From the NCBI GenBank assembly GCA_903885605.1, contig CAISJD010000096.1:1-50510 (forward strand): DNA of 50,510 bases. The letters are read 5' to 3'. Both the position numbers and the translations under genes were made by a program. This document shows, one piece after another, positions 1-50,510 of this stretch. Numbering within the stretch: the first letter of the stretch is position 1; each line of letters starts with the position of its first letter. A model generated the notes under the pieces. That model saw nothing but the letters and a program-made list of their open reading frames with translations, made no database searches and was not told the origin of the DNA. Source of the DNA: an uncultured Chthonomonas sp. Lineage in GTDB: Bacteria > Armatimonadota > Chthonomonadetes > Chthonomonadales > CAJBBX01.

Positions 1-201
1 GTTCCCGATGCCGGTGTCGGCCATGAGGAAGCGCGCGGCCCGAACAAGCGTGCGGCCGGACGCGGCCGCCAGTCCCGGCGGCGCCTTGCGGTACTGCGCG
101 GCCTTGATGAAGAACGCCTCCGGCGACGCGTCGGCGGCGGGAGGATCGATGGTGCGTGGCGCCCCGGAGAGGCAGAGCAGGGCGATTAAGGCGATGGGCA
201 T
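1..201 (-). CDS. Exported protein of unknown function, N-terminal fragment (cut by window edge)
   Basis: The 67 visible codons begin at an ATG at 201 that follows a purine-rich Shine-Dalgarno (GGAGGAG, 8-9 nt upstream). The first residues (MPIALIALLCLSGAP) form a short hydrophobic signal peptide, so the product is probably exported. After it comes a low-complexity Pro/Ala stretch and then a helical segment with SPEAFFIKAAQYRK and RFLMADTG. I do not recognise a family from this fragment, and no catalytic motif is visible. The gene is divergent from the GxGYxYP gene at 399 and shares a 197-bp intergenic region with it. A role in polysaccharide degradation would fit the surroundings but is only inferred from them. 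Confidence 0.7.
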   Translation of the reverse strand, partial: MPIALIALLCLSGAPRTIDPPAADASPEAFFIKAAQYRKAPPGLAAASGRTLVRAARFLMADTGIGN

Positions 202-330
202 AGCGTATGCTCCTCCGCCGCGAGCCTCCTGGCCGGCGCGCGGCATCCCATGGCAGTGAGCCCGGTCCGCCCAGTGCGCGGCTGAGGCCGGGTTGCAGTC
301 AGTATATCGGAGCGGAGGCCCCGGGCGCGG

Positions 331-336
331 TATAGT
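331..336 (+). promoter_or_regulatory. Putative -10 element (TATAGT)
   Basis: TATAGT stands out in the GC-rich region upstream of the start at 399, about 62 nt before the ATG. No convincing -35 hexamer lies 16-18 nt upstream; the nearest TTGCAG at 293 is too far away. The call rests on the hexamer alone. Confidence 0.35.
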
Positions 337-398
337 CCCGGTGTGCGGCGTGTCGCCCCATGCCTGCGATGGTAGACCAATCCGACTGGAGACCCCGA

Positions 399-2153
399 AT
401 GACCCTCTGCCGGCTATCGTTGCTTGCGGCGCTGACCTGCGTGCAGGCCCTGCCCGCCGCGGCGCGCCCTGATGCCGTTCGTCCGCCGATCTATGTCTAC
501 ACCCTCGATCCCGGCGCCAAGGGTCCCGCGGCGTATGACGAGGTCACGACGCTCACATCGCTGCAAGGCCTGATCAACCGGGCGCGGCCGCTTCTGTACG
601 TCGACAACCCGGGCTACGGGCGGCCTAAGTACTGGCTGGACCGGCTTGTGGCTGACGGGCAGTGGCTGCATGGCCGGGAGCAGGTGAAGGTCGACACGCT
701 CGATGCCGTCTTCGCCCTGGCCAAGCCACACGTGAAGGGCGCCGTGATCTGGGATCCAGAGGTCCCCGCGACGGTCAACGTCGCCACTACGGCGGCGGGA
801 GTGGAGAACGCCGTCGTCCTCAGCCCGGATATGGCGGAGAAGGTCGCTGTGCGCTGGGGCCTTCGGGTGTTGCGCGACTTCCGCGGTGTGTTCACCGGCG
901 CTGAGACCGGCAGCAGGAAGAACGACGCCTACCGGTGGGCCATCCGGCAGTACATCGAGACCGGCAAGTGCGACCCTCACTGGCTCAGCCTCTTCACCGA
1001 CGCCTATGCCGACCGGCCGGCCGGGCAGAACGCCTACAACATCGTGCGTGACTGGGCGGTGACGAACCGCTCGTTCGTCTTCGACCTGTCTCCCTGGGGC
1101 GATGAGAAGCCGGCCGACGATCTCGGCCAGGCCCTCGGAACCGACCTCGCCACCTACAAGATGATCCTTGCTGCGACGCAGAAGCAGGCCCGCGGCCGCA
1201 GGATGACCGAACTGACCGGTTTCTTCAGTTTCTCGAAGTACGCCAATATGCCGGATCACCCGAGTGCGCACGATCCGGTACCCACCGAATGGCAGACCGT
1301 CTGGCTCATCTCGCCCTACAACTGCTACCAGAACACTGCCACCGAGTTCTGCTACAACCAGTCGTTCCACCGCCACGCGCCGCGCAAACCCCTCAAGCAG
1401 CCCAAGCCCGCGCCGGCCCCGGCGCCCAAGCTACGGAACACGAACTACGTGGCGATCCTCATGGCCGACTACGACTCGGCCTATCCGCTCTACCACTTCC
1501 TGCCCAAGAACTGGGAGGACCCGAAGCGAGGCGCCCTGCCGCTCAGCTGGGGCATCAATCCGAACCTGCTGGAGACCTACCCCGACATCATCTCGACGTT
1601 CTACCAGACCGCCACACCCAACGACCATTTCGTGGCCGACGCGAGTTGTGCGGGCTACATCAATCCCAACCGCGTGCTGCCGGAGCATCTGCCGCTGCTG
1701 GTCAACCACAACCGCCGCTTCTACCGCGAGGCCGACATGAGCATCTCCGGCATGGTGCTGGACTGGGACCAGCCCTCGCCCGCCGTCAAGGATGCCTTCC
1801 TGAAGTTCTCCCCCGGCGGCTTCGCCACCATCGTCGATGACATGCACGAGCGCAAGGGCCGCCACCCGGACCCGCACGTCTGGAAGGGCATGCCCGTGGT
1901 CCGGCTGATCAACCACATGGACCCGAACAACACGGACTACAGCGTCAGGGTGCTGCACGACATGGTCCAGAACCGCAAGCCCAACGAGCCGGGCTTCACC
2001 TACTGGCGCTGCGTCTGGGTCACGCCCAGCCAGATCCAGGCGGTGGTCGATGGCTACAGGGCGAAGTACCCCGGCGAAGAGATTGAGCTGGTCAGCCTCC
2101 ACACCTTCTTCTCGCTCTTCAAGCAGCACTATGGGCCCGGAGCCAAGCCATGA
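399..2153 (+). CDS. Secreted GxGYxYP-family protein, putative glycoside hydrolase
   Basis: The protein has 584 residues from the ATG at 399, which has GGAG 7 nt upstream and begins a clear signal peptide (MTLCRLSLLAALTC...). An in-frame ATG at 360 would bury this signal peptide and is less likely. The order of segments resembles the GxGYxYP family: an N-terminal region with YDEVTTLTSLQGLINR and PLLYVDN, then a C-terminal barrel-like region with YVAILMADYDSAYPLY. The signature near residues 417-423 reads CAGYINP, so the first Gly and the second Tyr of the name-giving motif are changed. A Pro/Lys/Ala-rich linker lies near residue 350. The family is annotated as putative glycoside hydrolases, but I know of no settled substrate. 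The stop overlaps the next start by ATGA, so the two are probably coupled. The family call is by motif and layout only. Confidence 0.8.
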   Translation: MTLCRLSLLAALTCVQALPAAARPDAVRPPIYVYTLDPGAKGPAAYDEVTTLTSLQGLINRARPLLYVDNPGYGRPKYWLDRLVADGQWLHGREQVKVDTLDAVFALAKPHVKGAVIWDPEVPATVNVATTAAGVENAVVLSPDMAEKVAVRWGLRVLRDFRGVFTGAETGSRKNDAYRWAIRQYIETGKCDPHWLSLFTDAYADRPAGQNAYNIVRDWAVTNRSFVFDLSPWGDEKPADDLGQALGTDLATYKMILAATQKQARGRRMTELTGFFSFSKYANMPDHPSAHDPVPTEWQTVWLISPYNCYQNTATEFCYNQSFHRHAPRKPLKQPKPAPAPAPKLRNTNYVAILMADYDSAYPLYHFLPKNWEDPKRGALPLSWGINPNLLETYPDIISTFYQTATPNDHFVADASCAGYINPNRVLPEHLPLLVNHNRRFYREADMSISGMVLDWDQPSPAVKDAFLKFSPGGFATIVDDMHERKGRHPDPHVWKGMPVVRLINHMDPNNTDYSVRVLHDMVQNRKPNEPGFTYWRCVWVTPSQIQAVVDGYRAKYPGEEIELVSLHTFFSLFKQHYGPGAKP

Positions 2154-5047
2154 TGATATGGGCGGCGCTCAACGCGCTCACCGCGTTGGTTTCGCTGGGG
2201 TTCGCCCAGGCCGATGTGGGCCGTTCTGCGCCGCCCCCAGCCGGGTCGGTTGTCGTGGAAGCGGAGAGCTTCGGACGATGCGAGTGGTACCGGCTCGACG
2301 AGCCGTTGGCCAGCGGCACGCAGTGGCTCCGCTGCAACCAGCCGGACAAGGTCGCCGAGACGACGGTCGAACTGCCGCAGGGCAGGTACACGCTCTGGGT
2401 CCGCGGAACCGACAACGGCCACTACCCGGGCCACTACCAGTACCGCGTGATGGTGAACGGGGTCGAGCGCTGGGCAGGGACCACGGAGCCCCTCGCCAGT
2501 ACCTGGTGCTGGCAGAAGCTCGGAGCCGTCGACGGCGGGCGCGTTGTCCTGCGCCTCGATCAGGCCGATTCGTGGAACACGGGTTGCGATTGCTTCCTGT
2601 TCGTGCCCGATCCCTCGTACCGACCGAGCGGCGAACCGCGGCTGCGCCTGGCCTCTTCGAGCCTTCGTGTCGATCGAAGCGGAGGCACGGCGGCGGCCTC
2701 GTTCGATGCACCGGCCGCAGCGCCGGGCGATTGCTGGGTGGCCCTGCGGCGCGAGCGGAAGGTCGTCTGGTCGCAGAAGCTGGCGCCCGTCCGTCAAGGC
2801 GTCACCGGCTCGGGCCTGGAGCGCCTGCGCGTGGAGTGCCGGGTCCCGCCCTTGCGCTTCGTACCGGCCGGCCAGTACGACCTATCGGTCGAGCTGGGCG
2901 GCCTGCAGTGGCGTGGCCGAGAGGAGGGGGACCACACGGTGGCAAGCGTCAAGCTCGGTCCGGCGCCCTGCCCGGAACCGGTCGTCGCGGAGGTGCAGAC
3001 CTATCGCGGCACGCCGACGCTCACTGTCGGCGGCAAGGCCCTCTTCCCGTTCGCTTTCCTCGGGGTCCATGCGGGCCACTACGGCGAGTTCGCCGCCCAG
3101 GGCGCCCACCTCTACACCGTGGGTTGCGGCATGGGCAACCAGACGGTCGGCAAGTTCGACGCCGGCGAGCCCGCGCAGCTCCTGCAGGAGGTGCTGTCGC
3201 GGGACCCCGAAGCCCTGGTGATCCTGAGGCTTCAGCTCGAGCCTCCTGCCGCGTGGCTCGCGGCGAACCCCGACGAACGTGTGGTCTACGATGACGGCTC
3301 TGTGGGCCCGCAGTCCTTCGCCTCACAGAAGTGGCTTGACCTGATCTGCGGCGACTTGCGTCGGTTTGTGACCTACCTTCGGCGCAGTCCCTTTGCCGAC
3401 CGGGTCATCGGCCTTCACCTCTGCACCGGCTACTCGGCCGAGTGGCAGAGCTGGGGCCTCTGGGACAACCGACGCGGCGACTTCTCTCCGGCGTTCGCAG
3501 GCTTCTTCCGTCGATGGCTGCGCACGCGCTACAAAGCCGATGCCGCCCTGGCAGGGGCATGGGGCTTGCACGGTGTCACGCTCGACACGGCATCGGTACC
3601 GTCCCGCGCCCGCAGGGAGGCGACGTCGCGGCTGCTGCTGGATCCTGCTGCCGAGAGCCAGGTGCTGGACTTCTACGGGGCATACGCGGCGGCGGCCTCG
3701 CAAGCGATCGCCCGTGTGGCCCGGGCCGTCAAGAGCGCCTCGCAGGGGCAGATGCTCGCCGGTGTCTTCTACGGCTACGCGCCGCAGTACGGCGGCCTGG
3801 CGCCGGAGACCCAGCATCTCGCGCTCAAGGCCGTGCTCGACTGCGCCGATATCGACTTCCTATGCGCGCCCGCCATGTACACCGACCGCGGGCCCGGCGG
3901 CACATCGACCTTCATGTCGCTCACTGACTCGGTCCGGCTGCACGGCAAGCTGTGGCTCAACGAATCCGACATCCGCACGCACCTGCAGCAGGACGCCACA
4001 GGCCGATGCGCCGATCTGGACCAGACGCTGGGCGTGCTGAAGCGCGAATATGCCGCCGTCCGCACGCGCGGCGCAGGGCAGTGGTGGTTCGACATGGGCG
4101 ACGGCTGGTTCTCAGACCCCGCCATCCTGTCGACCTTCGGCGAGATGAACCGGCTCGGCCGGCAGGCGCTCAACGATCCGCCCGGACCGGAGTTCAAGCC
4201 TGAGATCGCCGTCGTCCTCAGTGAGCGGAGCGTCTTGAGACAGGCCGGCGGCGCGTTGGGCGACTTCTGGTTTCCCGCGCTCACCGCCCAGGTCGCCGCG
4301 CTCAACCGCATCGGCGCTCCGGCCGCGCTCTACCTGCTGGAGGACATCGAGCGCATGCCTGACGCGCGCATGGTGGTCCTGCTGAACGCGTTCGACCTCA
4401 CAGCATCGCAGCGCCGGGCCATCGAGCGGCTCAAGTCGTCCGGTCGGGTTATTGTGTTCGTCTACACCGCGGGCATCGGCGGGGCGGCGCGGTCTGGGTC
4501 CATGGCAGAGGACCTCGAAGCGGCCGGCAAGCTGGTCGGGCAGCGGCTGCAGCCTATCGCACCGGGCTCCTTCCGGGTGCGCCTGAACGCAGATCCCCTC
4601 TGCCATGGCTTGCTCGCCGCCGAGCCGGTCTTCGGCATGTCGCCGACTGAGTTCGGTCCGAACCTGTCGGCAGGGCCGCGCTTCACCATTGCCGACGCCT
4701 CCCGCGTCCTGGGCACGTTCCCGGACGGAGGCGCGGCGCTCAGCGTTCGGGCGTTCCCGCGCTGGACCTCGGTCTGCAGCCTCTCGCCGGGCTTGCCTCC
4801 CGGCCTGCTTCGCAACCTGGCCCGGTTGGCCGGCGTGCATATCTTCTCTGAGACCGAGGATGCCTTCTACGCCGGCCGCGGGCTCATCGCGCTCCACGCC
4901 CGCGAGGCAGGCGACAAGGCGATTGCCCTGCCGTCCGACATGATGGTACGCGAGCTCTTCGCGCCCGGCGAACCCGAGACACGGACCCGGTTGCTGCGCT
5001 TCCGAGCCAAGGCGGCTGAGACGAGGGTGTTCCAGATCGTACGGTAG
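2150..5047 (+). CDS. Secreted GH42-like (clan GH-A) hydrolase with N-terminal beta-sandwich
   Basis: The 965-residue protein starts at the ATG at 2150, overlapping the upstream stop by 4 nt, with a signal peptide ending around FAQA. Residues 30-160 look like a carbohydrate-binding beta-sandwich (VVVEAESFGRCEWYRL...), followed by a second sandwich up to about residue 280. The TIM-barrel part starts near TPTLTVGGKALFPFAFLGVHAG. A probable acid/base is E431 in TGYSAEW and a probable nucleophile is E605 in LWLNESD, placed as in GH42 beta-galactosidases; the segment FFRRWLRTRYKADAALAGAWG is also GH42-like. Residues 690-790 resemble the GH42 trimerisation (class I glutamine amidotransferase-like) domain, with VVLLNAFDLTASQRRAIERL. 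It likely acts outside the cytoplasm on a glycan together with its coupled neighbour. Substrate unknown; GH42 proper or a neighbouring clan A family are both possible. Confidence 0.78.
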   Translation: MMIWAALNALTALVSLGFAQADVGRSAPPPAGSVVVEAESFGRCEWYRLDEPLASGTQWLRCNQPDKVAETTVELPQGRYTLWVRGTDNGHYPGHYQYRVMVNGVERWAGTTEPLASTWCWQKLGAVDGGRVVLRLDQADSWNTGCDCFLFVPDPSYRPSGEPRLRLASSSLRVDRSGGTAAASFDAPAAAPGDCWVALRRERKVVWSQKLAPVRQGVTGSGLERLRVECRVPPLRFVPAGQYDLSVELGGLQWRGREEGDHTVASVKLGPAPCPEPVVAEVQTYRGTPTLTVGGKALFPFAFLGVHAGHYGEFAAQGAHLYTVGCGMGNQTVGKFDAGEPAQLLQEVLSRDPEALVILRLQLEPPAAWLAANPDERVVYDDGSVGPQSFASQKWLDLICGDLRRFVTYLRRSPFADRVIGLHLCTGYSAEWQSWGLWDNRRGDFSPAFAGFFRRWLRTRYKADAALAGAWGLHGVTLDTASVPSRARREATSRLLLDPAAESQVLDFYGAYAAAASQAIARVARAVKSASQGQMLAGVFYGYAPQYGGLAPETQHLALKAVLDCADIDFLCAPAMYTDRGPGGTSTFMSLTDSVRLHGKLWLNESDIRTHLQQDATGRCADLDQTLGVLKREYAAVRTRGAGQWWFDMGDGWFSDPAILSTFGEMNRLGRQALNDPPGPEFKPEIAVVLSERSVLRQAGGALGDFWFPALTAQVAALNRIGAPAALYLLEDIERMPDARMVVLLNAFDLTASQRRAIERLKSSGRVIVFVYTAGIGGAARSGSMAEDLEAAGKLVGQRLQPIAPGSFRVRLNADPLCHGLLAAEPVFGMSPTEFGPNLSAGPRFTIADASRVLGTFPDGGAALSVRAFPRWTSVCSLSPGLPPGLLRNLARLAGVHIFSETEDAFYAGRGLIALHAREAGDKAIALPSDMMVRELFAPGEPETRTRLLRFRAKAAETRVFQIVR

Positions 5048-5060
5048 GAAGCCCGACAGC

Positions 5061-5093
5061 CCGGCAGGCCCAGCGAGCGACTGCGCCTGCCGG
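5061..5093. terminator. Hairpin terminator between convergent genes
   Basis: CCGGCAGGC at 5061-5069 is perfectly repeated in reverse as GCCTGCCGG at 5085-5093 (9-bp stem, 15-nt loop). It sits in the 60-bp gap between two convergent stop codons, so it could serve both strands. There is no T tract. Confidence 0.6.
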
Positions 5094-5107
5094 AGCGTGG
5101 CCTGCCG

Positions 5108-7885
5108 CTACTTCACTACCACGATCGACCTTGCCGGTACCGTGATGCGGCGGGCGCCGGTGACCGTTCTGGTGACCGCCTGGTCCGTGTTGTTGTAGTA
5201 GTGCACTGTCGGCCCGACGCGCGAGGCCAGGATGCCGTCGTATGCTGCGTCGATGGGCGCCGCGATGGGCTTCCATGGTCCCGCCGCGGTATGCACGGCC
5301 GCGTTCAGGAGGTGTGAGTAGGAGCCCCACGGGCCCGGCCAGACGACGGTCCATCCCTTGCCCAGCGGGCGAGCCGCGAGCGCGATGGCCTTCCTGGGCG
5401 GCATGGCCAGGCCGTCGGCCGGCTTGCCCAGCGAGACGACCGCCTTGTCCGGTGCGCCGACGACCTTGAGCTGGACCTCGAACACCTGCATTCCCAAGGA
5501 GCGGGGATCGCTGAGCGGGTTCGGTACCCAGACGGGGCTCTGGAAGCCGACCCGAGCGGACGACGCGCCCTCGATCGCCTTCGCGGGCACGGGCGCTTGG
5601 ACCCATCGGTCGGCGCCGGGCCGCACGCGGGCGACCGCAACACCGTTCACGCTCAGCACGCCCCCGACGCCGGTCTGCTCGGGCACGGCCAGTCGCACGC
5701 GGAGTACGACGGGTCCGCCCCTGGGTACGGGTAGCGTCACGCCACAGTCGCCGCCGGTCCAACGGTAGCTGGGATCGGGGTTCTGCGTCGTCTTCGGCGC
5801 CTGCCCGCCCTCCGGCGCCTGCCACGCGCCGCCCAGCGCCTCTTCGGAACCCGAGCCAATATCCAGGGCCACACCGCGGACGTTCGGCATGACGGCCGCG
5901 GTTCGCGCGGCGTCCTGCCCCGGCCCGCGTAGCCACGGGGCCGCAGTGCCCCCAACCGACCGGAGCGGCAGGCAGCCGGCCGGAGCCATCAGCACCCCGC
6001 CGCCTGCCACCCACTTCCGGAGCGCGGCGATCGACGCCTGCTCAAGCGTGTCCCCGGAGAGGATGACGACCGCCCGGAAGCGCTTCAGCATCCCGTCGGC
6101 GATCATGTTCTCGTCGATGAACTCGAAGTCCACCGCGTCCCGCAGCTTCTCGGCGCGCGCAAGGAAGGTGCCCAGCACGCCCCCGTCCAGCGCGATGGAC
6201 GAGTTGGGCATGATCGCCGCCACGGTCAGCCGCGGGCGGTTCGGCGCCAGGCGCCGGGCGTTCTCCATGAACCGGATGCCCTTCATGGTGGGCTGGTCCG
6301 GCGCGTCCATCAGGTACTTGAAGTAGGCGCCACGGCTGCCGCCCGCTGTCGCATCGAACACGCGACCCGCGATGCCCCAGGCCGAGTTGTCGCCGCCGGG
6401 CTCCGTGGTGTAGTACTGCCCGTAGAGCCGCGTGGCGGATCCCACCATGCGGGTGATCGCGAAGTTCGACGCCGCATCGTCGCCTTGGTTCGTGATCCGG
6501 ATGCCCGCGCCGTACCGGGCGCACATCCTCGCCTGCGCGCCGAAGTCCGCGCCCAGCATCGGCTGTCCGTCGCCGCCCGTGCAGAGGTAGATGGGCAGCG
6601 TGGGGTAGAACTCGCGCGCGGTCTTCACCCAGTGCTCGGCGTAGGCCGTCATCGACTGGGTGTACCAGCCGACGAGGTCCACGGTGGCTCGGCGCGACGG
6701 CGCGGAGCCGGGCGCCATCGGCTCGACCGCCTCGAAGCCGCTGTAGGATGACCGCCACGCCGCGTTGAGCGCCGCTGTGGTGGCGTAGCGCGCCCGGAGC
6801 CACCGCTGGAGGTCCGCGCGGGCGTAGGGGTCGCCGCACCACCAGCCGGCATGGGCGTGTTGCCCGGCCATGTCGAACCCGCCGCCCGCCGGCATGAGCG
6901 ACTCGCCCCAGTTGCCGGAGATGCCCAGGTTCAGCGCCTCGATGACGCCCGGCTCGTAGTGCGCGCGGAACAGCTCCAGGAAACGGCGCACGCCGCCGCG
7001 CAGGGCGGGATTCCAGATGCTCTGGATCGGCGTCGACTGCTTGTGCTCCAGGCAGACCGCGTCCACGCCGCCCTCGGTCCGGAACCACTTCGGCGTGGCG
7101 ACGTAGGGCGCCGTGATGAGGAAGGGAAGCCACTTCAGATGGTGCTTACGGATCTGGGTGACCACGGGATCGTACGTGGCGTAGGTGACGCGTCCCTTCT
7201 CGGGCTCCAGTTGAGCCCAGCCGACGTAGCTCTGCAGGCTGGTAATGCCGATCTTCCGGGCGACGCGGTAGGCGTTGTCGGCCAGCTGGCCGGCCGGGAC
7301 CGGTTCGTGGACCTGCCACTGCTGGATCACCGTCATGCCGGGCGCGATGACGGCCGCCCGGCGCGCCTCCAGCAGTTGCACAGGGTCGGCCGGGGGACGG
7401 TAGCCGTCGGGCTGCCGGTCGGTGAGCGTGATGCGCGCCACGGCCAGCGCTCCGGTAGTCCCCACGCGGAAGTCGGCGTCGCCGTTCTGCCGGCCTCCGA
7501 ACGACGGCCTGCGCAGGATGAATGTGGCCGAGCGCCACTGCCGCTTCTCGCGCTGCCTGGTCACATCCGGCGAGGCGAGGTAGGCGCCGCCCTCGCCAGC
7601 GTCGTACTCCAGCGTGATGTCGCCGGCCTGGTCGAAGTACTCGACGATCACGTACAGGGCCGGCCGCATGGCGGGCCGAGGGGAGGCCTGAACATAGAGG
7701 AAGTTGCCGCCGGCGTCGCGGTCGATCATGCGGCACGCCCTGCCGCCCAGCGTCACTGGCCGGTTTACCCCGTCGCCGTAGCTGCGGACCACGAGCCCCT
7801 TAGCCACGTTGGTCGGCCCTAGATCCACCGAAGGCGCTCCACTCGCCGCGCCTCCCAGCCACACGAGCAACCCCAGGTACCACAT
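5108..7885 (-). CDS. Secreted GH42-like (clan GH-A) hydrolase
   Basis: The protein is 925 residues long if it starts at the ATG at 7885, where GGGAGGGG lies upstream and the product begins with a signal peptide (MWYLGLLVWLGGAASG). An ATG at 7975 in the same frame would add an Arg-rich tail ahead of it and is unlikely. Residues 20-190 form a beta-sandwich-like region. The barrel begins around MTVIQQWQVHEPVPAG, with a probable acid/base E328 (GNWGES) and probable nucleophile E495 (YTTEPGGDN). The segment DLQRWLRARYATTAALNAAW is typical of GH42-like enzymes. A domain resembling the GH42 trimerisation fold follows near residues 565-640 (RAVVILSGDTLEQASIAALRKWVAGGG), then a C-terminal beta-sandwich. 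It has only distant similarity to the gene at 2150. Substrate is not predictable from the sequence. Confidence 0.77.
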   Translation of the reverse strand: MWYLGLLVWLGGAASGAPSVDLGPTNVAKGLVVRSYGDGVNRPVTLGGRACRMIDRDAGGNFLYVQASPRPAMRPALYVIVEYFDQAGDITLEYDAGEGGAYLASPDVTRQREKRQWRSATFILRRPSFGGRQNGDADFRVGTTGALAVARITLTDRQPDGYRPPADPVQLLEARRAAVIAPGMTVIQQWQVHEPVPAGQLADNAYRVARKIGITSLQSYVGWAQLEPEKGRVTYATYDPVVTQIRKHHLKWLPFLITAPYVATPKWFRTEGGVDAVCLEHKQSTPIQSIWNPALRGGVRRFLELFRAHYEPGVIEALNLGISGNWGESLMPAGGGFDMAGQHAHAGWWCGDPYARADLQRWLRARYATTAALNAAWRSSYSGFEAVEPMAPGSAPSRRATVDLVGWYTQSMTAYAEHWVKTAREFYPTLPIYLCTGGDGQPMLGADFGAQARMCARYGAGIRITNQGDDAASNFAITRMVGSATRLYGQYYTTEPGGDNSAWGIAGRVFDATAGGSRGAYFKYLMDAPDQPTMKGIRFMENARRLAPNRPRLTVAAIMPNSSIALDGGVLGTFLARAEKLRDAVDFEFIDENMIADGMLKRFRAVVILSGDTLEQASIAALRKWVAGGGVLMAPAGCLPLRSVGGTAAPWLRGPGQDAARTAAVMPNVRGVALDIGSGSEEALGGAWQAPEGGQAPKTTQNPDPSYRWTGGDCGVTLPVPRGGPVVLRVRLAVPEQTGVGGVLSVNGVAVARVRPGADRWVQAPVPAKAIEGASSARVGFQSPVWVPNPLSDPRSLGMQVFEVQLKVVGAPDKAVVSLGKPADGLAMPPRKAIALAARPLGKGWTVVWPGPWGSYSHLLNAAVHTAAGPWKPIAAPIDAAYDGILASRVGPTVHYYNNTDQAVTRTVTGARRITVPARSIVVVK

Positions 7886-8080
7886 ACCGATGCCCCTCCC
7901 ACCGAACCGTCTCTGCCGTCGTAGTTCGGCATGGAAGGGCATACATCCTGTGGGGCGAATACGGACCGAGCGCACCGTGGCGCCGTCTGCACGCTCGACT
8001 CATGTGCATGATGTCGGCCGCGCGGCCAACGACGCCCACATTACGGAGGACCGAAAGTGCCCCAGGACGCACCGAGGCCG

Positions 8081-8109
8081 TTGACACCGAGCGGGATTGG
8101 CCGCATACT
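8081..8109 (+). promoter_or_regulatory. Strong sigma-70-type promoter (TTGACA-N17-CATACT)
   Basis: A perfect -35 hexamer TTGACA at 8081-8086 is separated by exactly 17 bp from CATACT at 8104-8109, which matches the -10 consensus at four of six positions. This is the clearest promoter in the window. It points at the WD40 gene, whose start codon is about 340 nt downstream, so it predicts a long untranslated leader. A second TATACT at 8124-8129 (TATAGT on the other strand) could belong to either direction. Confidence 0.72.
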
Positions 8110-8457
8110 TAACTGTACGCTACTATACTCTCGATTTCCCGCCCGCCACCACGACGGCCTTCACAGATACGGCGGGACCGAGAGCGGCGAAGGCTCATGC
8201 TCATGCTGACGAGATGCCGTACCGGCCGACACGCTGCGACGGAGGCTGAAACTCCGCCCGCGTCGTGCTGTCCCTCCCGCCCCCCCCCCCCCGACCTCCA
8301 GCACACCCGGACCGGCTAGCGGCCGGTAGTCTCATGTGTGCTGCTTGCGCCACCGCACGGCGCGTTCTCCCTGCGCTCACGGTGCGGCAGACCGTCGTGG
8401 GAGCGTTGGGTTACGCCCCCCAGAGTCGGCAGCCGAGCCTGCCGAAGGAGTTGTGAA
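8110..8457 (+). other. Long 5' leader with a C13 homopolymer, no gene seen
   Basis: This 348-nt stretch lies between the promoter at 8081 and the start codon at 8458. It contains a run of 13 cytosines at 8280-8292, a short GGAG/CTCC hairpin near 8241-8255 and several small GC-rich inverted repeats. I see no riboswitch or ribozyme consensus that I can support. No convincing open reading frame with a Shine-Dalgarno is present apart from an in-frame extension of the WD40 gene from 8338, which would place the signal peptide internally. Confidence 0.45.
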
Positions 8458-11400
8458 ATGATGCTGCGCTTACGCCTGTGGGTTGTGTGCGCGCTCCTTG
8501 TGTTGGCCCCGACGTTGTGCCGCGCCCAGGGTCGCCCGGATATCGAGTGGATGGCCGGCGGGCATGCCACGATCGTGAACTCACTGGCGTTCTCTCCTGA
8601 CGGTACCCGGCTGATCTCGGGGGCCGGCGACACTTGGGGTATCGACTGGACCGTGAAGGTCTGGAACGTCACCGACTCGGCACTTGTCAGTACGCTGGCG
8701 CTCCACAGCTCCGACGCTCTGTCGGTGGCCTTCTCGCCGGACGGAGGGACCTTCGCGTCCGGCGGGCGCGACAAGGTAATCCACCTCTACCGTGCGTCCG
8801 ATGGGGCCCTCCTGCGCACACTCACCGGATGCACGGGCGGCGTCGGCTCGATCGCGTTCACGCCCGACGGGTCCACCCTTGTGTCGGGCGACTATGCGGG
8901 GTATGTGCGCTACTGGCGCACATCGGACGGCGCCGGCCTCGGCGCGTACGGGCGCACCGACAGCTACCCCACGGTGGCTATCTCGCCGGACGGCAGCACG
9001 GTAGCCACGGGTTGGTCGAACGGCCGGGTCCGGCTGTTCAGGATGTCCGATAGGACTCTCCTCCAGACCCTGACGGGCCATACCGGCCGTGTGGCGTCTG
9101 TTGCCTTTTCGCCTGACAGCGCCGTGGTGGCATCGGGCAGCTATGACACGAGCGTGAAGCTCTGGAGGGCGTCTGACGGAGGGCCGATTCGCACCATCAC
9201 GGGGCATACCGGCCGCATCATGTCGATCGCCTACGCACCCGATGGCCAGACGGTGGCGTCGGGCGGAGACGATGGCTCGGTGAGGATCTCTCGCGTTGCG
9301 GACGGCACTCTTGCAGGGGCCATCGTGCAGGGCGACGGAACCCGTGTGAAGTCTGTGGCCTTCGCCCCGGGCGGGGCCGCTCTGGCCGTGGGTGGAGAGA
9401 ACTGCTCCGTGACGATCCGGAGCGTGCCCGACGGCGCTCTTGTCGCCGAGCTGACCCGGCACGGGAGCCCGGCACGGTGCGTTGGCTTCTCGCCTGACAG
9501 CGGAACGGTCGCTTCGGGTTCAGGCACGGCTACCAACGTTGTGGCGCTCCGTGACTGCACCGTCAGACTGTGGCGGGCGTCGGACGGTGCGCTGCTCCAC
9601 ACGCTGATCGGCCACACGTCGCCCGTCATGTCCGTGGCATTCTCGATGGACGGGTCCGTTGTGGCCTCTGCCGGAAGCTACGACCAGACGGTGAAGCTGT
9701 GGCGGGCCTCGGATGGCGCACTCCTCAACTCGCTGACCCATCCCACAGGCGTGTATGCCGTCGCCTTCTCGCCGGACGGAGTGACACTGGCGACCGGCGG
9801 CGGAGACAAGACGATCCGGCTGTGGCGCGCGTCCGATGGCGCGCCCCTGGGTACCCTCGCCGGGCACGACGGCGCAGTTGAGACTCTGGCCTACTCGCCC
9901 GACGGCTCCACCATCGTGTCCGGCGGCGCAGACGCCACGGTCCGGCTCTGGCGCGTCTCCGATGGGGGTCTCGTTCGGACCATCACCGGGCATACGGGCA
10001 ACGTGCTCTCCGTGGCCTTCTCACCGGACGGGGCGTCCGTCGTGTCGTCGGGCGCCGACCGGACGATCTGCCTCTGGCGGGTGTCCGACGGCACACTCCA
10101 GCGCACCATCACCTGGAGCGGCCTCATCACCTACACCGCCGCGTTCACGCCGGATGGCGGCTTTCTTGTGTGCGGCGCATCGTACGGCGGCGTCAGCATC
10201 TGGCGCGTCTTCGACGGCGCGCTCATGTGGTCGTACGACCAGGAGATGGGCACCGGGGTTGAGGGTATCGCGGTCGCACGCGACGGTCTGCACATGGCCC
10301 TGGCCCGGCTGGACGCCACAGTTGTGCTGGCCCGTATGCCCACCGCGGACTTCCGGCCCAATACCGCATCCTGGGCGCCAGACCGAGCCGGGTCGCTGGA
10401 TGGCCTGGTGACGTTGAAGGCGTACCTCTGGCGCACGACAGACAGGCAGTTTCTTGCCGCCAAGCCGGTGACGTTCTCTGTTGACGGCACCGCCGTAGGG
10501 TCCGCCACCACCGACGCCGGCGGTCAGTCGGCGCTTGGATGGACCGCTACGCTCGGGCCGACCACGCGCACGCTCAGGGCCGAGTTCGTCGGAGACACCG
10601 AGTACCGCGGCTGCTCAACGTCCGCCGTCCTCACGGTGTCCCGCTACCCGACGCAGATCTACACCGTCGACCGGACCGGCAACGGCACCGAGTTCGTCAC
10701 GCTCAAGGGCTGGCTGCGGCGCTCGGACACCTCGGCGTTCCTGGAGGGCAAACTGCTCACCTTCTCGGTGGACGGCACAGACGTGGCGTCCGGTGTGACT
10801 GATTTGGGTGGCCAGGCCGCCGTTAACTGGCGCATCGCCGGCTGGGTGACGCCCGGAGCGCACGCACTGACCTGTGCGTTCGCAGGCGATGCCGCCTTCG
10901 CGCCGAGCTCGGCCGCGGCCACGCTGACCGCCACACAGACCGCCACCAAGATGTACATGCCGGACCGGGCGGGCAGGCCCTACCAGGTCGGCAGCCGGGC
11001 CTACCTGACCGCGTACCTCTACCGGATGGACAACCGCCCGGTCGGCAACAAGACGCTCCAGTTCCAGGTTGACGGCACGACGGTGGGCTCCGGCGTCACC
11101 AACGATCCCGAGGTGGGCGGGAACGGCCGGGCCATGTTCCTCTGGGACATCCCGGTCACGTTCGCAGCCGGCGTCCACGCCATGCGGGCCGACTTCGCCG
11201 GCGACAACGGCTACACGGCCTCGCACACCCACGCCTCGCTGACCCTGGACATGGGCGCGCTCTATATCTGGCCCTACGTCCGCTCCGTCGTACAGGGCGA
11301 GGCGTGGCCGCTTCGGGCCTTCGTCCGGACCGTCCCGGACTACACCTGGCAGCCCGGCCTGACCATCGAGTTCACCCTCGATCCGGGCCCGAGCCAGGTC

Positions 11401-11562
11401 TCGCTCGGCACGGCGGTCACCGATGCCTCCGGCATCGCCACGCTCCAAGCCGCGTCGGCCGGCGTCGCCGTCGGCACACATACCATCCGCGCCTCTTACG
11501 CCGGCAGCCCGGCCGTAGCCCCTGCCCAGGCCGACACCACCGCCACGGTCGTGGCGCCGTGA
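8458..11562 (+). CDS. Secreted protein with 14 WD40 repeats and four Ig-like domains
   Basis: The product has 1034 residues from the ATG at 8458 (AAGGAG 7 nt upstream), beginning with a signal peptide that ends near TLCRAQG. Residues about 25-630 contain 14 consecutive WD40 units of 40-50 residues, each with variants of VASVAFSPDGxxVASG and VKLWRASDGALLRTLTGH; 14 units would fit two seven-bladed propellers. Units 9-12 are the most alike. From about residue 640 to the end there are four bacterial Ig-like units with the theme KPVTFSVDGTAVGSATTDAGGQA...LRAEFVGDTEYRGC. No enzymatic motif is visible. The likely role is extracellular or surface binding and scaffolding. It is transcribed alone from the promoter at 8081 with a long leader. 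Confidence 0.9.
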   Translation: MMLRLRLWVVCALLVLAPTLCRAQGRPDIEWMAGGHATIVNSLAFSPDGTRLISGAGDTWGIDWTVKVWNVTDSALVSTLALHSSDALSVAFSPDGGTFASGGRDKVIHLYRASDGALLRTLTGCTGGVGSIAFTPDGSTLVSGDYAGYVRYWRTSDGAGLGAYGRTDSYPTVAISPDGSTVATGWSNGRVRLFRMSDRTLLQTLTGHTGRVASVAFSPDSAVVASGSYDTSVKLWRASDGGPIRTITGHTGRIMSIAYAPDGQTVASGGDDGSVRISRVADGTLAGAIVQGDGTRVKSVAFAPGGAALAVGGENCSVTIRSVPDGALVAELTRHGSPARCVGFSPDSGTVASGSGTATNVVALRDCTVRLWRASDGALLHTLIGHTSPVMSVAFSMDGSVVASAGSYDQTVKLWRASDGALLNSLTHPTGVYAVAFSPDGVTLATGGGDKTIRLWRASDGAPLGTLAGHDGAVETLAYSPDGSTIVSGGADATVRLWRVSDGGLVRTITGHTGNVLSVAFSPDGASVVSSGADRTICLWRVSDGTLQRTITWSGLITYTAAFTPDGGFLVCGASYGGVSIWRVFDGALMWSYDQEMGTGVEGIAVARDGLHMALARLDATVVLARMPTADFRPNTASWAPDRAGSLDGLVTLKAYLWRTTDRQFLAAKPVTFSVDGTAVGSATTDAGGQSALGWTATLGPTTRTLRAEFVGDTEYRGCSTSAVLTVSRYPTQIYTVDRTGNGTEFVTLKGWLRRSDTSAFLEGKLLTFSVDGTDVASGVTDLGGQAAVNWRIAGWVTPGAHALTCAFAGDAAFAPSSAAATLTATQTATKMYMPDRAGRPYQVGSRAYLTAYLYRMDNRPVGNKTLQFQVDGTTVGSGVTNDPEVGGNGRAMFLWDIPVTFAAGVHAMRADFAGDNGYTASHTHASLTLDMGALYIWPYVRSVVQGEAWPLRAFVRTVPDYTWQPGLTIEFTLDPGPSQVSLGTAVTDASGIATLQAASAGVAVGTHTIRASYAGSPAVAPAQADTTATVVAP

Positions 11563-11580
11563 CGTAAATGCCGTCAGCCG

Positions 11581-11617
11581 AGCCACCGTGCGCGGACAGC
11601 CGACGCGTCCGGTGGCT
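11581..11617. terminator. Putative hairpin downstream of the WD40 gene
   Basis: AGCCACC at 11581-11587 is mirrored by GGTGGCT at 11611-11617 (7-bp stem, 23-nt loop), 18 bp after the WD40 stop codon. There is no T tract and the loop is long, so termination is only suggested by the location. Confidence 0.35.
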
Positions 11618-11625
11618 CGACGCGG

Positions 11626-11671
11626 TATATTCCGGGAGCGGCGCAGGCGACCCCCGCCGCATCGCTCCCGG
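11626..11671 (+). promoter_or_regulatory. -10 element followed by a 9-bp inverted repeat overlapping the Shine-Dalgarno
   Basis: TATATT at 11626-11631 is a probable -10 element. It is followed at once by CCGGGAGCG (11632-11640), mirrored by CGCTCCCGG (11663-11671), a perfect 9-bp inverted repeat with a 22-nt spacer. The second arm overlaps the GGAGG Shine-Dalgarno (11670-11674) of the gene at 11683. It could be an operator over the transcription start or, if transcribed, a hairpin that masks the ribosome site. Confidence 0.45.
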
Positions 11672-11682
11672 AGGTATGCCCC

Positions 11683-14526
11683 ATGGTCCGTCTCGCCCTC
11701 GTCATGCTCGTGGCCGCACTGGCCGGGTCATCGATCTGCGCTCAGGCCGCGCCGAAGTCCGCGGTGCTCGACAACGGCCTGGTGCGAGCCGAGTTTGGGC
11801 CTCGCGGCCTCGCTGCCCTGCGCGATAGGTCCACCGGCCGCGTGCTGAGCGTCAGGGAGGAAGGCTTCTCGGTCCTGGTGGGCGACGCCACCATCGACAC
11901 GGCCTACGCACCGGCCGTGGGTCCAGCCATGGGGAGCGACACCGCCACCTACACCCGCCGCTCCGGGCAGTGGACTGCGCGGGCGATCTACGAACTGAAG
12001 CCGGGCCGGCGGTTCCTCACCAAGAGGGTCACGGTGGCCGGCAAGGGCGATCGCCCGGTCCGCGTGCGTCGGGTCGAGCTACTGCGGCCGGTGCTCGCCA
12101 CTCCCATCGCCGAGGTGCAGCGCGTCCGCGACGTGGCCTTCCTTCGCATGGGTTCGCGTCCGGGCGCTCCTGTCGACTGGGGGGTCTTCGTCGCCCTCCA
12201 GAACCCGTTCCTGCAGCTCATGCGCTCCGGCAACGCCCTCTCCTGCGCCTACGTGCCGGACCTGGCGTGGACTCCCGACGCCGGCGAGTTCAGTTCGGAC
12301 CGCGTCTGCATCGGCCCGTACCGGATGAGCGGGACCACCTACCCGGCGGCGCTCCTGCCCGAATGGAAGGCGCCCGCTCCGGAGGGCGAGGCGGCCGGGC
12401 CGGGCATCGACGCCGCCGAGGTCGACGCCGTGCTGGCCTGCGTGCGCGAGTTCCTCCTGTACAAGCCGCAGCGATCGGCCAGGCTGCACGTGGGCTGGTG
12501 CGAGAACGACTACCAAATCGACATCGCCACTGCTGAGGGCCGCGAGGAGTACAAGCGGATTATCGACCAGGCGGCGGCGGTGGGCTGCACCACCCTCCTA
12601 TTCGACCCCGCCAACAGCGTGGATGCCCCGCTCGAGGAGAACCGCGACGCCTGGGGCTGGGAGAACCTGCTCTGGTTCAGCATCGGCCAGAAGCTCCGCA
12701 AGGGCGAGTGGGATCCCGCCAAGCAGCCGCTGCCGGGGAGCATCGCGTCGCTGGTGGAGTATGCCCGAACCCGCGGCGTCAAGATGGTCGCGTACGTCTA
12801 CCCGTCGCTCCCCTTCATGCAGGACCCGGCATGGACCTCCTGGGTGCCCGGCGGCAGGCCCGGCGGCTACCTGGGCGCCGACACCGGCCAGCGCACCTTC
12901 CAGGACTGGCTCCTGGACAGGATGGACGCCTTCACGAAGGGCACGGGAGCCGGCGGCTACTCCTTCGACCACTGGTGGATCGCCTACGACGAGACGCGCA
13001 GCAGCCGCTACGAGCAGTGGGCCGGCGCCCGGCGGATCATGGAGGAGCTACGCCGACGGCAGCCGGACGCCGTCATCGACACCCGGCAGCAGATCCATCA
13101 CTTCGGGGTCTGGACCTGGTTGGCGGGCAGCTATCCCCATCCGCTTAACTCGGATGAGCAGCCCGAGAGCTTCCGCGCGTTCCCGGACCTCCACTGGAGC
13201 CGGGCCTCGGCGGACCGGCAGCGCCGAACGGCCTGGTACTTCCGCAACAACTGCTTCGTTCCCGCCGAGATCATGCCCGGCTACATGCTCCACCAGACGC
13301 CGCGCCTTACCGCCGAGGGCCAGACGATGCGGACCCGGTTCCGCCCTGCTGACTGGGACCTGCTGGGCTGGAAGTATTCCGTGCTGTCTTCCATCTCAAC
13401 GGCTCCGCTGAACCACGTGGTGAACATGCTGCCCGCCAGGGATTCGCGCGAGTTCGCCGCATTCGGCGAGGCGGACCGTAAGTGGCTGCGCGGCTGGCTC
13501 GACTGGACCGACCGCCACACGGAGCTGCTGCGTGCGGGCAAGCCCATCGCGTCGCTGGGCCAGCCCCGCGTCGGCGGAGTGGACGGCTGGTCGGCCTGCT
13601 CCGGCTCGCGCGGCTTCCTCTTCCTGTTCAACCCGAACTACCGCGCGTTGCCGGCCGACCTTCGCCTCGATGCCGCACTGGGCCTGTCCGGCCGAGCGGG
13701 CATGAGCATCCGGCAGCTCTATCCCGATATCGAGGCCGGGACGCTCCTGCCGCCGACTTCCGGCTCGGAGTGGCGTCTCGGTGACAGGCTGAGCTTCCCG
13801 ATGCCCGGTTGCTCGGTCCGCGTGTTCGAGATCGCCCCGAGCGCGCCGGCGGCGGGGCCGGTGGTGATGGGTTGCTCAGGAACGGCGTCTCTGCAGGACG
13901 GCATCGTTTCAGTGATCGGAGCCAGGGGCGAGCCGGGCTCCGACCGGGCTGTGGCGGTAGTGCTGCCGTCTGCGGGCCGGGTTCGCGAGCTCAAGGTGAA
14001 CGGCGTCTCCGTTCCCTTCGCGCAGTCCGGCGCGATGGTCCATGCGACGGTGCGCTTCGCCGGCACGCCGTGCGGTGCGCGACGGCAGATCGGCGCCTAT
14101 GATCCGTCGTTCACGGGCGGCGGATACCGGGCTGAGGCAGCCGTCCCCGCTCGCGTCTGGCGGCAGTTGGCCGATCGCAAGCGCACATGGCCCGTGGAGT
14201 ACACCGCCGACGAGCGTGCCGCGCCGTGGCTGAACTCCGATCGCCTCATCCTCTATGTCCAGGTCGCCGACCCCAACGACGGTATGCGGGTCACGCTGAG
14301 CATCGACGGCAAGGCCGTGCCGCTTCGGCCGGCCTACACCAGCATCGTGAGGAGCAACCCGGCCAACACCTTCGTGGGATGGATGGCCGACATCACCGAC
14401 CTCTCGCCCGACGCCAAGCACGTCTTTGAGCTCCAGTTGCCCATGCTATCGCCGGGTCAGTTCCAGGGCATGTTCCTCGACACGGTCGAGGCGGAGATGA
14501 CCGAGGAGGTGGCGGCAGCGCGCTGA
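11683..14526 (+). CDS. Secreted TIM-barrel glycoside hydrolase-like protein (alpha-galactosidase-like layout)
   Basis: The 947-residue protein starts at an ATG 9 nt after GGAGG and has a signal peptide (MVRLALVMLVAALAGSSICAQA). Residues 25-250 look like the N-terminal beta-sandwich found before the barrel in clan GH-D and GH31-like enzymes (VLDNGLVRAEFGPRGLAALRD). The barrel contains LHVGWCENDYQID, VKMVAYVYPSLPF and GYSFDHWWIAYDE; D429 in this last segment is in the place expected for an Asp nucleophile. A C-terminal beta region follows from about residue 640, and the end (YVQVADPNDGMRVTLSIDGKA) is another beta-sandwich. I cannot assign a CAZy family. The gene is monocistronic and convergent with the next one. 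Confidence 0.7.
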   Translation: MVRLALVMLVAALAGSSICAQAAPKSAVLDNGLVRAEFGPRGLAALRDRSTGRVLSVREEGFSVLVGDATIDTAYAPAVGPAMGSDTATYTRRSGQWTARAIYELKPGRRFLTKRVTVAGKGDRPVRVRRVELLRPVLATPIAEVQRVRDVAFLRMGSRPGAPVDWGVFVALQNPFLQLMRSGNALSCAYVPDLAWTPDAGEFSSDRVCIGPYRMSGTTYPAALLPEWKAPAPEGEAAGPGIDAAEVDAVLACVREFLLYKPQRSARLHVGWCENDYQIDIATAEGREEYKRIIDQAAAVGCTTLLFDPANSVDAPLEENRDAWGWENLLWFSIGQKLRKGEWDPAKQPLPGSIASLVEYARTRGVKMVAYVYPSLPFMQDPAWTSWVPGGRPGGYLGADTGQRTFQDWLLDRMDAFTKGTGAGGYSFDHWWIAYDETRSSRYEQWAGARRIMEELRRRQPDAVIDTRQQIHHFGVWTWLAGSYPHPLNSDEQPESFRAFPDLHWSRASADRQRRTAWYFRNNCFVPAEIMPGYMLHQTPRLTAEGQTMRTRFRPADWDLLGWKYSVLSSISTAPLNHVVNMLPARDSREFAAFGEADRKWLRGWLDWTDRHTELLRAGKPIASLGQPRVGGVDGWSACSGSRGFLFLFNPNYRALPADLRLDAALGLSGRAGMSIRQLYPDIEAGTLLPPTSGSEWRLGDRLSFPMPGCSVRVFEIAPSAPAAGPVVMGCSGTASLQDGIVSVIGARGEPGSDRAVAVVLPSAGRVRELKVNGVSVPFAQSGAMVHATVRFAGTPCGARRQIGAYDPSFTGGGYRAEAAVPARVWRQLADRKRTWPVEYTADERAAPWLNSDRLILYVQVADPNDGMRVTLSIDGKAVPLRPAYTSIVRSNPANTFVGWMADITDLSPDAKHVFELQLPMLSPGQFQGMFLDTVEAEMTEEVAAAR

Positions 14527-14549
14527 CGAGGCCAGCGGGCCTCGTCAGC
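14522..14549. terminator. Strong bidirectional hairpin terminator
   Basis: GCTGACGAGGCC (14522-14533) and GGCCTCGTCAGC (14538-14549) form a perfect 12-bp stem with a 4-nt loop. The left arm contains the stop codon of the gene ending at 14526. It lies between two convergent genes whose stop codons are 38 bp apart. Confidence 0.75.
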
Positions 14550-14564
14550 TACTCCCATCCCCGC

Positions 14565-17500
14565 CTACCACCGAACTACGGCGTGGCGCAGCCTGGGGTT
14601 CTTGGGAAGGGGTGAAGGCGCCGGCGCGGTGGTGTAGAGATGCTCCACCACCTTGCTCACGAGCGGCAGGACGGCGCCGGGCTCCGGCCAGAAGCCGCCG
14701 ATGCGCCAGTACCAGCCCCATCCGCCCAGCCGGTAGCCGCCGATGTAGTCTCTGCCGCCGCCGGTGACCAGCGTCGTGCGCGCAGCTGGTCCGGAACCGG
14801 CCAAGCCGCGGTTGGTGGGCGCCGCCGACCCCTCTAGCGCCGTGGTCAGGTCGAAGCCCAGCATGGCCCGACCCGCATCGGTCACGCGGAGGGGTGCGGG
14901 CTGGGCGTCCACGGGGCCGTCGCCCACCTCCACGCCGATGCGCGCGACGCCTGCCGGGCCGATGGCCGTGGAGGTCCACCCGTCGGCGGAGCGGACCAGC
15001 GCCGCGTAGTGCGTATAGCCCGCGGTCTCCCACCAGCATCCGCCCTGGGCCACATAGCGGCGCACGGCGTCCAGCGTGTCGGTCCAGCGGTCGGCGGCGG
15101 TGGCTGGGAAGCCCTCGCCGTAGGGGTTCACGACGGCGAACCAGCTCCTCCGGCCGGCCTGCAGCGCGGCGAGTAGCTGCTCGGCAGTGGTGATCACCTT
15201 CACCTCGAGGCCATGCCTGGTCGCCAGAGGCGAAGAGCCCAGCGCCTTCACCCAGTCGGCAGGCCGGATGCGCGTCCACGTGGGCTCCGGGCCGGGACCG
15301 AGGTCGATGACCCCGATGGCCGGCTTGGCGCCGGGCCACGCGCTGGGGGCCACGCCGACGGCGTCAGCGGGCGGCGCCAGCGGCTTCTCGGCGTCGGCGA
15401 CGGGCAGGGAAACGGTGATCTTGCCCGCCCTGGCCGCTGAGGTGGCGAGTTTGGCTCCGTCAAAGCCCACAATCGCGGCGCCCGAGACGGGCTTCGGAAG
15501 CTCGACGGAGACCCGCGCCGCCGCGGGCGCATAGAGCCAGACGTCGGCGGAGCGGCCGTCGGCCCGCAGCTTGGCGACGAAGCGGCTGCCGGCGCGCACT
15601 CCCGGCGCCTCGGCTCGGAACCCGAAGCCGGGCAGGTTGTCGGGGCCGGAGGTGGCGCCGCGGCCGAGGTTGGCGGTGATCCTCACGTCGCCGTAGGTGG
15701 CCCGGATCACGCCGTCGTCGCCTGCCTCCGACATGCCCTGCGGCCGCTCGTGGCGGAACGCGCCCACCGGCGCCCCGACGTAGCGCGAGACCACGGCCTT
15801 CTGCAGCGCGTCGAGCCAGAGGAGCCACTGCTTCGCCGGACCGTCGGACGCGATGGCCTGTGCCGAAGCCGCATAGCTGAGCCCGAAGCCGAGGCCCAGC
15901 GTCCACGTGAGCGTCTCCTCGTTGGTGACGAACTGGCCAAGGTCGTGGTGGATCATGGAGGCCTTGTCGTGCGCCAGCCTCTGGGCCATCGGATAGACGC
16001 TCCAGGTCTCCGGCGCGATGGTCTCCCGGAGCAGGCGGCGCCACTCCGGCGCGTGCTCGGTGGGCACCAGGTTCCAGGTCATACCGCATAGCTGGGCCTC
16101 GTACTGGGCCACGCGGTCCCAGCCGCTCTCGGTGGAGAGGGGCGCCCGGGCAGCATCCTCGGCCACCATGGAGAGGAGGCCCTGCACGTAAGCGTCCGGC
16201 GCCGGCGAGCCCTCGCTGGTGTCATGGGCCCACGTGCGCGCGCCGCACTGGTCCTGGAACAGCAGGTCAACGGGCACGGTCTCGGTGAACTGCGCCACGG
16301 TCTTGCGGTTGGCCTCTCGGACGGCGGGATGCCAGTAGCAGATGGTCCATCCATCGTTCGGCCCGTATTTCTCGTAGATGGGCTTGCCCGCCAGGTCCTT
16401 TACCAACGGCGCCTCGCCGGCTGCCTGGAAGGTGGGTCCGCGCGGGTTGTCGCACCACCAGGTTGGGTTCGTGTAGGGCATCACGAGGTGGCCCAACTGC
16501 CGAGCCCGGGCGGTCATCTGCTGTAGTTCCGCCAGTGTCCCGAAGCCGGCGTTGGGCGGCAGGTGGTCGGGGTACTGCTTGTCGAACCCGCCGTGCAGGT
16601 AGTCGGCGAAGTGGACCAGCGTGGGCTTCGGCAGGGAGGTCAGTGCGGCGGCCTTGTCGCGCGCGCCGCCGGAGAGATAGAGGAGTACGGAGTTACGGAA
16701 GCGCTCCAGCGTGGCGGGTTGCATCTTCGCTATGAGCTTCCGCGTGATGCCGTTGGCGGCGGCGTAGCGCGCGAGGCCGGCCTCGGCGTTGGAGCCCAGG
16801 GCGATGCGGGTGATGGGGGACCGCCACGTCGCGCCGGCCTTCACGAAGGGCGCGTAACCGCGGTCGAAGTACCCGCCTTCGGCGTCCGATCCGCAGGCCA
16901 GTTCGCCCGGCGTGAAGAGCTCCTTTGTGGTCCAGGGCTTGGCCGGCAGGGGCTGGACACGGTAGATGGACGCGGAACCCGTCTGGGCGTCGAGGTGCGC
17001 GAAGTCGGCGAAGAGCGCCGGGTAGCGCCCGGCAAAGCGGTAGTGCCGAACCGGAGCCATGGCGTAGAAGAAGGGGTGGCCGCCGGTCTCGATCCATGCC
17101 CCGCCCGCTTCGGCGAAGCCCGCGATGGCCGCTACCGTGGCCTTCATGTCGGCCTGCGGCAGCGTGGGGCACCACTCGCCGTAGGGGTTGATGATCACTG
17201 CGCATCCGCCGTCGCGCAGCGTCTCGGCCAGTTGCGCGGGGTCCTGGATCAGAACGGTCTCGGCCGATCCCTTGAGCGCCTCGACCCAGTCCACGGCGGG
17301 CACAGCCGACCAACCACCGTTGGCGGGAGCGCGACGGAGCGCGATGACGCCCACCTTGCGCCGCTGGGCCGGGGCCTCGGCCGCCAGTCGGGCGGCGACG
17401 CGGGCCATCGCGTCGCGGGCCAGCCCGGCCTCGGCGGCGCTGACAGCCCCGCCGACGCGCCAGGCCCAGCCTCTCCCCACGTGTCGGCCGCTGAGCCACG

Positions 17501-18260
17501 GCCCGTTGTCAGATGCTGCCAGCGTCACGTCCGACGTGCCGGGGGCGCAGGGCCGGTTGACCACGGCGCGGCCGGCCGCGATGCGCTGGGCCAGGCTGTC
17601 GCCCAGCCACTGGCGCGTCGTCTCCGTTGGACGCAGCGCCACCGGTGCGTCCTGGTCGGGGCGCTGCACGGGCGGGCCGCCGTAGAGCGCCGCGCAGTGC
17701 TCGGAGCCTGCGATGGTCGGCTCCCAGGCGCTGGATCGCTCGGGCGGCTGGGGAAGGAAGAAGCGGCTGTTGAACTCCATGCCGACGGACTGGTTGCCAT
17801 CGCAAGGGAAGACGAACCTCCGCACGCCCTGCGCCTCAAACCGGAGCCGCGCCGGTAGCTCGAAGGCCAGTAGCGCCTCGGTGTGCGGGGTCACGGCGGC
17901 CCGCAGGTCCAGTTCCGACCCCGCCGCCCGTGCCGTCACCGTCACGTCCAGATCGGGCCCTGTGAACCTCAGCGTCGCCGCCTTGCCTGACGCAGCCCGC
18001 TCGACCGTGAAGCGCCGCTCGCCGGAGTTCGGCGCGTACTGGGCCGCATCGATGACCTTGCCGTTCCGCAGCCGCGCACGCCACAGGCCGGGCTCACCGG
18101 TGTGCGCGATGACCTTGCCGGAGGGGCCGCGTAGCGTTAGCGGCGATCCCGGCCCGACTGCCAGTTCGGCGAAGCCGCCGGTCAGCGGCAACCGCGTCTG
18201 GGCCGATGCGGTCGAGGCGAGGCAGGCAGCGATGGACGCCGCCAGGGCGGTGCGGTGCAT
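14565..18260 (-). CDS. Secreted DUF6259-like hydrolase flanked by two copies of a duplicated module
   Basis: The product has 1231 residues from the ATG at 18260 (GGAGG upstream), with signal peptide MHRTALAASIAACLASTASAQ. An upstream in-frame extension to 18692 runs through the divergent gene and is rejected. Residues 25-230 form an N-terminal beta-sandwich. A module near 300-440 (IINPYGEWCPT, GGAWIETGGHPFFYA) recurs near 990-1140 (VVNPYGEGFPA, GGCWWETAGYTHYAA); both look like class I glutamine amidotransferase-like folds. Between them, about 545-880, is a barrel with TLVHFADYLHGGF, MPYTNPTWWC and LLFQDQCGARTW, where D670 is a candidate nucleophile; this resembles DUF6259. A GWGWYWRIGG segment near the C-terminus also has a counterpart (GWAWRVGG) at about residue 270. 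Function is probably polysaccharide or glycoconjugate cleavage; substrate unknown. Confidence 0.72.
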   Translation of the reverse strand: MHRTALAASIAACLASTASAQTRLPLTGGFAELAVGPGSPLTLRGPSGKVIAHTGEPGLWRARLRNGKVIDAAQYAPNSGERRFTVERAASGKAATLRFTGPDLDVTVTARAAGSELDLRAAVTPHTEALLAFELPARLRFEAQGVRRFVFPCDGNQSVGMEFNSRFFLPQPPERSSAWEPTIAGSEHCAALYGGPPVQRPDQDAPVALRPTETTRQWLGDSLAQRIAAGRAVVNRPCAPGTSDVTLAASDNGPWLSGRHVGRGWAWRVGGAVSAAEAGLARDAMARVAARLAAEAPAQRRKVGVIALRRAPANGGWSAVPAVDWVEALKGSAETVLIQDPAQLAETLRDGGCAVIINPYGEWCPTLPQADMKATVAAIAGFAEAGGAWIETGGHPFFYAMAPVRHYRFAGRYPALFADFAHLDAQTGSASIYRVQPLPAKPWTTKELFTPGELACGSDAEGGYFDRGYAPFVKAGATWRSPITRIALGSNAEAGLARYAAANGITRKLIAKMQPATLERFRNSVLLYLSGGARDKAAALTSLPKPTLVHFADYLHGGFDKQYPDHLPPNAGFGTLAELQQMTARARQLGHLVMPYTNPTWWCDNPRGPTFQAAGEAPLVKDLAGKPIYEKYGPNDGWTICYWHPAVREANRKTVAQFTETVPVDLLFQDQCGARTWAHDTSEGSPAPDAYVQGLLSMVAEDAARAPLSTESGWDRVAQYEAQLCGMTWNLVPTEHAPEWRRLLRETIAPETWSVYPMAQRLAHDKASMIHHDLGQFVTNEETLTWTLGLGFGLSYAASAQAIASDGPAKQWLLWLDALQKAVVSRYVGAPVGAFRHERPQGMSEAGDDGVIRATYGDVRITANLGRGATSGPDNLPGFGFRAEAPGVRAGSRFVAKLRADGRSADVWLYAPAAARVSVELPKPVSGAAIVGFDGAKLATSAARAGKITVSLPVADAEKPLAPPADAVGVAPSAWPGAKPAIGVIDLGPGPEPTWTRIRPADWVKALGSSPLATRHGLEVKVITTAEQLLAALQAGRRSWFAVVNPYGEGFPATAADRWTDTLDAVRRYVAQGGCWWETAGYTHYAALVRSADGWTSTAIGPAGVARIGVEVGDGPVDAQPAPLRVTDAGRAMLGFDLTTALEGSAAPTNRGLAGSGPAARTTLVTGGGRDYIGGYRLGGWGWYWRIGGFWPEPGAVLPLVSKVVEHLYTTAPAPSPLPKNPRLRHAVVRW

Positions 18261-18305
18261 AGGTGGAACCTCCGAGTTGCGCGGGGCGATGCGCCCGACG
18301 GTGGC

Positions 18306-18311
18306 GTTATA
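18306..18311 (-). promoter_or_regulatory. Putative -10 element (TATAAC) for the 1231-residue hydrolase
   Basis: On the minus strand TATAAC lies about 46 nt ahead of the start codon at 18260, predicting a leader of about 40 nt. It sits in the 109-bp gap between two divergent genes. No clear -35 partner was found. Confidence 0.4.
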
Positions 18312-18369
18312 CCTGTTGGTTTGGCGCGCACACAGGTCCGAAGCGTGGCCGCATGGGCTAACATCATCC

Positions 18370-20490
18370 ATGCAACCACTCACCTTCGGCTCCGGCGCGT
18401 TTGCTGCCGGCCTGGACCCCGGTTCCGGGTCCATCACGGTCAACCATGGGGGCACGGCCTGGACCTTCGCGGGGCCTGCCGCCGGCTTCGGGTACCTCGG
18501 CCTCGAGGGCAAGCCCCTGGCCCTGGGCGCCGCCGACGGTGTGCCGCTGACCTGGGCGCCCGCCGGGAAGCGCGGCCTGGGCGCCGAGGGCGCCGTGCCC
18601 GGCGCGAAGGTGAGGGTGCGAATCGCGTTCGCTCTGGCCGGTTCCGACCGCCTGACGTGCCGCCTCGAGCTCAAGGGGCCTGACTGCGGCAAGGTGACCT
18701 ACGTCGTCTTCCCCTATTCCCCGCGGCTTCGCGGCCCCGCCGCGCGCGTCGTCGTGCCGCAGTGGCTGGGTCTCCTCGTTCCCGCCGAAGGGCCCGACCT
18801 GGCCATCCGGCGCACGGTCTGGCAGCGTCCGCTGTCGATGCGCTTCATGGGACTGACGCAGACGCTGGAGCCGGACAGCCCCGCCTGCCTCGCCATCCTC
18901 AAGGACTCGTTGGAGCGGCTCGTCGAGATTCGGCGCGACAAGGGCGTCGCGGGCTTCTCGTACATCGGCGAACCCTCCTTCTTCGAGCGAGCGGCGCAGG
19001 TGCGGACCCAGTCGCTGGAGTTCCGCTTCCTGCGCGGCGGCTACGTCAAGGTCGCGACGGCCTACCGCGACTGGATGCGCCGTCGGCCCGAGTGGCGTAC
19101 GCTGACCGCCCGAACTCGCCCTTGCTCGCCTCGCCAGATCGGCGGCGCCCAGATGTTCGGCCACATCCCGTGCGACTACGGCGGTCCGACGGTGACCACG
19201 TTCGACGAGTTCATCCCGCGCATCCGGGCTCTGAAGGAGGCGGGTGTCGAGCGCGCCATCTTCCACCTCGGAGGATGGAACCGCGACGGCTACGACAGCC
19301 ACTACCCGGACATCCTGCCCGCCAACCCGCGATGCGGCGGCGACGAGGGGATGCGGCGGCTGACCGACGCCATCGACGAACTGGGCTACGTCTGCACGCC
19401 GCACGACGACCTGGCGATCATCTCCACGGACTCGCCCAGCTTCAACGCAAAGCTGGCCGCCCGGGCTCCGAACGGCGAACTGCACAACGGCGGCGTCTAT
19501 CGAGAGCAGCAGTACCGCATCGCCACCGCCGAGGCGCAGACGCGGTTCGCCGAGCGGAACATGCCCCAGGTCGCCAAGCGCTTCCCGCGGCTGCACGGCT
19601 ACCTGTTCGATGTCGTGACCTCCTACCCGCCGCTGGAGGACCACTCCACGTCGCCGCCGATCTCGAAGGCCGCGGATATCGCGGCGCGAACAGGCTCGCT
19701 ACGCGTGGCCAGACGCGAGTTCTCGCGCTTCATGGTCTGCGAGTCGATCACGGACTGGGCTATCGAGTACCTCGACGCCGCCTTCATGGCCGAGGAGGGG
19801 TACCAGCATCGCGGCGACGGCGGCTGGTCGGTGGACGCGCTCGCCGGCGAGATCGTCCCGCTTTGGGAACTTGTCTACCACGATTCCATCCTGGGCATCC
19901 GTGAGTCGACCATCCACGTGAACACGCCCATGGAGACCGAGGACCCCTTCCTCCGGTACCTGCGCATCTTCCTGAAGACGCTGCGCGCGGGCACGCTGCC
20001 GCCCTGCTTCTACTCGGACGACCTGCGCCTCAACATCCTCGCGAGCTACAAGGCCGGGGCGAAGCAGGAGTGCGGCGGCTGGTCGGGCCTTGACGTGAAG
20101 CCGCTCCTGGCAACCGTCAGCAAGCTCAGCGCATGGCTGGCCGACGCCGTCTTTGCCGCGCCCATGGTCGGCCACTGCTTTGTGGGCGGCAGCCTCTACC
20201 GGGAACAGACGGTGTTCCGAACCCCCAGGGGACCCGTCACCGTGACCGTGAACACCGGCGTAGACGCCTGGAGCCCGGAGCCGGGATGGACGTTGCCGCC
20301 GCTGGGTCTGATGATCGTGGGCCCCGGGCTGCTGGCCTACCATGCTGAGGAGGCCGCCGGCCATCGCTTCGCGGCGCCCACGTTGGCGGCGGCGCGGCGG
20401 GGGCAGGTCTTTCGGGCTTTCGGGGACACAGATATCGTCACCGGCGTACATCCAGTCACGACTGCGTCAGCGCCGTCAGCGTGCCGGTAA
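18370..20490 (+). CDS. GH101/DUF5696-like putative glycosidase without a signal peptide
   Basis: The preferred start is the ATG at 18370 (706 residues: MQPLTFGSGAFAAGLDPGSG). An upstream ATG at 18289 is in frame, but neither site has a good Shine-Dalgarno. Residues 10-170 form a beta-sandwich. The stretch FRFLRGGYVKVATAYRDWMRRRPEW, given here only in outline at residues 215-240, is typical of the DUF5696/GH101-like families. The barrel includes HLGGWNRDGYDSHYPD, GYVCTPHDDL and GYLFDVVTSYPP, where D414 is the candidate nucleophile. Unlike its neighbours it has no signal peptide, suggesting cytoplasmic action or a mis-set start. It is divergent from the 1231-residue gene, and both barrels share the Asp-at-strand-end layout. 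Endo-acting or alpha-glycosidase activity is plausible but unproven. Confidence 0.7.
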   Translation: MQPLTFGSGAFAAGLDPGSGSITVNHGGTAWTFAGPAAGFGYLGLEGKPLALGAADGVPLTWAPAGKRGLGAEGAVPGAKVRVRIAFALAGSDRLTCRLELKGPDCGKVTYVVFPYSPRLRGPAARVVVPQWLGLLVPAEGPDLAIRRTVWQRPLSMRFMGLTQTLEPDSPACLAILKDSLERLVEIRRDKGVAGFSYIGEPSFFERAAQVRTQSLEFRFLRGGYVKVATAYRDWMRRRPEWRTLTARTRPCSPRQIGGAQMFGHIPCDYGGPTVTTFDEFIPRIRALKEAGVERAIFHLGGWNRDGYDSHYPDILPANPRCGGDEGMRRLTDAIDELGYVCTPHDDLAIISTDSPSFNAKLAARAPNGELHNGGVYREQQYRIATAEAQTRFAERNMPQVAKRFPRLHGYLFDVVTSYPPLEDHSTSPPISKAADIAARTGSLRVARREFSRFMVCESITDWAIEYLDAAFMAEEGYQHRGDGGWSVDALAGEIVPLWELVYHDSILGIRESTIHVNTPMETEDPFLRYLRIFLKTLRAGTLPPCFYSDDLRLNILASYKAGAKQECGGWSGLDVKPLLATVSKLSAWLADAVFAAPMVGHCFVGGSLYREQTVFRTPRGPVTVTVNTGVDAWSPEPGWTLPPLGLMIVGPGLLAYHAEEAAGHRFAAPTLAAARRGQVFRAFGDTDIVTGVHPVTTASAPSACR

Positions 20491-20624
20491 CCTTGCGCGG
20501 AATCGGGGGTTCAGGCCGGTTGGCCGTCGGGGTTGCCGCGTGGTAATCTACTGAGCAGCCGCGCCCGGCTAATGGCCGTCGCGGCAGCAACAGCCACAGC
20601 AGGCGCGTTAGCCTGAGTGGCCGA

Positions 20625-20630
20625 TATAGT
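20625..20630 (+). promoter_or_regulatory. -10 element (TATAGT) close to the regulator start
   Basis: TATAGT at 20625-20630 lies 26 nt before the GTG at 20657 and 11 nt before the TTG at 20642. Transcription starting about 7 nt downstream would give a leader of roughly 4-20 nt. Together with the absence of a Shine-Dalgarno this suggests a near-leaderless mRNA. Confidence 0.45.
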
Positions 20631-20656
20631 GTCGATTTTGGTTGGTTTATCTTGCC

Positions 20657-23600
20657 GTGGCGGAGCGCCCATTGGACCCCTCAGTATGGCGCGTTGAGAT
20701 GTTCGGCGGCGTTCGCGCCGTTCACCATGGGCGCATCATCTGCGCCTTCAAGACGCAGAAGACGGCGGCCCTCCTGGTCCGTCTGGCGCATCCTCTCGGC
20801 ATCGCCTATGGTCGGGACCAGCTCGCCGATCTCCTCTGGCCCGATGTCGACTACGAGCATGCCCGCCAGAGCTTCCGCGATGCCCTCAGCACGTTGCGCT
20901 CCGCGCTACGACTGTCCGGTCCGGCGGCGGAGCCGATCATCCGCGCCGACCGCCACATTGTCGAGCTGCTGCCCCACGCCGTAACCACCGACCTCGCGGA
21001 GTTTGACGCCGAGGTCGCGACCGCGGCCGGGGCGTCAGAGGCCGATGCCGTATTCCACCTTCGGCGGGCCGTCGCCCTCTACCGCGGCGAGGTGGCGCCG
21101 ACCTTGTACGATGACTGGGCGATGGCCATACGCACTCGGTACGCCGAAGCCCATATTCAGGCGCTGACCCGCCTGGTGGACCTCTGCCTGGCCGCAGGCG
21201 ACGCCGACGCTGCCATCGCGTACGCGACGGTGGCCATAGAAACCGACCCGCTGGAGGAGGAGCACACGCTCCGACTGATGCAGGCCGCCGTGTGCTGCGG
21301 TCGCCGTTCGGTCGCCGCGCGAGCCTACTCGCGCCTGGTCGATCGGCTCCGTGACGAGATGGATGAAGGGCCCTCGGATGATCTCCGCACCGCCGCCCGC
21401 GATCTGGGGGTCGAAGCGGCTCATCGTAGCGGCCACACGGTCGCGCCCGAACCGGAGCCTCTCGTAGGTCAGCCGGTAGACCGGCGTCCGGCGTCCGGGC
21501 CACCGAAGTCCCACCTGCCTGCGCTTACCCACGCTATGATCGGCTGCGAGCCGGAGGTGGCGCGCATCATGGAGCGCCTCCGCACCGGCGACCGGCTCGT
21601 GACCCTGACCGGGCCTGGCGGCGTCGGGAAGTCGTGCCTCAGCATGGAAGTCGGCAAGCGCTTCTGGGCTGAGTTGCGCGTTGCCGTCCACTTTGTGCCG
21701 CTGGATGACCTGACCGATCCCGCTCTCATCCATGCCCGCATTCGGCAGATCGTCGCGGGTCGCGAGATGTCCGGCTCGGAGCCGCTGGAGGATATCGCTG
21801 CCCTGCTGGCCGGCGAGCCGTCACTGGTCATCCTGGACAACATGGAGCAGTTCCGCGCGGCCGGAGCGGTTCAGGTCGGCGCACTGATGGCGCGGATGCC
21901 GGACCTGAGGGTCCTCGTGACGTCGCGCTCGAGGCTGGGGCTGCCGGTCGAGAGGGTCGTGGTGCTCAAGCCGCTGGCGCTGCCCGATGTCGACGCCGCC
22001 CTGGACCCGGCCGCGCTCTCCCCGAGCGTCAGGCTGTTCGTAGAGCGCGCGACCCTGACGGATCCCGAGTTCAGGCTTACCGAGCGCAACCGCCGGGCGG
22101 TGATCGAGCTGGTCCGTCGGCTGGAGGGGCTGCCACTGGCGATCGTCCTGGCTGCGGCAAGATGCGGCGCACTCACTGCCGAGCAGGTCAACGAGCGGCT
22201 GGCAAGGGCCATCCACGGCTGGAGGGGCTCGGCGGGCCACACCGGCAGGCACGGCTCGTTGAGCGCGGCGATGGCGTGGAGCATCGGCCTCCTGCCCCCG
22301 CGGCTTCGGACCCTCTTTGCCCGCCTGTGCGTCTTCTCCGGCGACTTCACCGCCGACGCCGCAATGGAGGTGTGTGCGGGTTCGCCGGTGGCCGAGACCG
22401 AGGACGAAATGCTTGAGGACCTCTTCCGGCTCTGCTGCTGCTCGCTGCTGGAGACGGTAGCGGGCGACGCCGGAGTGCGCTTCAGGCTGCTTCATGTGAT
22501 CCGCGGCGCGGCGCCCGACATCCTGGGGCGCGGGTTGCTGGATGACCCGGCCCGTCGCTACGCGAGCCGCTACGTGCGCCTGGCGGCGGAGCTGGGGGCG
22601 ACCGCCCATCGCATCCCCGAGATGGCCGCCGCGGCCGATATCGAGGCGCACCACTTCGGAGCTGCGCTGGATTGGCTGATCGGTCAGGACGAGCTGGAGG
22701 CGGCCGCAGGCGCCGTCGCGAACCTGACGCTCTACTGGGCTACGCGCGGCCGCCACGCCGAGGCGCGATCCTACATCGACCGCCTGCTCGCCCGCCGCGA
22801 GGAGTTCGCGAGCGGCTCTATCCGGGAGTTGCTCTATCACGGCGCCTGGCTTGCGCTGGGGGCGGGCGACAGCGACGGGGCGGAGAGACTGGCTCTCGAC
22901 CACCGGCAGGCGAAGCCCGCGATCACCGACGACAACCTCGTTGCCACGAACTCGCTTCAGGCGCAGGTCGCCTACCACGCCGGCGACTACCAGGCTGCGG
23001 CGCGGTTGTATGACGGCGCCATCAACGCGGCGCGGCAGATGCACTCGGGCGCTACCCTCGAGCGCAACCTCGCCGTGCTCTATGGGCACCTCGGCGAGTG
23101 CATGGAAGCCCTGGGCGACCACCGGCTCGCGCTGGAGTTCTGCGAGGCCGCACTCGCCGAATCGGCGAATATCGAGGGAGAGCCCTACTCCTTCATCCAG
23201 GCGGCGGGCCGCAACACCATGCGCGGTGACGTGGTCCGGGCACGGGCCCAGTATGGCGAGGCCATGGCCGCCTACGAGCGGCTACAGCAACCTCCCGGTG
23301 TGGCCATCACGTTGCGGGGCCAAGGGGTGTTGTACACCCTTCAGGGTGATTTGCCGGCTGCCCGGGCGTGCCTGGAGCAGAGCCTGGCCGCCTGGCGTTC
23401 CATCAACGCCGATGCCGACGCCGTGTACGACCTGCTCGGCTGCCTGGGCAACTTGCTGGTGGCGGAGGGGCGCCCGGAAGAGGCCGCGCCGCATTGGAGC
23501 GAGGCCCTCGCGCACTGGCGCGGCAAGGGTCACCCGCGGTGGACTTCCGTCGCGCTCTGCGGCCTGGCTCGGGCGCAGCTTGCGGCCGGCGATCTGGACG

Positions 23601-23980
23601 GTGCGGCAGCCGCGTGCGCCGAGGCGATGACGGTCATCACGGGCTCGCAGTTTGAGTGGACCGCGCACTCCTGCAGGCACACTCAGGCGGAGATCGCCCA
23701 CGCGTACGGCGACGTGCCGGGCGCCTGCGCCCTGCTGGCCCAAAGCCTGGCCGCACGCATTGGCTCCGGCTGCCTGCCGTGGCTGGTGGACTCGCTGTCT
23801 GTCGCCTGCCGGATCCTCGCCGACGGCCACGTCGCAGAGGCCCGAACCGCCTGCCGCGCGGTGACGGCTCTACGCCGATGGTTGGCCCACCCTGTTGGTC
23901 CCGTCGAGCGCCCCATCTCGGTGGCCACGGCCGCCGCTACCCGCTGCGTCGCGTCCCTGGTCGGCGCCGGAGAGGCCTGA
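20657..23980 (+). CDS. BTAD/SARP-type transcriptional regulator with NB-ARC-like ATPase and TPR region
   Basis: The protein has about 1107 residues from the GTG at 20657; a TTG at 20642 in the same frame is an alternative. The N-terminus (residues 10-90) is a winged-helix output domain of the OmpR/SARP kind (WRVEMFGG, YGRDQLADLLWPD, ARQSFRDALSTLRSALR). The bacterial transcriptional activation domain follows at about 95-245 (DLAEFDAEV..., YRGEVAPTLYDDW, DPLEEEHTLRLMQ). The ATPase has Walker A GPGGVGKS at 319-326 and a Walker B-like LVILDN near 395. From about residue 660 to the end are TPR-like helical repeats (HYAGDYQAAARLYDGA type). It is a likely signal-gated activator; targets are unknown, though the neighbouring hydrolase genes are natural candidates. 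It is a lone gene, convergent with the one ending at 24032. Confidence 0.88.
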   Translation: MAERPLDPSVWRVEMFGGVRAVHHGRIICAFKTQKTAALLVRLAHPLGIAYGRDQLADLLWPDVDYEHARQSFRDALSTLRSALRLSGPAAEPIIRADRHIVELLPHAVTTDLAEFDAEVATAAGASEADAVFHLRRAVALYRGEVAPTLYDDWAMAIRTRYAEAHIQALTRLVDLCLAAGDADAAIAYATVAIETDPLEEEHTLRLMQAAVCCGRRSVAARAYSRLVDRLRDEMDEGPSDDLRTAARDLGVEAAHRSGHTVAPEPEPLVGQPVDRRPASGPPKSHLPALTHAMIGCEPEVARIMERLRTGDRLVTLTGPGGVGKSCLSMEVGKRFWAELRVAVHFVPLDDLTDPALIHARIRQIVAGREMSGSEPLEDIAALLAGEPSLVILDNMEQFRAAGAVQVGALMARMPDLRVLVTSRSRLGLPVERVVVLKPLALPDVDAALDPAALSPSVRLFVERATLTDPEFRLTERNRRAVIELVRRLEGLPLAIVLAAARCGALTAEQVNERLARAIHGWRGSAGHTGRHGSLSAAMAWSIGLLPPRLRTLFARLCVFSGDFTADAAMEVCAGSPVAETEDEMLEDLFRLCCCSLLETVAGDAGVRFRLLHVIRGAAPDILGRGLLDDPARRYASRYVRLAAELGATAHRIPEMAAAADIEAHHFGAALDWLIGQDELEAAAGAVANLTLYWATRGRHAEARSYIDRLLARREEFASGSIRELLYHGAWLALGAGDSDGAERLALDHRQAKPAITDDNLVATNSLQAQVAYHAGDYQAAARLYDGAINAARQMHSGATLERNLAVLYGHLGECMEALGDHRLALEFCEAALAESANIEGEPYSFIQAAGRNTMRGDVVRARAQYGEAMAAYERLQQPPGVAITLRGQGVLYTLQGDLPAARACLEQSLAAWRSINADADAVYDLLGCLGNLLVAEGRPEEAAPHWSEALAHWRGKGHPRWTSVALCGLARAQLAAGDLDGAAAACAEAMTVITGSQFEWTAHSCRHTQAEIAHAYGDVPGACALLAQSLAARIGSGCLPWLVDSLSVACRILADGHVAEARTACRAVTALRRWLAHPVGPVERPISVATAAATRCVASLVGAGEA

Positions 23981-24031
23981 TGCCGACGGCTGAACGCCTC
24001 CTCAGGTGGCCCGCAGGCTCCAGGCGGTCAG

Positions 24032-26347
24032 CTACTCCCTCCTCGCGTCGGCCGGAATGCGCGCCGGAGCGGTGCGCGCCGCCATCCGGAGGCCCCGTAG
24101 CCGCAGCGTCTCCAGCGACGCTCCTCGGTCGTAGTCGCTCAGTATGGCCTGGAGCTCGCGCGCCTTGCCCTGGCCCTTCAGCAGCGTCAGCAGGCAGTAG
24201 TCCTGCCATCCTTGCCGCACTGCCTCCGACTGCCTGGTGGGGATGGGGCCACGCGGGCCGGGATAGACCATCAGGTAGTCGGGCAGGTCCTCGCCGGTCA
24301 GCCACTCGGCGTCCGTGTCGTTCCACGGATCGCCGCGCGGGGCATAGTACGAGTAGAAGCCCCAGCCGTTCCATCCGCGCTTGAATGCGTCCCAAGCCTG
24401 CCGCGTGTAGAGCTCCAGCTGCTCGGCGCTCTCGCTCTTGGCCGATTGCGTACTCACGGTGTAGAACGCGCGCACCGACCGGGGGGAGTTGAACAGCTCG
24501 AGGCTCTTCGGCCGGTCGCGCAGCAGGAGATAGATCGGCGCCGAGATGTCGACTGCCTCCCGGTACCAGGGGCCCAGCGCGGCGCCCACCACCGCGTCAG
24601 GCTCTACGCCTGTGCCGTTCCAGAAGCTGGGGTTGCAGTAGATGCGGACACGCGGGTCTGCCGTGCGGATCAGGCGGGCCAGCGCGCCGAAGGCCCTGGA
24701 GTTGCCCTTGCCCGGTTCGTCCGTCAGCTGGGCGTACCAGTCGGCGTACCCCAGGCCCAGTGCCCTGGCTTGCGCCACGTGGCCGCGGACCATAGCCGCG
24801 ATCCTGGCCTCGTCGTCGGCCGTCAGCTTGTCGGGATCGATCGCGCCGCCGTAGAGCCGGTGCCCGTAGTCGCCGATGCCCCAGATGTCGTGTATGGTGG
24901 TGCCGCGCTTGTGTGCCAGTTCCGCGAGGCTTCCCGGCAGCGGCCACCCGGTCCAGACGGTCACCCCGAGCGACTGCTTGTAGGCCACTTCCCGCGCCGC
25001 ACGATCGGCGTAGACGAACGGGAACATCGACGTGCCGTCGCACCAGGTCTGGAGCCACACCCGCGGGCGCGGAAGCGTGACGTCGAGTACCTCCACCCGT
25101 ACAGTGAGCGAGGGGCCTGGCGTGCATGCCAGTTGCGCCTCGTACACGCCGGGCTTCGCTCCGTGCGAGGTGATCGAGAGCCAGAGCGCCGCCGAGCCCG
25201 CGGGTGACAGCGTCACCCGTGGGAAATCCGCGATGCCCGGACCATTGGCCAGGTAACGCTGCATGAGGCTCGAGGGGAGCATGTTGTCCGCGGCAAAGAG
25301 CGGTCCGAGGTTGGCCCCGTAGTAGCGCGAACCGATGGCGCCGGCGACCCGAAGCTCTCCGGTGAGGCCTGGAGCGGACGCCGAACTGCCCTGCCTGTGG
25401 AACCGGCCGACGGCGAGGGTGAACGTGGCGGGCTTGAGGCTTGTGGTGTTCGTCAGCACGAGCGCGAGGTTGTCGGTCGCGTTGCGCGGCATGCTCCTCT
25501 GCACGGTGCGGCAGATGCTCCCGGGCGCCGGAAGGAGGGGGGCGTGGCTGATGCTGTCCCATGTGGCGGCGCGCGACCAGACGGCAGGCTGCTTCGACCA
25601 TGCACCCAGGCCCGCCTGCCAGTCCCAGAAGCGGGCATCCGAGAAGGTGGTTTTCTGGATGCCCGGTATGGAGCTGAACGCGGCCTCCGATGCCGCCGGC
25701 GTGGGAGCCGTCGGCCGGTAGGCCTCGGGCTGGGCCGCCGTGGCCTGTGCGTCGCCCCAAGCGATCACCTCGTCCAGGTACGTGATGCCTGAGGCCTCAA
25801 CGCTCACGCGCAGATAGCGCCCGTGCGGCTTCGCAGGCATTTGTATCCGATGGAAGGCTGCGTCCGGCGCCTCAGTGCGGCTACGCTGATAGACCGTCCG
25901 CCACCCTCCAACCTCATCATCCCGGACCTGCAGCAGGACCGACGCCTGCTTGCTGCGCGTGCAGAGGTCGATCTCGGCAAAGGCGCATTGCCGCTTGAAG
26001 TCGAACACGATCACCAGTGGGCCGCGCGAGGCGCCCACCGGTACCCACCAGTTGCCCGACGGCCGGCCGTCCAGAAGCCGGCGGCCGAAGCGCTTGGCAT
26101 CCTCACGGTAGACGTCGGCCGGGTTGTCAGGCGGGGTCTCATACGTGTACTCCACGCCTGTCAGCACGCAGTCGCCCCAGTACCCCTCGTTGTCGCTCAA
26201 CATCTTGCCGGGCGGCCCGGCGGCGACATCGCGCGACCCGTCCCACCAGACCAGGTCGGCGTATGCGCGGCCAGTCATCGCGATGAGACACGCCGCAAGG
26301 GCCGCCGTCGCAAGCAGGGCCCGGCAGCAGGCGGGTACGTGGGTCAT
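24032..26347 (-). CDS. Secreted GH123/DUF4091-like glycosidase with an N-terminal F5/8 type C-like module
   Basis: The start at 26347 gives 771 residues. GGAGGT ends 4 nt upstream, a better spacing than for the adjacent ATG at 26350, and a signal peptide (CRALLATAALAACLIAMTGRAYA) follows. Residues 30-190 resemble a discoidin (CBM32-like) module (LVIVFDFKRQCAFAEIDL, GRYLRVSVEASGITYLDEV). The region up to about 430 contains beta-sandwiches. The C-terminal part matches DUF4091/GH123-like barrels, with YADWYAQLTDEPG carrying the Asp543-Glu544 pair used in GH123 substrate-assisted catalysis, and GWGFYSYYAPRGDPW. GH123 enzymes remove N-acetylgalactosamine; whether this relative does so is open. It lies downstream of the gluconolactonase-like gene on the same strand, 181 bp away, so co-transcription is possible. 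Confidence 0.8.
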   Translation of the reverse strand: MTHVPACCRALLATAALAACLIAMTGRAYADLVWWDGSRDVAAGPPGKMLSDNEGYWGDCVLTGVEYTYETPPDNPADVYREDAKRFGRRLLDGRPSGNWWVPVGASRGPLVIVFDFKRQCAFAEIDLCTRSKQASVLLQVRDDEVGGWRTVYQRSRTEAPDAAFHRIQMPAKPHGRYLRVSVEASGITYLDEVIAWGDAQATAAQPEAYRPTAPTPAASEAAFSSIPGIQKTTFSDARFWDWQAGLGAWSKQPAVWSRAATWDSISHAPLLPAPGSICRTVQRSMPRNATDNLALVLTNTTSLKPATFTLAVGRFHRQGSSASAPGLTGELRVAGAIGSRYYGANLGPLFAADNMLPSSLMQRYLANGPGIADFPRVTLSPAGSAALWLSITSHGAKPGVYEAQLACTPGPSLTVRVEVLDVTLPRPRVWLQTWCDGTSMFPFVYADRAAREVAYKQSLGVTVWTGWPLPGSLAELAHKRGTTIHDIWGIGDYGHRLYGGAIDPDKLTADDEARIAAMVRGHVAQARALGLGYADWYAQLTDEPGKGNSRAFGALARLIRTADPRVRIYCNPSFWNGTGVEPDAVVGAALGPWYREAVDISAPIYLLLRDRPKSLELFNSPRSVRAFYTVSTQSAKSESAEQLELYTRQAWDAFKRGWNGWGFYSYYAPRGDPWNDTDAEWLTGEDLPDYLMVYPGPRGPIPTRQSEAVRQGWQDYCLLTLLKGQGKARELQAILSDYDRGASLETLRLRGLRMAARTAPARIPADARRE

Positions 26348-26528
26348 CATGACCTCCATGCAGTCTGAAGTGGCTGGTCCGGTGCCGATAGATGCCGTGC
26401 GGGATGCCAGTGTCGACCTAACGGTGATCAACCGCCCGTGTACGGACTGCCGGGCGCCAGGAGCAGTCGGGTACCTCACGTACTCCACCGCGAATGGGGC
26501 GTGGCCTCGGTGGCGCTTCGCCTCGCCG

Positions 26529-27425
26529 TTACTGGCTCCCTGCGCCTTTGACACGCATGCCGATGCTGTAGAGCGCCTTGCCCGCGGTGATGAAGAGCGT
26601 CTTGCGGTCGCGTCCGCCGAAGCAGACGTTGGAGGTCCATCCCTCGGGCACAGCGATCTGCTCGATCTGCCGGCCTTCGCGGTCGAAGACCGTGACGCCC
26701 CGGCCGGTCAGGTAGACATTGCCCTCGACGTCCAGCGTCATGCCGTCGGAGCCCATGGAGCAGAAGAGGCGCTTGTCCGCCAGCGAGCCGTCGGCGGCGA
26801 TGCGGTAGGCATAGGTCTTGCCGGCGCCGATTTCGGCCACGTAGAGCGTCTTGCCGTCCGGCGAGCCGATGATGCCGTTGGGCTGTACGAGATCGTCGGC
26901 CACGCAGGTCACCGTCTTGCCGTCCCGATCCACGCGGTAGACGGCTTGCTTGGCGCGCGGCTGGGCCGAGTGGCTCCAGTACGGCCGCCGGTAGTAGGGG
27001 TCGGTGAGGTAGAGGCTCCCGTCTCGGTGGGCCCATAGGTCGTTGGGACCGTTCAGGCGCGGGCCGTCGCCGAACCGCTTCACCGTGGACTTAACCTTCT
27101 TCGTCCGCACATCGATGGCCCAGAGCTCGCCGGCCTCATCGGCGCAGGCCCAGAGCGTGCCCGTGGCATCGAAACAGAGCCCATTGGCCCGTCCGCAGGG
27201 CTGAAGCAGCGTGGAGAGCTTGCCGTCGGCGCTCCAGACAAGGATGCGATCATTGGGCTGGTCAGTGAAGTAAACGGCGCCGTCCGGCGCGCAGGTGGGC
27301 CCCTCCGTGAAGGCGAACCCGTCGGCCAGGCGCACGACCCGAGCGCCGTCGGCGGTCACGGGGCCGGCAGAGGCAGGACGGCTCAGCACGCCCGCCAGGA
27401 TCAGAACCCAGATTGCCAACCACAT
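26529..27425 (-). CDS. Secreted SMP-30/gluconolactonase-like beta-propeller protein
   Basis: The 298-residue product starts at the ATG at 27425 with AAGGAG upstream and a signal peptide (MWLAIWVLILAGVLSRPASA). The six-bladed propeller family is recognised from E41 in FAFTEGP, RANGLCFD, NGPNDLWAHRDGSLYLTDPYY, VQPNGIIGSPDGKTLYVAE and GSDGMTLDVEGNVYLTG, which carry the usual metal-binding Glu, Asn and Asp positions. Family members hydrolyse sugar lactones such as gluconolactone. In this setting it could open aldonolactones released by oxidative or hydrolytic glycan breakdown outside the cytoplasm. It lies between the DUF2281-like gene and the GH123-like gene on the same strand. Start choice is firm; substrate is not. 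Confidence 0.88.
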   Translation of the reverse strand: MWLAIWVLILAGVLSRPASAGPVTADGARVVRLADGFAFTEGPTCAPDGAVYFTDQPNDRILVWSADGKLSTLLQPCGRANGLCFDATGTLWACADEAGELWAIDVRTKKVKSTVKRFGDGPRLNGPNDLWAHRDGSLYLTDPYYRRPYWSHSAQPRAKQAVYRVDRDGKTVTCVADDLVQPNGIIGSPDGKTLYVAEIGAGKTYAYRIAADGSLADKRLFCSMGSDGMTLDVEGNVYLTGRGVTVFDREGRQIEQIAVPEGWTSNVCFGGRDRKTLFITAGKALYSIGMRVKGAGSQ

Positions 27426-27493
27426 GGCCTGTCTCCTTCGCACATCGCCACGCCCCCGTAGGGGCGGCCCACCGCGGCCTGCGAAGGGCGCGG

Positions 27494-27724
27494 CTACCAA
27501 ACGATCTCTCCACGCTCCAGTTGGCCCTCGTAACTCACCAGATCGGCAAGGTAGTGGTCAATGCCACGATCGGCGAGTTGCATGCCTTCCTCGAAGCCCT
27601 GCCATGCCTCCCACCGCGCGGCGCTGTGGCGGGTGACGAGGAAGTCCACGTAGTCGCTGACCTCCCGGGCGAGGGGTTCGGGAAGCGTTCGAATCTGGGC
27701 TATGGTCGCATCAAGCGTTGTCAT
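27494..27724 (-). CDS. Small DUF2281-like protein (antitoxin-like), without an obvious partner
   Basis: A 76-residue protein (MTTLDATIAQIRTLPEPL...) begins at the ATG at 27724, with a purine-rich AAGGAACGG upstream. The N-terminal half, with its sequence LAREVSDYVDFLVTRH, resembles the short DUF2281 proteins often found as antitoxin-like partners of PIN-domain toxins. The C-terminal half is acidic and helical. No PIN or other toxin gene adjoins it: the next gene on the strand is the gluconolactonase-like gene 69 bp downstream. It may be a remnant or a stand-alone protein. Function unproven. Confidence 0.65.
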   Translation of the reverse strand: MTTLDATIAQIRTLPEPLAREVSDYVDFLVTRHSAARWEAWQGFEEGMQLADRGIDHYLADLVSYEGQLERGEIVW

Positions 27725-27768
27725 GGTTCCGTTCCTTGCCGGACGGTGCGTCTCGGACTACTTCACTC

Positions 27769-27774
27769 ATTATG
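27769..27774 (-). promoter_or_regulatory. Putative -10 element (CATAAT) for the DUF2281-like gene
   Basis: CATAAT on the minus strand lies about 45 nt before the ATG at 27724 and differs from the consensus at one position. No -35 match was found at 16-18 nt. Confidence 0.35.
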
Positions 27775-27878
27775 CCGTAGCGGCGGGTAGCCGCGCCATA
27801 TCCTGTGTCCGGCGCCATGACGTCGCGTCCTCATGCAGCATAGGGTATCCCATACCGTCACTCTGCGCGGAGGTAACC

Positions 27879-29981
27879 ATGCGCCACCTGTTCGCCTGCG
27901 CGGCTCTCGCCGCCCTGCTGCTCCGGCCTGCCGCGGCCGACCATCGCTTCTACCTGGCAAGCCAGCACGACTTCGAGGCCAAACGCGGCTTCTACCTGAA
28001 CTTCGAGAACGCCGCCGAGGGGCCCGGGCCCTGCCGCCTCTCGTCGCTCCGGATGATCCTCGGCGGCGGCGACGGCAAGCAGTGGCGTTTCGCCGAGAGG
28101 CGCGGCGACTGGCAGGTCGAGCACACGTACCGCGCCCGCGCCGAGCTGACCGCGACTACGGGGCGGCTGCTCCTCGACGGCGTCGAGGTGGGCCGCATCG
28201 ACGGCGGTTACGTGCCCGCCCGCGGGCCGCTGACCTACTCGGATGTCCCGGGTTGGGCCTCCGATCCCGCCGACTACGCCATCCAGCAGACCTCGCTCTC
28301 GGTCAGCGGACCCGCCGGTACACTGGTTCGCGCCACCGTGCCTGCCTCCGATGGACCACCTGCCCTGGCTCTGTTCGCACCCCAGCAGCCTCAGTCCGCC
28401 AGGCTGGCGCCGGCCGTCGGGCAGGCGCTGGTCATCGAGGCGGAGTTCCGCATCTCGCGGTACCCCGAAGTGAGGAGCCTGGCGCCCTTCATCGACGCCT
28501 ACGGCCAGTCGATCCACTCCCGGTGGCCCGGCAAGGTGCGCTCCGATGCCGATCTCAAGCGCGCCACCGCCGACGAGGCCGTCCGCGCCCGAACATGGTC
28601 CAGGCCGACCGGCATCGACCGCTTCGGCGGCTGGACACTGGCCGGCTGGAAGGAGAAGCCCACGGGCTACTTCCGCGTGACCCGGCGCAACGGGGTCTGG
28701 TGGCTTGTCTCGCCCGAGGGCAACCCCTGCTTCTACACCGGGATGAACTCGCTCTGCGGGCTGGCCTGGGAGCGGACGCCCGTCGATGGCCGCGAGTTCC
28801 TCTTCCAGTGGCTCCCGCCGCGCACGGGCGCCTACGCTGCCGCATGGAACCGCAACGATTGGGGCAGCACGGACGGCGGCAACACGGTCGCCATCCAGGC
28901 CGCAAATATGCTGCGCAAGTATGGGCCGGACTGGCAGAAGACGGCCACGACCGCAGCCTCGCGCCGCCTGCGCCAGTGGGCCTTTGCGGGCGGCGGCAAG
29001 TGGGGCTCTGTGCCCGACCTGCCCTGCACCCCGGTGTTGGCGCACTACGACATCCCCAACGTGGCGCGCCACCCGGACATCTTCGATGCCGACATCCGGG
29101 ACCGCTTCCGTGAGACGCTCCGCAAGCAGATCGCGCCGCAGCGCCGCGACCCCATGGTCCTTGGCTGGTCGCTCGGCAACGAGTACGACGAGATCGTGAC
29201 CAAGGCCGAGATCCAGGACATCCTGCGCAAGCCCGCCGCCACACCCGCCAAGCGCGAGATGATCCGCTTCGGCGTGGCGACGCTCTACGCTGGTGACGCC
29301 GCCCGTGCCGCCGAGGCCTGGCACGTCGCCGCCGGCACGCTAGGGGCGCTGATGGAGACCGACCCGACGCCCTCGCCTGCCGATCTGGAGCGGATGCGCC
29401 TCCACTACGCCGACGCCTACTACAAGTTCATCTACACCACCGTGAAGGAGATTGACCCCGACCACCTCTACCTGGGCTTCTGGATCGTCCCCGGTTGGTG
29501 GGAGAACGCCGACGACTGGCGGGTGAGCGCGCCCTACTGCGACGTGATCGGCTACGACCGCTACGCGCTGGACTACATGGACGCCCAGACCGCCGCGCTG
29601 GTGAAGGAGACGCGCAAGCCCATCCTCTGCGGCGAGTTCTCGTTCCCGCCGACCTACCGCGGCACACGGGGCTTCGGCGTCTACCCCACGCACGTGGCGG
29701 ACGAGGTGGAGTCCGGCGACGCCTATGCCCGCTGGATCCGCGCCGCCGCAGCCGATCCCTACTGCGTGGGAGGCATCTGGTTCCAGTACCGCGACCAGCC
29801 GCTCACGGGTCGAGGCCCCGGCAAGGGCACGGCGCTGGTCTACGGTGAGCACTATGCCTTCGGCGTCGTGGACCTCTGCGACCGGCCCAAGGTGACCCTG
29901 GTCGAGCGCATGCGCAAGGCCAACCTGGCGGCACAGAAGCTCCGGCAGCGCACCGCCGCCGCCGCCGCGAAGGCGAAGTAG
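27879..29981 (+). CDS. Secreted agarase-like clan GH-A glycoside hydrolase
   Basis: The start at 27879 has GGAGGT 4-5 nt upstream and opens a signal peptide (MRHLFACAALAALLLRPAAA), giving 700 residues. Residues 20-230 form a beta-sandwich. The barrel begins with the phrase GYFRVTRRNGVWWLVSPEGNP, placed at about residues 265-285, which is characteristic of GH50/GH86-type agarases and relatives. E435 in SLGNEYDE is the probable acid/base and E586 in LCGEFSF the probable nucleophile, both with the usual clan GH-A surroundings. The C-terminus is a Lys/Ala-rich helix. The family points to galactan- or agar-like substrates, but divergence is high and other beta-glycans are possible. The gene is divergent from the DUF2281-like gene and apparently monocistronic. 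Confidence 0.78.
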   Translation: MRHLFACAALAALLLRPAAADHRFYLASQHDFEAKRGFYLNFENAAEGPGPCRLSSLRMILGGGDGKQWRFAERRGDWQVEHTYRARAELTATTGRLLLDGVEVGRIDGGYVPARGPLTYSDVPGWASDPADYAIQQTSLSVSGPAGTLVRATVPASDGPPALALFAPQQPQSARLAPAVGQALVIEAEFRISRYPEVRSLAPFIDAYGQSIHSRWPGKVRSDADLKRATADEAVRARTWSRPTGIDRFGGWTLAGWKEKPTGYFRVTRRNGVWWLVSPEGNPCFYTGMNSLCGLAWERTPVDGREFLFQWLPPRTGAYAAAWNRNDWGSTDGGNTVAIQAANMLRKYGPDWQKTATTAASRRLRQWAFAGGGKWGSVPDLPCTPVLAHYDIPNVARHPDIFDADIRDRFRETLRKQIAPQRRDPMVLGWSLGNEYDEIVTKAEIQDILRKPAATPAKREMIRFGVATLYAGDAARAAEAWHVAAGTLGALMETDPTPSPADLERMRLHYADAYYKFIYTTVKEIDPDHLYLGFWIVPGWWENADDWRVSAPYCDVIGYDRYALDYMDAQTAALVKETRKPILCGEFSFPPTYRGTRGFGVYPTHVADEVESGDAYARWIRAAAADPYCVGGIWFQYRDQPLTGRGPGKGTALVYGEHYAFGVVDLCDRPKVTLVERMRKANLAAQKLRQRTAAAAAKAK

Positions 29982-29993
29982 GCGAGTGGTCCA

Positions 29994-30049
29994 GGTTTCC
30001 TGGGATGGCTGGATTTCCCGGACGGGAAATCGGGTAGTATCAGGAAACC
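29994..30049. promoter_or_regulatory. Concentric four-half-site operator of the AbiE-type module
   Basis: Two related 9-mers on the top strand, GGTTTCCTG (29994-30002) and GATTTCCCG (30012-30020), are each repeated exactly in reverse as CGGGAAATC (30023-30031) and CAGGAAACC (30041-30049). Inner and outer repeats share the same centre (30021.5), and the half-sites are spaced 18 bp on both sides. The pair in each arm agrees at 7 of 9 positions. Known AbiEi antitoxins bind inverted repeats at their own promoter, and this site ends 41 bp before the AbiEi-like start codon, so autoregulation is likely. Confidence 0.75.
30035..30040 (+). promoter_or_regulatory. Putative -10 element (TAGTAT) inside the operator
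   Basis: TAGTAT lies between the inner and outer right half-sites, about 50 nt before the ATG at 30091. A regulator bound to the operator would cover it. Confidence 0.45.
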
Positions 30050-30090
30050 AGTGACTCGATGGCTCGGCCAGGCGGCAGCGCGAGGTAAGG

Positions 30091-31218
30091 ATGGCGTCAA
30101 CTCCAACCAGGTCGATAGTGAGCTATGAGCGGCCGTGGCCTGTCGCCGACTGGGTGGCGCGTCTCAAGCAAGGGGCCGTGCAGTTCCCGCCCGCCACTAT
30201 CGGCCCGCTGGAACCGGCGCCTGCAGCCCTCGCCGACGGCTCTGCCCTGGGGGTCTCGGTGGGTTGGGGCCCTGAGGCCGCACGGTACGCGGCGGTCTAT
30301 CAACCATCAAGCACACCCAGGGCGCTGGCTGAGGCTGCTCTCAGGGCTCGGGCGGCGATGAACGCAACGGGAATGCATGGCCTCGTGATGGCGCCCTTCC
30401 TTGGCGACGCCGTCCTGTCCGAGCTTGAGGCCGCGGGCCTGAGCGGCATCGACCTATGTGGCAATGGCGTGGTCGTCGCATCCGGGTTCAGGCTGTGGCG
30501 CACTGGCAATCCGAACAGGTTCCGCGACACCCGCCCGCTCCGCAACCCGTTCGCGGGCGATAGCTCCATCTTCGCGCGGTGTTTCCTGCTCCGGCCGGAG
30601 TTCGGCTCCCTGAGCGATCTGCAGGCCTTCGCCCGGTCCCGGGCGCCCGGCGCCACCGGCGGCTCCGAAGCGGCGCTCGGACTGTCCACGGCGTCGAAGG
30701 TCGTCTCGGCGCTTGAGGCGGAGTTGGTGATCGCCCGGTGCGGTCGTGCTCTGCGGCTTGTCGATGCCGACCGGCTGGCCGACCTCCTGCGCGAGCGGGC
30801 CCCCGTCGCTGCGCCGCGACGGATTGTGGGCATCGTGCGCCTGGGGAGGCAGGCGGTCTGGGAGCGCCTGGCTGCCGCCGTGGGTTATCGTGGGTTCAGG
30901 TGCGTGGCCACCGGACTGGCCTCCGCGGCCGCCTATGGAGCGCTCCATGGCGTCGACCGGGTGTGCCTCTATGCAACCGACCCAGACAGGGCGGCTCAGC
31001 TGCTGGAGGTGACCGAAGGACCCGCGTTTGCCGATATCGAGATCATCGAAGCCGGCAAGCATCTTCAGTACTTCGACGCTCGAACGGCCGGGCCGGTCGC
31101 CTGGGCTTCGCCGATCCAGACATGGCTCGAACTGGCCCTGGCCGGCCCGCGCGAGCAAGACGCTGCCCGCCGGCTGCTGCGCCGGACCATGGCCGGTCCC
31201 GTGGAGCCGGTCAGGTGA
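30091..31218 (+). CDS. AbiEi-like antitoxin and transcriptional autoregulator (type IV toxin-antitoxin)
   Basis: The 375-residue protein starts at an ATG just after GAGGTAAGG. Its layout matches the AbiEi_2 type: an N-terminal region ending in LSGIDLCGNGVVV, then NPNRFRDTRPLRNPFAG, a winged-helix stretch around residues 165-240 (LLRPEFGSLSDLQAFAR, LSTASKVVSALEAELVI, LRLVDADRLADLL) and a C-terminal domain with GYRGFRCVATGLASAAAYG, which in the family contacts the toxin or regulates it. AbiEi proteins repress their operon and neutralise the AbiEii nucleotidyltransferase without stable complex formation. Here the stop overlaps the next start (GTGA), as expected for a coupled pair, and a symmetrical operator lies upstream. 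No signal peptide. Confidence 0.8.
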   Translation: MASTPTRSIVSYERPWPVADWVARLKQGAVQFPPATIGPLEPAPAALADGSALGVSVGWGPEAARYAAVYQPSSTPRALAEAALRARAAMNATGMHGLVMAPFLGDAVLSELEAAGLSGIDLCGNGVVVASGFRLWRTGNPNRFRDTRPLRNPFAGDSSIFARCFLLRPEFGSLSDLQAFARSRAPGATGGSEAALGLSTASKVVSALEAELVIARCGRALRLVDADRLADLLRERAPVAAPRRIVGIVRLGRQAVWERLAAAVGYRGFRCVATGLASAAAYGALHGVDRVCLYATDPDRAAQLLEVTEGPAFADIEIIEAGKHLQYFDARTAGPVAWASPIQTWLELALAGPREQDAARRLLRRTMAGPVEPVR

Positions 31219-32066
31219 ACGACCCGCTCACGCAAGGGCTGGTCGGCATCCTGGCCGAGCCTGAGGCGGCAGGACTGATCCTCGCGGGCGGCTTCGGGCT
31301 GTCGTTGAAGCGCCGGCACTTGTTAGAGACCCGTGCGCGAACGCTTTGCCCGGACCTTCCGGAAGCGCGCGCGACGATGGATCTTGACCTGTTCCTGCGG
31401 CTTGAGCTGTTCGGCGCCGGCGATGGCGGTCGCGGCATCATCTATATGCTGCGACGGCTAGGTTACTTAGAAGTCACCCCGCGGTGGCAGTTCAGGCATT
31501 CGGCCAGCGAGGTGGTCATCGACCTGCTTTCGCGAGAGCCGGGCCCAGGGAGCGGCGTGCCGGTCCGAGGAATTCGAGTTGGCGGAGGCGCCGGGGTGGG
31601 CGTGCATGGCCGCTTGGTTCGTGAGGCCTTTGCCGTCGAGGAACGGCCCGTGATCGTGCCGCTGGCCGGCGCCGACGCGGCCGCCCGTTGCGTAGCCGTG
31701 CCGCATCCGTATCCATGGCTCTGCATGAAGGTGCGGGCATCAACCGATTGGCTGAGGGGCAGAACCTCGCACGGCGTGCGGCCTCCGCCGCTACGCGCCG
31801 CGTCGCCGAAGCATGCCTTCGATGCCTGCCTGATCGTCGCGATGGTGACGGAGGCGGAGGTCGCGGGGGCTTGGTTGCTTGCTGAGCAGTATGCCGCCAA
31901 CCCGATGGCGGCTGAGATCGCCGACGAGGCGCGCGTCCTTTTCGGGCGCGATGACGCTCCGGGTTGGCTGGAGGCCCAACGGCAGGCCCATCGGGTCTTC
32001 AATCATGCCCTCATGTGGCCTGTGATGGCGGGGATGCTGGGTATGCGCCGCCTGAATGCCGGGTGA
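31215..32066 (+). CDS. AbiEii-like nucleotidyltransferase toxin
   Basis: Translation from the GTG at 31215, which overlaps the antitoxin stop, gives 283 residues beginning MNDPLTQGL. The polymerase-beta-type nucleotidyltransferase signature is visible: G25-G26 and S30 in LAGGFGLSLKRR and the metal-binding pair D56-x-D58 in ATMDLDLFL. A later segment with WLCMKVRASTDW and KHAFDACLIV corresponds to the lysine-containing and helical part seen in AbiEii/AbiGii-type proteins. Such toxins add nucleotides to tRNA or otherwise use NTPs to arrest growth, and AbiE modules can give abortive phage resistance. No frame damage is visible, so the module looks intact. Confidence 0.8.
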   Translation: MNDPLTQGLVGILAEPEAAGLILAGGFGLSLKRRHLLETRARTLCPDLPEARATMDLDLFLRLELFGAGDGGRGIIYMLRRLGYLEVTPRWQFRHSASEVVIDLLSREPGPGSGVPVRGIRVGGGAGVGVHGRLVREAFAVEERPVIVPLAGADAAARCVAVPHPYPWLCMKVRASTDWLRGRTSHGVRPPPLRAASPKHAFDACLIVAMVTEAEVAGAWLLAEQYAANPMAAEIADEARVLFGRDDAPGWLEAQRQAHRVFNHALMWPVMAGMLGMRRLNAG

Positions 32067-32095
32067 GGGTGTGCCGCGCCTACGGGAGGATGACG

Positions 32096-34441
32096 ATGAC
32101 AGGACCCATGCTTGCGACTGCTTGTGCCGCCCTTGCCCTCCTCCTGGCTTCGCGTGCCCACGGCGCCGAGGTGGCGCCGCCTTCGGCCGGGCTGGCTCTG
32201 CATCTTGATGCATCGGCCGCGGGTTCGGCGCCGGGCCCGCTGGAACGGTGGAATGATCGTTCGGGGCGCGGCGCCCACGTTGTCCAGTCCGACGCGGCCC
32301 GCCGCCCCACGCTCGTGGCCGACGGGCTCAACGGAAAGCCCGTGGTTCGGTTCGCCGGCGAGCAGTACCTGGACGGCCCCGCCGTCCTGCCCGCCGACTG
32401 CCGCGAGTTCACCTTCGCCGTGGTCTGGCGGCGCACCGACGCGCTGGGGGCTGCCGTCGTCTGCGAGCAGGCAGACGATGGGCCCGGACGCAGGGCGAGC
32501 CTCCTCACCGTCAACGAGCGTTACGGCTTCAACGGGCAGAACAACGACCAGCACGACCTGCTGCCGTACGCGGGTGGGCAGTGGAACCTGACCGTCATGA
32601 CGGTCCTCAAGAACGGCATGGTCCGCCTCTGGCACAACGACGCTCGCGGCGGAACCGGCGCGTCGGCGCAGGTCGATGCCACGCTCCTCAAGGTCGGCTC
32701 CCGCTGTTTCAGGCTGGGCGCCAAGGCGATCGACGGCGGCGAGAGGCTTCGCGGCGATATCGCCGAGGCGCTCGTCTACAGCCGGGCGCTCTCATTCGCC
32801 GAGGTGAAGTCCGTGAACGAGTACCTCGCCGAACGGTGGGGCGTGGCAGGCAAGGGAGGCGTAGAGACGATGACGATCGAGCGGATCGACCAGGGGCCGG
32901 ACTACACCTCCAAGGTGCCGCACTTCACCTTCGGCAAGACGCTGGACGAGCAGGAGGCGCAGCTCAAGGCCAACCCGCTCCTTGCACGGTTCCGCGAGTC
33001 ACGGGCCAAGCTGGCCACCGATCCCTTCCGGCCGCTCTACCACTTCACGAGCCCCGAGAGCAGCCTCAACGACCCCAACGGCCTCTGCTTCTGGCAGGGC
33101 AAGTGGCACCTCTTCTATCAGGGATACCCGCCGGAGGACCCGCGCCAGCACTGGGGCCACGCCGTGAGCGCGGACCTCATCCACTGGCGCGACTTGCCCT
33201 ACGCCATCTATCCGAAACCCGAGGAGTGCTGCTTCTCCGGCGCCACCATGGTCGAGCCGGGTCGGGTCATCGCCATGTACCACGGCACCAAGGTCGGCAA
33301 CATGGTCGCCACCTCCAGCGATCCGCTGCTGCTCAACTGGGACAAGGTGACCGGTAAGGCCGTCATTCCGCAGCGCCGAAGCGACGGGCAACCGCAGCCT
33401 TTCGGGGTCTTTGACCCATGCATATGGAAACAGGGCGAATACTACTATTCGCTTTCCGGTGGCACCGTGCCTGGCCCGGACGGCAAGCGAACCCGCGCCG
33501 ACTTCCTGCTCCGTAGCACGGACCTCACCGCCTGGGAGTACCTGCATCCGCTGGTCGAGAAGGATCCCTACGGCCTGGTGGGCGATGACGGCGCCTGCCC
33601 CTACTTCTGGCCCATCGGCGACCGCCATATTCTGCTCCACTTCAGCCACATGAGCGGCGGGAAGTACCTCCTCGGCCACTACGACACCCAGCGGCAGCGG
33701 CTCGATGTGACCGGCGGCGGCTCCTTCAACTTCGGCCCCGCATGGCCGCTGGGCGTCCACGCACCCTCGGCCGCGCCGGACGGCAAGGGCGGCGTCATCG
33801 CCATCTTCAACATGAACCCCGGCAAGCCCACGCCCGGCTGGGACCAGATCATGTCGCTGCCCCGCCGCCTGACGCTGAGCCCCGAGGGCGACCTGCTGCA
33901 GGAGCCGGCCGGCGACTTCGCCTCGCTGCGCGGCGCCCGGACCCAGGTGGCCGAGACGCGGCTGCCGGCCAACCAGGATGTGAGGCTGGAGGCCGTGAAG
34001 GGCAACGCCCTGGAGATCGAGGCGGTCATCGACCCAAGGGAGGCCGCCACGCTGGAACTGGACCTGCTCCGTTCGCCCGGCTGCGAGGAGGTGACGCGCC
34101 TCTCCATCTACCCCCGGCGCGGCTTCCACTACTGGAACCGGGGCGGCCGCCCCGGCAACGATACCGTCGTGTCGCTGGACACCTCACGTTCGTCACTGGC
34201 GCCCGACGTCACCTCGCGCCCGCCGGAGACCGCGCCGGTCTACATCCCTGAGGGTGAGCCCGTTCGGCTGCACATCTTCATCGATAGGAGCGTGGTGGAG
34301 GTCTTCGTCAACGGGCGCCAGTGCGTCGCCGCCCGCGTCTATCCCTCGCGGCCCGACAGCGTCGGCGTCGTGTTGCGCGCCGTGGGGAGCCCTGCCCTGC
34401 TGAAGTCCCTGACCGCGTGGGAGATGATGCGGGCGCACTAG
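32096..34441 (+). CDS. Secreted GH32-like protein with N-terminal LamG-like domain and replaced acid/base residue
   Basis: The start at 32096 follows GGGAGGA by 6 nt (ATGs at 32090 and 32108 are alternatives) and gives 781 residues with a signal peptide (MLATACAALALLLASRAHGA). Residues 30-260 form a concanavalin-like LamG domain (LALHLDASAAG, RGDIAEALVYSRALS). The GH32 five-bladed propeller follows: nucleophile D326 in SLNDPNGLCFW, and D440 in VFDPCIWK as transition-state stabiliser. At the third key site the family reads ECP, but here it is GACPYFW with A500 in place of the acid/base Glu. A C-terminal beta-sandwich has HIFIDRSVVEVFVNG. GH32 enzymes cleave beta-fructans or sucrose-like substrates; this protein may use another acid, be a subfamily with changed chemistry, or only bind. 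It lies 30 bp after the toxin gene. Confidence 0.82.
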   Translation: MTGPMLATACAALALLLASRAHGAEVAPPSAGLALHLDASAAGSAPGPLERWNDRSGRGAHVVQSDAARRPTLVADGLNGKPVVRFAGEQYLDGPAVLPADCREFTFAVVWRRTDALGAAVVCEQADDGPGRRASLLTVNERYGFNGQNNDQHDLLPYAGGQWNLTVMTVLKNGMVRLWHNDARGGTGASAQVDATLLKVGSRCFRLGAKAIDGGERLRGDIAEALVYSRALSFAEVKSVNEYLAERWGVAGKGGVETMTIERIDQGPDYTSKVPHFTFGKTLDEQEAQLKANPLLARFRESRAKLATDPFRPLYHFTSPESSLNDPNGLCFWQGKWHLFYQGYPPEDPRQHWGHAVSADLIHWRDLPYAIYPKPEECCFSGATMVEPGRVIAMYHGTKVGNMVATSSDPLLLNWDKVTGKAVIPQRRSDGQPQPFGVFDPCIWKQGEYYYSLSGGTVPGPDGKRTRADFLLRSTDLTAWEYLHPLVEKDPYGLVGDDGACPYFWPIGDRHILLHFSHMSGGKYLLGHYDTQRQRLDVTGGGSFNFGPAWPLGVHAPSAAPDGKGGVIAIFNMNPGKPTPGWDQIMSLPRRLTLSPEGDLLQEPAGDFASLRGARTQVAETRLPANQDVRLEAVKGNALEIEAVIDPREAATLELDLLRSPGCEEVTRLSIYPRRGFHYWNRGGRPGNDTVVSLDTSRSSLAPDVTSRPPETAPVYIPEGEPVRLHIFIDRSVVEVFVNGRQCVAARVYPSRPDSVGVVLRAVGSPALLKSLTAWEMMRAH

Positions 34442-34453
34442 GCTCTGCCGAGG

Positions 34454-34471
34454 CGGCGCCCGCGCCGTTTT
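34454..34471 (+). terminator. Short intrinsic terminator-like hairpin with T4
   Basis: CGGCG (34454-34458) and CGCCG (34463-34467) pair around a 4-nt loop and are followed by TTTT (34468-34471), 13 bp after the stop codon. The stem is short but all G-C. Confidence 0.5.
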
Positions 34472-34590
34472 GGCGGCTACCTCAGGCTTTCCGCCCTGAA
34501 ATGGCCGCAGGACCGCTCCGGCTCTCGTACAGCTACCTGTAGCAGGGCGTGAGTACCTGAGCGCCGCTGCAATAAGTACTGGAGGTCGCT

Positions 34591-37284
34591 ATGGGTCGGT
34601 TTCGTTGGGCTTGGGCGGTACCGGTGGCTTGCCTGGCACTGGCAGGCTGCGGCGGAGGGGTCGGAACGCCCGCGCCTCCTGTCTCCGCGTCACGAGGCGT
34701 GGCGCGGTTCGACGTTGACGTAGCCAGCGGCAAGGTCACCGTGACGGGCTTGGATGCATCGCGGGCCGTCTTCAGCGGCAGCGCGGTCTCGTTCACCAGT
34801 TCCGACCTGCTGAGTGTTGGGGGCGATGCGGGCAAGCGCCTTATCAGGGTCACGGCGCGCAACAACTCGGGCGAAGCGTGGGGCAGCGCACAGGTTAGGA
34901 TGGTGGTCTCCGACATCGAGAACGCCTCGGTCACACGCTGGCGCGAGAACGTCCAGGTCGGCACACTCGCTGGCAGCGGCGCACCCGAGACCGTGGACGG
35001 CGTGGGCGCCTCCGCTCGTTTCGCGGACCCCTACGGCATAGCCGCCGGACAGGGTGGCGCCGCGCACGGCCTGTTCGTGAGCGAGTTCACAGGGCAGGTC
35101 GTTCGCAGGGTTGAGGCAACCGGGCTGACCACGACCGTCGCCGGAGGCGTCTCCACGGCTGCCTTTGCCGACGGGGTACGCTCCGCTGCCAGGTTCAGCA
35201 GCCCCAACGGAATCGCGACGGACGCGGGGGGCAACATCTTTGTGGCCGATGCCGGCAATAACCGCATCCGGCGCATCACGCCAAGCTACGACGTTACCAC
35301 AATTGCAGGCACGGGCGTGGGCGGCTCGGCTGACGGCGCAGGCGATGTGGCAACTATCAACGCGCCGGTCGCGCTGGCGTGCAGCGCCGACGGCAACCGC
35401 ATCTACGCCGCCACGTTCGGCACGAACAACATTCGCCTCCTCACGTTCACCGGTACACGCCGCGACCTTGGCTCGTCCTATACGGTGACGACGGTGGCCG
35501 GTTCGGCGGCGGCCGCCGGGTTCGTAGATGGACTCGGCACCGCTGCTCGCTTCAACTATCCGCGGGGTCTGGCCCTCATGACTGATGGGACGGCGAACGA
35601 GACCCTCTTCGTGGCCGACTACTTCAACTCGGCGCTACGCCGCATCGACACGCCGGCGGGTGTCGCCCGGGTGACGACGGTCGTCGGCGACGGCGTGTCG
35701 GGCCTAACCGACGGCCCCGGTTCGGTGGCCAGGCTGGGTTTCGTGCGCGGCGTGGCCTGCGTACGGCTCGATGATGGCGGCTTTGACCTTTATGTAGCGC
35801 AGGACTATCGCATCCGGGTCGTCCACTTCGCCGCCGGCGGCGATCCCAGGCAGAAGGGCGCGTACGTCGTTAACACCGTTGCCGGCGACTCCCTGGGCAG
35901 CGCCGACGGCAATGGCCTTACCGCCAGGTTCGGCTCTGTAGGCCACCTTGTCGCGACGACGAAGGCCGGTGGATCGGCCATGCTCTACGTCGCCGATTCC
36001 GGCGGCAACCGCATCCGCACCGTGGCGGTGCCCACGGGAGCCTTCCAGTCGGGCGGCGGCGCGGGTACCTCAGCTGAGGCGGTCGCCATGGTGAACCACG
36101 ACGGCCAGGTTCCCAACCGCGCCGCCTACTCCAAGGTCATGACCGAGGCGGAGGGCGCCTACCAGGCCGACCTGCAGTTCAATATCCCTGCCGGAGTGGC
36201 AGGGTTCACCTTCCTTGCTACGATCGAAACCGATTCGTCGGTCGTTAACCTGCCCGCGCAGGGAGCCTCCATGGTCACGACGATCGCCGGCACCGGCGTG
36301 CCCGGGTACCGCGACGGCAATGCCAAGGCCGCCCAGTTTAGCTTTCCCTCGAGCGTCGTGGCGGTGCCCGGATCGATGCGAAGCCTCTACCGCACGAGCA
36401 GCGGCAAACCGGTCCGCGCATTCGTGGTTGACAACGCCGCCTGCGCGGTGCGCTGGGTGGACACTGAGGGTACGGTGGGTACCTTTGCCGGCGGGACGCT
36501 CGGCTTCGCGGATGGTGTCGGCGCCTTGGCCCGGTTCGCCTATCCTACCTCCGTGGCCCTCGACCGGCAGGGCGTGCTCTGGGTCACCGACACCGAGAAC
36601 ATGCGAGTACGCTGCATCCTGCCGAACGGCACGGTCTACACCGTGGCCGGATCAGGCGCCTCGGGGAGCGGCGACGGCACGGGCGCCCTTGCCCAGTTCA
36701 CGTCGCCGTTCGGCATCACCATCGATGCCGGAGGCGTGGCCTATGTCACGGACTACACCGGGCACACCGTCCGCTCCATCCAGCATACCGCCGGCGACGT
36801 GCGGTCTCCCGCATCCTACACCGTTACCACGGTGGCGGGCTCGCCCGGCGTGGCCGGCAACGCCAACGGGCAGGGCCTCGGGGCACGGTTCGACCACCCC
36901 ATGGGGATTGCGGTAGCCGAAGACGGTCGCCTCTACGTCGGCGATGCCGGTAACGGCAGCGTACGCGTTCTGTCGCCGGTCTCATACTCGAAGCTCTTCC
37001 ATGCCTCGAACCTGCTGACCGGTCTCTTTGTGCCGAACGGCATCGCCATCGCCCCCACGCAGGATGCCTACGTCACAACGCGTACGCCCACCATCATACG
37101 GGTGAGCCCCACCGGCGCCATGGCTGTGTTGGCCTCAGGTGTTGGCTTCACCGACACGAACGGCGGCAACCTCGGCGACCCGTACAGCATGGCCATTGAG
37201 GAGTCCGGCACGCTGCTGTTCTGCGATCCTGCGTACGGCGCACTCCGCTCCGTCCAGCGGACGGTCACCTCGACGCCCCTGTAG
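34591..37284 (+). CDS. NHL-repeat lipoprotein (two predicted propellers)
   Basis: The 897-residue product starts at an ATG 5 nt after GGAGGT. It has a lipoprotein signal peptide with lipobox L17-A18-G19-C20 and a Gly-rich tether. An Ig-like segment follows (residues 35-115, ending in VRMVVSDIE). From about residue 120 to the end, ten clear and two weaker repeats of the type GFADGVGxxARFxxPxGIAxD / VADxxNxRIRRI mark NHL blades. Six precede and about six follow a blade-free insert at roughly residues 495-560 (MVNHDGQVPNRAAYSK...), fitting two six-bladed propellers. No catalytic motif is visible; surface binding or an unknown sensing role is likely. It sits alone between a terminator and a convergent gene. 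Confidence 0.87.
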   Translation: MGRFRWAWAVPVACLALAGCGGGVGTPAPPVSASRGVARFDVDVASGKVTVTGLDASRAVFSGSAVSFTSSDLLSVGGDAGKRLIRVTARNNSGEAWGSAQVRMVVSDIENASVTRWRENVQVGTLAGSGAPETVDGVGASARFADPYGIAAGQGGAAHGLFVSEFTGQVVRRVEATGLTTTVAGGVSTAAFADGVRSAARFSSPNGIATDAGGNIFVADAGNNRIRRITPSYDVTTIAGTGVGGSADGAGDVATINAPVALACSADGNRIYAATFGTNNIRLLTFTGTRRDLGSSYTVTTVAGSAAAAGFVDGLGTAARFNYPRGLALMTDGTANETLFVADYFNSALRRIDTPAGVARVTTVVGDGVSGLTDGPGSVARLGFVRGVACVRLDDGGFDLYVAQDYRIRVVHFAAGGDPRQKGAYVVNTVAGDSLGSADGNGLTARFGSVGHLVATTKAGGSAMLYVADSGGNRIRTVAVPTGAFQSGGGAGTSAEAVAMVNHDGQVPNRAAYSKVMTEAEGAYQADLQFNIPAGVAGFTFLATIETDSSVVNLPAQGASMVTTIAGTGVPGYRDGNAKAAQFSFPSSVVAVPGSMRSLYRTSSGKPVRAFVVDNAACAVRWVDTEGTVGTFAGGTLGFADGVGALARFAYPTSVALDRQGVLWVTDTENMRVRCILPNGTVYTVAGSGASGSGDGTGALAQFTSPFGITIDAGGVAYVTDYTGHTVRSIQHTAGDVRSPASYTVTTVAGSPGVAGNANGQGLGARFDHPMGIAVAEDGRLYVGDAGNGSVRVLSPVSYSKLFHASNLLTGLFVPNGIAIAPTQDAYVTTRTPTIIRVSPTGAMAVLASGVGFTDTNGGNLGDPYSMAIEESGTLLFCDPAYGALRSVQRTVTSTPL

Positions 37285-37310
37285 TCTGGCCGACGACGCC
37301 AGAAGCGGTG

Positions 37311-37345
37311 CAGGGCCTCCCTCCAGCGATGGGGTGGGGGCCCTG
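37311..37345. terminator. Hairpin between convergent genes
   Basis: CAGGGCC (37311-37317) and GGCCCTG (37339-37345) form a perfect 7-bp stem with a 21-nt loop in the 75-bp gap between convergent stop codons. A G8 run follows at 37352-37359. Confidence 0.5.
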
Positions 37346-37359
37346 GCTGCAGGGGGGGG

Positions 37360-37941
37360 CTAAGCCGGTGCGAGGACGCAGGCCAAGGCGCGGTCGATGA
37401 GGATGAGCGCGTCGTGAGGCCCCACGAGGCTCTCCAGGAGGCTTGCCGCACCGGCCACGTCGGCGTGTGCTGCGAAACTGCGCCGGAGACCCTGGAGGAA
37501 GGCCTCGTAGGGCTCATCGGACGTGCGCACACCAGGGCCGCCGCGCGACGCCGACACGGCTACAAGCTGGCGCGCAAGCTTATCGGCCTCCGCCAGACGC
37601 GCCTGGTGCGGGGCGATGACCGCGGTCGCCACGTCGGCGCCGCGCTGCAGGGCCATGGAGGCGACCGCCTCCGCCACCCGGGCCCTGGTCCGTGTGCCCT
37701 GAATCTCGAGCCCGGCGGGAGCCGCGCCGCGCACGGCGGCCACCAGGCCACTGCGCACGGCCGCGATCGTGCCTGCCTCGGCGAGGCGATTGGCCGCAAG
37801 CATGGCCTCGAGCGCCTTAAGCCATGCCACACAGCCGCGCACGAAGTCGGGCGAGCGCTGCTCCTGTCGTTCCACCAGCGCCGGTAGAAGGAGCAGGTGC
37901 TCGGCGATCTCCTCAACCTGCCGAACTCGTAGGGCTGCCAT
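37360..37941 (-). CDS. Unknown all-helical protein, third gene of the DUF2589 unit
   Basis: The 193-residue protein starts at an ATG 3 bp after the stop of the preceding gene, so its translation probably depends on that gene. It has no signal peptide or membrane segment. Predicted secondary structure from composition is almost entirely helical, with leucine/alanine-rich stretches (VEEIAEHLLLLPALVERQ, WLKALEAMLAANRLAEA, YEAFLQGLRRSFAAHA). I recognise no family. Its conserved position at the end of a tight three-gene unit suggests a function with the two upstream products. Confidence 0.72.
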   Translation of the reverse strand: MAALRVRQVEEIAEHLLLLPALVERQEQRSPDFVRGCVAWLKALEAMLAANRLAEAGTIAAVRSGLVAAVRGAAPAGLEIQGTRTRARVAEAVASMALQRGADVATAVIAPHQARLAEADKLARQLVAVSASRGGPGVRTSDEPYEAFLQGLRRSFAAHADVAGAASLLESLVGPHDALILIDRALACVLAPA

Positions 37942-37944
37942 GGA

Positions 37945-38643
37945 CTACTCGGGTACCAGTTGGTCGTGCGTGCCGCCGTCGGTCTCGGTGGTGGCCCACT
38001 CCATCCCCTGCTCGCTCACCTTGAGTTTCAGGCGCGCTACATTCACAGTGTTGCCCTGCTCGCGGATCTCGGCGCTCGTGACGAGGGCCTGCAGCCTGGG
38101 GGGCGGCGTCCGCAGCTTGAGAACCTCGATGCGGACGGCCTCCCGTAGCTCCTTCGCGAGCGCACCGGACTTGAGGGCGGATCGCAGGCGACTCGTCTGT
38201 GTGCCTGTCGAGAGGCTGCGCAGGGCGACCTCCGTTAGCCCATCGGCCAGGCGCCGCGTGTCGATCCCGGTCTCCGTGGCGTGCCCGTGCGCCGCGACCT
38301 GCTCGTGCAGCGACGTCCGGACACGATTGCGCTGCGCCTGCGCCAGGTTGATGCCCGACTTGGAGAGATGGGCTCCGATCACCTGGTCGATTCGGTCGGC
38401 CAACTGCTTGGTGGCTGTGCCGCCCCGGGTCGTCTCGCCTTCGCGCGGGGCCTCGGAAGCCTGGATCAGCACCGGCAGGTCGATATCGACCTCCGGTAGC
38501 CGAATGCGGGGCACCGCCATGTTGCGAAGCAACGGGTGCGCGGCGTAGAGCTCGGCCAGCCGTACGGTCTCCAGGTCGGCCTGCAGCCGCGCCATGGCGA
38601 TCTCTGCCAGCAGTTGCCCTAGATAGTCGCCCAGATTAGCCAT
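37945..38643 (-). CDS. Unknown cytoplasmic protein, second gene of the DUF2589 unit
   Basis: The protein has 232 residues and starts at 38643 with AAGGAGG 11 nt upstream. The N-terminus is a long amphipathic helix (MANLGDYLGQLLAEIAMARLQADLETVRLAELY) described here by its two halves only: residues 4-16 carry LGDYLGQLLAEIA and residues 17-33 are Arg/Leu/Glu-rich. Then follows a proline-framed beta stretch VPRIRLPEVDIDLPVLI. The middle is helical and basic, and the end (VNVARLKLKVSEQGMEW) looks like beta strands. There is no signal peptide and no known catalytic motif. I do not know a family name for it. Start and reading frame are well supported by the Shine-Dalgarno and tight packing. Confidence 0.75.
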   Translation of the reverse strand: MANLGDYLGQLLAEIAMARLQADLETVRLAELYAAHPLLRNMAVPRIRLPEVDIDLPVLIQASEAPREGETTRGGTATKQLADRIDQVIGAHLSKSGINLAQAQRNRVRTSLHEQVAAHGHATETGIDTRRLADGLTEVALRSLSTGTQTSRLRSALKSGALAKELREAVRIEVLKLRTPPPRLQALVTSAEIREQGNTVNVARLKLKVSEQGMEWATTETDGGTHDQLVPE

Positions 38644-38672
38644 CGCGGCCCATCCCTCCTTGTTGGGTCAGC

Positions 38673-39338
38673 TCACTCGGGAGTTGAGACGATGGCGCCC
38701 TCGAGGATTCCGAGAAGCCGCTCCATTCCGGCGGGCATCTCGTCCTGAACCGCCTTGATGTGGACGGCCATGGAGTAGGTTCGGTCCACCGAGTTGCCCG
38801 ACGTGGTGCTGCGCTGGTAGGAGGTGGAGACCTTGAGCTTCGCCGAACCCCAGAGCCAGCCGGCGCTGGCCTCCAGCGAGGCATCGACCTTGAGGTTCGT
38901 GTCGGTCTTGCGGTACTCAACGGAGTTGATCTTGGCGTTGAAATCGATGGTGGTCTCCTCGATCCGGATGAAGGGGATCGGGAGCATGGTGAGGATCGGT
39001 ACCTGGAGCTGCTGCGTCTCGTAGACGGCAGCCACGGCGTCCTTCGCGGCCGAAGCCGGGATGGGCGGGTCGGCGCCCGGGTCGCCGGGATCGGCGGGTA
39101 CGGCCGGCTGGTAGGGGATCAGCTCCTTCGGGTACTTGAAGGTGACGTAAATCGGCTCCATGGTCTCGGAGTCGCTGCCGGCAGCCTGCGTCCCGGCGGG
39201 CTTCTTGAAGCCGACCTCTTTGATGAAGTTCACCGTGGACATGGCCGCCTGGGCCTGGGCGTTGATGACCGCCACCAGCGGGCCGCCGAGCATGCTCTCG
39301 AAGTCGATGCTTGAAAGCTCCTGGCCTGGACTGGGCAT
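38673..39338 (-). CDS. DUF2589-like protein, first gene of a three-gene unit
   Basis: The 221-residue protein starts at 39338 with AGGGAGG 8 nt upstream. The N-terminal segment ESMLGGPLVAVINAQAQAA, followed by STVNFIKEVGFKKP, and the central LQVPILTMLPIPFIRIEETTIDFNAKI are hallmarks I associate with the uncharacterised DUF2589 family. The C-terminal half (SAKLKVSTSYQRSTTSGNSVDRTYSMAVHIKAVQDEMPAGMERLLGILE, residues about 165-215) is beta-rich and ends in a helix. No signal peptide is present. The gene is the first of three on the minus strand with gaps of 29 and 3 bp. The family has no known function; the assignment is from memory of sequence hallmarks. Confidence 0.78.
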   Translation of the reverse strand: MPSPGQELSSIDFESMLGGPLVAVINAQAQAAMSTVNFIKEVGFKKPAGTQAAGSDSETMEPIYVTFKYPKELIPYQPAVPADPGDPGADPPIPASAAKDAVAAVYETQQLQVPILTMLPIPFIRIEETTIDFNAKINSVEYRKTDTNLKVDASLEASAGWLWGSAKLKVSTSYQRSTTSGNSVDRTYSMAVHIKAVQDEMPAGMERLLGILEGAIVSTPE

Positions 39339-39481
39339 GGCTGTGCCTCCCTATGGTCGTCATTGCATCCCACACCCCTGCGGCGGGGACGCCCTATGCG
39401 TTGCGAACGGCGCCCTGCGTGCCCGTGACAGGCTGCGGCAGGATACAGGACACTACGGTGCGATGCAGCCAACGCGTTCGC

Positions 39482-39511
39482 GCCGACGGTCCTCGCCCGG
39501 CGACCGTCGGC
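39482..39511. terminator. 10-bp hairpin between the GH-A gene and the DUF2589 unit
   Basis: GCCGACGGTC (39482-39491) and GACCGTCGGC (39502-39511) form a perfect 10-bp stem with a 10-nt loop. It lies 38 bp after the stop codon of the GH-A gene and upstream of the DUF2589 start, all on the minus strand, so it would separate the two transcription units. Confidence 0.6.
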
Positions 39512-39548
39512 ATTGCTGGTATCTATCTGGCCCTGTCTCCGCGGTGGG

Positions 39549-42395
39549 CTATCGCCCCTCCTGCCATAGGTCGAAGTCGTCAAACCAAACGGTTCCCTTG
39601 CCGCCGCCGGCTGCATCGATGAAGAGCGCCGCCTTCCGCAGGTCCTGAGTGACCGCGCCGGCGGGCAGCGTCGAGGTCAACAGCGTCCATCCATTCGTGC
39701 CCAGCGGGACCTGGGCGCAACCGGCCACCACGCGCCAGTTGGGGTCCACATTGCGCGCAGGGGTGGTGGACGCCAGGCAGTGGGAGCCGATCCACCCCTT
39801 CTCGCCGAAGAGCGCCACGTTCAGCGTGACTGCCGCGCCGCGCAGGTCGCGGGTCTTCACCCAGCACCGCATATGGACGCGACGGCCCGGCTTCAGCTCC
39901 ACGTTCCAGTGGACCAGCCTCCGGTCGAAGGGACCGTCCAGCCGCAGGGCGCCCGCTTCCTGCTTGCCCTCGGCGCGGTCGTGCGCAGAGGCGCTGGTAC
40001 GCTCGGGTGTCCACTCCGCCACGGAGCCGCGGTCGAAGCCGCCATCGCGGACCAGGTTCGGCGCGCCGACGGTCACCGTGATCCAGCGCGTCACCGCAAG
40101 CGGCCGCAGTAGCCCGTAGGCTCCCGCCGCGAACCGTGTTGTCACCCGGACACGGGCGCAGGCCCTCGGCAGGCTCGGCGCGGCCCGGATTGCCACGTTC
40201 CAGCCGGCCCGCGTTGCCTGGGCCCGCGCTGCAATGCCCGAGCCCTGGGTCGCCGTCACGGCCACCGAGGCGCCGCGCCCCGCCGCAAGCGGCACCGTTC
40301 GGGCCTGACCGGGCTCCAGCGTGACCGTCGGCTCCAGCGGGGTGGCCGCGGATCCGGCGCGCACCGCTGCGCCGAGCTGCCTGCTGCCCGTGATGTAGAG
40401 CGGTCCCTGGGCGAAGTCGAGCGTGACGGTGGACGCGGGCCCGGCCGCGATACGGTTGGCCAGCAGGTCGCGGACCACGATCCGCTCCTCCGGCGCGCAG
40501 CCCAGCCGCACGGCCGGCAGGCGGGTCAGCCCCGAGCGCTTCTCGGCCCAGACTACGCTCACAGGCCCGTCGAACGCCACCATGCGGACGCCCGGCAGCG
40601 TCTCGGCTGTGCCGACGCAGGTCCGCGCGTCGAGCTGCTGCGCCACCCCTGCCAGCGCGGCGTAGGCCATCTTGGGCAGCAACCCCAGGTAGAGGATGCC
40701 GATGCCCGCGTCGCCGGTCCACTGGTCCCTATGCGCCGGGTCGCGCGGGTCCAGCGAGCAGAACCAGAAGGCCTTGGCGCCCTTGCCCACCGATAGCGCC
40801 TGCGCGTAGTTGGCCACCAGCACCTCGGCCTGGCGGCGCTCGGAGCAGCGGAACTCCTTGGAGTAATCCTCTGAGAAGTCGTTCGCGGTGATCCCGAACT
40901 CATTGAACCAGATCGGCTTTCTGCCCATCCCCGTGCGCCGCAGGATCGCCTTTCGCCGTTCCACCTGCTCAAGGAACGCGTCGGGCTCGGCGTAGGTGTG
41001 CAGCGTGGCGATGTCGAAGAAGGGCGCCGCACCCAGTTCGCCCACGCGCTCCAGCCACTCCTCGTAGCCGGCGTGGGAGAGGCCCAGCACGACGCACTTC
41101 GGGTCGGCCTTCTTGGCGGCGCGGTAGCCGCTCCGGAGTAGGCTCAGGTAGTGCTCGCCCGAGTGGCGCGTGGCCTCCTGCCACATCAGGTCGGGCTCGT
41201 TCCACATCTCGTAGGCAGGGATGCGGCCCTTGTACCGCGTGACGAGGCTCGTCACGTAGGCCTCCCACTGCGGGATCCTCTCCGGCGGCGGGGCGGTCCA
41301 GTCCCTGGAGCCGGTGAGCCAGCTGGGCGCACCGAAGAGGATGCTCTGGTAGCGCATGCCGAAGCGATCCATGCGGCGCAGCGAGGCGTCCAGCGGGCGC
41401 ATCTCCCAGGCGTCGGCCGTGGGCTGCTGGAACAACCAGGTGTTCTCCCACGCCAGCCACGGGCGGATCCAGTGGACGCCCGCCTTCGCCAGCAGGGGCG
41501 CCTGATGCGCATACCACCAGACCTGCTGCTGGAAGAGGTTGACGCCGATCGTCGATGACCCCGGCTTCACGGCGCGCGGCGTGGCCACGCGGCAGACGCG
41601 GCCCCTGCCCACCTCGACGCCCGCGGCATCGCGGACCACGACCTCGAAGACGCCGCGGCGCGCCACCGGGAGCTCGAGCGCGGCCATCGCGGGCGAGCCG
41701 GGCGCCGGCCGAACTGCGCCCTTCCAGGCGACGCGGCCGAGGGCCATATCGCGCACTTCCACGGACAGGCGTTCCGCCGCGGCAAGGGGAGCCGGGGAGA
41801 CGAGGCGGACGCGCATGGCCTCGGCCTCGCCGAAGACGCCGCCGACCCGGTCAGTCATTACGCGAACGCTGCCGCCGCGCTGCGCCTCGAGCCAGAGCGG
41901 CGCGGCCCCTCCGTCGCGGCGCACGCAGAGGTTGGAGAGGTATCGATCGCCTGCCGTGGCGGGGCCGAGCCGTACATCGCTCAGCGTGCATCGCACGGCC
42001 TTGCCCGGTCCCGGCTCCAGGCGGATCGATGCCTTGAACCACGGCTCGTCGATGCGGTGGACCGTGGCGCCTTCGGGCGATGGCCCCTGCGCGGCCTTGC
42101 GCCACTCGCCGCACCGGGCCTCCTCGGGCCTCTCCGGGTCGCAGCAGAGGTAGGTCACCGTCAGCGGGCCGCTGCCCGTCGGGTACGCCCAGGCGGTGAG
42201 GCTGCCCGGCATCTCCAGGTTCTGTCCGAAGGCGTCCACGAAACGCCACTGCCCGCGCCCAACATCGAGCAGGTCCAGCGTGAAGGGCTGCAGCGCGGCC
42301 GGCGCGGCCCAGGCCGTCGAGATCATCGAGAGCGACAGGGCGGCCCAGGCGGTGTGCCGGCATGCGCGTAGTACGGCGCGGGGTAGCGAAGTCAT
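39549..42395 (-). CDS. Secreted clan GH-A glycoside hydrolase with C-terminal CBM4/9-like module
   Basis: From the ATG at 42395 (GGAGG 6 nt upstream) the product has 948 residues, starting with a signal peptide that ends near STAWAAPA. Residues 35-285 are beta-sandwiches. The barrel starts at TIGVNLFQQQVWWYAHQ and contains WLAWENTW, E400 in YEMWNEPD (acid/base) and E499 in IWFNEFG (nucleophile), which gives a GH39/GH5-type active site. From about 640 a beta domain follows, and residues 785-948 resemble a CBM4/9-like jelly roll (NLVRDGGFDRGSVAEW, GGGKGTVWFDDFDLWQ). It probably acts on a beta-linked glycan outside the cell. The gene is preceded on the same strand by the membrane-anchored unknown at 43912. 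Confidence 0.82.
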   Translation of the reverse strand: MTSLPRAVLRACRHTAWAALSLSMISTAWAAPAALQPFTLDLLDVGRGQWRFVDAFGQNLEMPGSLTAWAYPTGSGPLTVTYLCCDPERPEEARCGEWRKAAQGPSPEGATVHRIDEPWFKASIRLEPGPGKAVRCTLSDVRLGPATAGDRYLSNLCVRRDGGAAPLWLEAQRGGSVRVMTDRVGGVFGEAEAMRVRLVSPAPLAAAERLSVEVRDMALGRVAWKGAVRPAPGSPAMAALELPVARRGVFEVVVRDAAGVEVGRGRVCRVATPRAVKPGSSTIGVNLFQQQVWWYAHQAPLLAKAGVHWIRPWLAWENTWLFQQPTADAWEMRPLDASLRRMDRFGMRYQSILFGAPSWLTGSRDWTAPPPERIPQWEAYVTSLVTRYKGRIPAYEMWNEPDLMWQEATRHSGEHYLSLLRSGYRAAKKADPKCVVLGLSHAGYEEWLERVGELGAAPFFDIATLHTYAEPDAFLEQVERRKAILRRTGMGRKPIWFNEFGITANDFSEDYSKEFRCSERRQAEVLVANYAQALSVGKGAKAFWFCSLDPRDPAHRDQWTGDAGIGILYLGLLPKMAYAALAGVAQQLDARTCVGTAETLPGVRMVAFDGPVSVVWAEKRSGLTRLPAVRLGCAPEERIVVRDLLANRIAAGPASTVTLDFAQGPLYITGSRQLGAAVRAGSAATPLEPTVTLEPGQARTVPLAAGRGASVAVTATQGSGIAARAQATRAGWNVAIRAAPSLPRACARVRVTTRFAAGAYGLLRPLAVTRWITVTVGAPNLVRDGGFDRGSVAEWTPERTSASAHDRAEGKQEAGALRLDGPFDRRLVHWNVELKPGRRVHMRCWVKTRDLRGAAVTLNVALFGEKGWIGSHCLASTTPARNVDPNWRVVAGCAQVPLGTNGWTLLTSTLPAGAVTQDLRKAALFIDAAGGGKGTVWFDDFDLWQEGR

Positions 42396-42405
42396 GTGGG
42401 TCCTC

Positions 42406-42441
42406 CGGCGGCGTGTCGAGCGCGCCGCCGCCTGTACTCTA
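42406..42441 (-). promoter_or_regulatory. -10-like TAGAGT followed by an 8-bp inverted repeat before the Shine-Dalgarno
   Basis: On the minus strand TAGAGT (42441-42436) is followed by an inverted repeat with arms at 42430-42423 and 42413-42406 (CGGCGGCG / CGCCGCCG). The repeat abuts the GGAGG of the GH-A gene. The arrangement resembles that upstream of the gene at 11683. Confidence 0.35.
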
Positions 42442-42460
42442 CCTCGGCTATCGCGGGCGG

Positions 42461-43912
42461 CTACGGAGAGGCGAGCCGGACGCGGAACGCCCGGTTCCGG
42501 AACTGCGGTCCGGAGACGCTGCCGGTGAGACCGGAGAGCAGTCCAGCGGTCTCGGCCGCGTGGACCCCATAGAGGTAACGGCCCTGGAATGCAAGGTCGG
42601 AGGTGCGCGGCGGCAGGGCGGCGACCTCCACCCACCGTCCCGGCGCGCCGGGCTCCAGGCGGCACACTCGGAGCGTGGGCTCATCGGGCGGCGGCTCTAC
42701 GTCCGGGATCTCGCGGAGGAGGCAGTAGAGCGTCCCGCCGTCGGCATGCAGGTACCGATCCGTCGCCGGTCCCCACGGCACGGGCCTGCCGCGGCGCCGA
42801 GTGGAGACCCGCTCGAAGCGCTCATCGGAACCGTTCAACCGCGCGCTGTGCAGTTCGTCTGGGCTCCAGATGTTGCCCGTCAGGTCGTTGTACGGCGGCT
42901 GCGCTCGAGAAACGAACCAGCAGAGCCTCTCACCGGCCGGCACGGGAGGACGGGCGCCGCCCCCGTAGCCGCGCAGGAGGCCGGTGGAGCCGTTGGGGCG
43001 CCACAGCCGCAGGTCGACGTGGTCGTCCGGGTAGGGCCTCAGCTCGGTCCAGCAGACGCCGTCGGCCAACGGCATCAGCCTGGCGTCGGACGGTACGCCT
43101 GTCTGGACGGTGCGCGTGGTCCCGTCGACCAGCGACGTGCAGACGATGCGGCTGTGGCCCGACACCTCGGTCCAGGTCCGCCCCGCACGGACGGCGCGCA
43201 TCCTGCGGTCGGGCCGCGGGTCGATCCAATAGAGCCGGTCACCGACGAAGGTTCGCGCCCCATAGGCGCCCGAGCCGATCCTGCGCGGCTCGGCGCCCGG
43301 CCGGTCCACCGTGTAGAAGTCGAGTGCAGAGCCGCCGGACTGGAAACCCTCGATCACGGGCGTTCGGCGAAGGCCCAGGGCCGGGCCCTGCGTGCGGGGC
43401 GCCGCGAACACGCCCAGATACGTGCTGATGGCCGGCGTGGCAACGGTGCCGGCAGCGCCCACCGGGGCCTGGCCCGCGGGCAGCGTCACCCGCGGGGCCG
43501 CTCCGGAGGCGACGGGCCGCGGCAGAACCTGCGCCGGGCCGCCCTGGCTGGGGTCCACCTCGGGCCCGGCAAGTGTGCCGCCGGCGTCCCGCCGAGCCGT
43601 CGACCGGGGGATGCGCAGGAGCAGGTAGCTCACCCGGCCGGCATGGGCGTGCCAATCTGCCAGCATGGCGCCCTTGTGGTGGGCGATCTCGGTCTCGCGG
43701 CCGCCGGCCACCGGGCGGGCAAACAGCCGGGCCGTCATGCCGTCCATGCGCGCCGACACCGCCTGGTCTCCGTCGGTCTGATCGGGCTTGGGCGTGCCGT
43801 CGAGCCACTCAAGCGTGGTACGAGGCCAGAACCAGAGCGCCGCCCCGGCCAGCAGCAGGGCCGCCGCCACGCGCCCGGCCGCGCCCGCCCGCAAAGGCGT
43901 TGTAAGTCGCAT
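42461..43912 (-). CDS. Membrane-anchored protein of unknown function, probable beta-propeller
   Basis: The 483-residue product starts at 43912 with GGAGGAG upstream. Residues 13-31 (GRVAAALLLAGAALWFWP) form one hydrophobic helix and the rest should face the periplasm or outside. The extracellular part has repeated strand-turn patterns such as DRLYWIDPRPDRRMRAV, DGVCWTELRPYPD, ERLCWFVSRAQPPYND, GGTLYCLLREIPDV and GRYLYGVHAAET, spaced about 40-50 residues apart, as in a propeller. I recognise no named family. It is 65 bp upstream of the GH-A gene on the same strand and may be co-transcribed with it, although a hairpin lies between them. Confidence 0.75.
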   Translation of the reverse strand: MRLTTPLRAGAAGRVAAALLLAGAALWFWPRTTLEWLDGTPKPDQTDGDQAVSARMDGMTARLFARPVAGGRETEIAHHKGAMLADWHAHAGRVSYLLLRIPRSTARRDAGGTLAGPEVDPSQGGPAQVLPRPVASGAAPRVTLPAGQAPVGAAGTVATPAISTYLGVFAAPRTQGPALGLRRTPVIEGFQSGGSALDFYTVDRPGAEPRRIGSGAYGARTFVGDRLYWIDPRPDRRMRAVRAGRTWTEVSGHSRIVCTSLVDGTTRTVQTGVPSDARLMPLADGVCWTELRPYPDDHVDLRLWRPNGSTGLLRGYGGGARPPVPAGERLCWFVSRAQPPYNDLTGNIWSPDELHSARLNGSDERFERVSTRRRGRPVPWGPATDRYLHADGGTLYCLLREIPDVEPPPDEPTLRVCRLEPGAPGRWVEVAALPPRTSDLAFQGRYLYGVHAAETAGLLSGLTGSVSGPQFRNRAFRVRLASP

Positions 43913-44009
43913 GCCACTCCTCCGCGAGCCGGTGTACGGAGCGGCCCGTACATGGGACGACGCGACAGCCCCGGCGGTGTCACCATGGGCCTCACACGGC
44001 GCCTGCCGG

Positions 44010-44015
44010 TATACT
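44010..44015 (+). promoter_or_regulatory. Putative -10 element (TATACT)
   Basis: TATACT lies about 69 nt before the start at 44084, in a GC-rich region. No -35 match at the proper spacing was seen. Confidence 0.4.
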
Positions 44016-44083
44016 CAAGCCAAACCGGCGGGGTAGCCTACGGGGCCGCCACATGCCTGGAGACCCACGCAAGGAGCCCGTCC

Positions 44084-46033
44084 ATGAGCCTCGCGCTAGT
44101 TGCCCTCTCAGTGGTTCTCGCATCCGCCGCGCCGACCGGCCCGCAACGCCCCGACATCCTCTTCGAGGGCTTTGAGGGCGCCGACTACGGCAAGTGGGTC
44201 GTCAAGGGTGAGGCCTTCGGTCCGGGCCCGGCGCAGGGCACGTTTCCCGGCCAGATGCCCGTCTCCGGCTTCCGCGGCCACGGGTTCGTGAACGGCTACA
44301 TCAAGCAGGACGGAGCCAAGGGTTCTCTCACTTCACCGGACCTCAAGGTCGAGCGCAAGTACATCAGCTTCCTGCTCGGCGGCGGCATGGACCCTCAGCG
44401 CCTTCGGGTCGACCTGCTCGTCGGCGGCAAGGTGGTCCGCACCGCCACCGGGCCGAACGACCGGCCCGGCGGCACCGAAGCGCTGGCATGGTTCTGCTGG
44501 GACGTGAGGAAGCTGGCCGGCAAGACCGCTGTAATCCAGATCGTGGACGACGCGACCGGAGGATGGGGGCACATCAACGTGGACGAGATTACGCTCAGCG
44601 ACGAACCGGCGGCGACGCCGTCGACGGCCGGACCGGCGCCCCGCAAGCGCGAGCCGCTCTACAAGGAGAGCCTGCGCCCGCAGTTCCACTTCACACCGGC
44701 GACGGGCTGGACCAACGACCCTAATGGCATGGTCTACTACAAGGGCGAGTACCACCTCTTCTTCCAGCACAACCCCTACGCCACCGAGTGGGGCAACATG
44801 ACCTGGGGTCACGCCGTCAGCAAGGACATGGTCCACTGGCAGCAGATCGCCAACGCCATCGAGCCCGACGAGAAGGGGACCATCTTTTCCGGCTCCGCGG
44901 TGATCGACTGGACAAACTCCAGCGGCTTCGCCACCGGCGAGGAGAAGCCCCTGGTGGCCGTCTACACCGCCGCCGGCGACACGTCGCCTGCGTCCAAGGG
45001 TCAGCCCTTCACGCAATGCATCGCCTATAGCTGCGACAAGGGGCGGACCTGGACGAAGTACGCGGGTAACCCGGTCCTCAAGCACATCATCGGCGGCAAT
45101 CGCGATCCCAAGGTGGTGCGCCACGAGGCCACGAAGCAGTGGATTATGGCGCTCTACCTCGACGGCATCGACTACGCCCTCTTCGCCTCGCCTGACCTGA
45201 AGGAGTGGAAGGAGATCCAGAAGCTGGCCATGGAGGGCTGCGGCGAGTGTCCGGACTTCTTCCCCATGCCGGTGCAGGGAGAGCCCGGCGCCGCCAAGTG
45301 GGTCTTCACGGCCGCCAACGGCCGCTACTACGTAGGTAGCTTCGACGGCTCCAAGTTCACCCCCGAAACCGGGCCGCATATCGCCGACCACGGCACGAAC
45401 TACTACGCGGTCCAGACCTTCAGCGACATCCCCTCCGATGACGGCCGGCGCATCCAGATCGCCTGGATGAACGGCGGCTCCTATCCGGCCATGCCGTTCA
45501 ACCAGCAGATGAGTTTCCCCTGCGAGATGACGCTCCATCGCACCGCCGAGGGCCTGCGCATCCGGCGCAACCCGGTGAAGGAGATCGCGTCGCTCTACGG
45601 CAAGGGGCAGGACCTCCGCCTCCAGCCGGTGAAGCCGGGGCAGGACGTGACCGTCGCCACCCGCTCCGCCCTGCTGGACATCGATGCCGAGATTGAGGTG
45701 GGCGACGCCTCAGAGGTGACGCTACGCTTCCCCGGTGAGAGCGTCGTCTGGAAGGCCGCCGAGAAGACGCTGACCGTGCTGCAGAAGCCCTGCCCGCTTG
45801 AGGCGATCGATGGCCGCATCCGGGTTCGTGTGCTGCTGGACCGCACGTCGCTGGAGGTATTCGGCAATGACGGCCGCCTCTCGGTCACCAACTGCTTCCT
45901 GCCAAAGCCGACGACATCCGGCGTCGCCGTTTCGGCTACCGGCGGCACGGCGCGCATCGTGAGCCTGAAGGTTCGCGAGATGAAGTCCGGCTGGCAGGGC
46001 GCTGTGCCTCCGCCGTCGCCCAAACCGCAGTAG
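44084..46033 (+). CDS. Secreted GH32 beta-fructosidase (levanase/inulinase-like)
   Basis: The start at 44084 has AAGGAG 7 nt upstream and begins a short signal peptide (MSLALVALSVVLASAAP), giving 649 residues. Residues 25-165 form a jelly-roll-like module (DILFEGFEGADYGKW, GWGHINVDEITLSDE). The GH32 catalytic set is complete: D212 in WTNDPNGMVYY (nucleophile), D341 in NRDPKVV (stabiliser) and E388 in CGECPDFF (acid/base). A C-terminal beta-sandwich carries VRVLLDRTSLEVFGNDG. Enzymes of this kind hydrolyse levan, inulin or sucrose to fructose. It is a distant paralogue of the protein at 32096. The longer frame upstream to 42362 runs antisense through other genes and is not used. Confidence 0.92.
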   Translation: MSLALVALSVVLASAAPTGPQRPDILFEGFEGADYGKWVVKGEAFGPGPAQGTFPGQMPVSGFRGHGFVNGYIKQDGAKGSLTSPDLKVERKYISFLLGGGMDPQRLRVDLLVGGKVVRTATGPNDRPGGTEALAWFCWDVRKLAGKTAVIQIVDDATGGWGHINVDEITLSDEPAATPSTAGPAPRKREPLYKESLRPQFHFTPATGWTNDPNGMVYYKGEYHLFFQHNPYATEWGNMTWGHAVSKDMVHWQQIANAIEPDEKGTIFSGSAVIDWTNSSGFATGEEKPLVAVYTAAGDTSPASKGQPFTQCIAYSCDKGRTWTKYAGNPVLKHIIGGNRDPKVVRHEATKQWIMALYLDGIDYALFASPDLKEWKEIQKLAMEGCGECPDFFPMPVQGEPGAAKWVFTAANGRYYVGSFDGSKFTPETGPHIADHGTNYYAVQTFSDIPSDDGRRIQIAWMNGGSYPAMPFNQQMSFPCEMTLHRTAEGLRIRRNPVKEIASLYGKGQDLRLQPVKPGQDVTVATRSALLDIDAEIEVGDASEVTLRFPGESVVWKAAEKTLTVLQKPCPLEAIDGRIRVRVLLDRTSLEVFGNDGRLSVTNCFLPKPTTSGVAVSATGGTARIVSLKVREMKSGWQGAVPPPSPKPQ

Positions 46034-46045
46034 CCCCAAGGCCAC

Positions 46046-46082
46046 GGGTCCGGTGCCGGCGCCGTCAGGTCCTGCCGGACCC
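46046..46082. terminator. Hairpin at the junction of convergent GH32 and PadR genes
   Basis: GGGTCCGG (46046-46053) and CCGGACCC (46075-46082) form a perfect 8-bp stem with a 21-nt loop. It starts 12 bp after the GH32 stop and overlaps the last codons of the convergent PadR-like gene. Confidence 0.45.
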
Positions 46083-46457
46083 CTTCACCTCGGCGACGAA
46101 GCGGGCCATGGAGGCCGACATCTGCTCCAGCACCGCCACCCACTCCTCCAAGTGCGCCTCGCCGTCGGGCGTCAGGCGGTAGACGTGGCGCGCGGGGCCG
46201 GGCCGGCTCATATCCCAGTCCGATGTGACCATGCCGTTGCCCTCCAGGACCTGAAGCGCCCGGTAGAGCGCTGCGCGGTCAACCACTGAGTCGGTCAGGG
46301 CATGGGACTGAAGGGCCTTGCACAGCTCATAGCCGTAGGCGGCCTCGCGTTGCCGCAGGAGGTAGAGAACCACCGGCTCCACGAACCGGTACAGGTTCCC
46401 CATGGCGCACGAGCAGGGCCGCCCCTGTCCGTGCCTATTGCACTGTCCCCTCGGCAT
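46065..46457 (-). CDS. PadR-family transcriptional regulator with an N-terminal Cys cluster
   Basis: The 130-residue version starts at 46457 (MPRGQC...), after a weak GGTGG; an ATG at 46469 is an alternative. The winged-helix core from MGNLYRFVEPVVLYLLRQ through AAYGYELCKALQSHA and ALYRALQVLEGNGMVTSDW to YRLTPDGEAHLEEWVAVLEQM is typical of PadR regulators. Ahead of it lies QCNRHGQGRPCSC, three cysteines and a histidine within 13 residues, which could bind metal or an Fe-S cluster. The gene is divergent from the NifX-like gene and very probably controls that cluster. Confidence 0.85.
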   Translation of the reverse strand: MPRGQCNRHGQGRPCSCAMGNLYRFVEPVVLYLLRQREAAYGYELCKALQSHALTDSVVDRAALYRALQVLEGNGMVTSDWDMSRPGPARHVYRLTPDGEAHLEEWVAVLEQMSASMARFVAEVKGSGRT

Positions 46458-46564
46458 GGCGTCCACCATTCTGTGCGACGGCTCAGCGTCGCCTTCCAAC
46501 GAAGTTCCCGGACGGAATCCCCCAGAAATCGGCACCCAGAGTGTAGCACTGGTGTCCGGATAGG

Positions 46565-46575
46565 TGTAAAATACA
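46565..46575. promoter_or_regulatory. Palindrome in the PadR/NifX divergent promoter (TGTA-AAA-TACA)
   Basis: An exact 11-bp palindrome contains a -10-like TAAAAT toward the NifX-like gene, 44 nt before its ATG. It resembles the ATGT/ACAT arms used by PadR regulators. A related arrangement appears before the second NifX-like gene. Confidence 0.45.
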
Positions 46576-46618
46576 TCTAGCGATCCGGTAACACCGACCG
46601 GCAAGGGAGGGTGGACCC

Positions 46619-46978
46619 ATGAAAGTAGCGATCTGCGCGCTGTCGGGTGACATCGGCGGAGGGGTGGACGCCAGGTTTGGTCGAGCAGCCTTCTTCGCAG
46701 TCTACGACACGGACGCATCGTCCTGGCAGGTGCTCCAGAACCGTGCGGGCGCCGACTCGGAGCAGGGAGCCGGCATCCAGGCGGCCCTGCTACTGGCACA
46801 GCATGGTGTGACGGCAATGGTGACGGGCCACTGCGGTCCCAAGGCTTACATAGCCCTCAGCACCGGGGGCATCACCGTGTCATTAACTGACTGCACGGAT
46901 GTGAAGGCGGCGCTGGCAGCCTACCTTTGCGGTTCACTACGCTTGCTGACGGCGCCGGACGTTCAGAGCCACTGGTAG
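46619..46978 (+). CDS. NifX/NifB-type dinitrogenase cofactor-binding-like protein
   Basis: A 119-residue protein with ATG at 46619 follows AAGGGAGG. MKVAICALSGDIGGGVDARFGRAAFFAVYD, summarised as the motif VDARFGRA at residues 16-23, and GVTAMVTGHCGPKAYIAL are typical of the small NifX/NafY/YjgA-like proteins that bind iron-molybdenum or other metal-sulfur cofactors. Outside nitrogen fixers these proteins occur with Mrp-type ATPases, as here. It starts a set of five same-strand genes and faces the PadR gene. Confidence 0.9.
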   Translation: MKVAICALSGDIGGGVDARFGRAAFFAVYDTDASSWQVLQNRAGADSEQGAGIQAALLLAQHGVTAMVTGHCGPKAYIALSTGGITVSLTDCTDVKAALAAYLCGSLRLLTAPDVQSHW

Positions 46979-47029
46979 CCGCCGGGCTACCGAATACAGC
47001 CGTCCTGCGCGGACGGCAGGAGGTATGCA

Positions 47030-47272
47030 ATGCCTGCAGGAGACGGAACAGGGCCTTACGGACAGGGTAGACGGAGGCGCGGCCTCGGGCCGTGCGGCTT
47101 GGGCCTCGGTCGCGGACGACACGCCGGTGGCGTCGGGTTTGGTCGCGCTCTAGCGGCCCAGTCCGCCGTCGTCGGGGACGATCTGCAGCTCCAGGTGGCG
47201 GCGCTTGCGGCCCAGTTGGCCGAGGTGCAGCATCGGTTGGCCGGCCAGAACAACGTCGACAGGCAGGCCTGA
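47030..47272 (+). CDS. DUF5320-like small protein
   Basis: The 80-residue protein starts at 47030, 6 nt after AGGAGGT. It begins MPAGDGTGPYGQGRRRRGLGP, of which PAGDGTGPYGQG is the family hallmark: a Gly/Arg-rich head with one Cys, ended by a short coiled coil (LQLQVAALAAQLAEVQHRL). Such proteins accompany NifX/Mrp genes; their function is unknown. It lies 4 bp before the next start. Confidence 0.82.
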   Translation: MPAGDGTGPYGQGRRRRGLGPCGLGLGRGRHAGGVGFGRALAAQSAVVGDDLQLQVAALAAQLAEVQHRLAGQNNVDRQA

Positions 47273-47276
47273 CACC

Positions 47277-48131
47277 GTGCGGATCGGCGTTGCCAGCGGC
47301 AAGGGCGGAACGGGCAAGACGCTTGTGAGCGTCAGCCTGACCCGCATCATCGGTCGTTCACGTCCAGTCCAGTACTTGGACTGCGACGTGGAGGAGCCGA
47401 ACGGGCACCTGTTCCTTCGGCCGCGCATCAAGCGGTCAACGCCAGTGATGCTCGCGACCCCGGCCATAGACGCCGATCAATGTGATCATTGCGGCGAGTG
47501 CGCGACGTTCTGCCGGTTTGGCGCACTCGCCGCGATGCCCGCGCGCACCATAGTGTTCCCGGAGTTGTGCCATGCCTGTGGGGGATGTGCCCTGGTCTGC
47601 TCGCGAGGCGCCATCACGTGGCGGCATCGACAGATCGGGCGGGTCGAGATAGGCGACGCCGGCGACGCCGGCTTCGTCCATGGCCTGCTGAACGTCGGTG
47701 AGCCCATGGGGCCTCCCGTGGTGGAGGCTGTGCTGAAGCACGCCGATCCGTCACGGACGGTGATCATCGACGCACCGCCGGGTGCGGCATGTCAGGTAGT
47801 CGCCACGCTCCGCGGCTGCGACGTTGTGGCGCTCGTGGCCGAGCCCACGCCTTTCGGCCTGCATGACCTGGGGATCGCCGTCCGCATGGTGCGGATGCTC
47901 GGGATCCGAGCGGTTGTCATCATCAACAGGGACGGCATAGGTGACGCATCGATCGACCGCCTCTGCGACAGCGTCGGCCTGCCGGTCGTGGGCCGAATTC
48001 CGCATGACCGTCGGATCGCCGAGGCCTATGCGCGCGGCGCCGTCATCGCCGAGGATATGCCGGAATATGCCGAGTGCTTTGGGCAGCTTGCCGACGGGCT
48101 GCTGGCGGAGGGGTCATGCGCGAACTGGTGA
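47277..48131 (+). CDS. Mrp/MinD-type ATPase with two 4Fe-4S motifs (first of two)
   Basis: The GTG at 47277, 4 bp after the previous stop, gives 284 residues. The deviant Walker A SGKGGTGKT occupies residues 6-14, followed by YLDCDVEEPN (switch I) and IIDAPPG (Walker B-like). Two ferredoxin clusters, CDHCGECATFC and CHACGGCALVC, lie between them at about residues 65-105. These proteins are thought to act as ATP-dependent carriers of iron-sulfur clusters. A longer frame upstream to 47205 would overlap the DUF5320 gene. Its 3' end overlaps the next gene by 16 bp. Confidence 0.88.
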   Translation: MRIGVASGKGGTGKTLVSVSLTRIIGRSRPVQYLDCDVEEPNGHLFLRPRIKRSTPVMLATPAIDADQCDHCGECATFCRFGALAAMPARTIVFPELCHACGGCALVCSRGAITWRHRQIGRVEIGDAGDAGFVHGLLNVGEPMGPPVVEAVLKHADPSRTVIIDAPPGAACQVVATLRGCDVVALVAEPTPFGLHDLGIAVRMVRMLGIRAVVIINRDGIGDASIDRLCDSVGLPVVGRIPHDRRIAEAYARGAVIAEDMPEYAECFGQLADGLLAEGSCANW

Positions 48132-49024
48132 TCCTGAGTGGCAAGGGCGGGACTGGGAAGACCAGCGTCGCGGCCTCGCTGGCGTTTCTCGCCCGGCCGG
48201 TGACCATGGCGGACTGCGACGTGGACGCGCCTGACCTGGCCCTGGTGGTGCGGCCCGAGCCCTCTGAGCCCCACGACTTCCGGGCCGGCTGGCTGGCAGT
48301 CATGTCCGAGCACATCTGTCTGCGGTGTGGACGTTGCGCCGAGCTCTGCAGGTTCGACGCAATCTCCTGGCAAGGGGCGGGCGGCGGAAGGTACGTCGTC
48401 GACCCGCTGGCCTGTGAGGGGTGCGGCCTCTGCGAGCGCGTCTGTACCAGAAACGCCATCAGCATTACATCGCCGTTGCGCGGCTGGTGGCGGCGATCAA
48501 CTACGGAACTGGGGGTCCTGTATCACGCTGAGATGGATCCGGGGAGCGAGAACTCCGGCAAGCTCGTTGCCCTGTTGCGCAGGCAGGCCCGAGACGATAC
48601 ATCTGGACAGACTGAGTGGCTCATAACCGATGGGCCGCCGGGTATCGGATGCGCCGCCATCGCGTCGGTCACCGGCGCAGCCTACGTTCTGTTTGTGGCT
48701 GAGCCGACACCGTCCAGCCTGCACGACCTGCGGCGCGTCGCGCAGCTTGTCGCCGGTTTTGGCGTCCCCGCCGCCGTCGTCGTGAACAAGTGGGACCTGA
48801 GCCCTGATGGAACCGAGAAGATCGAGGCCTTTGCCGTCGCGGCAGGCCTCAGGTGCGCCGGTCGGATACCCTACGACCAGGCGTTTGCTGAAGCCCAGAT
48901 CGCCGGCAAGAGCGTCGTCGGCCTTGGCGACGGCCCGTCGGCGCGAGCCCTGGAGGCTGTGTGGCGGAGCATCCAGGAGGCTGTACGATCACCCGAGGCC
49001 CCATCGCTTCGAGTATCCCAATGA
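48116..49024 (+). CDS. Mrp/MinD-type ATPase with two 4Fe-4S motifs (second of two)
   Basis: The ATG at 48116, after GGAGGGG, gives 302 residues. The Walker A is LSGKGGTGKT (about residues 6-15), the switch I stretch is MADCDVDAPDL, the ferredoxin clusters are CLRCGRCAELC and CEGCGLCERVC, and the Walker B-like stretch is ITDGPPG. It is a paralogue of the preceding gene and overlaps it by 16 bp. The tandem pair is a common arrangement, and the two probably form a heterodimer that supplies clusters to the NifX-like proteins; this is inferred from the linkage. Confidence 0.9.
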   Translation: MRELVILSGKGGTGKTSVAASLAFLARPVTMADCDVDAPDLALVVRPEPSEPHDFRAGWLAVMSEHICLRCGRCAELCRFDAISWQGAGGGRYVVDPLACEGCGLCERVCTRNAISITSPLRGWWRRSTTELGVLYHAEMDPGSENSGKLVALLRRQARDDTSGQTEWLITDGPPGIGCAAIASVTGAAYVLFVAEPTPSSLHDLRRVAQLVAGFGVPAAVVVNKWDLSPDGTEKIEAFAVAAGLRCAGRIPYDQAFAEAQIAGKSVVGLGDGPSARALEAVWRSIQEAVRSPEAPSLRVSQ

Positions 49025-49028
49025 CCAA

Positions 49029-49048
49029 TATAATGTTACCAATACATT
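49029..49048 (+). promoter_or_regulatory. -10 TATAAT overlapped by an ATGT-N7-ACAT inverted repeat
   Basis: A perfect TATAAT (49029-49034) lies 31 nt before the second NifX-like start. AATGT (49032-49036) and ACATT (49044-49048) form an inverted repeat that overlaps its 3' end. PadR regulators use ATGT/ACAT palindromes, so the local PadR protein may control an internal promoter here. No good -35 was found. Confidence 0.5.
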
Positions 49049-49065
49049 CAGCATAAGGAGCATAT

Positions 49066-49404
49066 ATGCGTATCGCCATGCCAGTCGAGTCAGGCAAGCT
49101 CGTCAGCCACTTCGGCCGCTGCCGGGAGTTCGCGCTCATCGATGCCGACGGCGCCATGGCCAGGGTGCTCCAGATCACCACTGCCGTCCCGCCGCCGCAC
49201 GCTCCCGGGGTCCTGCCGGCCTGGCTCAGGGAGCAGCAGGTGACCCATGTCATTGCTGCCGGCATGGGAGGCCACGCACAGGACATGCTGCGCAGGTCGG
49301 GCATCGAGGTGGTGACAGGAGCGCCGGGCGGCGATGTCGCCGATCTCGCCATCGAGTTCCTGAATGGCCGCCTGCAGGCCGGCGCCAACATCTGCAGCCA
49401 CTAG
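49066..49404 (+). CDS. Second NifX/NifB-type cofactor-binding-like protein
   Basis: The 112-residue protein starts at 49066 with AAGGAG upstream. MRIAMPVESGKLVSHFGRCREFALIDAD, here identified by VSHFGRCREF at residues 13-22, plus VTHVIAAGMGGHAQDML and GAPGGDVADLAIEFLNG, mark the same family as the gene at 46619. Only about a quarter of the positions agree between the two by eye, so they are not a recent duplicate. It has its own -10 element. Likely role: carrier or scaffold for a metal-sulfur cofactor. Confidence 0.9.
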   Translation: MRIAMPVESGKLVSHFGRCREFALIDADGAMARVLQITTAVPPPHAPGVLPAWLREQQVTHVIAAGMGGHAQDMLRRSGIEVVTGAPGGDVADLAIEFLNGRLQAGANICSH

Positions 49405-49425
49405 GTGGGCGCCGGCGATTGCGGG

Positions 49426-49452
49426 CCGGAGCTCGGAACTGCTCGGCTCCGG
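49426..49452. terminator. Hairpin after the second NifX-like gene
   Basis: CCGGAGC (49426-49432) and GCTCCGG (49446-49452) form a perfect 7-bp stem with a 13-nt loop, 22 bp after the stop codon. No T tract follows. Confidence 0.45.
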
Positions 49453-49549
49453 GGGAACCTGCGGCTTGACCATGGATGTATATAGCTTCTAGACGCAAGC
49501 AACATCATAGAGCCCACCGGCTTGCGCCGACCCTGCAAAGGAGACCCGG

Positions 49550-50239
49550 ATGGACAACAACTGCAACCCAGCCGCGCCGCGCATCCCCCTCATCGGCGAA
49601 CTGGCGCCCGCATTCACGGCGACTACCACCCAGGGCCCGATCAGCTTCCCTGACGACTACAAGGGGAAATGGGTGATCCTCTTCAGCCATCCCGCGGACT
49701 TCACTCCTGTCTGCACCACGGAGTTCATGACTTTCGCCCGCATGGCCCCCGAGTTTGAGGCGCTCAACTGCAAGCTCATCGGCCTCTCCATCGATAGCCA
49801 CTACAGCCATATCGCATGGCTCCGGACGATCAAGGAGAAGATTGAGTGGAACGGCATGAAGGGTATGGAGGTGAAGTTCCCCGTCATCGCCGACCTCACC
49901 ATGGAGGTGGCCAAGGCCTACGGCATGGTGCAGCCTGGGGCCAGCAACACGCAGGCCGTGCGGGCCGTGTACTACATTGATCCCGAGGGCAAGATCCGCG
50001 CGTTGATCTACTACCCGCTCTCCAATGGCCGCAACTTCGATGAGATCAGGCGGTTGCTGCTCGCAATGCAGACGTCCGACCAGCATCAGGTGGCGACACC
50101 GGCAGACTGGCGCCCGGGTGACCGGGTGATCATCCCGCCGCCCAGCTCCTGCGGCGTGGCCGCTGATCGAGTCTCCGGGGCAGGCGACGACTACGAGTGC
50201 CTGGACTGGTTCCTCTGTCTGAAGAGCCTGCCGGCCTAG
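49550..50239 (+). CDS. Archaeal-type peroxiredoxin (Prx6-like)
   Basis: The 229-residue protein starts at an ATG 6 nt after AAGGAGA. The peroxidatic cysteine is C55 in DFTPVCTTEF. SIDSHYSHIAWLRTI and FPVIADLTMEVAKAYGM are standard Prx6-type segments. The C-terminal ECLDWFLCLK carries two cysteines separated by five residues, as in the archaeal-type (Aeropyrum, Pyrococcus) enzymes that use a C-terminal resolving cysteine. It removes hydrogen peroxide and alkyl hydroperoxides in the cytoplasm. Its position after the oxygen-labile NifX/Mrp genes suggests protection of that machinery, although it has its own gap and possible terminator before it. Confidence 0.93.
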   Translation: MDNNCNPAAPRIPLIGELAPAFTATTTQGPISFPDDYKGKWVILFSHPADFTPVCTTEFMTFARMAPEFEALNCKLIGLSIDSHYSHIAWLRTIKEKIEWNGMKGMEVKFPVIADLTMEVAKAYGMVQPGASNTQAVRAVYYIDPEGKIRALIYYPLSNGRNFDEIRRLLLAMQTSDQHQVATPADWRPGDRVIIPPPSSCGVAADRVSGAGDDYECLDWFLCLKSLPA

Positions 50240-50260
50240 CCCGGCGATCTACTCGAAAGA

Positions 50261-50298
50261 GCAGTGGCCCTCCGCGATGCATCGCGGAGGGCCACTGC
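50261..50298. terminator. Perfect 38-bp palindrome, bidirectional terminator
   Basis: Two 19-bp arms, GCAGTGGCCCTCCGCGATG and its exact reverse complement, join without a spacer. It lies 21 bp after the peroxiredoxin stop and 9 bp before the convergent stop codon at 50308. Confidence 0.75.
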
Positions 50299-50307
50299 CT
50301 GCTCGGC

Positions 50308-50510
50308 CTACGGCCGAACGCGCACGGCGACGACGGCGCTACCCGAGAAGGCCGCGCCGCCGGTAGTCAGCCCGGTCAGCGTCAACGTCGCCGTGGGCGG
50401 CGAAACGACCCGCTTCACCGCCGCCTCCGGTACTTTGGCAACCAGGCACCCGGTCAGGTCTGCGAACGTGGCAGAGGCGCTAATGCCGTTGAGCGCCACG
50501 CTGCCCTTCA
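50308..50510 (-). CDS. C-terminal fragment of an unknown protein (cut by window edge)
   Basis: About 67 codons run to a stop at 50308. The visible part is Thr/Val/Ala-rich and beta-prone (TATLTLTGLTTGGAAFSGS, VVAVRVRP at the end) with one cysteine. This composition is common at the ends of surface or adhesin-like proteins, but no family can be named. The N-terminus lies beyond the window. Confidence 0.6.
   Translation of the reverse strand, partial: KGSVALNGISASATFADLTGCLVAKVPEAAVKRVVSPPTATLTLTGLTTGGAAFSGSAVVAVRVRP

Follow-up and report, generated by a model that had tools for sequence, protein, structure and literature searches.

The window analysed here, a 50.5-kb stretch of DNA, carries a two-gene operon preceded by a 56-bp element with nested two-fold symmetry. 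The first gene, ORF1 (30091..31218, plus strand), encodes a 375-amino-acid protein that is predicted to be an AbiEi-like antitoxin and autorepressor, as indicated by its homologues, by AbiEi_2 matches among its relatives and by an AlphaFold2 model combined with fold comparison. The second, ORF2 (31215..32066, plus strand), encodes 283 amino acids from a GTG start and is a candidate AbiEii-like nucleotidyltransferase toxin, on the basis of its motif residues (GGFG ... RATMDLD) and the AbiEii matches of its relatives. The ORF1 stop codon and the ORF2 GTG overlap by four bases, giving an antitoxin-first, toxin-second order with translational coupling. A likely ribosome-binding stretch (GAGGTAAGG, 30082..30090, plus strand), read from the sequence, lies directly before the ORF1 ATG. 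Elsewhere in the window, a small ORF of 76 amino acids (27494-27724, minus strand) has a near-threshold match to DUF2281 (E 2.8e-5) and stands by itself, flanked by a gluconolactonase-like gene and by a large ORF of 759 amino acids that has no Pfam match.

Geometry of the four-site element

The element comprises four 9-bp half-sites, each identified in the sequence and each keeping its position in an anchored alignment of 76 operators: an outer-left site (OL, GGTTTCCTG, 29994..30002, plus strand), an inner-left site (IL, GATTTCCCG, 30012..30020, plus strand), an inner-right site (IR, CGGGAAATC, 30023..30031, minus strand), which is the exact reverse complement of IL, and an outer-right site (OR, CAGGAAACC, 30041..30049, minus strand), the exact reverse complement of OL. 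The dyad lies between 30021 and 30022, the pitch is 18 bp on either arm and the sites together span 56 bp. A −10-like hexamer, TAGTAT (30035..30040, plus strand), assigned by position and homology, sits just before OR. An earlier note on this DNA had described four 9-mers around one dyad with an equal 18-bp pitch and a TAGTAT element, and all of these are exact on re-reading the sequence. The TTTC cores of the inner pair are 12 bp apart and the outer sites lie 18 bp farther out; the window's own operator has GGAT at −19..−16 from the dyad. The 18-bp pitch corresponds to 1.71 turns of B-DNA (roughly 257 degrees), placing the inner and outer sites of one arm about 103 degrees apart on straight DNA, so the four sites do not share one face of the helix, contrary to the suggestion in the earlier note.

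The window by itself makes only a suggestive case. Its top four-half-site score, with all pitches and gaps allowed, belongs to this element (38 of 42), whereas five shuffled windows peak at 34-37, which leaves it only modestly above chance; we therefore relied on comparison with homologues, where conservation gives the significance. GGTTTCCTG and its complement occur at this single locus, with no further copy in the 50.5 kb, and GATTTCCCG has one extra copy, at 8133. The two arms of this operator are the sole matches to TTTCCNG-N11-TTTCCNG in the whole 5.6-Mb genome. Since the pattern is single in the genome, we set aside a global-regulator site or the end of a mobile element.

Architecture of ORF1 and ORF2

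ORF1 has no Pfam match up to E 1 and was not recovered by a PF09952 family search of its own genome. As a query, however, it matches at E 3.6e-9 a homologue (L009, G136:C160) whose gene passes the PF09952 cut-off, and 14 of the 51 aligned ORF1 homologues match PF09952 (AbiEi_2). This family corresponds to COG4861 (PMC7251935), whose antitoxins pair with COG4849 toxins (PMC3985639) and to which Rv0837c belongs (PMC7319586). Judged by these matches, ORF1 is a divergent COG4861-type branch. The AbiEi_2 label given in the earlier note thus stands at the level of the family, although not as a Pfam match of ORF1 itself, and the broader proposal of an AbiEi-type module with its operator is supported. 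Sequence searches of ORF1 and ORF2 against solved structures returned a convincing relative for neither, and Foldseek gave no match in the PDB at E <= 0.001; the solved AbiEi and Rv2827c structures were absent among the Foldseek matches listed, which is uninformative either way.

The AlphaFold2 model of ORF1 (pLDDT 92.7, pTM 0.79) has three predicted domains. The central one is a winged helix-turn-helix (residues 151-236; 30541..30798, plus strand), which in fold comparison is similar to domains of the CRP and MarR types (Z up to 8.8) and contains an invariant R163. S202 and K203, with which the predicted recognition helix begins, are invariant in the 51 homologues as well, which matches the near-invariant TTTC core of the operators. 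The C-terminal domain (residues 251-371; 30841-31203) is nucleotidyltransferase-like, resembling TM1012 (Z 8.6 over 116 residues, rmsd 3.7) and the MenT1 toxin (Z 8.3 over 117 residues, rmsd 3.2). A likeness of AbiEi to nucleotidyltransferases such as MenT1 has been reported by DALI (PMC7319586), and the model suggests that antitoxin and toxin may be of common ancestry. The N-terminal domain (residues ~20-140, or 35-137 when delimited more narrowly; 30148-30510) appears restriction-endonuclease-like and weakly resembles EndoMS, a nuclease (Z 8.2, rmsd 5.3 over 105). Because Z values near 8 are in the range of common folds, we treat these fold matches as leads.

Residues of the PD-(D/E)XK type are present in the N-terminal domain of many relatives (D52 in 43, E69 in 40 and K71 in 38 of 51). 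All three are lost in the window's ORF1, which has A52, V69 and Q71. The D...ExK set in the extra N-terminal domain of most relatives would give these antitoxins a conserved nuclease-like site.

ORF2 matches AbiEii at E=0.019, which is below the cut-off, and AbiEii is matched by 8 of 38 relatives. G25, G26, R52, T54, D56, D58, H200 and D203 are invariant in the 38 ORF2 sequences, the GG and R.T.D.D motif residues among them. Of the 82 loci, about 56 have a full-length ORF2 homologue downstream of ORF1; the others are interrupted by the end of a contig or are broken. The ORF1 gene is absent from two same-genus genomes searched, so the operon appears to be an acquired module carrying its own control.

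The operator is conserved upstream of ORF1 homologues

With a cut-off of E 0.001, ORF1 homologues were found in 13 of 151 related genomes, the genome of the window counted, and in 22 of 291 genomes by a profile search of the phylum; 80 homologue loci were kept from a named genome collection. The labels of the metagenome-assembled genomes carrying these loci include Armatimonadetes, Planctomycetes, Deltaproteobacteria, Acidobacteria, Verrucomicrobia, Lentisphaerae, Fibrobacteres, Spirochaetales, Melainabacteria and Gemmatimonadetes, among others. The 51 aligned homologues form 48 clusters at 70% identity.

The geometry recurs across this sample. Direct 8-mer repeats spaced exactly 18 bp apart are present in 70 of 82 upstream regions, against about 6 per distance in shuffles. 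With the pitch set at 18, the four-site score reaches at least 30 in 76 of the 82, a level attained by 0.24% of shuffles and, among 920 natural control windows taken at these loci, by 13; at a score of at least 33 the comparison is 59 of 82 with 1 of 920. Pitches 17 and 19 show register slippage in T-runs, and at all pitches other than 17, 18 and 19 no more than 6 of the 82 upstream regions reach 30. The first-pass scan missed or misplaced a few operators (for example L095, L070, L082 and L092), owing to a short upstream stretch or a slipped register, and these were recovered with a position weight matrix. Applied in leave-one-out fashion, the matrix finds the operator in all 82 upstream regions (scores 17.7 to 56.5), compared with a mean of −28 and a maximum of 9.9 over 573 natural control windows. 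The earlier note had staked its reading on the half-sites being conserved upstream of homologues, which they are. The operator is almost certainly a conserved self-repression switch of this antitoxin family.

Some loci depart from the single four-site arrangement. About 23 of the 82 carry a second quad near the first, usually a weaker one; tandem quads lie roughly 60-80 bp apart before the antitoxin gene in L021, L024, L065, L079, L093, L100 and about 17 more, and also in L141, L143, L146 and L150, suggesting up to eight sites per promoter. At L016 (G022:C82), a quad covers the start codon of a sequence like the N-terminal half of ORF1, and this sequence continues into a long, unrelated ORF (637 amino acids in total); it is apparently a truncated or fused copy that has retained its operator.

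We find the same pitch among distant homologues, many of which match PF09952. In 16 of these, a pitch of 18 gives at least three half-sites in 11 and four in 7, whereas any other pitch gives at least three in at most 4 and four in at most 1. Most of them have the half-site TTTCA rather than TTTCC, and in those the inner spacing is 2 bp longer. Among plasmid-borne loci from Proteobacteria and Deinococcus, 9 of 10 carry four sites at pitch 18; most are annotated 'AbiEi family antitoxin' and adjoin AbiEii/AbiGii or a hypothetical protein. Three loci (L111, L114 and L116) have three sites, the inner pair and one outer, and two (L018 and L010) have the inner pair alone. Four half-sites are thus not obligatory across the superfamily, and we infer a core that binds an inner dimer, with optional outer protomers.

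Two-fold symmetry and covariation

Anchoring the alignment on the dyad yields a consensus of TTTC at −26..−23 and −8..−5 and GAAA at +4..+7 and +22..+25, with roughly 1.4-1.9 bits at each position, and A/T-rich stretches at −19..−16 and +16..+18. Complementarity is limited to the half-sites, spacer positions being at background. Beyond column composition, mirror partners covary most strongly (OL-OR, z=6.1; IL-IR, z=7.4), above same-arm neighbours (z=2.9 and 2.3). The nested symmetry that the earlier note had pointed out is therefore real, and side-by-side direct repeats are disfavoured as the unit by this pattern. Inner and outer pairs can also differ in their flanks within one operator: L081 has CCAG flanking its outer sites and CCGG its inner ones, so each ring is symmetric by itself. 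The concentric reading holds in this sense of separately symmetric inner and outer rings. The TTTC core common to all four sites suggests that one DNA-binding domain, present in four copies, would read them, in line with the two dimers or tetramer of the earlier note.

Divergence of the operator correlates with divergence of ORF1 for each of the three domains (Mantel r 0.42-0.54, 0 of 999 permutations). In partial Mantel tests r is −0.05 for the winged helix, 0.27 for the N-terminal domain and 0.26 for the C-terminal domain. We therefore do not take the winged helix to be the domain that tracks half-site divergence; the partial test fails to single it out, and part of the correlation is due to common descent.

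Overlap of the operator with the putative promoter and, in many loci, the start region

A sigma-70 scan found no full consensus promoter at the window's operator, where a consensus −35 is absent. Among 72 operators, a −10-like hexamer occurs in two places. A TAnnnT hexamer at −11..−6, overlapping IL, is present in 47, with TTG at −34..−32 in 32; in 12, including the window, the hexamer lies at +13..+18, just before OR. At this second place, that of TAGTAT, L027, L031, L036, L055 and L065 have TATAAT. As assigned from these hexamers, the operator covers the putative promoter in both classes.

In many loci the ATG comes directly after IR (+8) or OR (+26), as GAAAATG. The half-site AGGAAAATG is itself the start region in L026, L028, L046, L047 and others (ATG at +8 and/or +26), where the predicted starts would give very short 5′ leaders. 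Because 18 is a multiple of three, candidate ATGs at +8 and +26 share a frame.

Discussion

From the sequence comparisons, the 56-bp element is very probably the autoregulatory operator of the ORF1-ORF2 operon, read by four ORF1 winged helices. ORF1 would bind the operator through its winged helix and shut off its own promoter inside it. Four copies of the winged helix would read the four TTTC half-sites, two as a dimer on the inner pair and one protomer on each outer site, with the outer protomers related by the same two-fold axis as the inner dimer; the sites could fill cooperatively or stepwise, perhaps with the graded autorepression suggested in the earlier note. Because 18 bp is 1.7 turns, such an assembly would have to wrap or bend the DNA, rather than sit on one face.

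The same four sites can be paired otherwise, as two interleaved 30-bp inverted repeats (OL with IR and IL with OR), each dimer having its axis 9 bp off the central dyad. The cores within each of these pairs are 30 bp apart (2.86 turns), as near to one face as those of the inner pair, and OL-IR covaries too (z=5.1). The crosswise values (5.1 and 3.1), however, are below those of the mirror partners (7.4 for IL-IR and 6.1 for OL-OR), and operators with the inner pair alone (L018 and L010) or with one outer site added (L111, L114 and L116) fit an inner core, so that we regard the interleaved pairing as unlikely. A nested palindrome could also act in the transcript, as an RNA hairpin with a part in processing or attenuation or as an antitoxin-type RNA. 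The 56-mer does fold at −33 kcal/mol (z=−7.0), as any nested palindrome would, but a hairpin has no need for the likeness of OL to IL or for a fixed 18-bp direct repeat. Its complementarity ends at the half-sites, G-U and A-C mismatches number 38 and 26 with no clear preference, and no Rfam family fits. Furthermore, the −10-like hexamer at −11..−6 in most relatives would leave the left half of the operator untranscribed. We consider function as a hairpin highly improbable.

The protein that reads the operator might instead be encoded elsewhere, for example a host winged-helix or CRP/FNR-like regulator. In favour of this, divergence of the recognition helix alone does not explain that of the half-sites. 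Yet operator and ORF1 move together from phylum to phylum, and the single copy in this genome lies at ORF1; the lack of the ORF1 gene in the two same-genus genomes makes the module look self-controlled, and the AbiEi proteins that have been studied are, as a rule, documented autorepressors (PMC3985639, PMC7319586). We therefore consider an unlinked regulator very unlikely, and return to ORF1 as the probable binder and repressor.

By abundance, AbiE is stated to rank fourth among phage-defence systems (PMC11375011). In a literature search of limited coverage, we found no operator study of the COG4861 branch, the operator work on AbiEi being confined to the COG5340 branch. That AbiEi repressors bind paired inverted repeats, as the earlier note stated, is true of COG5340 AbiEi, although those operators differ in geometry from the one described here (PMC3985639, PMC7319586). 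In the Streptococcus agalactiae abiE system, the operator of AbiEi (COG5340) consists of a pair of 23-bp repeats separated by 3 bp, to which two monomers bind (PMC3985639), and bending and cooperativity are among the properties described (PMC7319586). The two systems share an antitoxin-first bicistronic operon and a winged-helix antitoxin, predicted as such for ORF1; the second gene of abiE encodes a DUF1814/AbiEii nucleotidyltransferase, of which ORF2 is a putative counterpart. Autorepression of abiE acts through inverted repeats over the promoter, and the ORF1 operator likewise overlaps its promoter, where we propose a similar repression. In contrast to the 23-3-23 arrangement, however, the ORF1 operator packs four 9-bp half-sites into 56 bp, with a direct pitch of 18 and inner cores 12 bp apart, and whereas COG5340 AbiEi has two domains with the winged helix first, the ORF1 model places an extra endonuclease-like domain before it.

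The Mycobacterium tuberculosis Rv2827c promoter contains two inverted-repeat pairs (IR1-IR2 and IR3-IR4) with graded affinities, thus also four sites for one AbiEi-type autorepressor, but these are tandem 23-bp pairs with 13-bp gaps within and 4 bp between, over about 131 bp, and are neither concentric nor at an 18-bp pitch (PMC7319586). Outside the family, the SorC-type tetrameric repressors DeoR and CggR place four DNA-binding domains on an operator of palindromic and direct repeats (PMC11229326), a mixture resembling that found here, where four domains are likewise proposed. They differ in belonging to another protein family, in having half-operators side by side over 39-45 bp, with DeoR asymmetric, and in lacking a toxin-antitoxin locus (PMC11229326). 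The distant COG4861/PF09952 (AbiEi_2) homologues have the pitch-18 operator in common with ORF1; the ORF1 branch differs from them in its half-site, TTTCC in place of TTTCA, and in an inner spacing that is shorter by 2 bp.

Extended to the COG4861/AbiEi_2 superfamily, these observations point to a broader proposal, which we hold with doubt and confidence in equal measure. Across Bacteria the superfamily would use a distinct operator code (up to four half-sites, an invariant 18-bp pitch and one dyad) read by a helix-wrapping assembly of four protomers. In many members the AGGAAAATG start region would allow promoter and translation start to be occluded together, and the antitoxin would have three domains: one like PD-(D/E)XK nucleases, a winged helix, and a pseudo-nucleotidyltransferase similar to the toxin with which it is paired.

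The COG4861 branch gains from this analysis a precise, predictive operator rule, in spacing, core and symmetry, that extends across many phyla. Operators of these systems can be found by scanning DNA, and their half-site variants provide a route to mapping winged-helix specificity. The 18-bp pitch, together with an inner core spacing of 12 or 14 bp, sets a geometric constraint for any structure of the complex.
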